NCBI GenBank assembly: GCA_016223105.1
Contig: JACRPR010000017.1
Coordinates: forward strand, 35,510-71,766
Reading direction: 5' to 3'
Length of the DNA: 36,257 bases
DNA from: Chloroflexota bacterium
GTDB taxonomy: Bacteria; Chloroflexota; Anaerolineae; UBA4142
This document shows positions 1 through 36,257 of this stretch, piece after piece (positions within the stretch are counted from its first letter, which is position 1; each line of letters opens with the position of its first letter). The translations under genes and the position numbers were made by a program. The notes under the pieces were generated by a model. The model worked only from the letters and a program-made list of their open reading frames with translations, was not told the DNA's origin and ran no database searches.

Positions 1-346
1 TTTCAACAGCCCGCGCAATTTGAATTACGATCATTTCCGCGAGTTGATCTATCTCTCGACCGGGATGGAATTTACGAAAGATGAATTGATCCAGGTCGGA
101 CGCCGCGTGATTGATCTCGAACGCGTGATCAATATGCGCGAAGGCATCACGCGCAAAGACGACACTTTGCCCGCGCGTTATTTCGACGAGCAAATGGATG
201 GACGCAAAACCAAAGGGCATCACATCGACCGCGAAAAATTCGCGCAGATGCTCGACGAGTTTTACGCGTTGCACGGCTGGGACAAGGAAGGCAAACCGCC
301 GAGCGAACGCGTCGCGGAATTTGAGACGATGGGGGCGATCCAATGA
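1..346 (+). CDS. Aldehyde:ferredoxin oxidoreductase, C-terminal end (partial)
   Basis: The window opens inside this gene; the frame is open from base 2 and ends with TGA at 344-346. The visible 114 residues match the C-terminal domain of tungsten-dependent aldehyde:ferredoxin oxidoreductases (AOR/WOR family): a helical segment with ERVINMREGITRKDDTLPAR, then a lid ending LDEFYALHGWDKEGKPPSE. Family members oxidise aldehydes to acids with a tungstopterin and one [4Fe-4S] cluster in the cytoplasm. The pterin and cluster residues lie upstream of the window and cannot be checked. The stop overlaps the ATG of the next gene (ATGA), a tight coupling seen in two-subunit AORs whose partner is a polyferredoxin. 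The substrate cannot be inferred. Confidence 0.9.
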   Translation, partial: FNSPRNLNYDHFRELIYLSTGMEFTKDELIQVGRRVIDLERVINMREGITRKDDTLPARYFDEQMDGRKTKGHHIDREKFAQMLDEFYALHGWDKEGKPPSERVAEFETMGAIQ

Positions 347-756
347 AACAGATCTACGCGAATCCCGATCTTTGCACCGGTTGTAAACTGTGTTCGATTG
401 CATGCGCGACGACAAAATTCGGCGTCGCGAATCCGCGCAAGGGCGCGATCATCGTACGCCAGAATCTTTTCGAGCGGTACGAATTTCAATCGCTCTGCCG
501 CCATTGCGATCCCGCGCCGTGCCTCGACGCGTGTATGGTCGGTTGCATCGAACGCGACGCGCGCGGCATCGTGCATCTCGATTCCGCGCGGTGCATCGGT
601 TGTTGGATGTGCGTGATGGTGTGCCCGTACGATGCAATCGCGCGCGATCTCGAAACCCAGGTCGCGCGCAAATGCGATCTGTGCCAGGATCGCGCCGCGC
701 CCGCGTGCGTTACCGTTTGTCCGACCGAAGCGTTAATGTTGGCAGAAACCGTGTGA
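343..756 (+). CDS. Four-cluster ferredoxin, AOR electron-transfer subunit
   Basis: A 137-residue HycB/CooF-type polyferredoxin. Four cysteine groups are visible: CTGCKLCSIAC near the N-terminus, CRHCDPAPCLDAC, CIGCWMCVMVCP, and CDLCQDRAAPACVTVCP at the C-terminus. This is the arrangement expected for four [4Fe-4S] clusters. There is no signal peptide, so it is cytoplasmic. Its start overlaps the AOR stop by four bases, so the two are translationally coupled, and it most likely takes electrons from the tungsten enzyme and passes them on to an acceptor not in this window. A strong intrinsic terminator follows 35 bases after the stop, so this is the end of the operon. Confidence 0.92.
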   Translation: MKQIYANPDLCTGCKLCSIACATTKFGVANPRKGAIIVRQNLFERYEFQSLCRHCDPAPCLDACMVGCIERDARGIVHLDSARCIGCWMCVMVCPYDAIARDLETQVARKCDLCQDRAAPACVTVCPTEALMLAETV

Positions 757-788
757 GCATTTAGCGACCGAATTCGCGCGCGAACACC

Positions 789-834
789 AACTGACCCGGC
801 ACTAGAATTAGAATCTAGTGCCGGGTCAGTTTTT
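789..834 (+). terminator. Intrinsic terminator after the AOR operon
   Basis: A perfect 16-bp stem (791-806 with 814-829, CTGACCCGGCACTAGA and its complement), a 7-base AT-rich loop, an A pair before and a T run at 830-834. It is the strongest terminator in the window and closes the AOR-ferredoxin operon. Confidence 0.9.
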
Positions 835-869
835 GGTTGGCATCCCTCCGACTCCGCTCGTCGGCACTC

Positions 870-1034
870 AAAAAAGCCCTTGTTTCAACAATACCTTCGC
901 CAATCTTCGAGCGGATGAAATTTTTCCCACAGATGCAAAAGAACACGGATATTTTCATAGACTTTATTCAGCATCCGTGTTCCCTTGAATCCGTGGGAAG
1001 ATTTTGGCGCGGGTATTTTTCAAGGGCTTTTTTT
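870..1034. repeat. Long imperfect inverted repeat, MITE-like element A
   Basis: This stretch between the AOR operon and ftcD has no credible gene and folds on itself in several steps. Outer arms are AAAAAAGCCCTTG (870-882) and CAAGGGCTTTTTTT (1021-1034). Inside them are CAATACCTTCGCCAA (888-902) and an imperfect partner TTGGCGCGGGTATT (1004-1017). Nearer the centre TTCCCAC and AACACGGAT pair with ATCCGTGTT and GTGGGAA. The 15-base CAATACCTTCGCCAA also forms the exact ends of a second element at 20595-20713. The T-rich right end could also terminate transcription in the plus direction; the A-rich left end would do so in the minus direction after ftcD. Confidence 0.7.
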
Positions 1035-1077
1035 GTTGCTCGAAAATTGAGCGCGCGCAAGACCAAATTGAGAAATT

Positions 1078-1965
1078 CTAAATTTTCATCTCGACGATTT
1101 GATCCGCGCGCAACGCCGGCAAACGTAACGCCTGCGCCGCGATTTGCGTGAGCGCGTCAATCGGCATCAGCCCGACCAATTCACTTGCCAAAATTTGCAC
1201 GCCGCGTTTTGTCGCTTCGGCTTGCACCGCGTTGAACGCGACGAGCGGACTCGTGATCGTGAAATCGGTGAGGTTCATCGAAACCTGCGCGACGTTTTTT
1301 TCTTTCAGCAAAAAACCATTCGCTTTCACCGATTTCAATCCGCCGTTTTTTTCGCGAATGACCCGCGCGATCTCTTTCGCAATTTGCACGTCGCTCGTCG
1401 CGAGATTGACGTTGAACGCGATCAAAAACGGTCGCGCGCCGATCACGGTCGCGCCGGCGGTGCCGACGCGCGCGGGTCCGAAATCAGGCGCGCGGGCTGG
1501 GTCGCGCGCGATTTCATTTTTCAACACTTCGTATTCGCCTTTGCGAATGTCCGCGAGGTTTTGCCGTTCGGGTCGCGTCGCCGCGCGTTCGTACAGGTAT
1601 ACCGGAATTTCCAATTCGCGCCCCACGCGTTCGCCCACGCGTCGCGCGAGCGCGATGCAGTCAGCCATCGTTACGCCGCGCATCGGAATAAACGGCACCA
1701 CATCGGTCGCGCCGATGCGAGGATGTTGACCCCGATGCTGATCGAGATTGATCAACCGCGCCGCCGTCGCGATCCCGGCAAACGCGGCTTGCTCAATCGC
1801 ATCGGGATCGCCGGCGAGTGTGATCACCGCGCGATTGTGATCCGCATCCATCTCGCGGTCGAGCAGTTGCACGCCCGGCAAGAGCATCGCGTTGACGATT
1901 TCATCCACAATTTCAACGCGCCGCCCCTCGGAAAAATTTGGAACACATTCGACAAGTTTTTCCAT
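1078..1965 (-). CDS. ftcD: Glutamate formimidoyltransferase
   Basis: A 295-residue protein matching the formiminotransferase domain of FTCD along its whole length, without the cyclodeaminase domain. It transfers the formimino group of N-formimino-L-glutamate to tetrahydrofolate, the last step of one histidine degradation route. The N-terminus LVECVPNFSEGR and the DADHNRAVITLAG block with its conserved histidine are the family signatures; HPRIGATDVVPFIP follows. It lies downstream of urocanate hydratase on the same strand, 33 bases away, with a small palindrome in the gap, so the two probably form one transcript. Histidase and imidazolonepropionase are not in this window. The product could also serve folate one-carbon supply. 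Confidence 0.93.
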   Translation of the reverse strand: MEKLVECVPNFSEGRRVEIVDEIVNAMLLPGVQLLDREMDADHNRAVITLAGDPDAIEQAAFAGIATAARLINLDQHRGQHPRIGATDVVPFIPMRGVTMADCIALARRVGERVGRELEIPVYLYERAATRPERQNLADIRKGEYEVLKNEIARDPARAPDFGPARVGTAGATVIGARPFLIAFNVNLATSDVQIAKEIARVIREKNGGLKSVKANGFLLKEKNVAQVSMNLTDFTITSPLVAFNAVQAEATKRGVQILASELVGLMPIDALTQIAAQALRLPALRADQIVEMKI

Positions 1966-1978
1966 TTTGGTTCCTGTT

Positions 1979-2001
1979 GGGCAATTTTCAAAATTGCCCT
2001 A
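1979..2001. repeat. Short palindrome at the hutU stop codon
   Basis: GGGCAATTTT, one C, AAAATTGCCC: a perfect 10-bp stem. On the minus strand the repeat begins with TAG, which is the stop codon of hutU. Close relatives of this palindrome occur at 16056-16078, 22024-22047 and 29679-29703. Confidence 0.75.
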
Positions 2002-3642
2002 CGTCAGCATTGGAATTTTCACGCCGGATTTTTTCGCAAACTCTATCGCTTCGGGATAGCCCGCGTCCGCGTGCCGAATGACGCCCATCCCAGGATCGCT
2101 CGTGAGCACGCGCTCCAATCGCCGTGCCGCATCGCGCGTGCCGTCGGCGACGATCACTTGTCCCGCGTGAATCGAGTAACCGATGCCGACGCCGCCGCCG
2201 TGATGAAGCGAAACCCAGGTCGCGCCATTCACCGCGTTGATCAGCGCGTTGAGCAGGGGCCAATCCGCGATCGCGTCCGAGCCATCGCGCATCGCTTCGG
2301 TTTCGCGGCGCGGCGACGCGACGGAACCGGCGTCGAGATGATCGCGTCCGATCACAATCGGCGCGGACACAATGCCGCGCGCGACCAGGTCGTTGAACGC
2401 GCGACCGGCGCGCGCGCGTTCGCCGTAGCCGAGCCAGCAAATGCGCGCGGGCAATCCTTGAAACGCGACGCGCGCTTGCGCCATTCGAATCCAGCGCGCG
2501 AGATTTTTATTTTCGGGAAACAATTCGAGAATCGCTTCGTCGGTGCGAAAAATATCTTGCGGATCGCCGGAGAGCGCGACCCAGCGAAACGGTCCCTTGC
2601 CTTCGCAAAACAGCGGGCGGATGTACGCCGGCACAAACCCAGGATAAGCGAACGCGTTTTTCACGCCGGCATCGAACGCGCGCTGACGCAAATTGTTGCC
2701 GTAATCAAAAACAATCGCGCCGCGTTTTTGAAATTCCAACATCGCCTCGACGTGTCGCGCCATCGCGCGCATCGAACGTTCCTGGTATTCCGCGCGGTTC
2801 GCGATTCGCAATTCGCTCGCTTGTTCGAGCGGCATCTCCGGCACATACGAGAGCGGATCGTGCGCGGGCGTTTGATCGGTAACGACATCCGGGACGACGC
2901 CGCGCGTAACGAGTTCCGGCAAAACGTCCGCGGCGTTACCGATGAGACCAATCGAGCGCGGTTCTTTTTTCTTCAGCGCAGATTCGACGCGCGTCATCGC
3001 GTCTTCCAAGTTGTCGGTCAGTTCGTCAAGATAGCGCGTTTCGAGTCGTCGCCGCGCGCGCGCGGGATCCACTTCGACGACGAGCGCGACGCCTTCGTTC
3101 ATCGTTACCGCGAGCGGTTGCGCGCCGCCCATTCCGCCGAGCCCGGCGGTCAACACCAATTTGCCGCTAAGCGATCCCCACCCGTTTTGTTGCGCGAGCG
3201 ACGCGAGCGTTTCAAACGTGCCTTGCAAAATTCCTTGCGTGCCGATGTAAATCCACGAGCCGGCGGTCATTTGTCCGTACATCATCAACCCGGTTTTTTC
3301 CCACGCGTCGAAATTTTCCTGGGTCGCCCACGCCGGGACGATATTGGAATTTGCGATCAACACGCGCGGCGCGTCCGCGTGCGAGGTGAACACGCCGACC
3401 GGTTTGCCGGATTGCACGAGCAAGGTTTCGTCGTTTTCGAGCTCGCGCAACGCGCGCACAATCGCGTCGAAACATTCCCAGTTGCGCGCGGCGCGGCCGC
3501 GGCCGCCGTACACGATCAATTCGTCCGGTTTTTCCGCGACCTCGGGATCGAGATTGTTCATCAACATTCGCAGGGGGGCTTCGGTAAGCCAGGATTTGCA
3601 AGAGAGTTGCGCGCCACGCGGCGCGCGAATCAGGCGCGTCAT
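1999..3642 (-). CDS. hutU: Urocanate hydratase
   Basis: About 547 residues, the usual length for urocanase, which hydrates urocanate to imidazolone propionate using tightly bound NAD+ as an electrophile. Recognisable blocks are the N-terminal [16 protein letters not shown], the Rossmann region [15 protein letters not shown] that binds [18 protein letters not shown]-like [24 protein letters not shown], and the C-terminal [14 protein letters not shown]. The ATG at 3642 is chosen because GGAGG sits four bases upstream; the frame stays open a little further up without another ribosome site. It is followed by ftcD and preceded by a glycosyltransferase gene 44 bases upstream. Confidence 0.95.
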
Positions 3643-3686
3643 TTTACCTCCAGGCATCGTAATGACCAACCAGAACGCGGGCGAAT

Positions 3687-4841
3687 TTATTCGTTGATTC
3701 GTTTTGGATTCGGTGCCGTTGCCAACACCGCGTTCAAAATTCCGGCGATTTCCAGCGCGGCGCGCGGGCGCGCGCGTTCACGCGCGCGCGCGGACATTTT
3801 TTCGAGCGCATCGTTGCCCGGCGCAAGCCATTCGCTCAACACGCGCGCGATTTCTTCCGGCTTGCGGCGCAGGACGCCGACGCCGCTCGATTCGACGAAC
3901 GTTACGTTGCCCTCTTCTTGTCCCGGCAAAAATCCGCTCAAGATGATCGGCAAGCCGCAAGCGATCGCTTCCATAATCGTGCCGGGTCCGGCTTTGGTTA
4001 CGATCACATCGGACGCGCGCATCCAATCGGGCATGTTCGTGATGAAACCTTGAATCGCAACCGGGATGTGCCACGCCGCAGCTTGCAATTTTTCGCGCAG
4101 AGCTTTGTTGCGCCCGGCAATGATCACGAGTTGCGCCGGCAGTTGGGCGCGATCAATTGCGCGCGCGATGTTGTAGAGTTGGCCCATGCCCTCGCCGCCG
4201 CCGACGAGCAGAATCGTCGCGCGTTGCGGATCGAGTTCGAGCTGTTCGCGCGTCCGGGTTTTGCGTTGAATGTTCGCCAAAAATTTCAAATGCACCGGCA
4301 ACCCGGCGACTTGCAATTTGTTTTCCGCCATTCCATATTTGAGCGCGCGATCGCGCGCGCCATCGGTCGGCACGAGACACAAGTCGGCGTCGGGATCGAA
4401 CCACAAACGATGCGCGTCGAACAAATCGGTAACGACGACGACGAACGGCGCGCGCGATCCCTGTGCGCGCAGAACGCGGCGCGCAATCGTCGTGAGGAGC
4501 GGATGCACGCTGACGACCAGGTCGGGCGCGGCGTCGCGAATCAACCGGTCGAGTCCGCGCGATGCGACCAGGTCGAGCAAGCGCAACGCGCTCGGTGCGA
4601 TCCTGGGATGATTGCTCGCTTTGAAAAGCGCGCCCCAGCCGCCTTCCGCGTACGTCGTGATCGGCAAGTACCAATCGGCGGCGTGATTGAATGGAAAGAT
4701 CGCCGCGTCAGCAATTCCATCTTTGAGCGTTACATCATAGCGATCCGGAAAATCGTGCGCGAACGCGGCTTGGATCGCTTCGGCGGCGGAGCGATGCCCG
4801 CCGCCGGTGTCGGACATTAAAATTAAAATTTTTTGTTTCAT
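3687..4841 (-). CDS. MGDG synthase-like GT28 glycosyltransferase
   Basis: A 384-residue GT-B glycosyltransferase related to monogalactosyldiacylglycerol synthase and processive diacylglycerol glucosyltransferases. The N-terminal domain starts [19 protein letters not shown], the hallmark of the MGDG-synthase N-domain. The C-terminal donor domain has [16 protein letters not shown] and [18 protein letters not shown]. Such enzymes work at the inner face of the membrane and make glycolipids from UDP-sugars and diacylglycerol; sugar and acceptor cannot be told here. The start at 4841 overlaps the stop of the upstream MFS gene as ATGA, so translation is coupled. A longer upstream frame exists but runs into the MFS gene and is rejected. 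Confidence 0.85.
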
Positions 4842-6199
4842 TGAGGCATTGTTCCGTGGCGTGCATTGTGGCGCGCGCGCGCTTGGCGCGTCGCCCAGAC
4901 CAACCACGCGAGGTTGAGCGCGGCGAGCAACACAATCAAAATCGCGATGACGAGCGTTACGCGCGGAATCCCGAAAATATCCGCGAGGTTGCCGATGAAC
5001 AACATCGGCGGAATGCCAAGCGCGTTCGCGAGCGTGAATTGCACTGCCATCACGCGCCCGCGTAATTCATCGCGCGTGTGTTCTTGCACGATGGTTTGCG
5101 CGGGGATATTGATCACTGCCATCGCGACGCCGGTCATTAAAGAAAAGAGCATCACAAAACTCGCGGTGCTCGGCACGAGTTCCGGGTGTGCGCGAAACAA
5201 GGGCGTTTGTTCCGCGCCGCCGCCGCCCGCCCAACTGAGCCCAACGTACGCGAGCGCCATTCCAAACATTCCCACGCTCGCCAACACCGGGCGCGAGACG
5301 CGATGCCCAAAGCGTCCGATCAAAATGCTCGCGAGAAACATTCCCGCGCCGGCGGGCCAAAAAACGTACGTCGCGTCTTCGGCTTCGAGACCCAGGACGC
5401 GCGCGGCGTACCCGGGCGCGAGCATCGTCATTACCATCGTCAACATCGAGACAAGCGAGAGTTGCAAAAGCGCGACAAAAATCGCGCGATGCGTGATCGC
5501 GAAATGCCAGCCCTCGCGAATTTCATTCCACGCGTGGCGCGCTTCGGACAAGCCGTCCAGCTTCACCGCGCGCGTCATTTGGTCGCGCGGAATGATCGCG
5601 ACGCAAATCGTCGCGACGATGTATAGCGCGACGGCGACCCAGAGCGAACCATTGACGCCAATCGTTTTGACGCCGAGCGGCGCGAGAATGATCAAGCCGA
5701 TGATTTGCGACGCGGTGAAGGTGATCGTAAAGAGCGAATTCGCGGGCAATAAATTTTCGGAGCGGACGAGCAGAGGAATCATCGCGCCTTCGGCGGGCGC
5801 AAAGAATTGTCCAATCGCGGAGATGAGAAAAACCAGGATGTAAATCGCGGCGAGAAAAAAGATCTCGTTGAGTTTGTTCGTGACCAAAAAACCGGCAAGC
5901 AGGGCGAGCGCCGCGCCGGTAAACACGCGCAAGCCGTTCGACGCGACCATAATCAGTTTTTTCGGGACGCGATCCACGATCAACCCGGCGAGCGCGCTCA
6001 ACAACACGGCGGGCAAACTGAAAGCGAGAATCACCGCGGCGAGATGCGCGCTCGACCCGGTCACTTGTTCGATGAGAATCAACTGCACAAAGAACGCGCC
6101 ATTGAGCGCGGTGTTGGAAACGATCTGCGCGAGCCAGATCGCGACAAAATTGCGATTGCGGAGGAGGGCGGTGTAACCGCGCGGGGTCAAAGAGTCCAT
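4838..6199 (-). CDS. MFS transporter (MFS_3/enterobactin-exporter-like)
   Basis: A 453-residue integral membrane protein with about twelve hydrophobic segments. The start LLRNRNFVAIWLAQIVSN and the loop GLIVDRVPKKLIMVASNG resemble MFS_3 proteins such as EntS and macrolide exporters, where a D-R-x-P-K/R loop follows helix 2. An export role is likely; the substrate is unknown. It is the first gene of a minus-strand run and ends inside the start of the glycosyltransferase gene (4-base overlap), so a lipid-linked or glycolipid-related substrate is possible but unproven. No strong ribosome site is visible before the ATG. Confidence 0.85.
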   Translation of the reverse strand: MDSLTPRGYTALLRNRNFVAIWLAQIVSNTALNGAFFVQLILIEQVTGSSAHLAAVILAFSLPAVLLSALAGLIVDRVPKKLIMVASNGLRVFTGAALALLAGFLVTNKLNEIFFLAAIYILVFLISAIGQFFAPAEGAMIPLLVRSENLLPANSLFTITFTASQIIGLIILAPLGVKTIGVNGSLWVAVALYIVATICVAIIPRDQMTRAVKLDGLSEARHAWNEIREGWHFAITHRAIFVALLQLSLVSMLTMVMTMLAPGYAARVLGLEAEDATYVFWPAGAGMFLASILIGRFGHRVSRPVLASVGMFGMALAYVGLSWAGGGGAEQTPLFRAHPELVPSTASFVMLFSLMTGVAMAVINIPAQTIVQEHTRDELRGRVMAVQFTLANALGIPPMLFIGNLADIFGIPRVTLVIAILIVLLAALNLAWLVWATRQARARHNARHGTMPQ

Positions 6200-6219
6200 T
6201 GAGTTTCCAGGGTCAAAGA

Positions 6220-6501
6220 TTAGCGCGCGCTGTGCTGAACTAAAGTTGCCTTGCAGAAAAGATTCGCCGTGAGCGTTTGTGCAATGTCGCGAGCATCCGA
6301 ATCCAATCCTTCGATGAAGATTTGAAGATGTTTTTGAAACCGAATAACCTCGTGCAGAATGATGCGCGACAAATTGGTGTTGTGTTGAATATCGTCGTTC
6401 ACAAGTTCGACGGCCAAATCTTCATCGGTCAGAGAAATGGCGCGCGCGAACGTGAGGGTGATGCGCCAGAGACTGGGATTTTCGATGCGGGTTATGTTCA
6501 T
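6220..6501 (-). CDS. Small protein of unknown function next to a DNA methylase
   Basis: A 93-residue soluble protein, not recognised. The ATG at 6501 is preferred over one six codons upstream because GAGGTGG lies five bases before it. It is acidic and probably helical, with blocks such as LTDEDLAVELVNDD and HEVIRFQKHLQIFIEGL, no cysteine cluster, signal peptide or membrane segment. It begins only ten bases after the stop of the methylase-specificity gene, so it is probably co-transcribed and translationally linked to it. It could be a regulatory or anti-restriction partner, but nothing in the sequence proves this. The MFS gene follows after 20 bases. Confidence 0.65.
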   Translation of the reverse strand: MNITRIENPSLWRITLTFARAISLTDEDLAVELVNDDIQHNTNLSRIILHEVIRFQKHLQIFIEGLDSDARDIAQTLTANLFCKATLVQHSAR

Positions 6502-6511
6502 GCATTCCACC

Positions 6512-8575
6512 TCATCCAAGTTGGCTTACCAGCGAGTTGGTTTCCGCGACAACCTTCTCGCCGGCTTGGCGCGCGTTTTTTCGCATTGATTGAATTTCCG
6601 CGATGATGTCAGCGATTCTCGCTTGGTCTTGTTTCGCCGGGATTGGCACAAGAACTTTGGACAAATCGTCGGTTGAAATCGCGGGAATCGCGTGCCCAGT
6701 CATTAGTCGTCTCACTTGGCGTAAATAAAATTCGGTTCGCATATACGCGAGGAGAAATAACGGCGCGACGCCGTGAATGTTTCGCAGAACCGCAAAGCCG
6801 TTCGAGCAAATCGCGCTGTCTTCATCTTCCGTGATGAGCGCAGTCGCTTGGCGCGCCGTGCCGGTGCTTGCGCCTGCAGTCGCGGTGATGATATCGCCCG
6901 CGCGCACGCGATATGTCGCGCGCGAAGGCGCTTCGTGCGCGGGCATAATTTGTTGTGCCACAACCTGCATCGTGCGCGCGTCCACATCCGCAATTGCAAT
7001 GTACCGAATTTCGCTATCACCGACCAACCGGAAATCATCCGTTTCGGTCAGGATGTCGGCAATCGCGCCGAGCGGTTTTGCGCCGATAGATTTCAAATGC
7101 TCAATCAATGTTTGGTCGTCGGGACGATAATGTTCCGCGTCCAAGCGCGAATTGAGTGACGAAGCCGGGACAATAAAAATATCTTCCGTGTTCGATGCAA
7201 ACGCGTCGCGTTGAAATTCGGCAAACCTGGTCGCGATTTTTTCCACATCGTCGTCAACGCTTGGTAAACCGGCAGATGTTTTGATCAAGCGTCCTGATTC
7301 GTCACGTTGATAAATCGGCTGACCTTTAACATCGTACCCTACTTTTTGCATCCGCGCCATAAAGCACGCGCGATGATTGCTGACCGGCAATTTTTGGAGC
7401 ACGAGCAACGATGTCTTGATGCCGGTACCGTACGGAATAAACGCTTCTTGTGGAATCGAGACGACGCCCAAAACTTTTGCTTGTGCGCGAAGCCAAAAGC
7501 GAATGTGGCTGTTGGAGATGTTTTGCAAAATTCCATCTGGCAACACAATCGCCATTCGTCCGCCGGGGCGAAGCAATTTCAAACATTTTTCAATAAAGAG
7601 AATGTCGGGCGACTGACCCGCCAAAACATTGCGCGTCGCTTCCCATTCCGCATCATTGCGCGTTCTGTTCCAGCGGCGCGCGAGAATATATGATTTGAGA
7701 ATTTTCTGGTCTTCGACTTTGCCTTTGCTACCGAACGGTGGATTTGTCAGAACAACGTCGAATGTGTTTTCTAAATTTTGATTTTCAATTAGCGTATTCG
7801 CGCAAGTAATTTCTGCTCCGGTTCCACCTTCAAACGCGAGGCGCACCATCGCGGACAAGGCAACATCGGGATTGAATTCGATGCCGGCAATGTGATTTTG
7901 AACATAGTCAGATTTATCGACATCGGGATGCTGGCGTTGGATATAGTGAATCGTTTGAATCAGAAATCCACCACTCCCACACGCCGGGTCAATGACGCGT
8001 TCATTCGGTTGCGGCGCAATCATTTCAACGGCAAGTCGGACGATGGGATGCGGCGTAAAAAATTCGCCCCGGTCGCCGCGCTGATGGCGATACACAAATG
8101 CTTGAAATGCTTCGCCCTTTACATCACCGGGAGTTTGGGCTAGATTGACAAACTGCAAGCGACCAACGACGAACGCGAGCGTTAGTGATTTCAGTTTGAT
8201 CGTGTCGTCCGAAAACAAGCCGCGATAACGATCACGGATCGAAGCAAATAATTTATTGATGCGTTTTTCAAACGTACTCGGTCGGTTGGCAAGAATATTT
8301 CTGTATTCGCTCGCGGTGATTCCAAATTCAAGCGCGCCGCGCGCCAAAGGTTGCTCGTCGTGCAATTTAACGACGAGGAGTTTGACCATCTCGTAAAAAA
8401 TTTTATCTTTGAGCAAACCTTCGTTCGCGTAAATATAATTGTGGCACTCGTCAAAGATGGTGGAAAGGTTGGGCGCAGGTTGCAATTCCTGTGCGCGCGG
8501 CAACTGATCGGGAAGTAATGTGTCTTCCGCAAAAAGTAGCTGTTGTATTTTGCCGTGCGCTTTGAAAGATTTCAT
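6512..8575 (-). CDS. N6-adenine DNA methyltransferase fused to a specificity domain
   Basis: 687 residues. Residues about 35-140 are a helical HsdM-like N-terminal region. The SAM-binding motif I VIDPACGSGGF lies at about 194-204 and the catalytic NPPF at 278-281, which defines an N6-adenine methyltransferase of the HsdM type. From about residue 485 to the end there is a single type I specificity-like half: a target-recognition region, RVRAGDIITATAGAS, then the typical VLVPIPAKQDQARIADII and a coiled-coil helix. So M and one S half are one chain. Related longer proteins carry a nuclease-like N-terminal domain; here only about 35 residues precede the helical region. No restriction subunit is in the window. 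The start directly follows the DUF951 stop (TGAATG). Confidence 0.85.
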   Translation of the reverse strand: MKSFKAHGKIQQLLFAEDTLLPDQLPRAQELQPAPNLSTIFDECHNYIYANEGLLKDKIFYEMVKLLVVKLHDEQPLARGALEFGITASEYRNILANRPSTFEKRINKLFASIRDRYRGLFSDDTIKLKSLTLAFVVGRLQFVNLAQTPGDVKGEAFQAFVYRHQRGDRGEFFTPHPIVRLAVEMIAPQPNERVIDPACGSGGFLIQTIHYIQRQHPDVDKSDYVQNHIAGIEFNPDVALSAMVRLAFEGGTGAEITCANTLIENQNLENTFDVVLTNPPFGSKGKVEDQKILKSYILARRWNRTRNDAEWEATRNVLAGQSPDILFIEKCLKLLRPGGRMAIVLPDGILQNISNSHIRFWLRAQAKVLGVVSIPQEAFIPYGTGIKTSLLVLQKLPVSNHRACFMARMQKVGYDVKGQPIYQRDESGRLIKTSAGLPSVDDDVEKIATRFAEFQRDAFASNTEDIFIVPASSLNSRLDAEHYRPDDQTLIEHLKSIGAKPLGAIADILTETDDFRLVGDSEIRYIAIADVDARTMQVVAQQIMPAHEAPSRATYRVRAGDIITATAGASTGTARQATALITEDEDSAICSNGFAVLRNIHGVAPLFLLAYMRTEFYLRQVRRLMTGHAIPAISTDDLSKVLVPIPAKQDQARIADIIAEIQSMRKNARQAGEKVVAETNSLVSQLG

Positions 8576-8776
8576 TCACAAACTTGGCTCGCCCCGCTTT
8601 ACAAACATCTTGACCCGCTTCTCAAATTCCGATCGCGGCAACAACACGCGGCGTCCGCACGTCGCGCAGACCATCCCAATGTCCGCGCCGAGCCGATCCA
8701 CGCGCCACTCGTAACCGCCGCACGGATGCGGCTTGCGTAATTTCACGACATCGCCCAAACGAATTTCGAGAATCAT
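8576..8776 (-). CDS. DUF951 zinc-ribbon-like protein
   Basis: A 66-residue protein matching DUF951 over its whole length: [20 protein letters not shown], then [20 protein letters not shown] and SEFEKRVK. The cysteines in HPCGG and CATC could bind a metal. The family is widespread in Firmicutes, Actinobacteria and Chloroflexi and often sits near translation or chromosome genes; its role is unknown, though a nucleic-acid-binding ribbon is plausible. A consensus -10 box lies seven bases before the ATG, so the transcript should be leaderless. The methylase gene follows immediately. Confidence 0.88.
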
Positions 8777-8783
8777 TGCGCCG

Positions 8784-8811
8784 ATTATAGGTCAAGTAGT
8801 CGTTTAGTCAA
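8784..8811 (-). promoter_or_regulatory. Promoter of the DUF951-methylase unit (leaderless)
   Basis: On the minus strand TTGACT (8806-8811), 16 bases, TATAAT (8784-8789). Only seven bases separate the -10 box from the ATG at 8776, so transcription should start at or next to the start codon. The -35 box lies inside the dispersed AGTCG repeat. Confidence 0.75.
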
Positions 8812-8856
8812 ATAGTCGCCTAGCCGGTTAGTCTTGACCACGCGACTAGACGACTA
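8797..8856. repeat. AGTCG-rich inverted repeat
   Basis: TAGTCGTTTAGTC on the left pairs imperfectly with GACTAGACGACTA on the right, with further TAGTC units between. The right end supplies the TAG stop codon of the transglycosylase gene; the left end supplies the -35 box of the DUF951 promoter. Confidence 0.65.
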
Positions 8857-11244
8857 CCGGACATACAACGCCTGATACTGCTTCCAATTCGCGTACACGA
8901 TTCGCACATAGAGCGCGGTTTCGCTGATGTCAATTTCTTCGACCGCGAGATCGAGATCGGCGCGTTGCCAATTTTTGATGCGCCCCGCGCCGGCATTGTA
9001 CGCCGCGAGCGCATAGATCGGTTCTTGAAATGTTTTGAGGTCTTGCGCGAAATACCACATGCCAAAGCGCACACTCACGAACGGCAGATACAATTGATCG
9101 AGTGTGTAATTTTTGACGCCCAATGCCTGCGCGATCCCTTTGCCGGTTGCGGGCATAATTTGCCCCAAGCCGCGCGCATCGGCGGACGAGGTAACCCAGG
9201 GATTGAAACTGCTCTCCTGGCGAATCAGCGCGAAATAGATCAGCGGGTCAACCTGGTTTTTCTGCGCTTCGGCAACAACCAGGTCGGCATAGTACGCCGG
9301 ATAACGCAGAGTCATTAACGCGCGCGGCGCGGGCGGCGCTCCCGCAGTCGTCGCGAGCCGCGCGAGTTTTTCCGCGCACTCGAGCGAAAGCGAAAATAAA
9401 TTATTGTCGCGAAAATACAGCGCGAGCGCGTACAGCGCGCGCGGATCATCCTGCTTCTCCGCGATCAGCGTGGCAAATTCGCGGCGTGCTTCGACCGTGC
9501 GATCCAAGCGCAACAATTCCGCACCGCGCCGGAAATTCAAATCATTGCGCGTTGCCGCATCCAACGTGGCGGCGACTTTCGAGTCGCCCTTGCTCCACGC
9601 CACGAGCCACTTTTCCAACTCCGCGCGCTCCGCGTCATTGTTCATCGCGTACCGCGCGAGATCGTAGATCGGATTTGGCTTGGTCGGCTTGAGCAATTCA
9701 CTCGCGCGCCAGGAATAGTACCCCGCGTTCAGCACGGCGGCTTGCGTCCAATAATTTTTCGCATCGGTCGCGAGCCCGCGCGTCTGCGCGGTCTTGCCGA
9801 GCCAGAAGAGCGCGCGCGCGTTGAAACTCGATTTCGGATATTCTTTCGTCAACGTTTGCCAGCGCGCGCTCGCGGTTTTGTAATCCTTGCCGATGTAATG
9901 CGAAAAACCCGCCCAGAACAATGCTTCGGGCGCGCGTTCGCGCGCAGGATATTTCGATTGCACATCCTCGTATAGATCGGCGGCTTCGCCGTACCGTTTC
10001 GCGCGGTCGAGCAAAATCGCCGCGCGCCAGAGCGCGTCATCCGCGAGCGCGTCATCGGGGAGCGCGGCGACGAATTTTTTATACACGGCGACCGCGTCGT
10101 CAATTTTTCCGATCGCGGCATACGCGGCGGCTTTGCCGAGATACGCGTCCGCGACGCGTTTATCTTTCGGAAACGATTTGATAATCGTGTCGTACGCGCC
10201 AATCGCCGACGAGTACGCGCCTTTGCCCGCGTGCGTGCGCGCGATCCAATAATGAATTTCGCCCGCGCGCGACGAGTCCGTTTTCAACTCGCGTTGAAAC
10301 GCCGCTAACGCGGCGTCCATTGCGCCCGCGTAAAAATCAATGACGCCGCGTTGAAAATCATCTACGGTCGCGCCGCGATTGATCAAATTGACGAGCGATT
10401 GATACGCCGCGTTGTGTTCGGGATATTTCAGCGCGTCGAGCCAGCGCGCAATCGCGAGTTCCGATTTATTCGCGGCGGCATACGCGTCGCCCGCGCGCTT
10501 GAGCAGATCGGCGCGCGTGCGCGCATCGGTCGCGAGCGCGAGCGCGGCATCGTAGCGTGGCGCGGCAAGACCAGGTTCGCCGCGCCCTTGATGCACGTCC
10601 GCGATTCGCAGTAGCACATTGATTCGCGCGCCGTTTGATAATGTCGTGTCTTGCAGAGCGCGGTCGTACTGCGCGAGCGCACCGGGCGTATCGCCCGCGA
10701 GCACCAGGACATCCGCCATCGTCGCGTCGGTATCGCCGATCAAGGTTTGCGACAAGCCGCGATAAATTCGCAATTGTTCGAGCGCGTTCGCGTAATCTTT
10801 TTTCGCGCGATACGCGTCCGCGAGCAAATAGCGCGCTTCGGGAATGTGCGCGCCGTTGGGATGCGCTTGCACGTACGCGACCAGGTTTGCAATCGCGCGC
10901 GTGTCATCGTTGTTCAACCAATACGCTTCGCCGAGCCGATACTGGGCTTCTTGTTGCAAACTTTGCCCTGAGCTTGTCGAAGGGTCCTGCGGAGGATTCG
11001 AGTTGAGCGTGAGTTGAAACGCGGCAAGCGCGCGCGCGTAATCGCCATTGCGCCGCGCGATCATTCCATCGGTGTACGGATTCGAACTGAACGCGGGCGT
11101 TGGGATTTCAGTCGGTTCGGCGATAGGTGTTGCGAGCGGAGTTGGAGTTTCGGTCGGAGACGATGTGGGCGACGGATCGGCAGATGGCGAACACGCGACG
11201 AGCAGGATGCACAGCGCGAGGAAAAACATAATTCGCTTTTGCAT
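8854..11244 (-). CDS. Lytic transglycosylase lipoprotein with TPR repeats
   Basis: 796 residues from the ATG at 11244. A lipoprotein signal ends LLVAC, followed by a Ser/Thr/Pro spacer. Then come many tetratricopeptide-type helical repeats, and a C-terminal SLT domain with the catalytic glutamate in IRQESSFNPW, then GLGQIMPATG and ALAAYNAGAGR. This is the layout of Slt70-like soluble transglycosylases that cut the glycan strands of murein outside the membrane. The frame stays open far upstream, but a consensus -10 box sits only eight bases before this ATG, which fixes the start. A short palindrome at 10966-10984 encodes PSTSSG inside the TPR region. The stop codon is provided by a repeat. Confidence 0.9.
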   Translation of the reverse strand: MQKRIMFFLALCILLVACSPSADPSPTSSPTETPTPLATPIAEPTEIPTPAFSSNPYTDGMIARRNGDYARALAAFQLTLNSNPPQDPSTSSGQSLQQEAQYRLGEAYWLNNDDTRAIANLVAYVQAHPNGAHIPEARYLLADAYRAKKDYANALEQLRIYRGLSQTLIGDTDATMADVLVLAGDTPGALAQYDRALQDTTLSNGARINVLLRIADVHQGRGEPGLAAPRYDAALALATDARTRADLLKRAGDAYAAANKSELAIARWLDALKYPEHNAAYQSLVNLINRGATVDDFQRGVIDFYAGAMDAALAAFQRELKTDSSRAGEIHYWIARTHAGKGAYSSAIGAYDTIIKSFPKDKRVADAYLGKAAAYAAIGKIDDAVAVYKKFVAALPDDALADDALWRAAILLDRAKRYGEAADLYEDVQSKYPARERAPEALFWAGFSHYIGKDYKTASARWQTLTKEYPKSSFNARALFWLGKTAQTRGLATDAKNYWTQAAVLNAGYYSWRASELLKPTKPNPIYDLARYAMNNDAERAELEKWLVAWSKGDSKVAATLDAATRNDLNFRRGAELLRLDRTVEARREFATLIAEKQDDPRALYALALYFRDNNLFSLSLECAEKLARLATTAGAPPAPRALMTLRYPAYYADLVVAEAQKNQVDPLIYFALIRQESSFNPWVTSSADARGLGQIMPATGKGIAQALGVKNYTLDQLYLPFVSVRFGMWYFAQDLKTFQEPIYALAAYNAGAGRIKNWQRADLDLAVEEIDISETALYVRIVYANWKQYQALYVR
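10966..10984. repeat. Intragenic palindrome encoding PSTSSG
   Basis: CCCTGAGCTTGTCGAAGGG: arms CCCT-GAG and CTTGTCGAAGGG form the well-known dispersed motif CCCTTCGACNNNCTCAGGG. It is in frame in the transglycosylase and reads DPSTSSGQ. A sister copy is in glycerate kinase at 18222-18240. Confidence 0.75.
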
Positions 11245-11251
11245 TGCGCGC

Positions 11252-11257
11252 ATTATA
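11252..11257 (-). promoter_or_regulatory. -10 box of the transglycosylase gene (leaderless)
   Basis: TATAAT on the minus strand, then seven bases to the ATG at 11244. Transcription would begin at about the start codon. The -35 region is poor (TTACCC at an 18-base spacing). Confidence 0.6.
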
Positions 11258-11311
11258 CCGCGAATCGGCGGGAATGGGTAATCGGGAAGCGGGACGCGCC
11301 AAATGGCGCGC

Positions 11312-11340
11312 TTGACAAACGCGCGGCATCGGCATAGAAT
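11312..11340 (+). promoter_or_regulatory. csoR promoter
   Basis: TTGACA (11312-11317), 17 bases, TAGAAT (11335-11340): near-consensus sigma-70 promoter. Predicted start near 11347, a few bases before the CsoR operator. Confidence 0.85.
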
Positions 11341-11352
11341 AGCCGCTAGACA

Positions 11353-11369
11353 CCCCCTCCGGTGGGGGG
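11353..11369. promoter_or_regulatory. CsoR operator
   Basis: CCCCC, six bases TCCGGT, GGGGGG: the 5-6-5 G-tract palindrome known for Cu(I)-responsive CsoR repressors. It overlaps the start of the csoR transcript, so apo-CsoR bound here should block its own operon and copper should relieve it. Confidence 0.82.
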
Positions 11370-11394
11370 TGGGGTAAGCAAACGAGGCAACGCA

Positions 11395-11673
11395 ATGGCT
11401 GAAATCAAAAAAGACGATCTGAAAAATCGCGCGCTCTCGATTCAAGGACACATAGGCGCAGTCGCGCGGATGATTGACGAGGACGCGTACTGCATTGATA
11501 TTATCAAACAGACGCAAGCCGTCCAAAAAGCAATCGAGAAACTCAACACCCTGTTGCTCGAACGCCATCTGGGTGGCTGTGTTACCTCCGCGCTCCGCGG
11601 CGACAAGCCCAAAGAACGCGAGCGTGTGCTGAAAGAATTGCTGGACGTATTTGAAACGACGGCGAAACTGTGA
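11395..11673 (+). CDS. csoR: Copper-sensing repressor CsoR
   Basis: A 92-residue all-helical repressor of the CsoR/RcnR family. The Cu(I) ligands C33, H58 and C62 are present in AYCIDIIKQ and ERHLGGC, the Cys-His-Cys pattern that separates CsoR from the nickel-sensing RcnR. Copper binding releases the protein from DNA. The ATG at 11395 is chosen because the family starts with a short MAEIKKDDL-like segment and GAGG lies upstream; a longer frame would run through the operator. A near-perfect promoter and G-tract operator precede it and a copper ATPase follows, so it regulates copper efflux and itself. Confidence 0.95.
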   Translation: MAEIKKDDLKNRALSIQGHIGAVARMIDEDAYCIDIIKQTQAVQKAIEKLNTLLLERHLGGCVTSALRGDKPKERERVLKELLDVFETTAKL

Positions 11674-11805
11674 ACAGTGAACAGTAAGTCCTTGTCCGAA
11701 AATAACTTGAACACTTTTTCAGGCAACCGCAAAAATGACTGTTTGAATGAGAAAATGCGACGCGCAAGAGTGGGCAACATAGAGTATCGTGTAGCAGAAT
11801 GCTCA
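11674..11805. other. AT-richer insert between csoR and the truncated copA
   Basis: About 130 bases of clearly lower GC than both neighbours, starting with a GTGAACAGTGAACAGT direct repeat. No gene is seen. It occupies the place where the first half of the first metal-binding domain of CopA should be encoded, so it may be the scar of an insertion or deletion. No complete insertion-sequence end pair is visible. Confidence 0.5.
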
Positions 11806-14261
11806 CGCACTCAGCCAACAAATTCGTTGAGCGTGCGACGGTGAATCTCGCGAACGAACGCGCGACCGTCGAGTTCGACGCGGAAAAAACGAACGTCGAA
11901 AAAATGGTCGCCGCCGTGCGCGATGTCGGTTACGATGTCGTCGTGGACAAGATCGTTCTGCCGATTGGCGGAATGACGTGCGCGAGTTGCGTGTATCATG
12001 TCGATCACGGTTTGCGCGCGGTGCCCGGTGTGTTGAACGTCAACGTCAATCTCGCGACCGAACGCGCGACCGTCGAGATGATTCCCGGCGCGGTAACGCT
12101 CGCCGATTTGAAACACGCGGTCGAAGATGTTGGCTACGAAGTGTTGGACCTTGGCGACGGTCAAGCCGGTTCGACCGAGCTGGTTGATCGCGAAGCGCAA
12201 GTGCGCGAGCAAGAACGTCAACGCGAGTGGCGCGATTTGATGATCGGCATTTTGTTCACCGCGCCGTTGTTCGCGCTTTCGATGACGCGCGACATTGTGC
12301 ACTCGCTAAAAATTCATGATTTCTTGCCCTGGTTGTTCGATTGGGGTGGTTTCAATTGGCTCTTGCTCGCGTTGACGACGCCGGTGCAATTGTACGTCGG
12401 TCGCTCGTACCATCGCGGCGCGTGGAAATCCGCGCGCGCGCTCGCGCCGAATATGGATTTGCTGATCTCGCTCGGCACGAACGCGGCGTACTGGTTCAGC
12501 GTGATCGTGTTGTTCGCGCCCTTGTTCGGATTCAAAATCGAATCGCATCTGTACTTTGAAAGCGCGGCGGTCATTATCACGCTGATCAAAGTCGGCAAGT
12601 ATCTCGAGGCGCGCGCGAAAGGGCAGACCTCCGAAGCGATCAAGAACTTGATGAAACTGCAAGCCAAGACCGCACGTGTCGAACGCGACGGTGCGGAGAT
12701 CGAAATTCCGGTGAGCGATGTGCGCGTCGGCGACATTGTGAGCGTGCGCCCCGGCGAAAAAATTCCGGTGGATGGCATCATTTTGTCCGGCGCGTCTTCG
12801 ATTGACGAAGCAATGATCACCGGCGAAAGTTTGCCGGTCGAAAAAACGATTGGCGATCCCGTGATTGGCGCGACGATCAACAAAGTCGGCGCGTTCAAAT
12901 TTCAAGCGCGCAAGGTCGGACGCGAAACCGCGCTCGCGCAGATCATCAAATTGGTCGAGGACGCGCAAGGATCGAAAGCGCCGATCCAACGCCTCGCGGA
13001 TCAAATCTCGGCGGTGTTTGTGCCAGCCGTCGTCGCGCTCGCGCTCGCAACGTTCGCGGTGTGGATGATTTTCGGACCGCAACCCGCGTTCAATATGGCG
13101 TTCGTCAATTTCGTCGCGGTGTTGATTATCGCGTGCCCGTGCGCGCTCGGTCTCGCGACGCCAACCGCGATTATGGTTGGCACTGGTAAGGGCGCGGAAA
13201 ACGGCGTGCTCATTCGCAGTGGCGGCGCGCTCGAAACCGCGCACAAAGTTACCGCGATCATTCTCGACAAAACCGGGACGCTCACGCGGGGCGCGCCAGC
13301 AGTAACGGACGTTGTGATTTCGGATTTCAAATTTCAAATTTCAGATTCGCGCGCCAAAGAAAAATCTGAAATCATAAATCTGCAATCTGAAATTCTTCGG
13401 CTGGTCGCCTCGGCGGAAAAAAATAGCGAGCATCCGCTTGGGCAAGCGATTGTCAAGCACGCGCAAGACGCCGGGTTAAAGTTGAGCGAGCCGGAAGAAT
13501 TTGGCGCGGTCGCGGGACACGGCATTCGCGCGCGTGTGGACGGGCGCGAGTTGTTGGTCGGCAACGCGAAACTGATGAGCGATTTCAACATCGCGCTCGA
13601 TGGCTTGACCGAACACGCGACGACGCTCGCGGACGCGGGCAAGACCGCGATGTTCGCGGCGATTAATGGGCATGCCGCCGGATTGATCGCGGTGGCGGAT
13701 ACGCTCAAACCCAATTCGCGCGCGGCGGTCGAAGCGTTGAAAAAACTGGGTCTCAAAGTGTATATGCTCACCGGCGACAATCCGCGCACGGCGGCGGCAA
13801 TCGCGCACCAGGTCGGCATCGAAAATGTTTTCGCACAAGTTCTGCCGCATCAAAAAGCGGACAAGGTGAAAGAATTGCAAGCCCAGGGCGAGATCGTCGC
13901 GATGGTTGGCGACGGCATCAACGATGCGCCCGCGCTCGCGCAAGCAAACACCGGCATCGCGATCGGCACCGGCACCGATGTCGCGATGCAAGCCGCCGAG
14001 ATCACATTGATCTCCGGCGATCTGCGCGGCGTCGTTACCGCGATCGCGTTGTCTAAGCAAACGATTCGCACGATCAAAGGTAATTTGTTCTGGGCGTTCT
14101 TTTACAACATCCTGGGAATCCCGGTCGCCGCGGGCGTGTTGTATCCGTTCTTTAGTTTGTTGTTGAATCCAATCATCGCCGCGGGCGCGATGGCATTCTC
14201 ATCCGTGTTCGTCGTAACCAACTCACTGCGCTTGCGCGGTTTCCGCGCGCCGGTGATTTGA
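11799..14261 (+). CDS. copA: Copper-exporting P1B-type ATPase CopA
   Basis: An 820-residue Cu(I) P-type ATPase. One complete heavy-metal-associated domain has GMTCASC at residues 58-64. Transmembrane segments follow, with TGES of the actuator domain near 341, the membrane CPC near 446, the phosphorylation motif DKTGTLT near 490, SEHPLG of the ATP-binding domain, and GDGINDAP near 703. It pumps Cu(I) out of the cytoplasm. Two oddities: the N-terminus begins in the middle of a further HMA domain ([12 protein letters not shown] to VRDVGYDVV) and lacks its CxxC half; and about 25 extra residues derived from a palindromic repeat interrupt the start of the P/N domain after residue 505. The start has no clear ribosome site. 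Confidence 0.93.
13316..13393. repeat. Palindromic repeat inserted in frame in copA
   Basis: A run of ATTTC/GATTTCAAATTTC units followed by AATCTGAAATC units; AATTTCAGATT (13337-13347) pairs with AATCTGAAAT (13363-13372). It is AT-rich against the surrounding gene and is translated as [18 protein letters not shown], a segment normally absent between the DKTGTLT block and LRLVASAEK of CopA. Confidence 0.7.
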
Positions 14262-14267
14262 TTTGTA

Positions 14268-14314
14268 GCGCGGGCGGCTCGCCCGCATTGAACCGGCGGG
14301 CGAGCCGCCCGCGC
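14268..14314. repeat. GC-rich perfect palindrome between copA and the DoxX gene
   Basis: Arms of 19 bp (GCGCGGGCGGCTCGCCCGC and its complement) with a 9-base loop. No T run follows, so it is an mRNA hairpin or a dispersed repeat rather than a terminator. The ribosome site GGAGATGA of the next gene follows. Confidence 0.75.
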
Positions 14315-14331
14315 CACAGATCGGAGATGAA

Positions 14332-14838
14332 ATGAAAAACGCGATGCGATTGTTCGACACAGTGGACGTTCGGCTCACAACATGGATGGCGCAGTACGGC
14401 ATTACACTTTTGCGAATCTCACTCGGCGTTATCTTTTTTTGGTTCGGCGTCCTAAAATTTTTTCCGGGTCTCAGCCCCGCGCAAGACCTGGCGACGCGCA
14501 CGATTAGCGTGATGACATTCGGGTTGATGCCGCCGAGCATTTCGATTCTACTGCTCGCGACCTGGGAATGTGTGATCGGACTGGGCTTGCTGTTCGGCAT
14601 CTTGCAACGCGCGACCTTGTTTTTGCTGTGGGCGCAAATGCTCGGCACACTGACGCCGATTCTGTTTTTTCCGAACGAAGTGTTTACCGCGATTCCGTAC
14701 GCGCCGACGCTCGAAGGGCAATACATCATCAAAAACCTGGTGTTGATCAGTGCGGGACTCGTGATCGGCGCGACGGTGCGCGGCGGTCAAGTGATCGCGG
14801 ATCCGCAAGCCGCGCGGCTGGCGCATCAAACTCGCTAA
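14332..14838 (+). CDS. DoxX/DUF417-like membrane protein
   Basis: A 168-residue protein with about four hydrophobic helices; ITLLRISLGVIFFWFGVLKF is the typical first helix of DoxX-like proteins, and TWECVIGLGLLFG follows. Family members are poorly characterised; some are linked to thiosulfate:quinone oxidoreduction, oxidative stress or detoxification at the membrane. GGAG lies six bases before the ATG. It lies 70 bases after copA across a strong palindrome and so is probably the third gene of the copper-responsive unit. No function specific to copper can be read from the sequence. Confidence 0.75.
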   Translation: MKNAMRLFDTVDVRLTTWMAQYGITLLRISLGVIFFWFGVLKFFPGLSPAQDLATRTISVMTFGLMPPSISILLLATWECVIGLGLLFGILQRATLFLLWAQMLGTLTPILFFPNEVFTAIPYAPTLEGQYIIKNLVLISAGLVIGATVRGGQVIADPQAARLAHQTR

Positions 14839-14842
14839 GAAA

Positions 14843-14929
14843 GTGTTTTGAAATTCAACGTGGTGCGGCTTTTCCAAGCCGCCAATGCGGGCTACGCTCT
14901 GCGAGCCCGCGCCACGAAATTCAAAACAC
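14843..14929. repeat. Three-stem palindromic repeat D
   Basis: Outer stem GTGTTTTGAAATTC (14843-14856) with its exact complement at 14916-14929, an inner GTGG/CCAC pair, and two internal hairpins (GCGGCTT-AAGCCGC and GCGGGCT-AGCCCGC). The whole can form a cruciform or a three-way mRNA structure. A sister copy is at 22601-22673. It fills the gap between the DoxX and DUF1330 genes. Confidence 0.75.
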
Positions 14930-14951
14930 GCGCTAAGACGAAGGAGAAAAA

Positions 14952-15242
14952 ATGTCCGCTTACGTTGTCGTGGAAGTTGATGTAACCGATCCGGTTCGCT
15001 ACGAAGAGTACAAAAAAATGGTGCCGCCGACGATTGCCCAGTACGATGGAAAATTTCTTGTGCGCGGCGGCGCGGTCGAAACACTCGAAGGCGGTTGGTC
15101 GCCGAAACGGTTTGTGATTTTAGAATTTCCGAATGCGGCGCGCGCGCAAGCGTGGTACGAATCGGCGGAGTATCGCCCCGCGCGTGATCTGCGGCAAAGC
15201 ACGTCGAATGGCAAAATGATTCTCGTCGAGGGCATCCGCTAG
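14952..15242 (+). CDS. DUF1330 family protein
   Basis: A 96-residue small dimeric alpha/beta-barrel type protein. The N-terminal AYVVVEVDVTDPVRYEEYKK, the middle VRGGAVETLEGGW and RFVILEFPNAARAQAWYES match DUF1330 along the whole length. The biochemical role of the family is unknown. AAGGAG is placed six bases before the ATG. The stop overlaps the GTG of the ferredoxin-like gene by one base, so the two are coupled. It is part of the run that starts with csoR. Confidence 0.88.
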   Translation: MSAYVVVEVDVTDPVRYEEYKKMVPPTIAQYDGKFLVRGGAVETLEGGWSPKRFVILEFPNAARAQAWYESAEYRPARDLRQSTSNGKMILVEGIR

Positions 15243-15478
15243 TGGCGCGTGTGCAAGTGTGTCAGCATTGCGGCGCGGCGCGCACATTCGTCGCGGCAAT
15301 CCGCGAGACCCAGGATCAGTACGGTGCGCGCGTCAATGTCGAATTCGTCGCGTGTCTCGACGAGTGCCACAATTTACCGGTGATCAAGGTGAACGGACAA
15401 TTGGTGTACGATGCGACGCCGCAGTTGATTCGCCACGCGATTGAGCGCGCGGTTGCACAAGAAATCCAAAATGGGTGA
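15242..15478 (+). CDS. Thioredoxin-like [2Fe-2S] or metal-binding protein
   Basis: A 78-residue protein starting with GTG that overlaps the previous stop. Cysteines C7 and C10 (VCQHCGA) and C38 and C42 (ACLDECHNLP) have the spacing of small thioredoxin-fold ferredoxins related to NuoE and DUF1636, followed by IKVNGQLVYDATP. It could carry a [2Fe-2S] cluster, or bind copper or zinc; the sequence does not decide. The CxxC separation is shorter than in classical thioredoxin-like ferredoxins, so metal binding is the safer wording. Its last eight bases overlap the start of the methyltransferase. Confidence 0.65.
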   Translation: MARVQVCQHCGAARTFVAAIRETQDQYGARVNVEFVACLDECHNLPVIKVNGQLVYDATPQLIRHAIERAVAQEIQNG

Positions 15479-16058
15479 AACGCTCGCGACGCTGTACGAT
15501 CCGCTGATCGCGCCGTTCGATCCGCTCGGCGTCCGCAAATGGCGCGCGTGGGTCGTGCGCGAGGCGCGCGGACGCGTGCTCGAGATCGGCATCGGCACCG
15601 GCTTGAATCTGAAACATTATCGCGCGGCGGAATCGATCGTGGCGATTGATCCGGATAGCGCATCGTTGCAACGCGCGCTGGCGAAACGCGACGGCGATCC
15701 GCGCGCGATCACGCTGTACCAATCGCGCGCGGAAGAGTTGCCGTTCGCGGATGAATCGTTTGACGCGGTCGTCGGCACGCTGACGTTTTGTTCGATTGGC
15801 GATCCGGCGCGCGCGTTAAGCGAAGCGCGCCGCGTGTTGAAACCCGGCGGAATGTTTCGCTTGATCGAACATGTGCGCGTCGAGAATCGCGTGATTGCCG
15901 GGTTGCAAGATTGGGCGACACCGTGGTGGAAAGAAATCGCCGGCAATTGTCATTTGAATCGCGACACGCGCGCGGAAATCGCGCGTGCCGGGTTTCAGAT
16001 TCGCGCGGTGCGAAAACATCTCGGCGGATTATTTATCGGAATTGACGCAATCAAGTAG
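15471..16058 (+). CDS. SAM-dependent class I methyltransferase
   Basis: A 195-residue UbiE/Methyltransf_11 type enzyme. Motif I is VLEIGIGTGLNLKHY, the acidic end of strand two is IVAIDPDS, and LPFADESFDAVVGTLTFCSI and RVLKPGGMFRLIEHVR are motifs IV and post-IV. The substrate is not known. The small, WWK-rich C-terminal part resembles methyltransferases of metalloid and small-molecule substrates, but this is weak. The ATG at 15471 is inside the previous gene (8-base overlap). Its stop TAG is the first base triplet of a short palindrome. Confidence 0.88.
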   Translation: MGETLATLYDPLIAPFDPLGVRKWRAWVVREARGRVLEIGIGTGLNLKHYRAAESIVAIDPDSASLQRALAKRDGDPRAITLYQSRAEELPFADESFDAVVGTLTFCSIGDPARALSEARRVLKPGGMFRLIEHVRVENRVIAGLQDWATPWWKEIAGNCHLNRDTRAEIARAGFQIRAVRKHLGGLFIGIDAIK

Positions 16059-16078
16059 GACAATTTTGAAAATTGTCC
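16056..16078. repeat. Short palindrome at the methyltransferase stop codon
   Basis: GGACAATTTT, G, AAAATTGTCC: perfect 10-bp arms, beginning with the TAG stop. Same family as 1979-2001. Confidence 0.72.
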
Positions 16079-16101
16079 AACAAATTCAACAGGAGGAAAA
16101 A

Positions 16102-16278
16102 ATGCAACACAAAGATCCCGTGTGCGGGATGACGGTCGAGGAAGCGACCGCCCAGTGGAAGTGGGACTATCAAGGCACGACGTACTATTTCTGCGGCAAG
16201 GGCTGTATGGTCGCGTTCCAAAAGGATCCGGAAAAGTTTCTCAAGAACGGACCGATGATCCACATGGAAAGCCACTAG
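16102..16278 (+). CDS. YHS-domain metal-binding protein
   Basis: A 58-residue YHS domain standing alone: DPVCGMTVEE, then YYFCGKGCMVAFQKDPEKF. The cysteines C8, C31 and C35 are the usual metal ligands of YHS/TRASH domains, which are found fused to the N-terminus of copper ATPases. AGGAGG lies five bases before the ATG. Its position at the end of a CsoR-controlled run suggests a small cytoplasmic copper or heavy-metal chaperone or sensor. A terminator follows 13 bases after the stop. Confidence 0.92.
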   Translation: MQHKDPVCGMTVEEATAQWKWDYQGTTYYFCGKGCMVAFQKDPEKFLKNGPMIHMESH

Positions 16279-16290
16279 TCCCGGCACGCC

Positions 16291-16328
16291 AAACCGCGCG
16301 CGGTCGAATGAGATCGCGCGCGGTTTTT
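16291..16328 (+). terminator. Intrinsic terminator closing the copper operon
   Basis: AAACCGCGCGCG (16291-16302) pairs with CGCGCGCGGTTT (16315-16326), followed by a T run. Confidence 0.88.
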
Positions 16329-16343
16329 GTTTCGCCAATTTGA

Positions 16344-16372
16344 TTGACGCATCGCACAACCGCGACTATAAT
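16344..16372 (+). promoter_or_regulatory. Promoter of the secreted protein gene
   Basis: TTGACG (16344-16349), 17 bases, TATAAT (16367-16372). Transcription should begin near 16379, leaving a leader of about 22 bases to the ATG at 16401. Confidence 0.85.
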
Positions 16373-16400
16373 CGTTTTACTTGAATGGGTGGAGGCAAGC

Positions 16401-17372
16401 ATGGGCAAGCGATTCATTTTTATTTTTTTGATCGCGCTCGCGTGCGGCGCATTGTTGCTCGCGCCGCGCGTCGCCGCGCAAACACCGATCAACACCGCGC
16501 CGCAAACCGCGCGCTATCTCGACAATCAATGGCATTACATTCCGGCAAATACCACGCTCTATTTTCTTTTCGATTACACCGGCGACCGTTCGATTTTTGA
16601 ATTGGTGTTGGCGGACGGCAACCCCAAAAAATTGCAATTCAATTTGTACACGCCCGGGCAAATGAGCGGGCAGGAAGATAGCAGTAAACCATTCGGGCGC
16701 GGCTCTGCGCCGATGGTCAATTGCGATAGCGGCAGATGTCCGAGCAATCACATTCTTTGGAAAGGCGCAATGCCGGCGGGGGGAACGTTCCTGGTCGAGG
16801 TCGTCAATCCAAACCCGGTTGGGACGCCGTACTTTTTGGGAATTGTGGGAAGCGGCATCACTTTGCGCGTGCCGCAACCGCAACCGCCGATTCAACTTCT
16901 GCCCTATGTCGCGCCAACGCTGACCGCGACGCCGACGATCACAACCACCGCGACCATGACCCCAACGTCGAGCGCGCACAGTGCGACCGCGACGTCAACA
17001 AGTGCCGCGACAATCACGCCAACCATCGCGGCGAGTCCGATCATCACTGACGCGACATTTGTCCTGGGCAGCCCCCCACAAATCATCCCGGAATTTTCAG
17101 AACGCTATGTTTCGTTTTTTTATCCGGGCGAGCGCGCGCAAATCGAAATTGTGATCCCCGAGGGCGCGGCGGCGCGTTTAATGTTTCTGATTTTTTTCCA
17201 GGACGCGCCGAATGTTGAAATCAAATTCATCGGCGCATCGAGCGCGTCCGCGCGCGACGCGATTTGGATTGGCGAGTTCAATATGCCGGGAATGGGTTAC
17301 GTGCAAGTGATCAATAACAATCCAGTCGCGCAACCGGTTCAAGTGATTGTTACCGGCACCCAGGTCAAATAA
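16401..17372 (+). CDS. Secreted protein with two similar domains and a Thr-rich linker
   Basis: A 323-residue exported protein. The first 27 residues are a signal peptide (FIFIFLIALACGALLLAP then VAAQ). Two beta-rich domains of about 120 residues flank a linker of about 55 residues made of T, S, A and P (TLTATPTITTTATMTPTSS). The two domains look related: both end with a phrase about VNPNPVGTPYFLGIVG or INNNPVAQPVQVIVTG. They resemble PPC-type extracellular domains, but the match is weak. The linker suggests a cell-surface or glycosylated protein. It has its own promoter and stands alone; function unknown. Confidence 0.8.
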   Translation: MGKRFIFIFLIALACGALLLAPRVAAQTPINTAPQTARYLDNQWHYIPANTTLYFLFDYTGDRSIFELVLADGNPKKLQFNLYTPGQMSGQEDSSKPFGRGSAPMVNCDSGRCPSNHILWKGAMPAGGTFLVEVVNPNPVGTPYFLGIVGSGITLRVPQPQPPIQLLPYVAPTLTATPTITTTATMTPTSSAHSATATSTSAATITPTIAASPIITDATFVLGSPPQIIPEFSERYVSFFYPGERAQIEIVIPEGAAARLMFLIFFQDAPNVEIKFIGASSASARDAIWIGEFNMPGMGYVQVINNNPVAQPVQVIVTGTQVK

Positions 17373-17433
17373 TTTCGCGCCTCCCGCGCGCGTCGCTAAC
17401 ACCGGTGGTTACTAATGGAACAGTCTCTCACCC

Positions 17434-18807
17434 ATGCAACCGCGTCCAAAGAAACTTGTTAATCCAATGGAACACCAAATCGTTACGTCGTTTCTTCCGC
17501 TCCGTTCCTCCGCCCTCACGATTTTTCGCGCCGCGCTCGACGCCGGCGATCCGCGCGGCGCGATTCGGCGCGCGCTTGAACGCGCGGGTGATCGCTTGCG
17601 CGTGCGCGAGCACGCGTACGATCTGCGTCGCGTGTTTGTGATCGGTTTTGGTAAAGCGAGCGCGGCGATGGCGCACGCGGTCGAAGAAATTCTCGATGAT
17701 AAAATTTTTGGCGGCGCGGTCAGCGTCAAGTACGGACATCTTGCGCCCCTTGCGAAAATTTCACTGACCGAAGCCGGGCATCCGCTCCCCGACGAAAATA
17801 GTTTGCGCGGCGCGCAAAAAATTCTCGATCTCTTGCGCGACACGCGCGAAGATGATCTCGTGATCTGCGTGATCTCCGGCGGCGGCTCGGCTCTGCTCGA
17901 ATTTCCGGTTGAAGGTGTGGCGCTCGACGATTTGCGCGCGACGACCGATGTGCTTTTGCGCGCGGGCGCGACGATCAACGAGTTGAACACGATCCGCAAA
18001 CATCTCTCGCAAGTTAAAGGCGGACAACTCGCGCGCGCATCGCACGCGCCGATCGTTTCGCTCATTCTCTCCGATGTGCTTGGCTCGCCGCTCGATGTGA
18101 TCGCGTCAGGACCGACCGCGCCGGATTCGACGACGTTCGCGGACGCGCGCGCGATCATCGCGCGGTACGATCTGCGCGATCAACTGCCCGCGAGTGTGCT
18201 CGCGCATCTCGAACAACCCGACCCTTCGACGCGCTCAGGGTGGGACACGCCGAAATCAGACGATCCAATTTTCGCGCGTGTGCAAAACGTCGTCATCGCG
18301 GACAATGCCATCGCGTGCGAGGCGGCTCTGCGCGCGGCGCGCGACCTGGGATTCAACGCGCTCCTGCTCACGACATTTTTGCAAGGCGAAGCGCGCGAGG
18401 TCGCAAAAGTATTCGCGGCAATCGCGCGCGAAATCGCGACGCGCGATCACCCCATCGCGAAACCGGCGTGTATCATCGCCGGCGGCGAAACGACGGTAAC
18501 GGTTCGCGGCGACGGCGCCGGCGGACGCAATCAGGAACTCGCGCTCGCGGGTGCAATCGAAATCGCGGGGATGCGAAATGTTGTGCTGTTGAGCGGTGGC
18601 ACCGACGGCACGGATGGTCCGACCGACGCGACCGGCGCACTCGCGGATGGCGCGACCCTGGCGCGCGCGGCGGAACGCGGAATGGATGCGCGTGCGTTTC
18701 TCGCGCGCAACGACGCGTACCATTTTTTCAAACCGCTCGATGATTTGATCATCACGGGTCCGACAAACACAAATTTGAACGACGTGATCGTGATGTTGGT
18801 CGAATAA
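17434..18807 (+). CDS. Glycerate 2-kinase (MOFRL/DUF4147 family)
   Basis: About 457 residues, the usual length for the family. It phosphorylates D-glycerate to 2-phosphoglycerate with ATP, feeding lower glycolysis from serine, glyoxylate or pentose routes. Signatures are RVFVIGFGKASAAMAHA near residue 66, VISGGGSALL near 148, the MOFRL-domain GGETTVTVRGDGAGGRNQE near 350, and LSGGTDGTDGPTDATGA. The start is uncertain: ATG at 17434 or at 17467, neither with a good ribosome site. A palindrome at 18222-18240 adds the in-frame peptide DPSTRSGW. A terminator follows the stop at once. Confidence 0.92.
   Translation: MQPRPKKLVNPMEHQIVTSFLPLRSSALTIFRAALDAGDPRGAIRRALERAGDRLRVREHAYDLRRVFVIGFGKASAAMAHAVEEILDDKIFGGAVSVKYGHLAPLAKISLTEAGHPLPDENSLRGAQKILDLLRDTREDDLVICVISGGGSALLEFPVEGVALDDLRATTDVLLRAGATINELNTIRKHLSQVKGGQLARASHAPIVSLILSDVLGSPLDVIASGPTAPDSTTFADARAIIARYDLRDQLPASVLAHLEQPDPSTRSGWDTPKSDDPIFARVQNVVIADNAIACEAALRAARDLGFNALLLTTFLQGEAREVAKVFAAIAREIATRDHPIAKPACIIAGGETTVTVRGDGAGGRNQELALAGAIEIAGMRNVVLLSGGTDGTDGPTDATGALADGATLARAAERGMDARAFLARNDAYHFFKPLDDLIITGPTNTNLNDVIVMLVE
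18222..18240. repeat. Intragenic palindrome encoding PSTRSG
   Basis: CCCTTCGACGCGCTCAGGG inside glycerate kinase, read as DPSTRSGW. Same motif, other orientation, as 10966-10984. Confidence 0.75.
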
Positions 18808-18810
18808 AAA

Positions 18811-18842
18811 AATCCGCCGGGTTTATGCCCGGCAGATTTTTT
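18811..18842 (+). terminator. Intrinsic terminator after glycerate kinase
   Basis: AATCCGCCGGG pairs with CCCGGCAGATT around a TTTATG loop, followed by a T run. Confidence 0.85.
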
Positions 18843-18856
18843 GTACGGCTTCAGAT

Positions 18857-18883
18857 GTCATTGCGAGCGGAGCGAAGCAATCC
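18857..18883. repeat. Dispersed ATTGCGAGCGGAGCGAAGCAAT repeat
   Basis: GTCATTGCGAGCGGAGCGAA followed by GCAATCC: an imperfect palindrome of a kind found scattered in many bacterial genomes. It lies in the gap between two convergent genes. Confidence 0.65.
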
Positions 18884-18889
18884 CCGACA

Positions 18890-18962
18890 ACGGACGTTGG
18901 ATGTTAGAAATTGGATGTTGGAATCGCGTCCAACATCAAACATCAAACTTCCAATCTCCAAT
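18890..18962. repeat. GTTGGA/TCCAAC inverted repeat, copy 1
   Basis: Left part ACGTTGGATGTTAGAAATTG and GATGTTGGA, right part TCCAACATCAAACATCAAAC and TTCCAATCTCCAA. It ends at the stop codon of the minus-strand GNAT gene. Two larger copies flank napD (26355-26475 and 26721-26835). Confidence 0.7.
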
Positions 18963-20474
18963 TCATCCACGCATCCCCGCGAGATTTTGATACAATTTCA
19001 AACCCAGGCGCGGATAGCGATCACACAAAGCGGTCAAGCGTTCGCGCGTCAGCGTGAGCAAACGCGTATCAATCCCGGCATACGGCGTGATCGCATCGGA
19101 CGCGCCGAACAACACTTCGGGGTTGACGCATCCGCCCGCGCCAATCGTCGCGTTCCCGTGTTGCACGGAACCGGACAGCACAATGTGCAACGCGTTCGCG
19201 TCAAGGATCGCGCCCGGTGTCGGATACGTTTCTTCGCCGGCGCGTTGAAAGAGATACGCTTCGAGCGGTGTGAATCCTTTGAGCGGCGCGGTGTCGAGCG
19301 CGGGAAGTTTTTTCATGCGCTCGGCGGACGCGCGCGCAAATGCCGGCGCGACGATATCGAAATACTCGCGCGACGGATCGGTCAATTCGAGCGGTCCCAA
19401 ATCCCAGAGCGTATTTAGTTTCATCATGCGAATCACATCGGGGCGATGCGTCGCGTGAAAAACCATTCCTGGCACAAACGCCGCCGGCAAAAAGCCCATC
19501 TCGAACAAAGTCTGTTGCATCACCGGACTCGCCGCGTTCACATCGCACTCGATCACTTGCGCCTGATGCACTTGCTCCGCTTGCTCGACGGCGTACCGCA
19601 ACAAACTGCCCTTGATCACATTTTCTTGCGCGATCAATTCGGTGATTCGCACGAGCCCGTCGTGCTCTTCAAAATAATAACCAATCGCGCCGAGCGTGCG
19701 ATCGCCTTCGGACGCGACCGAGTACGTCGCTTTTTTCGCTTGCAATTGCGACAAGCCCTGGTCAATGTGCAGACTGCCGAAAATTTCCGGCTCGATCAAG
19801 CGACCGTGTTCGATCTTGAGCAAACGCAAAAGCGAAATGCCGGTGAGCGGATGAATCGCGACGCTCTGATCAATCGGATAGCCGCGCGCGTTATCGCGCA
19901 CGGTAAATTTTTCGTCAAGCTCGAGATTGCGGAACGACAATTGCGCGAGCGGCGCGACCGCGGGAATCACTTCCGCCGTCCCAGGATGCCGGAGATTGCG
20001 CCCGTTGCCAAACAATTGTCCGCTGATGACAAAACTTTCGCGCCAGGTCATTTTGTATGTCAACGGCAAAAAACCGAGCGGCGCGAGACCGATATTGTCG
20101 CAAATTTTTTGCGTTTTGGGATGCACGGTGCGCGCTTCGGCAAACGCGAATTCGACGCGCTCATCCGACGCGTCCACGAGCGCGGTGAGCATTTGCCGTC
20201 CCAGCCCCTTGCCGCCGACCTGGGGATCGACGACCAGGCGACCAATCTCGCCGATCTGATCGTTGTAATCGCCGAAATTCAAAATGCACGCGCCCGACGC
20301 GACGATGCGCGAACCATCTTCGATCACGAGCCAGATAATGTTGTCGGAATAAATGCCGCGCTTGACCCAGTTCGGATCGTAAAATTCCGGGATCGCGTAA
20401 TCGTCGCCGTAATTCGCGCGAAACAGTTGGATGACGTTTTCGATATCGGATTCTTGAATCGGGCGAATGTGCAT
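18963..20474 (-). CDS. Two GNAT domains fused to a cNMP-binding-like domain
   Basis: 503 residues. Residues 1-145 are an N-acetyltransferase (MHIRPIQESDIENVIQLFRA; acetyl-CoA loop RLVVDPQVGGKGLGRQML at 79-96). Residues about 190-365 look like a second, diverged GNAT fold (ITELIAQENVIKGSLLRYAV, then NAASPVMQQTLFEMGFLPA). Residues about 410-500 resemble a cyclic-nucleotide-binding beta barrel (YPTPGAILDANALHIVLSGS, GGCVNPEVLFGASD, then a short helical end). The phosphate-binding cassette is degenerate: no Arg in the expected place, so ligand binding is doubtful. The start has GGAGG five bases upstream. Acceptor unknown; protein lysine or small molecule are possible. Confidence 0.8.
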   Translation of the reverse strand: MHIRPIQESDIENVIQLFRANYGDDYAIPEFYDPNWVKRGIYSDNIIWLVIEDGSRIVASGACILNFGDYNDQIGEIGRLVVDPQVGGKGLGRQMLTALVDASDERVEFAFAEARTVHPKTQKICDNIGLAPLGFLPLTYKMTWRESFVISGQLFGNGRNLRHPGTAEVIPAVAPLAQLSFRNLELDEKFTVRDNARGYPIDQSVAIHPLTGISLLRLLKIEHGRLIEPEIFGSLHIDQGLSQLQAKKATYSVASEGDRTLGAIGYYFEEHDGLVRITELIAQENVIKGSLLRYAVEQAEQVHQAQVIECDVNAASPVMQQTLFEMGFLPAAFVPGMVFHATHRPDVIRMMKLNTLWDLGPLELTDPSREYFDIVAPAFARASAERMKKLPALDTAPLKGFTPLEAYLFQRAGEETYPTPGAILDANALHIVLSGSVQHGNATIGAGGCVNPEVLFGASDAITPYAGIDTRLLTLTRERLTALCDRYPRLGLKLYQNLAGMRG

Positions 20475-20503
20475 AGGTGCCTCCGTAAGATTTGAATGGC
20501 GCG

Positions 20504-20532
20504 ATTGTACGCAGAATCGGCGCGGGTGACAA
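20504..20532 (-). promoter_or_regulatory. Promoter of the GNAT fusion gene
   Basis: TTGTCA (20527-20532), 17 bases, TACAAT (20504-20509) on the minus strand, about 30 bases before the ATG. Confidence 0.78.
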
Positions 20533-20594
20533 GGGGGATTGCCGGATGATTTTCCGCAACTCGGAATCACCGGTTCTTGACCACAGTCGCAAAG

Positions 20595-20713
20595 CAATAC
20601 CTTCGCCAAGTAATTTTTGATCCGCGAATTACGCGAATCTCCGCCAATTTCTGTTTTTTATTCGCGTTATTCGCGTTATTCGCGGATCAATTCTAGTTTT
20701 GGCGAAGGTATTG
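20595..20713. repeat. MITE-like element B with perfect 15-bp ends
   Basis: The ends CAATACCTTCGCCAA (20595-20609) and TTGGCGAAGGTATTG (20699-20713) are exact inverted repeats. Inside, TTGATCCGCGAATTACGCGAA pairs imperfectly with TTCGCGTTATTCGCGGATCA. Ends match element A at 870-1034; the inner core matches the palindrome at 30290-30355. No gene is present. Confidence 0.78.
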
Positions 20714-20745
20714 AAAGGACACGCAATTTTTAGTTGGAATAAAAA

Positions 20746-20777
20746 AACAAGCCCGCGCGATGCCGGGCTTGTTTTTT
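20746..20777. terminator. Hairpin terminator, second of two
   Basis: AACAAGCCCG (20746-20755) with CGGGCTTGTT (20764-20773), A run before and T run after, so it can work on both strands. It lies beyond the aminotransferase terminator. Confidence 0.7.
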
Positions 20778-20787
20778 ATTTTGTGAT

Positions 20788-20833
20788 CCAAAAAACCAGG
20801 TTCCCGCGAAGCGAGAAACCTGGTTTTTTATTT
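20788..20833 (-). terminator. Terminator of the aminotransferase gene
   Basis: AAAAAACCAGGTT and AACCTGGTTTTTT around GCGAAGC. It directly follows the aminotransferase stop on the minus strand, with a T run on that strand. The same CCAGGTT arms occur at 34485-34515. Confidence 0.82.
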
Positions 20834-22003
20834 TCAATCCTGAATTTTTTCAATCGCCGCGCGAATCCGCGTCAATGCTTTTTGGATATTCTCCAGCGAG
20901 TTGGCGTACGAAAAGCGCACGTAATCTTCGGATTGATCGCCGAACGCGGTGCCGCTGACGCACGCGACGCCGGCTTCATTCAAAATATAATCCGCGAGTT
21001 TGCGCGAACCCCAACCGGTGCCGCGCGTGTTCGGATATGCGTAAAACGCGCCGCGCGCTTTGAGACACTTGAAACCGGGGATCGCGTTCAAGCCGTCCAC
21101 GATCACATCGCGGCGTTGTTTGAACGCCGCGACCATTGTGCCGACGGCGTCTTGCGGACCGGTCAACGCTTCGACGCCGGCGTACTGCGTGAATCCCGCG
21201 ACGCACGAATTGGAATTCGTTTGCAAGCGCGTAATGTGCGGCACGATTTCTTTCGGCATCACACCCCAGCCCAAACGCCAGCCGGTCATCGCGTACGTTT
21301 TGCTAAACCCGTCGAGCAAAATCGCGCGTTCCGCCATCCCAGGAATTTGCAGTAAACTGTCGAACGCGCCGTCGTACAACACGCGCCAATAAATTTCATC
21401 GGTGAACACGGTGATGTCGTACTTGTTCGCGACCTCCGCGACGACTTGCAGATCGGATTTTTCAAACACGCCGCCGGTCGGATTGTGCGGAGTGTTGAGA
21501 ATAATCATTTTCGTTTTCGAATTCGCCTTCGCGCGAAATTCGTCGGGATCGAATCGAAAATTATTTTCCTCGCGCAAGTGGTACGGCACCGGGATTCCGT
21601 TCGAGTACTTGATCATACTTTCGTAAATCGGAAAACCTGGGACGGGATACAACACCTCGTCGCCCGGTTCGACGAGCGCGAGGAGCGAGAAAAACATAAT
21701 CGGTTTCGCGCCCGGCGTAACGACGACCTGGTCGGGCGAGACCGCGATGCCGCGCGTCGCGCTCGTATGTTCCGCGATCGCTTGGCGCAATTCGGGAATG
21801 CCCTGGCTCGGTGTGTATTTCGTTTTGCCGTCGCGCAGAGCGCGAATCCCGGCTTCAACGATATTTTGCGGCGTCGGAAAATCCGGCTCGCCGACTTCGA
21901 GATGCACGATCGCTTTGCCCTGGGCTTCGAGCGCGCGCGCCTTGACCAAAACCTCGAACGCGGTTTCCGTGCCGAGCCGATTCATTCGTTGTGCGATTCG
22001 CAT
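20834..22003 (-). CDS. Class I PLP-dependent aminotransferase
   Basis: 389 residues, AspB-type fold I aminotransferase. The N-terminus IVHLEVGEPDFPTPQNIVEA, the middle NTPHNPTGGVF, the PLP lysine in DGFSKTYAMTGWRLGW and the C-terminal VRFSYANSLENIQ are all in place. It moves an amino group between an amino acid and a 2-oxoacid; aspartate, alanine or aromatic substrates cannot be separated. GGAGG lies five bases before the ATG at 22003, which excludes a longer frame. It follows the thioesterase on the same strand after a small palindrome and ends in two terminators. Confidence 0.93.
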   Translation of the reverse strand: MRIAQRMNRLGTETAFEVLVKARALEAQGKAIVHLEVGEPDFPTPQNIVEAGIRALRDGKTKYTPSQGIPELRQAIAEHTSATRGIAVSPDQVVVTPGAKPIMFFSLLALVEPGDEVLYPVPGFPIYESMIKYSNGIPVPYHLREENNFRFDPDEFRAKANSKTKMIILNTPHNPTGGVFEKSDLQVVAEVANKYDITVFTDEIYWRVLYDGAFDSLLQIPGMAERAILLDGFSKTYAMTGWRLGWGVMPKEIVPHITRLQTNSNSCVAGFTQYAGVEALTGPQDAVGTMVAAFKQRRDVIVDGLNAIPGFKCLKARGAFYAYPNTRGTGWGSRKLADYILNEAGVACVSGTAFGDQSEDYVRFSYANSLENIQKALTRIRAAIEKIQD

Positions 22004-22023
22004 ATTGCCTCCTTCAAAAATGT

Positions 22024-22047
22024 ATGGCAAATCTCCGATTTGCCTTA
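22024..22047. repeat. Short palindrome at the thioesterase stop codon
   Basis: GGCAAATC, three bases, GATTTGCC. On the minus strand TAA of the stop is its first triplet. Related to 1979-2001. Confidence 0.65.
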
Positions 22048-22578
22048 CGCGCGATGCGCGCGCGTGAGCCGAAGTTCCTGGCGCGATTCGGCTTCCGCCC
22101 AACGGCGGCGATCTTCTTCAGTTTCGAGAACGAGCGGCGGGACTGATGTTGGTTTGCCCGCGTCATCGAGCGCGACAAAAACCGCGAACGCGGAATTGGT
22201 GTGCGTGATTTCGCCGGTGACCGGATTTTCCGCTTCGACGCGCACGCCAACTTCGATGGACGATCTGCCGACCCAGTTCACGGACGAACGCAGGGTGAGC
22301 AAGTGCCCGACTTTGACCGGCGATAAAAACGTCATCGAGTCCATCGCGATCGTGACGACCGGGCGTCGCGCGTGGCGCATCGCCGCGAGTCCGCCGGCTT
22401 CGTCCACGAGTTTCATAATGTAACCGCCGTGCACATTGCCGAGCGGGTTCGCGTCCGACGGCATCATTTGTTGACTGAGGATAACCTGGGATTCGGAAGA
22501 ACATTTCGCGGGCAAGCGCGGATCGCCGCCGCGAATATCCATCGCCGTTGCCGCGCGTTCGCTGGGGATGTGATTCAT
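22045..22578 (-). CDS. Acyl-CoA thioesterase, hotdog fold
   Basis: 177 residues of the YciA/BACH type hotdog family. The active-site helix region is NPLGNVHGGYIMKLVDEAGG, followed by TIAMDSMTFLSPVKVGHLL and VEAENPVTGE. It hydrolyses acyl-CoA thioesters in the cytoplasm. The ATG at 22578 is preceded by AGGA; the frame is open further up through a repeat element, which is transcribed but not expected to be translated. A good promoter lies at 22688-22716. Confidence 0.9.
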   Translation of the reverse strand: MNHIPSERAATAMDIRGGDPRLPAKCSSESQVILSQQMMPSDANPLGNVHGGYIMKLVDEAGGLAAMRHARRPVVTIAMDSMTFLSPVKVGHLLTLRSSVNWVGRSSIEVGVRVEAENPVTGEITHTNSAFAVFVALDDAGKPTSVPPLVLETEEDRRRWAEAESRQELRLTRAHRA

Positions 22579-22600
22579 CGTTTCATTCCTCGTTGGGAGC

Positions 22601-22673
22601 GCGTTTTGAAATTCACTGTGGCGCGGCTTTTCCAAGCCGCCAATGCGGGCTCGAAAGCCCGCACCACAAATTT
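22601..22673. repeat. Three-stem palindromic repeat E
   Basis: Shares GCGTTTTGAAATTC, GCGGCTTTTCCAAGCCGCCA and ATGCGGGCT with repeat D at 14843-14929. Its right outer arm has diverged. It lies in the 5' leader of the thioesterase transcript. Confidence 0.72.
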
Positions 22674-22687
22674 TCCAAAGTGGCGCA

Positions 22688-22716
22688 AGTATATCTGATT
22701 TTGCGATGCGTGGCAA
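22688..22716 (-). promoter_or_regulatory. Promoter of the thioesterase-aminotransferase unit
   Basis: TTGCCA (22711-22716), 17 bases, TATACT (22688-22693) on the minus strand. Start of transcription near 22681, leaving a leader of about 100 bases filled by repeat E. Confidence 0.8.
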
Positions 22717-22719
22717 TTC

Positions 22720-22860
22720 GTGATGATTCGTTGTTGGTTAATCGTTAATCGTGATGCGTGATGCGTGATTGATTCGATTAACGATTAACGAATAACGAAT
22801 AATGATTAACGAATCTAGTCCGCTTGGACTAGATTTGGTCGAAAACCAAAATCCAAAATC
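22720..22860. repeat. AT-rich TTAATCGTTAATCG inverted repeat
   Basis: GATTCG, TTAATCGTTAATCGTGATGC and GATGCGTGATTGATTCG are followed by ATTAACGATTAACGAATAAC and a further ATTAACGAATC. Left and right halves are imperfect complements. Between divergent genes; no coding capacity. A second small palindrome (CTAGTCC, GC, TTGGACTAG type) follows near 22815-22833. Confidence 0.6.
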
Positions 22861-22874
22861 AGCCGCTTGAACGA

Positions 22875-22903
22875 TTGTCGCAGGACGGCGCGCGTGGTAA
22901 ACT
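22875..22903 (+). promoter_or_regulatory. Candidate promoter of the respiratory island
   Basis: TTGTCG (22875-22880), 17 bases, TAAACT (22898-22903). Each box matches four of six consensus positions. The leader to the Rieske start would be about 190 bases. No FNR- or NarL-type site is clear. Confidence 0.4.
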
Positions 22904-23034
22904 AGCCCCAAGTTTTTACGCAATTGCATACGTGATCGAGCATCAACGTGGATGCTCGCGAATGAGCCGATGAAGCGGCGCGCTAACTTGTCTGGAGCGA
23001 GTTGGTGTGCCGTTTTATTTTTTTTACGATGGTC

Positions 23035-23070
23035 GTGTAGAGACGTTCGCGAAGCGTGCAACGTCTCTAC
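23035..23070. repeat. GTAGAGACGTT hairpin in the leader of the Rieske gene
   Basis: GTAGAGACGTT and AACGTCTCTAC, 11-bp perfect arms around a 12-14 base loop; a common dispersed hairpin type. It ends about 20 bases before the ribosome site of the Rieske gene. Confidence 0.7.
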
Positions 23071-23102
23071 ATGACCGAATCAGGAGAAAGGAGGCGATCG
23101 GT

Positions 23103-23576
23103 TTGGACGAAGAAAAAAACAAAACCCCAGATCAAGCGGTAACGCGTCGTGATTTTCTGGTGAGTGGCGCAATGGCAACTTCGCTCGCCGCCGTCGGGGT
23201 GGTCGCAGGATCGTTTGGCTGGCAATTCGTCTATCCTGCCGCGGCAAAAATTCCGACCGTTCAGGTGTTGGCAACTTCGTTGAGCAAACTTCCGCCGGGC
23301 ACGCGCAAGGTGATGAAACTCGGCGGCAATGAAGTCGTCCTGATGAACACAAATGGCACGGTGCGCGCCATCTCGACGGTCTGCACGCATCTCGGTTGTC
23401 GCGCCGCGTGGGAAGAGGGACGCCAGCAATTCGTCTGCCCGTGTCACACCGGGATTTTCGACGTGAACGGCAAAGTGGTTTCGGGTCCCCAACCGCGCGC
23501 ACTCGATGAGTTCGCGGTGGAGATTAAATCGGGGAATGTGTACGTCGCCGTGCCGCAAAAGGAGGGTGCGGGATGA
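23103..23576 (+). CDS. Rieske [2Fe-2S] protein
   Basis: 157 residues from a TTG codon; GGAGG eight bases upstream decides this start, and the ATG far upstream would run through a hairpin. RRDFLVSG at 15-22 and a hydrophobic stretch to about 46 form a Tat-type signal anchor. The cluster motifs are CTHLGC (C94, H96, C99) and CPCH (C112, C114, H115), giving the two His, two Cys ligands and the disulfide pair. The HTGIFD end differs from the usual HGSxFD. It passes electrons from quinol bound at cytochrome b to an external acceptor. Its stop overlaps the cytochrome b start (ATGA). No cytochrome c1 or f follows. Confidence 0.95.
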   Translation: MDEEKNKTPDQAVTRRDFLVSGAMATSLAAVGVVAGSFGWQFVYPAAAKIPTVQVLATSLSKLPPGTRKVMKLGGNEVVLMNTNGTVRAISTVCTHLGCRAAWEEGRQQFVCPCHTGIFDVNGKVVSGPQPRALDEFAVEIKSGNVYVAVPQKEGAG

Positions 23577-24688
23577 GTATGGAATCTACGCAACAAGTCA
23601 AAGGTTGGCGCGGCTGGCTCGGGCAACGCTTTCCGATTGATGTCAAAGTCTATGAAGAGTTGGCAAAAGAGCCGGTGCCCAAGCACATGGAACGCTGGTG
23701 GTTCGCGCTGGGTGGCACGCCGCTCTTGCTGTTTGTGATCCAGGGCGTCACCGGCATTTTGTTGACCTGGTATTACGTGCCGCGCCCGGAATTCGCGTAC
23801 GAAAGTGTCACGCGGATCAGCAACGAACTGCCGTTCGGTTGGTGGGTGCGCGGCATTCATCAATGGGGTTCGCAGTTGATGATCATCGCGGTCATTTTGC
23901 ATATGCTCCGTACGTTCACGACCGGCGCATATCGCAAACCGCGCGAACTCAACTGGCTGGTCGGCACGGGCTTGCTCGTCGTTACGTTGACGTTCGCGTT
24001 TACCGGCTACGCGCTGGTGAATGATCAACTGTCGTACTGGGCGACGACGGTCGGCACGAACATGTTCGCCGAAATCCCGGTCGTCGGTCCGATCATGCTC
24101 CAGATGATTCGGGGCGGCGTCGCGGTAACAGCGGATACGATGACGCGCTTGTATCCTCTGCACATTGGCGCGTTGCCGACGGCGATTGCCGCGTTGATCG
24201 CGTTGCATGTCGTGCTGATTCGTTTTCTCGGCGTTACCGATTTGGACGCGCGCGAACGTGAACGCCTCGCGCGGCTCGGCAAATCGGCAACGGTTAAGGG
24301 CAATGGCAAAGTCGAATCATCGCACTTTCCGTTTTTCCCGGATCACGTCATGACCGAGTTGGTGATCGGAATGGCAGTGTTGATCATCCTGGTCAACCTC
24401 ACCATTCTCTTTCCGCCGACGCTCGGACCCAAAGCCGATCCGGCAAACACGCCCTTGCATATCAAACCCGAATGGTATTTCTATCCGGTCTTTCGCTGGT
24501 TGAAATTGTTCCCGCTTCAGATCGGTCTCGCGGGTTTGGGCGTCGGCGTGCTCGGGTTCGTGTTTTGGCCCTTTATTGATGCGTTCGTCGAACGCCGCTT
24601 TGGCAATCGCGATATCAACGTGATCCTCGCGTTCATCGTCGCGGTGGGCGCGCTGGCGTTCATCCTGTGGGAACTGTTCTCAGTATAA
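23573..24688 (+). CDS. Cytochrome b of a Rieske/cytochrome b complex
   Basis: 371 residues, N- and C-terminal halves in one chain, about seven or eight membrane helices. Heme b ligands are H96 and H110 (RGIHQWGSQLM to VILHMLR) and H197 and H212 (YPLHIGALP to ALHVVLI). The 15-residue step of the second pair is the b6-type spacing. The quinol-oxidation motif is PEWYFYP at 299-305. So this is a quinol:acceptor oxidoreductase core. The natural acceptor gene slot is taken by an octaheme cytochrome rather than c1. The gap to that gene holds a palindrome. Confidence 0.95.
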   Translation: MSMESTQQVKGWRGWLGQRFPIDVKVYEELAKEPVPKHMERWWFALGGTPLLLFVIQGVTGILLTWYYVPRPEFAYESVTRISNELPFGWWVRGIHQWGSQLMIIAVILHMLRTFTTGAYRKPRELNWLVGTGLLVVTLTFAFTGYALVNDQLSYWATTVGTNMFAEIPVVGPIMLQMIRGGVAVTADTMTRLYPLHIGALPTAIAALIALHVVLIRFLGVTDLDARERERLARLGKSATVKGNGKVESSHFPFFPDHVMTELVIGMAVLIILVNLTILFPPTLGPKADPANTPLHIKPEWYFYPVFRWLKLFPLQIGLAGLGVGVLGFVFWPFIDAFVERRFGNRDINVILAFIVAVGALAFILWELFSV

Positions 24689-24756
24689 ATGACAAATGCA
24701 AAATGACAACTGAACAAATCCAATTTGTCATTTGATAATTTGTCATTAGTCATTTA
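24688..24756. repeat. AATGACAAATTG-type inverted repeat
   Basis: AATGACAAATGCAAAATGAC on the left; AATTTGTCATTTG and TAATTTGTCATT on the right. It starts at the cytochrome b stop and ends just before the ribosome site AAGGAG of the octaheme gene. Confidence 0.65.
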
Positions 24757-24771
24757 CCGAAAGGAGTCAAT

Positions 24772-26353
24772 ATGTCGCTTAACATCAAAGCGCTCGTTGT
24801 GATTGTTCTCGCAATTTTGCTCTTGGCGACGTTCACGGTCGTGGCGTATGTCGAAGGCGCGCAAAAGCGCGTCGGCGCGCCGCCGCCGGCGGTCGCGAGC
24901 GCGGAAGCGCAACAGTGCATCACTTGTCACGAAAACAAAAGCCCGGGTATCGTCGCGCAATGGCGCGATAGCGCGCACGCGGAAAAGGGTGTGGACTGCC
25001 TCGCGTGCCACAAAGTCGCGAAAGATGATTTCGATTACTTTATGTGCCCCGGCGCGTCAATCCCGGTCGCGAGTCATCCGACGCCGAAAGACTGCAAGGA
25101 ATGTCACGAGCAAGCGGTCGTCGAATTCTCGCGCAGTAAACACGCCGCGTTGAACGCGCAAAAGTTTGCGACCTCGCCGGATCGTTTGGTTTTTGAACCG
25201 ACGATCGCAACGCAACACGGTTGCCAACAGTGCCACAACATCGGGCACGTTTGGCCCGATCAAAGCATCGGCGAGTGCGACGCGTGTCACGCCAAGCACA
25301 CCTTCTCGCTCCAGGTCGCGCGCAATCCGCAAACCTGCGGCGAGTGCCACCTCGGTCCCGATCACTCGCACATCGAACAATGGGTCGAGTCCAAGCACGG
25401 CAACATTTTCATGTCCGATCCGGATAATTACAAAAAACTTGGCTACAAGTCGAAAGACTATGTCGGCAAGCCGACGCCGCTCCCGGCACCGACCTGCACG
25501 ACTTGTCACATGGACGCGACCGCGACTCTGCCGGCGACGCACGATGTCGGCGAACGCCTCGCGTGGGAATCGCAATCGCCCTGGTCGACGCGCACGACCG
25601 AAGCGTGGGGCAATGGTTACTCGTGGCAAGAGAAACGCGATCGCATGGAGAATGCATGCTCGCAATGCCACACGCCGAATTTCTATCAACGGTACTTGTT
25701 GTCCGGCGATCTGGCATCGTTGCAGTACAATGAAATTTTCCGCGAAGGTCGGCGCTGGCTGACCGAGATGAACAAAGCCGGTATCTTCAAGACCGCGGGC
25801 GTCAAAGACAATCTCGGCGCGTTCCTCGCGTTCGGTTATGACGAAGCACCGGAAGAACAAATCTATCACGCGTGGCACCACCAGGGGCGGCTCTTCCGCC
25901 AGGGCGCGTTGATGATGGCGGCGGACTATACCCAGTGGCACGGCATCTGGGAAGTTCAGCGCAGTTTGGTCGTATATGCTGTATCCCTTGTACGATTTGC
26001 CGGGCACCGCGTGGGGCATTGACACAATCGCGTTCCGCAAGAGTCCCGAATACACGACGCGCATCCTGATGAATCGCGATGGTTACGGCGATTACTGGGA
26101 CAAAGCCAAAGCGAACACCGAAGCCGCGTACAAAAACAATCTCCTCTCTGCCAAGCAGTGGGAATTGTGGATGAAGATGTACAACAATCGCGACAAGGAA
26201 CTCGGCAACGCGTATCCGCTTTCGCCGGAAATGCAAAAAGCGATTGACGGTGAAAAGAAGGACGGCGCGGCGGCAACGAACCAAGCCATCGAGTTCAAAC
26301 TGCCGATGGGCAGTGTGTGGGCGGCGATCTGGGATACGCTCAAACCCAAGTAG
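24772..26353 (+). CDS. Octaheme cytochrome of the HAO family, frameshifted
   Basis: The first frame (24772-26022) has an N-terminal signal anchor (residues 5-26) and eight CxxCH motifs at residues 49, 76, 108, 151, 169, 189, 242 and 296. No CxxCK is present, which argues against NrfA and octaheme nitrite or tetrathionate reductases. Spacing, THDVGERLAWESQSPWS and MMAADYTQWHGIWE fit the hydroxylamine oxidoreductase family. After HGIWEVQ the frame turns unlike the family and stops; the frame one base over (about 25946-26353) continues with MLYPLYDLPGTAWGIDTIAF to the end. One extra base or two lost bases between about 25945 and 25976 would join them. It may be a sequencing error, a real mutation or recoding. 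Direction of reaction (reductive or oxidative) is open. Confidence 0.85.
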
Positions 26354-26354
26354 G

Positions 26355-26475
26355 ATTGGAAGTTTGAGGTTGGAAGTTGGAAGTTGGAAGTTAGAAGTTG
26401 GACATTGAAGCCGCGTGGGTTTCAACATCTAACGTCTAATGTCCAACCTCCAACCTCCAACATCCAAATTCCAAG
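26355..26475. repeat. GTTGGAAGTTGGA inverted repeat, copy 2
   Basis: Left half ATTGGAAGTTTGAGGTTGGA with further AAGTTGGA units; right half CATCTAACGTCTAATGTCCA with ACCTCCAACCTCCAACATCC. The halves complement each other imperfectly around GCCGCGTGGG. It fills the gap between the octaheme gene and napD. Confidence 0.75.
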
Positions 26476-26488
26476 CAAGGCAATTCCA

Positions 26489-26719
26489 ATGGTCATCATT
26501 GGCGCGATGGTACGCGTAAATGCAGAACAGCACCAAGCCGCGTGGCAAGTCCTTGCCGATTTGCCCGGGGTAACTCCTTTCGCATTGGACGATGCGACCC
26601 GGCTGGGACTGGTGATTGAATCGCCTAGTCTCGACGACGCCTATCGGTTGCTGAATCACGACGTTCACGATGTGCCGGGAGTGTTGAGCGCGTATCCGGC
26701 GTATGCACATTTTGAATGA
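26489..26719 (+). CDS. napD: NapD-like chaperone
   Basis: A 76-residue ferredoxin-fold protein matching NapD: MVIIGAMVRVNAEQHQAAWQ, LADLPGVTPFALDDATRLGL and LNHDVHDVPGVLSAYPAYAH. NapD binds the Tat signal of NapA and holds the apoenzyme in the cytoplasm until the cofactor is inserted. The ATG at 26489 is chosen since the upstream frame runs through a repeat. The next gene indeed encodes a Tat-dependent NapA. Short for the family but complete in its core. It is bracketed by two copies of the same inverted-repeat family. Confidence 0.85.
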   Translation: MVIIGAMVRVNAEQHQAAWQVLADLPGVTPFALDDATRLGLVIESPSLDDAYRLLNHDVHDVPGVLSAYPAYAHFE

Positions 26720-26720
26720 C

Positions 26721-26835
26721 AAATTGGAAGTTGGAAGTTAGATGTTGGAAATTGGAAATTGGAGGTTTGAAGTTGGAAAAACTTTTCCAAGATCTAAATT
26801 TCTAACGTCCAATCTCCAACTTCCAACCTCCAAAA
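26721..26835. repeat. GTTGGAAGTTGGA inverted repeat, copy 3
   Basis: Left half AATTGGAAGTTGGAAGTTAG and GGAAATTGGAAATTGGAGG; right half CTAACGTCCAATCTCCAACT and TCCAACCTCCAAA. AAAACTTTTCC lies at the tip. It starts two bases after the napD stop and ends shortly before the ribosome site AGAGGTG of napA. Confidence 0.75.
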
Positions 26836-26851
26836 TAAGAGGTGATTTTTT

Positions 26852-29203
26852 ATGAACGATATAACCCGACGCGAATTTATAAAGTGGTCGGCGATGGCGG
26901 CGGTCGCCACAATGGCTGGTTGTTCCGCGCCGCAACAAGCCGCGCCCGCACCCCAAGCCACCGCGCGCCCCACCGTTGAAGCCGCGAAAGAATGGCACAA
27001 GTCGGTTTGCCGATTCTGCGGCACCGGGTGCGGCGTACAACTTGGCATCGCGGATGGTAAACTCGTCGCGCTCCGCGGCGATCCCGATCATCCGACGACC
27101 AAAGGTCTCGTGTGCGCGAAAGCATTGTTCTTGCCCAAGATCGTGTACTCGCCCGATCGGTTGACCAAACCGCAGATTCGCAAAGCCGGCAAACTCGTGG
27201 ACGCGACCTGGGACGAGGCGATGAACCTCGTCGCCGACAAATTCGCGGACGCGATCAAAACCGCCGGTCCCGACAGCGTCGCCTACTATGGTTCGGGGCA
27301 AGCGCTCGCGGAAGAATCGTACCTGGCGAATCGTTTGTTCAAGGGCGGCATCGGCACAAACAATCTGGACGGCAATCCGCGCTTGTGTATGGCGAGCGCG
27401 GTCGGCGGTTACACCACGACGTACGGCAAAGACGAACCAATGGGTTCGTACGACGACATTGATCACGCGCGCACGTTCTTTTTGATCGGCTCGAACACCG
27501 CCGAAGCGCACCCGGTTTTGTTCGACCGTATTCTCGACCGCAAATCGAAAAATGCCAACGTGCAGATCATTCTCGTTGATCCGCGCAAAACGCCCGTGCG
27601 CCGCGTCACCGACATCTACCTCGATCCGATCCCAGGATTCGATCTCGACATCTTTCACGCGATGGCGCAGGTCATCATCGCCGAGAAACTCCACGCCCCG
27701 GACTTTATCACCAAACATCTGGTTTTCCGCAAAGTCGTGGACAATCAAAACGTGGATGTAACGTTCGACGAGTACGTGAAATTCCTCGAAGCGTTCACGC
27801 CGGAAAAAGCCGCGGAAAAATGCGGCGTGCCCGCGACGAAAATTCGCCAAGCCGCGCGCATGTTCGCGCAAGGTCCCACAATGTCGCTCTGGTGTATGGG
27901 CTTGAACCAACGCACCGTCGGTGTGTGGGCGAACAATCTGATTCACAACTTGCATCTCATCACCGGGCAATTCGGCAAGCCGGGCGCGACGCCCTTCTCG
28001 CTCACCGGGCAACCGAACGCGTGCGGCGGCGTGCGCGACACCGGCGCGCTCGCGCATCTGCTTCCGTACGGACGCGTGATCGCGAACGCGGATCATCGCG
28101 CGCAAATGGAAAAGTTGTGGGGCGCGCCAGCTGGCAAAATCAAAGCGCAAGACGGCTTGAACACGATTGATATGTTCAAGGCGCTCGGCGAAGACAAGCT
28201 CAAAGCGATGATTATCATCACGACGAACCCAGGACAATCTTTGCCGAACGCGAACAAGTATCGTGACGCGATGGGTAAAGAACGCGCCAACAAACCGTTC
28301 ATCGTTTCGGTGGACGCGTATCCGACGCGCACGACCGAACTCGCGGATGTGGTTCTGCCCGCGGCGATGTGGTCGGAAAAAGAAGGCGTGTTCGGAATGT
28401 CCGAACGCCGGTATCAACTGATGCCCAAACTGATCAGCGCGCCCGGCGAAGCGCGTTCCGATTTCGACATCCTGCTCGATTTCGCGGCGCGGCTCGAAGA
28501 ACGCGGCGTGGTCGCGAAAGGATACATCGCGGGCAAGTTCAAAACGACCGCGGATGTGTGGGAAGAAATGAAAGAAGCATCGCGCAACACCGCGTACGAT
28601 TTTACCGGTATGTCGCGCGAACGAATGAAAAAAGAACGCGGCATTCGCTGGCCCGTCCTCGATGAAACGCATCCCGGCACGAACCGGCGTTTCGTCAAAG
28701 GCGATGATCCACTGCTCGACAAAGGACCGTTCGCGGACGCCAATCTCAAACCCGGCGACATCAAAATTTACACCGGCGCGAACAACAAAGCGATCGTGTG
28801 GTTGCGTCCGTCCAAAGACCCGGCGGAACCGGCGGATAAAGATTTTCCGTTCGTGCTTTCGACCGGGCGCGTGCTCGAACATTGGCACACTGCGACGATG
28901 ACGATGAAGGCGCCCGAACTGCGTCGCGCGCAACCGGAGGCGTACTGCGAAGTGCACCCGCTCGACGCGGAAAAACTTGGCATCAAAACCGGGGATATGG
29001 TCAAACTCACTTCGCGGCGCGGGGATGTTACCGTGCGCGCGCGCGTGGTGGATACGCCGCGACCAGGAATGGTGTTTGTGCCGATGCATTGGTACGAAGA
29101 CAATGCGCTGATCAACAAAGTAACGATTGACGCGTACGACCCAGCATCGCGCCAACCCGAATTCAAGGTGTGCGCGGTCAAAGTCGAAAAAGGCAAGGCG
29201 TAG
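26852..29203 (+). CDS. napA: Periplasmic-type nitrate reductase, catalytic subunit
   Basis: 783 residues of the DMSO reductase superfamily, closest in motifs to NapA. The Tat motif TRREFIKWSA is at 5-14. The [4Fe-4S] cysteines are C53, C56, C60 and C88 (CRFCGTGCGV to GLVCAK). NPRLCMASAV places C179 as the molybdenum ligand, the Cys seen in nitrate reductases of the Nap type. MGLNQRTVGVWANNLIHNLH and SLTGQPNACGGVRDTG are further NapA blocks. It reduces nitrate to nitrite outside the cytoplasmic membrane. MAGC at 21-24 reads as a lipobox, so the mature enzyme may be lipid-anchored at C24. Slightly shorter than proteobacterial NapA. Substrate is inferred from motifs; other oxyanions cannot be excluded. 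Confidence 0.9.
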   Translation: MNDITRREFIKWSAMAAVATMAGCSAPQQAAPAPQATARPTVEAAKEWHKSVCRFCGTGCGVQLGIADGKLVALRGDPDHPTTKGLVCAKALFLPKIVYSPDRLTKPQIRKAGKLVDATWDEAMNLVADKFADAIKTAGPDSVAYYGSGQALAEESYLANRLFKGGIGTNNLDGNPRLCMASAVGGYTTTYGKDEPMGSYDDIDHARTFFLIGSNTAEAHPVLFDRILDRKSKNANVQIILVDPRKTPVRRVTDIYLDPIPGFDLDIFHAMAQVIIAEKLHAPDFITKHLVFRKVVDNQNVDVTFDEYVKFLEAFTPEKAAEKCGVPATKIRQAARMFAQGPTMSLWCMGLNQRTVGVWANNLIHNLHLITGQFGKPGATPFSLTGQPNACGGVRDTGALAHLLPYGRVIANADHRAQMEKLWGAPAGKIKAQDGLNTIDMFKALGEDKLKAMIIITTNPGQSLPNANKYRDAMGKERANKPFIVSVDAYPTRTTELADVVLPAAMWSEKEGVFGMSERRYQLMPKLISAPGEARSDFDILLDFAARLEERGVVAKGYIAGKFKTTADVWEEMKEASRNTAYDFTGMSRERMKKERGIRWPVLDETHPGTNRRFVKGDDPLLDKGPFADANLKPGDIKIYTGANNKAIVWLRPSKDPAEPADKDFPFVLSTGRVLEHWHTATMTMKAPELRRAQPEAYCEVHPLDAEKLGIKTGDMVKLTSRRGDVTVRARVVDTPRPGMVFVPMHWYEDNALINKVTIDAYDPASRQPEFKVCAVKVEKGKA

Positions 29204-29210
29204 GAGGTGG

Positions 29211-29540
29211 ATGATGAAACGAATCGTAATTCTCTCAATCGTCTTGCTTGCGGTGCTCGCGCTGACGCTCGCGTGTCAACCAACCAAAGTGCCAACGCAA
29301 CCGACGCCGGTGCCAACCGCGATCGCGGTCTTTGAACCCACATCGTCGTTCGCGGCTGGCGCGTTCCCGCCGCCAATGCCGCCCATCGAACAACACAATA
29401 ACGCGTGGCTCATCACCGATTGTCTCGGTTGTCACGACAAGGACGCCGGCGAAGCGCCGACGATCAAACACAAGGACTTGCCGGAAATTTACCTCAACGT
29501 GAATTGCCGAACGTGCCATGTGCCGAAGCCAGCAGAATAG
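29211..29540 (+). CDS. napB: Minimal diheme NapB-like lipoprotein
   Basis: About 109 residues, shorter than standard NapB. The signal ends LTLAC (C22), a lipobox, followed by a Pro/Thr spacer. Two heme sites CLGCH (71-75) and CRTCHVP (99-105) with EAPTIKH between them follow the NapB plan; H62 and H87 are candidate distal ligands. It should accept electrons and hand them to NapA at the outer membrane face. AGGAGG precedes two consecutive ATG codons (29211 and 29214); the second has the better spacing. It follows napA by eight bases. Sequence identity to NapB is low, so the name rests on context plus heme layout. Confidence 0.8.
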   Translation: MMKRIVILSIVLLAVLALTLACQPTKVPTQPTPVPTAIAVFEPTSSFAAGAFPPPMPPIEQHNNAWLITDCLGCHDKDAGEAPTIKHKDLPEIYLNVNCRTCHVPKPAE

Positions 29541-29562
29541 TTGAATCAATGCCAGAAGCGCA

Positions 29563-29593
29563 GAGAGCCGGGAGGAATTTTCTCCCGGCTCTC
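29563..29593. terminator. Hairpin after napB
   Basis: GAGAGCCGGGAG and CTCCCGGCTCTC, perfect 12-bp stem, 7-base loop. There is no T run after it, so it may only partly stop transcription or protect the 3' end. A new promoter follows. Confidence 0.55.
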
Positions 29594-29640
29594 ACGCGGA
29601 TGGCGCGCTGATAAGTAAATGCGCGCGACGCAATAGATTT

Positions 29641-29667
29641 TTGTTATAGTGTAATTTGTTTTATAAT
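29641..29667 (+). promoter_or_regulatory. Candidate promoter before napG
   Basis: TATAAT at 29662-29667 with TTGTTA at 29641-29646 (15-base spacing, short). AT-rich context. Suggests that napGH can be transcribed on their own. Confidence 0.55.
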
Positions 29668-29678
29668 CGCTAACGCGT

Positions 29679-29703
29679 ACGGCAAATTTATAAATTTGCC
29701 CTA
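29679..29703. repeat. Palindrome GGCAAATTTATAAATTTGCC before napG
   Basis: Exact 20-base palindrome flanked by TAC and CTA. Member of the AATTGCC family. It lies between the promoter and napG and could also be an operator. Confidence 0.65.
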
Positions 29704-29715
29704 CACTTTCCATTT

Positions 29716-30291
29716 ATGCTCACTCGCAGACAATTTCTCACCGGCATCGCGGTCGCATTGACCGGCGGACTCGGCGGCATCTGGCTCGCGCGCGACAAGG
29801 CGCGCGCGCCGCGTTATTTGCGTCCGCCCGGCGCACTGCCGGAAAATGATTTTTTAGCGGCGTGCATTCGATGCGGCTTGTGCGTGCAATCCTGGCCATT
29901 CGACACGCTCAAGCTCACGGATGCGCGATCCGTCGCCGCGCTCGGCACGCCGTACTTGATCGCGCGCGATGTGCCGTGCTATTTATGCAAGGGCTACCCC
30001 GAATTGAAATGTATCGTCTCCTGCCCGACGCCCGCGCTTCAACCGGTCGCGTCTCTGCGCGAGATTCGAATGGGCGTCGCGGCGATCAATCGCGACACCT
30101 GCCTCGCGTGGCTCGGCACAAGTTGCCGCGCGTGCTGGCACGCATGTCCGCTTCCGAACGAAGCGATTGTGCTGGATGAACTCGGGCGCGCGCTCGTGGA
30201 CGAAAAAATTTGCATCGGCTGTGGCTTGTGCGATTACGCGTGCGTGACCGATCCGAGTTCGATTGTCATTACGCCGCGAGGAAACGGGTGA
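29716..30291 (+). CDS. napG: NapG-like ferredoxin (four cluster sites, one degenerate)
   Basis: 191 residues with a Tat signal TRRQFLTG at 3-10, so it is exported folded. Cluster sites: I C50, C53, C56 then W60 instead of Cys (CIRCGLCVQSWP); II C88, C91, C99, C103; III C129, C137, C140, C144; IV C166, C169, C172, C176. NapG works with the membrane protein NapH as a quinol dehydrogenase feeding Nap. The loss of the fourth ligand of cluster I is unusual, since this block is otherwise almost identical to the family. It could leave a three-iron cluster or none. The stop TGA overlaps the first bases of a palindrome. Confidence 0.88.
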   Translation: MLTRRQFLTGIAVALTGGLGGIWLARDKARAPRYLRPPGALPENDFLAACIRCGLCVQSWPFDTLKLTDARSVAALGTPYLIARDVPCYLCKGYPELKCIVSCPTPALQPVASLREIRMGVAAINRDTCLAWLGTSCRACWHACPLPNEAIVLDELGRALVDEKICIGCGLCDYACVTDPSSIVITPRGNG

Positions 30292-30355
30292 TCCGCGAAT
30301 TACGCGCATCTGCGCGAATCTTTTTATTCGCGTAGATGCGCGTAATTCGCGGATC
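30290..30355. repeat. GATCCGCGAATTACGCG palindrome between napG and napH
   Basis: Two 30-base arms (30290-30319 and 30326-30355) differing at one position, with a CTTTTT loop. The core GATCCGCGAATTACGCG is also found inside element B near 20618. The palindrome fills almost the whole gap between two genes of one functional pair. Confidence 0.82.
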
Positions 30356-30366
30356 AAAAATGATCT

Positions 30367-31209
30367 ATGAAAATTCCAAAACCACGCCGCATTGATAAAT
30401 GGACGTTCGCGCATCGCGTGACTGCGCTTGCCTTTCTCGCGCTCTTGATCCTGGGACGCTTTGATGCGTTTCCCTGGTTCAAAGGTTCCGCCGCCGCGAC
30501 ACGTTTGTTCGAAGTGATTCGCTTCGCCGATCCACTCGGCGCGCTCGAAGCGATTCTCGCGAGCCGGCAATTTACGCTCACGCTGTTGATCGCCGCCGGG
30601 TTGTTGATTGTGCTGTACGCGATTGTTGGTCGCGCGTTTTGTGGCTGGGTCTGTCCGCTCGGTCTCGTCCTCGAATTGAACGACGATCTGCGAACGCGCG
30701 TCAATCGTTTTTTACGGCGTCGCAAACTCGCGTTGCCGGATATTCAATTGCCACGTAATACGAAATACGCAATACTCATCACGTTTTTGATTCTCTCTTT
30801 TGTAATCCAACTCCCGGTCTTTCAAATCATTTCGCCGATCAATCTGCTCGCGCGCAGTTTTATTTTCGGTCCCGAAGCTGGGTTGATCCTGGTCGGCACG
30901 ATCCTCATATTCGAGTACGCGTCGCGGCGCGCGTGGTGCATCGCGCTGTGTCCGCTCGGTGCGTTCTACAGTTTGCTCGGACGCTTTGCGCCCTTGAGAA
31001 TAAAAATTGATCAGGAAAAAGAAAAAGCCGGGAAGATGTGCGGCTTGTGCGCGTACCATTGCCCGATGCAGATCGAGGTGTTGGACGATCACATCCGGCG
31101 CGGCAAAGCGGCGGTGGACGATCCCGATTGCACGCGTTGCGGCGCGTGTATGGACGGTTGCCCGCGCGATAGTTTGCGGATGGGCATGACCAACCCGAAG
31201 GGTCGCTAA
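30367..31209 (+). CDS. napH: NapH-like membrane quinol dehydrogenase
   Basis: 280 residues with about four membrane helices. Typical NapH features: two cytoplasm-facing CxxxCP motifs, GRAFCGWVCPLG near 97 and RAWCIALCPLGAFY near 194, and a C-terminal ferredoxin part with CGLCAYHCPMQIEV and CTRCGACMDGCP. It oxidises menaquinol and passes electrons to NapG on the outer side. No NapC-type tetraheme cytochrome is present, so NapGH is the likely quinol link to NapBA. Its last codons (NPKGR) are encoded by the left arm of the terminator. No ribosome site of standard form is seen because the palindrome lies directly upstream. Confidence 0.9.
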   Translation: MKIPKPRRIDKWTFAHRVTALAFLALLILGRFDAFPWFKGSAAATRLFEVIRFADPLGALEAILASRQFTLTLLIAAGLLIVLYAIVGRAFCGWVCPLGLVLELNDDLRTRVNRFLRRRKLALPDIQLPRNTKYAILITFLILSFVIQLPVFQIISPINLLARSFIFGPEAGLILVGTILIFEYASRRAWCIALCPLGAFYSLLGRFAPLRIKIDQEKEKAGKMCGLCAYHCPMQIEVLDDHIRRGKAAVDDPDCTRCGACMDGCPRDSLRMGMTNPKGR

Positions 31210-31229
31210 CGCGAAACCCTTCGGGTTTT
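31192..31229 (+). terminator. Terminator of the nap island
   Basis: AACCCGAAGGGT (31192-31203) and ACCCTTCGGGTT (31216-31227) then T bases. Its left arm is within napH. The arms recur at 32826-32858. Confidence 0.82.
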
Positions 31230-31383
31230 CAATTACTCTGTCGCGCGGTTTCAAACGTCCACGCGGGTATGTTCCCTGGCTTTCGCTGACCGTGATCGCG
31301 CCGTCGGTACTCTTGAACGTCAACGTTACGCTCAAGGTGTACAAATAGCGCAATTCAACTTGCCGCGTCAAGAAGCGGCGAAT
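31230..31383. other. Gap with a possible gene remnant
   Basis: No complete gene. On the minus strand a short open stretch reads QVELRYLYTLSVTLTFKSTD and then GAITVSESQGTYPRG, which looks protein-like but runs into the terminator. It may be the remains of a gene downstream of the regulator. Confidence 0.3.
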
Positions 31384-32814
31384 TTATTCTCTCCGCAATT
31401 TTTCCAACCCCGCGTCGTCGATCGGATTCTGTCCGGCTTTGAGCATTTGCATCCACTCGGCGCGGCTTGTGCCGTAACGCGCGCGCAAAACTTCCGGCTG
31501 TTGCGCGAGCCACGCGTTGAATTTCTCCAAATCATTCGCGGCGTCCGTAAAATTTCCCAATTGCGCGTACGCGATCGCGCGCGCCTCGCGCGCCCTGGGA
31601 TTCGCGCGAACTGCCGCGCCGCAATCCAACAACGCGACCGCCGGTTGCTTGTCGAGCGCGTGTGCCCAGCACAACGCGAGCGACGCATCGTTCGCGTTCA
31701 GCGCGCGCGCGCGATCCAGATCGGCGCGCCAGCGCGGATCGTTTTGCCGCAGATACGCGACGCCGCGATTCAAGTACGCTTCGGGCGGAACGTCCTGGGT
31801 CGCTCTAATGACGCGCGTGTAAAACTCGATCGCGTTCGGCAGATCGGGCGGCTTGCCGATTTGATGCACGTACCCCGTTTGCAAATTCAGCGCGTCTGCT
31901 TCCGCGCGCGTCAGCGCGAGCGTGAGCGCGGCGCGCGCAAAATCAAAATCCCCGCGATCCACATTCGCCTGACTGATCACCAACAGCGCGAGCGCATGCA
32001 ATTCTTCCGGCGCGTTCAGCGCGACATTCATTTTGAGATTGACCGGCGCGGCGACGAGCGCATCAAGCGCGCGATCGTCCGCGCGCGACGCGGGCGGCGC
32101 GGCGATGATGATCGCGCGCAGATCGCCGGCTTTGAGCGCGCCGACGATCACGATGCGCGCGTTCGCGCGACGCAATGCCGCTTGCCCGGCGTCCGCATCG
32201 CGAATCGGCTCGCGCCAAATCGCGACGCGCACGCGCTCCAAGCGCGCCGCGACAATTTCGCGTTCGAGCGCGGCTTGCACGCGTTCGGTCGCGCTCAAGG
32301 TTTGTGGTTGACGCGGCTCGGCGGTCGGTTGAGGTTGATCGAACGCGCCGATCAGGATCAGCGTTTCGCCAGGCGCGGCAATCGCGTGCGATGGCGGCGC
32401 GGTCGTTTGCGAAATCGCGAAAATGCTCGCGCCGAGCGCGCCGATCAAAAAAATCGCGCCGATCCAAATCGCGCGCGGAAATAATCGCGCGCGCGGTTCA
32501 ATCGCGATTGGCGTGGGCGATTCAATCGCGACCGGCGCGGGCGATTCAATCGCGACCGGCGCGAGTGGTTCAATCGCGATTGGCGTTTCGGGCGCGAAAC
32601 CGGCGGACAATAAAAATTCGTCGCGTTCGCCCGGCGTCAATCGCAAGCGCGTCGCGATTTTGATCACATCGTCGCGATAGCGCGGCTTTTCAACCAGCCC
32701 TTCCTTCCAACGAAAAATCGTTTGCCGACTGACGCCGAGCGTGCGCGCGAGTTCTGCGTCGCTAATCCCGGTGCGTTCCATAAACGCGCGGAGCATTTCG
32801 CTATAGGGTTGCAT
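31384..32814 (-). CDS. XRE-type regulator with membrane anchor and TPR sensor
   Basis: 476 residues. An XRE helix-turn-helix is at about 5-65 (ISDAELARTLGVSRQTIFRW). Then come four near-identical eight-residue units (PIAIEPLA, PVAIESPA, PVAIESPT, PIAIEPRA), a membrane helix at about 114-134, and an outer part with an alpha/beta domain and TPR-like helices to the end. So a DNA-binding head in the cytoplasm is linked through the membrane to a large outside domain. This is the plan of one-component membrane regulators. Targets are unknown; the divergent VWA lipoprotein gene 184 bases away is the natural candidate. Confidence 0.75.
   Translation of the reverse strand: MQPYSEMLRAFMERTGISDAELARTLGVSRQTIFRWKEGLVEKPRYRDDVIKIATRLRLTPGERDEFLLSAGFAPETPIAIEPLAPVAIESPAPVAIESPTPIAIEPRARLFPRAIWIGAIFLIGALGASIFAISQTTAPPSHAIAAPGETLILIGAFDQPQPTAEPRQPQTLSATERVQAALEREIVAARLERVRVAIWREPIRDADAGQAALRRANARIVIVGALKAGDLRAIIIAAPPASRADDRALDALVAAPVNLKMNVALNAPEELHALALLVISQANVDRGDFDFARAALTLALTRAEADALNLQTGYVHQIGKPPDLPNAIEFYTRVIRATQDVPPEAYLNRGVAYLRQNDPRWRADLDRARALNANDASLALCWAHALDKQPAVALLDCGAAVRANPRAREARAIAYAQLGNFTDAANDLEKFNAWLAQQPEVLRARYGTSRAEWMQMLKAGQNPIDDAGLEKLRRE
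32495..32590. repeat. 24-bp tandem repeat inside the regulator gene
   Basis: Four units start at 32495, 32519, 32543 and 32567; the core is TTCAATCGCGACCGGCG. Each encodes one eight-residue unit of the juxtamembrane linker, so unit number can change without a frameshift. Confidence 0.85.
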
Positions 32815-32825
32815 ACGATTCCATC

Positions 32826-32858
32826 AAACCCGAAGGGTCTTGAAGACCCTTCGGGTTT
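32826..32858. repeat. AAACCCGAAGGGTCTT palindrome between divergent genes
   Basis: Perfect 16-bp arms (32826-32841 and 32843-32858). It lies 12 bases before the regulator start and shares its arms with the nap terminator. In the regulator mRNA it would be a strong hairpin right before the start codon. Confidence 0.75.
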
Positions 32859-32909
32859 TCAAAAAACGCTTGTTTTTTCGAGTCAAAACAAGTGTAACAC
32901 AAATGCGTC

Positions 32910-32938
32910 TTGAAATGCAACATTGTTCGCGCGATAAT
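32910..32938 (+). promoter_or_regulatory. Promoter of the VWA lipoprotein gene
   Basis: TTGAAA (32910-32915), 17 bases, GATAAT (32933-32938). Predicted start near 32945, with a leader of about 55 bases. Confidence 0.75.
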
Positions 32939-32998
32939 TCGGGCAAAATCGGACGCAAAAATTGTGGCGTCAAAATCGAAAACTAAAAAGGAGGCACA

Positions 32999-34477
32999 AT
33001 GTTTCGCAAAATGTTTTTGGGAATCGCGTTGGTGATTGTTGTGTTGATTTCCGCGTGCGCCGCGCCAGCGGACACATCGAAAGCGCGCAGTCGCGGCGTG
33101 ATCGAATCGGGCGGGATTGTCGCGGCGGAAGAACTGCGTGTCGCGGAATATCTCGCGTATTACAAACAAAACTTTCCCGCGCCGGTCAACACAACCCTGG
33201 GTCTCGATTTGCGAATGGGCAATCAACAATTGCCGGTCGAGGGCGGCACCGCGTGGTTGCAGATCGGCGTCCCGGCAAAAGCGGAACAAAATGAAATCGT
33301 CGCGCCGCTCAATCTCGCGCTGGTGATTGATCGCAGTGGCTCGATGGACACGCCGGAAAAAATGCCGTACCTCAAACAATCGCTCCGCGTCTTCTTGCAA
33401 TCGCTCGCGGCGAACGATATGGTCGCGCTTGTCGCGTTCAGCACCGACGGCGAAGTGATTGTGCCCGCGCGTCAGGTCGGCGACGGCAGTTGGATCTCGA
33501 ACGCGATCGAGCGATTGCAACCGGGCGGAAGCACGAATCTTTACGCGGGGATGATGCTGGGGTTTCGTCAGGTCGAGTGGAACTATGACGTGCGGCGCAA
33601 CAATCGCGTGATTTTACTGACAGATGGCATCGCCAACATCGGCGTGACCGACCCGAACCAAATTGCGGCGGACGCGAAACGCTACAACGAGCGCGGCATT
33701 TACCTTTCGACGATTGGCTTGGGCAAAGATTTCAACGACGCGTTGTTGAGCCAACTCGCGACGCAAGGCAAAGGCGCGTATCACTTTGTGGATTCTGCCG
33801 CGGAGATGGAGAAAATTTTTCGTAAAGAGGTGAGCGGCTTGATTCAAAAAGCCGCGTCCGATGTTTCGGTTACGTTGCGTCCCGCGAATGGTGTTACGGT
33901 CGAAGCGATCACCGGGTACGATGCGCGTCCGCCGAGCGGCGCGGTGCAAATCAAATTGCGCGATATGGGGACGGGCGACGCGCAAGTCGTGCTTGCGCGA
34001 ATGAGCGTGAGCGGCGGCAACGCCGGACGCCGCACGATGATGACGGTTGAACTGCGCTATCGCGATTTGTTTTCGCAACGCGATGAAACGATGACGCAAA
34101 CAATCGCGGTGGACGCGGCGCGCGTGAGCAATTACGATCCGACCTGGGACACGGAAGTTTTGCGAAACGTGACGATTCAAAAAACCGCGGAGGGTTTGAA
34201 AGAAATCGATCGGCTCTACAAAACGCAACGTTACCAGGAGGCGTGGACGATCGCGTATCGGCTCGAACAAGATTTGCGCTACGTCGCGCGGTTGACGAAC
34301 GACGCACAAATGATCAAGGACGCGGAGTTGATGCGAAAATACCAGGACACACTTTCGAAATGGGTCGAACGCACGACCGGGCGTCCGCCCGCGCCGGCGG
34401 AAAGCGGTCCCGCCGGCGATCAACCGGTGCGCGGCAGACAACCGACGCCGGTCGGCACGCCGATTGAGATCAAGTAA
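32999..34477 (+). CDS. VWA-domain lipoprotein
   Basis: 492 residues. The lipobox LISAC ends at C20. A von Willebrand factor A domain covers about 103-285 and has an intact metal site: DRSGSM (D111, S113, S115), T179 in GGSTN and D209 in LLTDG. A beta-rich region and a helical C-terminal part with a Pro-rich tail follow. The layout matches bacterial VWA proteins related to inter-alpha-trypsin inhibitor heavy chains and YfbK. It should sit on the outer membrane face and bind a protein or surface partner through a divalent ion. AGGAGG lies five bases before the ATG. Function unknown. Confidence 0.9.
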   Translation: MFRKMFLGIALVIVVLISACAAPADTSKARSRGVIESGGIVAAEELRVAEYLAYYKQNFPAPVNTTLGLDLRMGNQQLPVEGGTAWLQIGVPAKAEQNEIVAPLNLALVIDRSGSMDTPEKMPYLKQSLRVFLQSLAANDMVALVAFSTDGEVIVPARQVGDGSWISNAIERLQPGGSTNLYAGMMLGFRQVEWNYDVRRNNRVILLTDGIANIGVTDPNQIAADAKRYNERGIYLSTIGLGKDFNDALLSQLATQGKGAYHFVDSAAEMEKIFRKEVSGLIQKAASDVSVTLRPANGVTVEAITGYDARPPSGAVQIKLRDMGTGDAQVVLARMSVSGGNAGRRTMMTVELRYRDLFSQRDETMTQTIAVDAARVSNYDPTWDTEVLRNVTIQKTAEGLKEIDRLYKTQRYQEAWTIAYRLEQDLRYVARLTNDAQMIKDAELMRKYQDTLSKWVERTTGRPPAPAESGPAGDQPVRGRQPTPVGTPIEIK

Positions 34478-34484
34478 GAAATGA

Positions 34485-34515
34485 AAAACCAGGTTTCTGC
34501 AAGAAACCTGGTTTT
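34485..34515. terminator. Bidirectional terminator between the VWA gene and rpoC
   Basis: AAAACCAGGTTTCT and AGAAACCTGGTTTT with a GCA loop, A run on one side and T run on the other. Arms resemble the terminator at 20788-20833. Confidence 0.82.
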
Positions 34516-34560
34516 CACTTTCAAATTCGTTGCTTTCTTAATTCGTTGTTGTGCCGCGCG

Positions 34561-34674
34561 CTATTCATCTTCGTCTTCATCGTCTTCGTCTTCATCGTCG
34601 TCCAATTCTTCATCGTCCACCTCCAGATTCGTCTGGATGCAGAGATGCCGCGGCCGGTTGCGTCTCTTCTTCAT
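34561..34674 (-). CDS. Candidate 37-residue acidic small protein overlapping rpoC
   Basis: On the minus strand an ATG at 34674 opens 37 codons in a different frame from rpo[21 protein letters not shown] followed by a tail of only E, D and one L, ending in TAG. The basic head and acidic tail are not typical of shadow frames. Two readings are possible: a small gene that overlaps the rpoC end by 65 bases, or the true C-terminal tail of RpoC displaced by a one-base frameshift near 34615-34630. No good ribosome site is visible. Confidence 0.35.
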
Positions 34675-36257
34675 CGCGCGCGTCACCATCGCGGGTGGCG
34701 AGCAATTCCTCAAACTCGTCCGCTTCAGCAAGTTCATCTTCTTCGAGCCGGATGTCTTCGTTCAAACGATGCCCGCGTTTGCCGGCAATCGCCAGCACTT
34801 CGTTCGGCGCGTTCCGACGCGTGCGAAAGCCGGTGCCCGCCGGAATCAATTTACCGATGATCACATTTTCTTTCAAGCCGTACAAATTATCGCGCTTGCC
34901 GCCAATCGCGGCTTCGGACAAGACGTTGACCGTGTGTTGAAAACTCGACGCGCTCAAAAACGATTCGGTGTTGAGCGATGCTTTAGTCACGCCGAGCAAA
35001 ATCGGCTGGCTCGTCGCGACAATATCGCCGCGCTCTGCGATTTTCGTGTTGATGTCGTCGAACGTGAGCCGATCAATCAATTGACCCGGCAGGAGCGCGG
35101 TGTCGCCGGTAGATTTGACGCGCACGAGCCGGAACATTTGCCGCAAGATCATTTCAATGTGCTTGTCGTGAATGTTGACGCCTTGCGACCGATAGACGCG
35201 TTGCACTTCTTCGAGCATATACAATTGTGCGGCTTCGCGACCCAGGATTTGCAAAACGCGATGCGGATTACACGACCCTTCGGTGAGTTGCTCGCCCGCG
35301 TGAACTTTTTGTCCGTCCTCCACGCGCACGCGCGCGCTCACCGGCGCGTCGTACACGCGTTCCTCTTTGTGCTGATAGCGAATGATGATCCGATCCGCAT
35401 CGCGAATCACTTCGCCGCCTTTTGCCGCGACGATCTGATTGCCGTTGCGTCCCTTGATGATCAATTCGCCGTCCGCAATTTTATCGCCATCACGCACGGC
35501 GGCTTTGGCTTTCGGCGGAATGATATACTCGTCGCGTTGAACGTGCGATGCGGTGATTTTTAATTTGCGGTGCCCGTTCTCTTCGACGATGCGCGCGGTG
35601 CCGTCAATTTCTGCGAGCAGGGCTTCACCTTTGGGATTGCGCGCTTCGAATAATTCTTCGATGCGCGGCAAGCCGTGCGTAATGTCTTCGCCGCCCGCGA
35701 CGCCGCCGGTGTGAAAGGTGCGGAGCGTCAACTGCGTCCCAGGTTCGCCAATACTTTGCGCCGCGATCACGCCGACCGCTTCGCCGGGGCGAATCAATCT
35801 GCCGCGCGCGAGATCGCGCCCGTAACATTTCGCGCACAAGCCGTGCCGCGCGCGACAGGTGAGCGGACTGCGAACTTGGGCGCGTTCGACTTTCGCGTGT
35901 TCGACTTGCGCCCACACTTCTTCCGAAATCAATTCGCCCGCCGGCGCGATCACTTCGCCGGTGCGCGGGTGCGCGATGCTCGTCGCCGCGACGCGCCCGA
36001 CAACGCGTTCTGCGAACGTTTCGCCGGTGCGATCTTTCGTGTGCGCGTCCACCCACACGCCCTGGTTCGCGCCGCAGTCCTCAATCGTGATGATCACTTC
36101 TTGCGCGACATCCACGAGTCGCCGCGTCAGATAACCCGCGTCCGCAGTTCGCAGAGCCGTGTCCGCCAAGCCCTTGCGCGCGCCGTGCGTCGAAATAAAA
36201 TACTCGAGCGCGGTCAATCCTTCGCGGAAATTCGATTTGATCGGCAGAGCGATGATG
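34610..36257 (-). CDS. rpoC: RNA polymerase beta' subunit, C-terminal part (partial)
   Basis: The frame is open to the window end, so only the last 548 residues are seen. The start of the visible part, [20 protein letters not shown] then [20 protein letters not shown], is the bridge-helix and trigger-loop region. EDCGANQGV and [13 protein letters not shown] carry the zinc-binding cysteines of the second zinc site. [20 protein letters not shown] and [20 protein letters not shown] follow, then the C-terminal [20 protein letters not shown] block. An acidic tail ends at TGA 34610-34612. The neighbouring frame continues with a purely acidic tail to 34561. A bidirectional terminator lies downstream. 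Confidence 0.97.

Follow-up and report, generated by a model that had tools for sequence, protein, structure and literature searches.

An island on one strand of a Chloroflexota genome is best explained, with moderate confidence, as a two-branch, menaquinol-driven route of periplasmic nitrate reduction, composed of a Rieske/cytochrome b and octaheme branch for nitrite and a NapA nitrate reductase supplied by NapGH and a small diheme lipoprotein. The island occupies part of the window, i.e., the whole 36,257-nucleotide stretch of DNA that was analysed. As judged from its sequence, a relative from another genus of the same family, G001, retains the two-branch module in intact form, with the identical gene order and unbroken genes.

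We infer the physiological role of the island, including the type of quinone, the path of the electrons and the product, as follows. Menaquinol would be oxidised by a Rieske/cytochrome b complex of low potential that is without cytochrome c1, and the electrons would pass to an octaheme that lacks the tyrosine of oxidative HAO. The putative activity of the octaheme is nitrite reduction, with ammonium as the most likely product and release of hydroxylamine or NO as possible outcomes. NapGH and the diheme lipoprotein would feed NapA, which would produce the nitrite.

Gene content of the island

The genes and their coordinates are presented in Table 1. Gene content, order and homology were observed directly, as were the catalytic residues, the absence of Tyr467 and the frame break described below. 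The initial annotation listed Rieske, cytochrome b, octaheme and nap genes in one direction, and all of these genes are present; the inventory holds, except that the octaheme frame is broken, the "NapB-like" protein does not match the Pfam NapB model and NapG is without one cluster cysteine. The absence of NapC, NrfA/NrfH and cytochrome c1 also holds within the island.

Table 1. Features of the island at positions 23103-31209 of the window
Feature	Position	Strand	Basis
Rieske [2Fe-2S] protein	23103..23576	+	PF00355, E 4.3e-16; motif
One-piece cytochrome b	23573..24688	+	PF00033, 4.1e-49; PF00032, 1.3e-9; motifs
Octaheme cytochrome core, reductive HAO/OCC type	24772..25971	+	PF13447, 1.3e-21; eight CxxCH
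Octaheme breakpoint, frame shifted	25970..25972	+	DNA alignment and G001 translation
Octaheme C-terminal extension, out of frame	25973..26353	+	DNA alignment; extension common to clade
NapD chaperone	26489..26719	+	PF03927, E 4e-9; likely ATG 26489, ORF from 26384
NapA catalytic subunit, 783 aa	26852..29203	+	Profile models and structure match
Small diheme c-type lipoprotein in NapB position, 109 aa	29211..29540	+	Two CxxCH; NapB model failed
NapG-type ferredoxin, Tat-like signal	29716..30291	+	NCBIfam NapG, 170 bits (cut-off 269)
NapH-type membrane ferredoxin	30367..31209	+	NCBIfam NapH/MauN, 203 bits (cut-off 213)

The Rieske protein carries a Tat-like signal (TRRDF) and the cluster motif CTHLGC...CPCHTGIFD, which is without both potential-raising residues, Ser and Tyr. 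Cytochrome b is a single 371-aa chain joining the b6 and subunit IV parts, with a PEWY motif; its WWFALGG segment has Ala at the position of the Cys found in heme c_n-binding b6 proteins.

NapA belongs to the Nap group by its Tat signal, its Fe4S4 and molybdopterin domains and the presence of NapD. Its top NCBIfam model is NapA at 685 bits, under the equivalog cut-off of 904, as in the relative L038 (657 bits); in Planctomycetota, Acidobacteriota and Myxococcota, four NapA proteins were scored and each exceeds that cut-off. The best solved structure is the periplasmic nitrate reductase 2jio (E 4e-244). NapG and NapH give their top matches to their own models, with scores under the curated cut-offs. 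The first cluster motif of NapG reads CxxCxxCxxxW, the fourth Cys (kept in G001 and L038) being replaced by Trp. The diheme protein has an LxxC lipobox, and against Pfam NapB there was no match in the window and E 0.4 for the G001 protein. Promoter and terminator scans of the island came close to the shuffled expectation.

Octaheme type and electron supply

The octaheme belongs to the HAO/OCC family (PF13447, 77.5 bits, cut-off 21.9), with its heme motifs in a 416-aa ORF; all eight are CxxCH, with no CxxCK, which sets it outside the NrfA/ONR class. The question of whether it is of the oxidative or reductive kind, raised in the initial annotation, was answered by the catalytic residues, numbered on the HAO chain sequence checked against 1fgj. 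The column of the cross-linking Tyr467 holds Gln in the ortholog from G001, as it does throughout the clade of that protein (the core of the window octaheme being 90% identical to this intact ortholog). Across the OCC alignment, the column contains 42 Q, 25 W and 16 H, and Y occurs only in NeHAO and Kuenenia HAO, both oxidising references. The window octaheme carries the same ADYTQWHG motif, upstream of the break. The Tyr of this motif was considered as Tyr467 and dropped, since a gap-free alignment matching G470, R476 and V479-I481 gives Gln, as does the MAFFT alignment. Asp267 and His268 at the substrate heme are kept. These features support assignment to the reductive-type, Tyr-less relatives of HAO (the epsilonHao, IhOCC and HAOr class) and rule out an oxidative HAO of the Nitrosomonas type. 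The closest structure by sequence and predicted fold is IhOCC (4qo5), the model having a pLDDT of 71, i.e., moderate confidence. Three plasmid-borne HAO relatives were matched at 53-70% query coverage and 22-33% identity and proved uninformative.

The initial annotation had drawn on two known systems, the first being the Rieske/cytochrome b complexes of anammox bacteria. Like the Kuenenia cluster Kuste4569-4574 (PMC12954380, PMC12485887), the island encodes a Rieske protein, cytochrome b and an HAO-like octaheme together. Unlike it, the island has neither separate b6 and subunit IV genes nor the extra multiheme c, and Kuste4569-type complexes combine an NAD(P) oxidoreductase subunit with a Ser/Tyr Rieske at about +300 mV (PMC12954380). 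Because the Rieske protein of the island is without both high-potential residues, and no NAD(P) oxidoreductase subunit is encoded there, this parallel fails, and electron bifurcation of the anammox kind, with NAD(P)H as product, is rejected.

The second parallel, with Nautilia, fares no better, since that route depends on Hcp as well as on a quinol donor of the CycB/NapC type. The island encodes no such donor; the one PF03264 match in the source genome lies within a 670-aa frame on another contig. No Hcp was found, the lone prismane-family gene being a CO dehydrogenase: PF03063 matches proved to be CooS (607 bits in G001, cut-off 478), and the match in the source genome is a broken ortholog of the G001 gene. 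The reverse-HURM system of Nautilia profundicola (PMC3701875) and napMADGH-hao of Deferribacter autotrophicus (PMC6896113) do share with the island a Nap enzyme and an HAO relative replacing NrfA, but they employ NapC/CycB- or NapM-type cytochromes and Hcp, where the island has Rieske/cytochrome b.

Release of NO or hydroxylamine by the octaheme, or a role in NO detoxification, is quite unlikely as an alternative to ammonium formation. It is considered plausible that Kuenenia HAOr forms NO from nitrite (PMC12485887), Nautilia is proposed to make hydroxylamine (PMC3701875), and in G001 an NrfHA pair is already present for ammonium formation. On the other hand, the Hcp that would finish a hydroxylamine route is missing from the genes found, and in the rest of the source genome (~93% complete) NirK gave no match over cut-off that would point to a denitrification context; NrfA (PF02335, Cytochrom_C552) likewise had no match over cut-off there. 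Moreover, Nitrospira express their octahemes under a shortage of ammonium, and these were assigned to nitrogen assimilation (PMC12342949). Since G001 has NrfHA, its octaheme would be dispensable for ammonium formation, and the idea of the octaheme as a general Nrf replacement is weakened.

Recurrence across phyla and known systems

Rieske-b-OCC adjacency occurs in about 25 of the 86 OCC loci, in about 12 phyla, and nine of these loci include NapA. In most of them, 7-120 bp separate b from OCC. It requires at least 12 changes on the OCC tree, a quick tree with SH-aLRT support only and few reference sequences. In all Rieske proteins of these clusters with a readable motif, Gly and Phe replace Ser and Tyr. 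The proposal of the initial annotation that quinol electrons reach the octaheme through the Rieske protein is supported by repeated close co-location in many phyla.

The octaheme might instead substitute for cytochrome c1, relaying electrons via the diheme lipoprotein to NapA, such that the island would be one electrogenic nitrate reductase. We regard this as unlikely. The island is without cytochrome c1 and NapC, and in five loci (L042-L045, L047) Rieske, b, OCC and NapA follow in immediate succession. In addition, Nap of Campylobacter jejuni requires the bc complex (QcrABC) and not NapGH alone (PMC6195509), and because of this our division of the two quinol outlets may be wrong. Against the relay, the substrate-heme Asp and His are conserved in 85 of the 87 sequences covering the site, NapGH is available as another donor, and 16 Rieske-b-OCC loci have no NapA nearby, including those of Nitrospira, whose octaheme is treated as a nitrite reductase (PMC12342949).

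The two-branch arrangement was also compared among relatives, as the initial annotation had suggested. The nap and Rieske/b/OCC genes adjoin in one direction in the window, G001, L037 and L038, but neither Rieske/b nor nap was detected alongside OCC, in the DNA compared, at five of the nine loci of the extended OCC clade (L035, L036, L039, L040 and L041). The conservation check suggested in the initial annotation is passed in part.

The gene set is already known, in full from Caldithrix abyssi (PMC5317091) and as the Rieske/b-octaheme pair from Nitrospira (PMC12342949). For C. abyssi, nap, Rieske/b and epsilonHao genes with the same electron path were proposed in 2017. By its published description, its cluster (Cabys_2564-2556) resembles the island in having nap without napC, NapG and NapH, Rieske/b without c1 and an adjoining Tyr-less octaheme. 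In contrast, the island places Rieske-b-octaheme first, belongs to a different phylum, has a small diheme lipoprotein where C. abyssi has a tetraheme NapM, and in the source genome has a broken octaheme frame. No tetraheme NapM was recognised in the island; L038 has a candidate with four CxxCH. In Nitrospirales, an "ONR" octaheme likewise adjoins Rieske/cytochrome b (petBC), thought to be the electron donor for nitrite reduction (PMC12342949). We infer from gene context that L055, L059 and L063 correspond to this ONR; in our tree these Nitrospira octahemes fall in another OCC clade, without the C-terminal extension, and no nap genes were seen with them. What is new here is the lineage, the gene order, the C-terminally extended OCC clade, the breadth of recurrence and the apparent decay in the source genome.

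Tentatively, Rieske/b and a reductive octaheme may have been coupled repeatedly in bacteria as a widespread proton-translocating quinol:nitrite oxidoreductase, always with a Ser/Tyr-less, low-potential Rieske and no cytochrome c1; the island would add Nap to it, and one lineage would be losing it. If so, nitrite reduction by OCC through a Q-cycle type complex could conserve energy, unlike that by NrfHA or other NapC/NrfH-fed systems. The pairing recurs in many phyla, often with NapA, so that the idea is testable in cultivated hosts. The source genome contributes mainly one more example in a new lineage, to be used with caution because its key octaheme gene is broken.

The broken octaheme frame

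The octaheme ORF spans 24772-26022, out of frame past the break to its stop, and the C-terminal part continues in another frame at about 25970-26353, whereas the G001 ortholog is one 551-aa frame. By DNA alignment, 74 bp of that ortholog, a segment kept by the relatives of the octaheme, are missing from the window near 25970, and this loss accounts for the frame shift. The nitrite-reducing route may therefore fail in the source genome: nitrite reduction there is probably either impaired or borne by a truncated protein with all eight heme motifs.

We give somewhat less than even weight to the reading that the route of the source genome is decaying and non-functional, leaving nitrate reduction alone, or nothing. 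Besides the octaheme, it is favoured by the altered NapG cluster motif, by the broken ortholog of a heme-sensor kinase that adjoins the cluster in G001, and by the broken CO dehydrogenase. Intact orthologs number 23 of the 26 tested, and reverse breakage was found in 0 of 24. Assembly-wide frameshift noise was considered as a source of the three broken orthologs and set aside; all three had been picked for function, and a site-specific assembly fault is possible. Against decay, a 400-aa octaheme core survives with every heme motif, and the out-of-frame tail still has a dN/dS of 0.16 versus G001, pointing to a break of recent date or to a fault of the assembly. The two-branch route in the lineage as a whole is compatible with decay in this one genome. 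Relative to G001, the island evolves under purifying selection, with dN/dS values of 0.08-0.27.

The island and its Nap components

The Rieske, cytochrome b, octaheme, NapD, NapA, NapG and NapH genes that the initial annotation had placed in one direction are present as described, on contig 92 of G000, the 5.5-Mb draft genome containing the window. In the profile search, family matches are far above chance for every gene except the diheme lipoprotein in the NapB position; its label "NapB-like" is not supported by the NapB model, to which no match exceeded threshold. Among solved structures, the sequence nearest to NapA is the periplasmic nitrate reductase of 2jio/2nap, the Desulfovibrio enzyme; the NapA, NapG and NapH scores all lie under the strict NCBIfam cut-offs. 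In the first cluster motif of NapG (CIRCGLCVQSWPF), Trp replaces the fourth ligand Cys, which the alignment shows as Cys in G001, whose genome belongs to another genus in G000's family, and in locus L038. On either side of napD lie short arrays of the heptamer TTGGAAG, faced by its complement; G001 has the repeat at the equivalent site, and several further contigs of G000 carry it too.

Coordinates of features in the window and in the compared loci
Feature	Location	Coordinates	Strand	Basis
Rieske, cytochrome b, octaheme cytochrome, NapD, NapA, small diheme lipoprotein, NapG, NapH	Window	23103-31209	+	Family profile matches, all but the diheme
Octaheme ORF stop	Window	26022		
TTGGAAG arrays	Window	26356-26474; 26724-26833		
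NapG first cluster motif	Window	29863-29901		Alignment
Kinase ortholog and anaerobic CO dehydrogenase, frame shifts	G000, contigs 48 and 132	L145 6718-8485; L149 2173-4114		
NarL-type regulator, heme-domain sensor kinase	G001	L016 11410-14054		
NrfA, NrfH, moaA-like gene	G001	L117 1516-3498		
Cytochrome b protein, octaheme	G052	L018 6184-9833		

Octaheme type and predicted electron path

By profile and fold comparison, the octaheme is nearest to IhOCC (4qo5, the Ignicoccus octaheme), followed by HAO and HDH. At the alignment column of HAO Tyr467 (the Nitrosomonas C-terminus used was checked against the 1fgj chain), G001 and the rest of its clade have Gln, and Tyr occurs in the two oxidising references alone; Asp267/His268 are retained in 85 of the 87 sequences covering the site; on these residues it is, by sequence, a reductive-type octaheme cytochrome c (OCC). 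In a quick tree with long reference branches, it falls in a clade of nine (SH-aLRT 100) whose members share a C-terminal extension; the window's copy of that extension matched no Pfam or NCBIfam model. The clade comprises the window, G001, L035 (a Chloroflexi MAG, the nearest named octaheme relative), L036, L037 (Candidatus Chrysopegis), L038, L039 (Desulfuromonas), L040 and L041 (Denitrovibrio). The identity of L035 agrees with the initial annotation's placement of the window in Chloroflexota but does not prove it.

The window's Rieske motif, CPCHTGIFD, has neither Ser nor Tyr at the two positions where, in other Rieske proteins, losing these residues reduces the potential by roughly 130 and 65 mV, respectively (PMC12954380). 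Both are likewise missing from all readable Rieske motifs of Rieske-b-OCC clusters, which suggests a low-potential, menaquinol-adapted complex. As the island has no cytochrome c1, the octaheme, whose gene begins 83 bases downstream of cytochrome b, is the likely acceptor of Rieske/b electrons; NapGH and the diheme lipoprotein would be the likely donors to NapA. The two branches might cross, as Campylobacter Nap depends on its bc complex (PMC6195509). Because profile searches of G000 found no Hcp, NirK or NrfA above cut-off, ammonium is the most likely predicted product; NO or hydroxylamine would be a possible one instead. In G001, NrfA (five CxxCH) and NrfH adjoin a moaA-like gene, and no NrfHA was found in G000 at the same threshold.

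Broken genes in G000

The octaheme ORF is interrupted by a stop, and its C-terminal portion continues in a different frame; the G001 gene is a single frame of 551 aa. DNA alignment with G001 reveals a missing 74-bp segment, the matching stretch of which is kept by all other members of the clade. The break falls downstream of every one of the eight heme motifs and of the conserved region WHHxGR...DYTQWHG. Relative to G001, dN/dS is still 0.16 in the displaced tail (0.09 in the core), which argues for a recent break or an assembly fault. In G001 a heme-domain NarX/NarQ-like kinase gene, intact, adjoins the cluster; a deletion splits its G000 ortholog, and the anaerobic CO dehydrogenase gene, also intact in G001, is broken twice in G000. 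In a two-way control, for which about 0.95 Mb from G000 and 0.42 Mb from G001 were compared, the octaheme, kinase and CO dehydrogenase genes were the only broken ones among 26 orthologs in G000, versus none of 24 in G001; this is suggestive of decay rather than proof, since all three had been picked for their function.

Recurrence of the arrangement

Few genomes of the phylum carry an OCC relative (6 in a sample of 400). Among 20 genomes of the order, the close NapA occurs in G000 and G001 only, as does the close OCC, and the two are found together in each. The expected conservation of gene order held in part: nap and Rieske/b/OCC stand together in G000, G001, L037 and L038, and at five of the nine extended-clade loci neither neighbour lies beside OCC within the DNA examined. 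Cytochrome b occurs near OCC in 25 of 86 loci, nearly always as Rieske-b-OCC, a lower bound because some contigs are short (L071 is counted through a cytochrome b almost 5 kb away); nine of the 25 additionally contain NapA. On the OCC tree, this neighbourhood changes at least 12 times, across Planctomycetota, Acidobacteriota, Myxococcota, Nitrospirota, Nitrospinota, Bacteroidota, Gemmatimonadota, Omnitrophota and others.

A 2017 study already put forward this gene set, with this electron path, for Caldithrix abyssi (PMC5317091), whose order (nap, then Rieske, cytochrome b and OCC) is shared by L037 and L038, and a Rieske/b-octaheme pairing was proposed for Nitrospirales in 2025 (PMC12342949). 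The island differs from Caldithrix in module order and in having the diheme where the latter has the tetraheme NapM. Besides these two differences, what is new is the occurrence in the window's lineage, the OCC clade with its extension, and how widely Rieske/b-OCC recurs.

In L042-L045, L047 and L050 (Planctomycetota, Acidobacteriota, Myxococcota), cytochrome b, OCC and NapA are directly consecutive, with Rieske where the contig extends far enough; no napGH was detected nearby. In G052, of the same class, a 706-aa cytochrome b protein precedes an octaheme near which no Rieske or nap gene was detected. Immediately upstream of the G001 Rieske gene lie a NarL-type regulator and the nitrate-sensor-like kinase, and sensor domains akin to the latter occur near OCC in L038, L041, L082 and L106.
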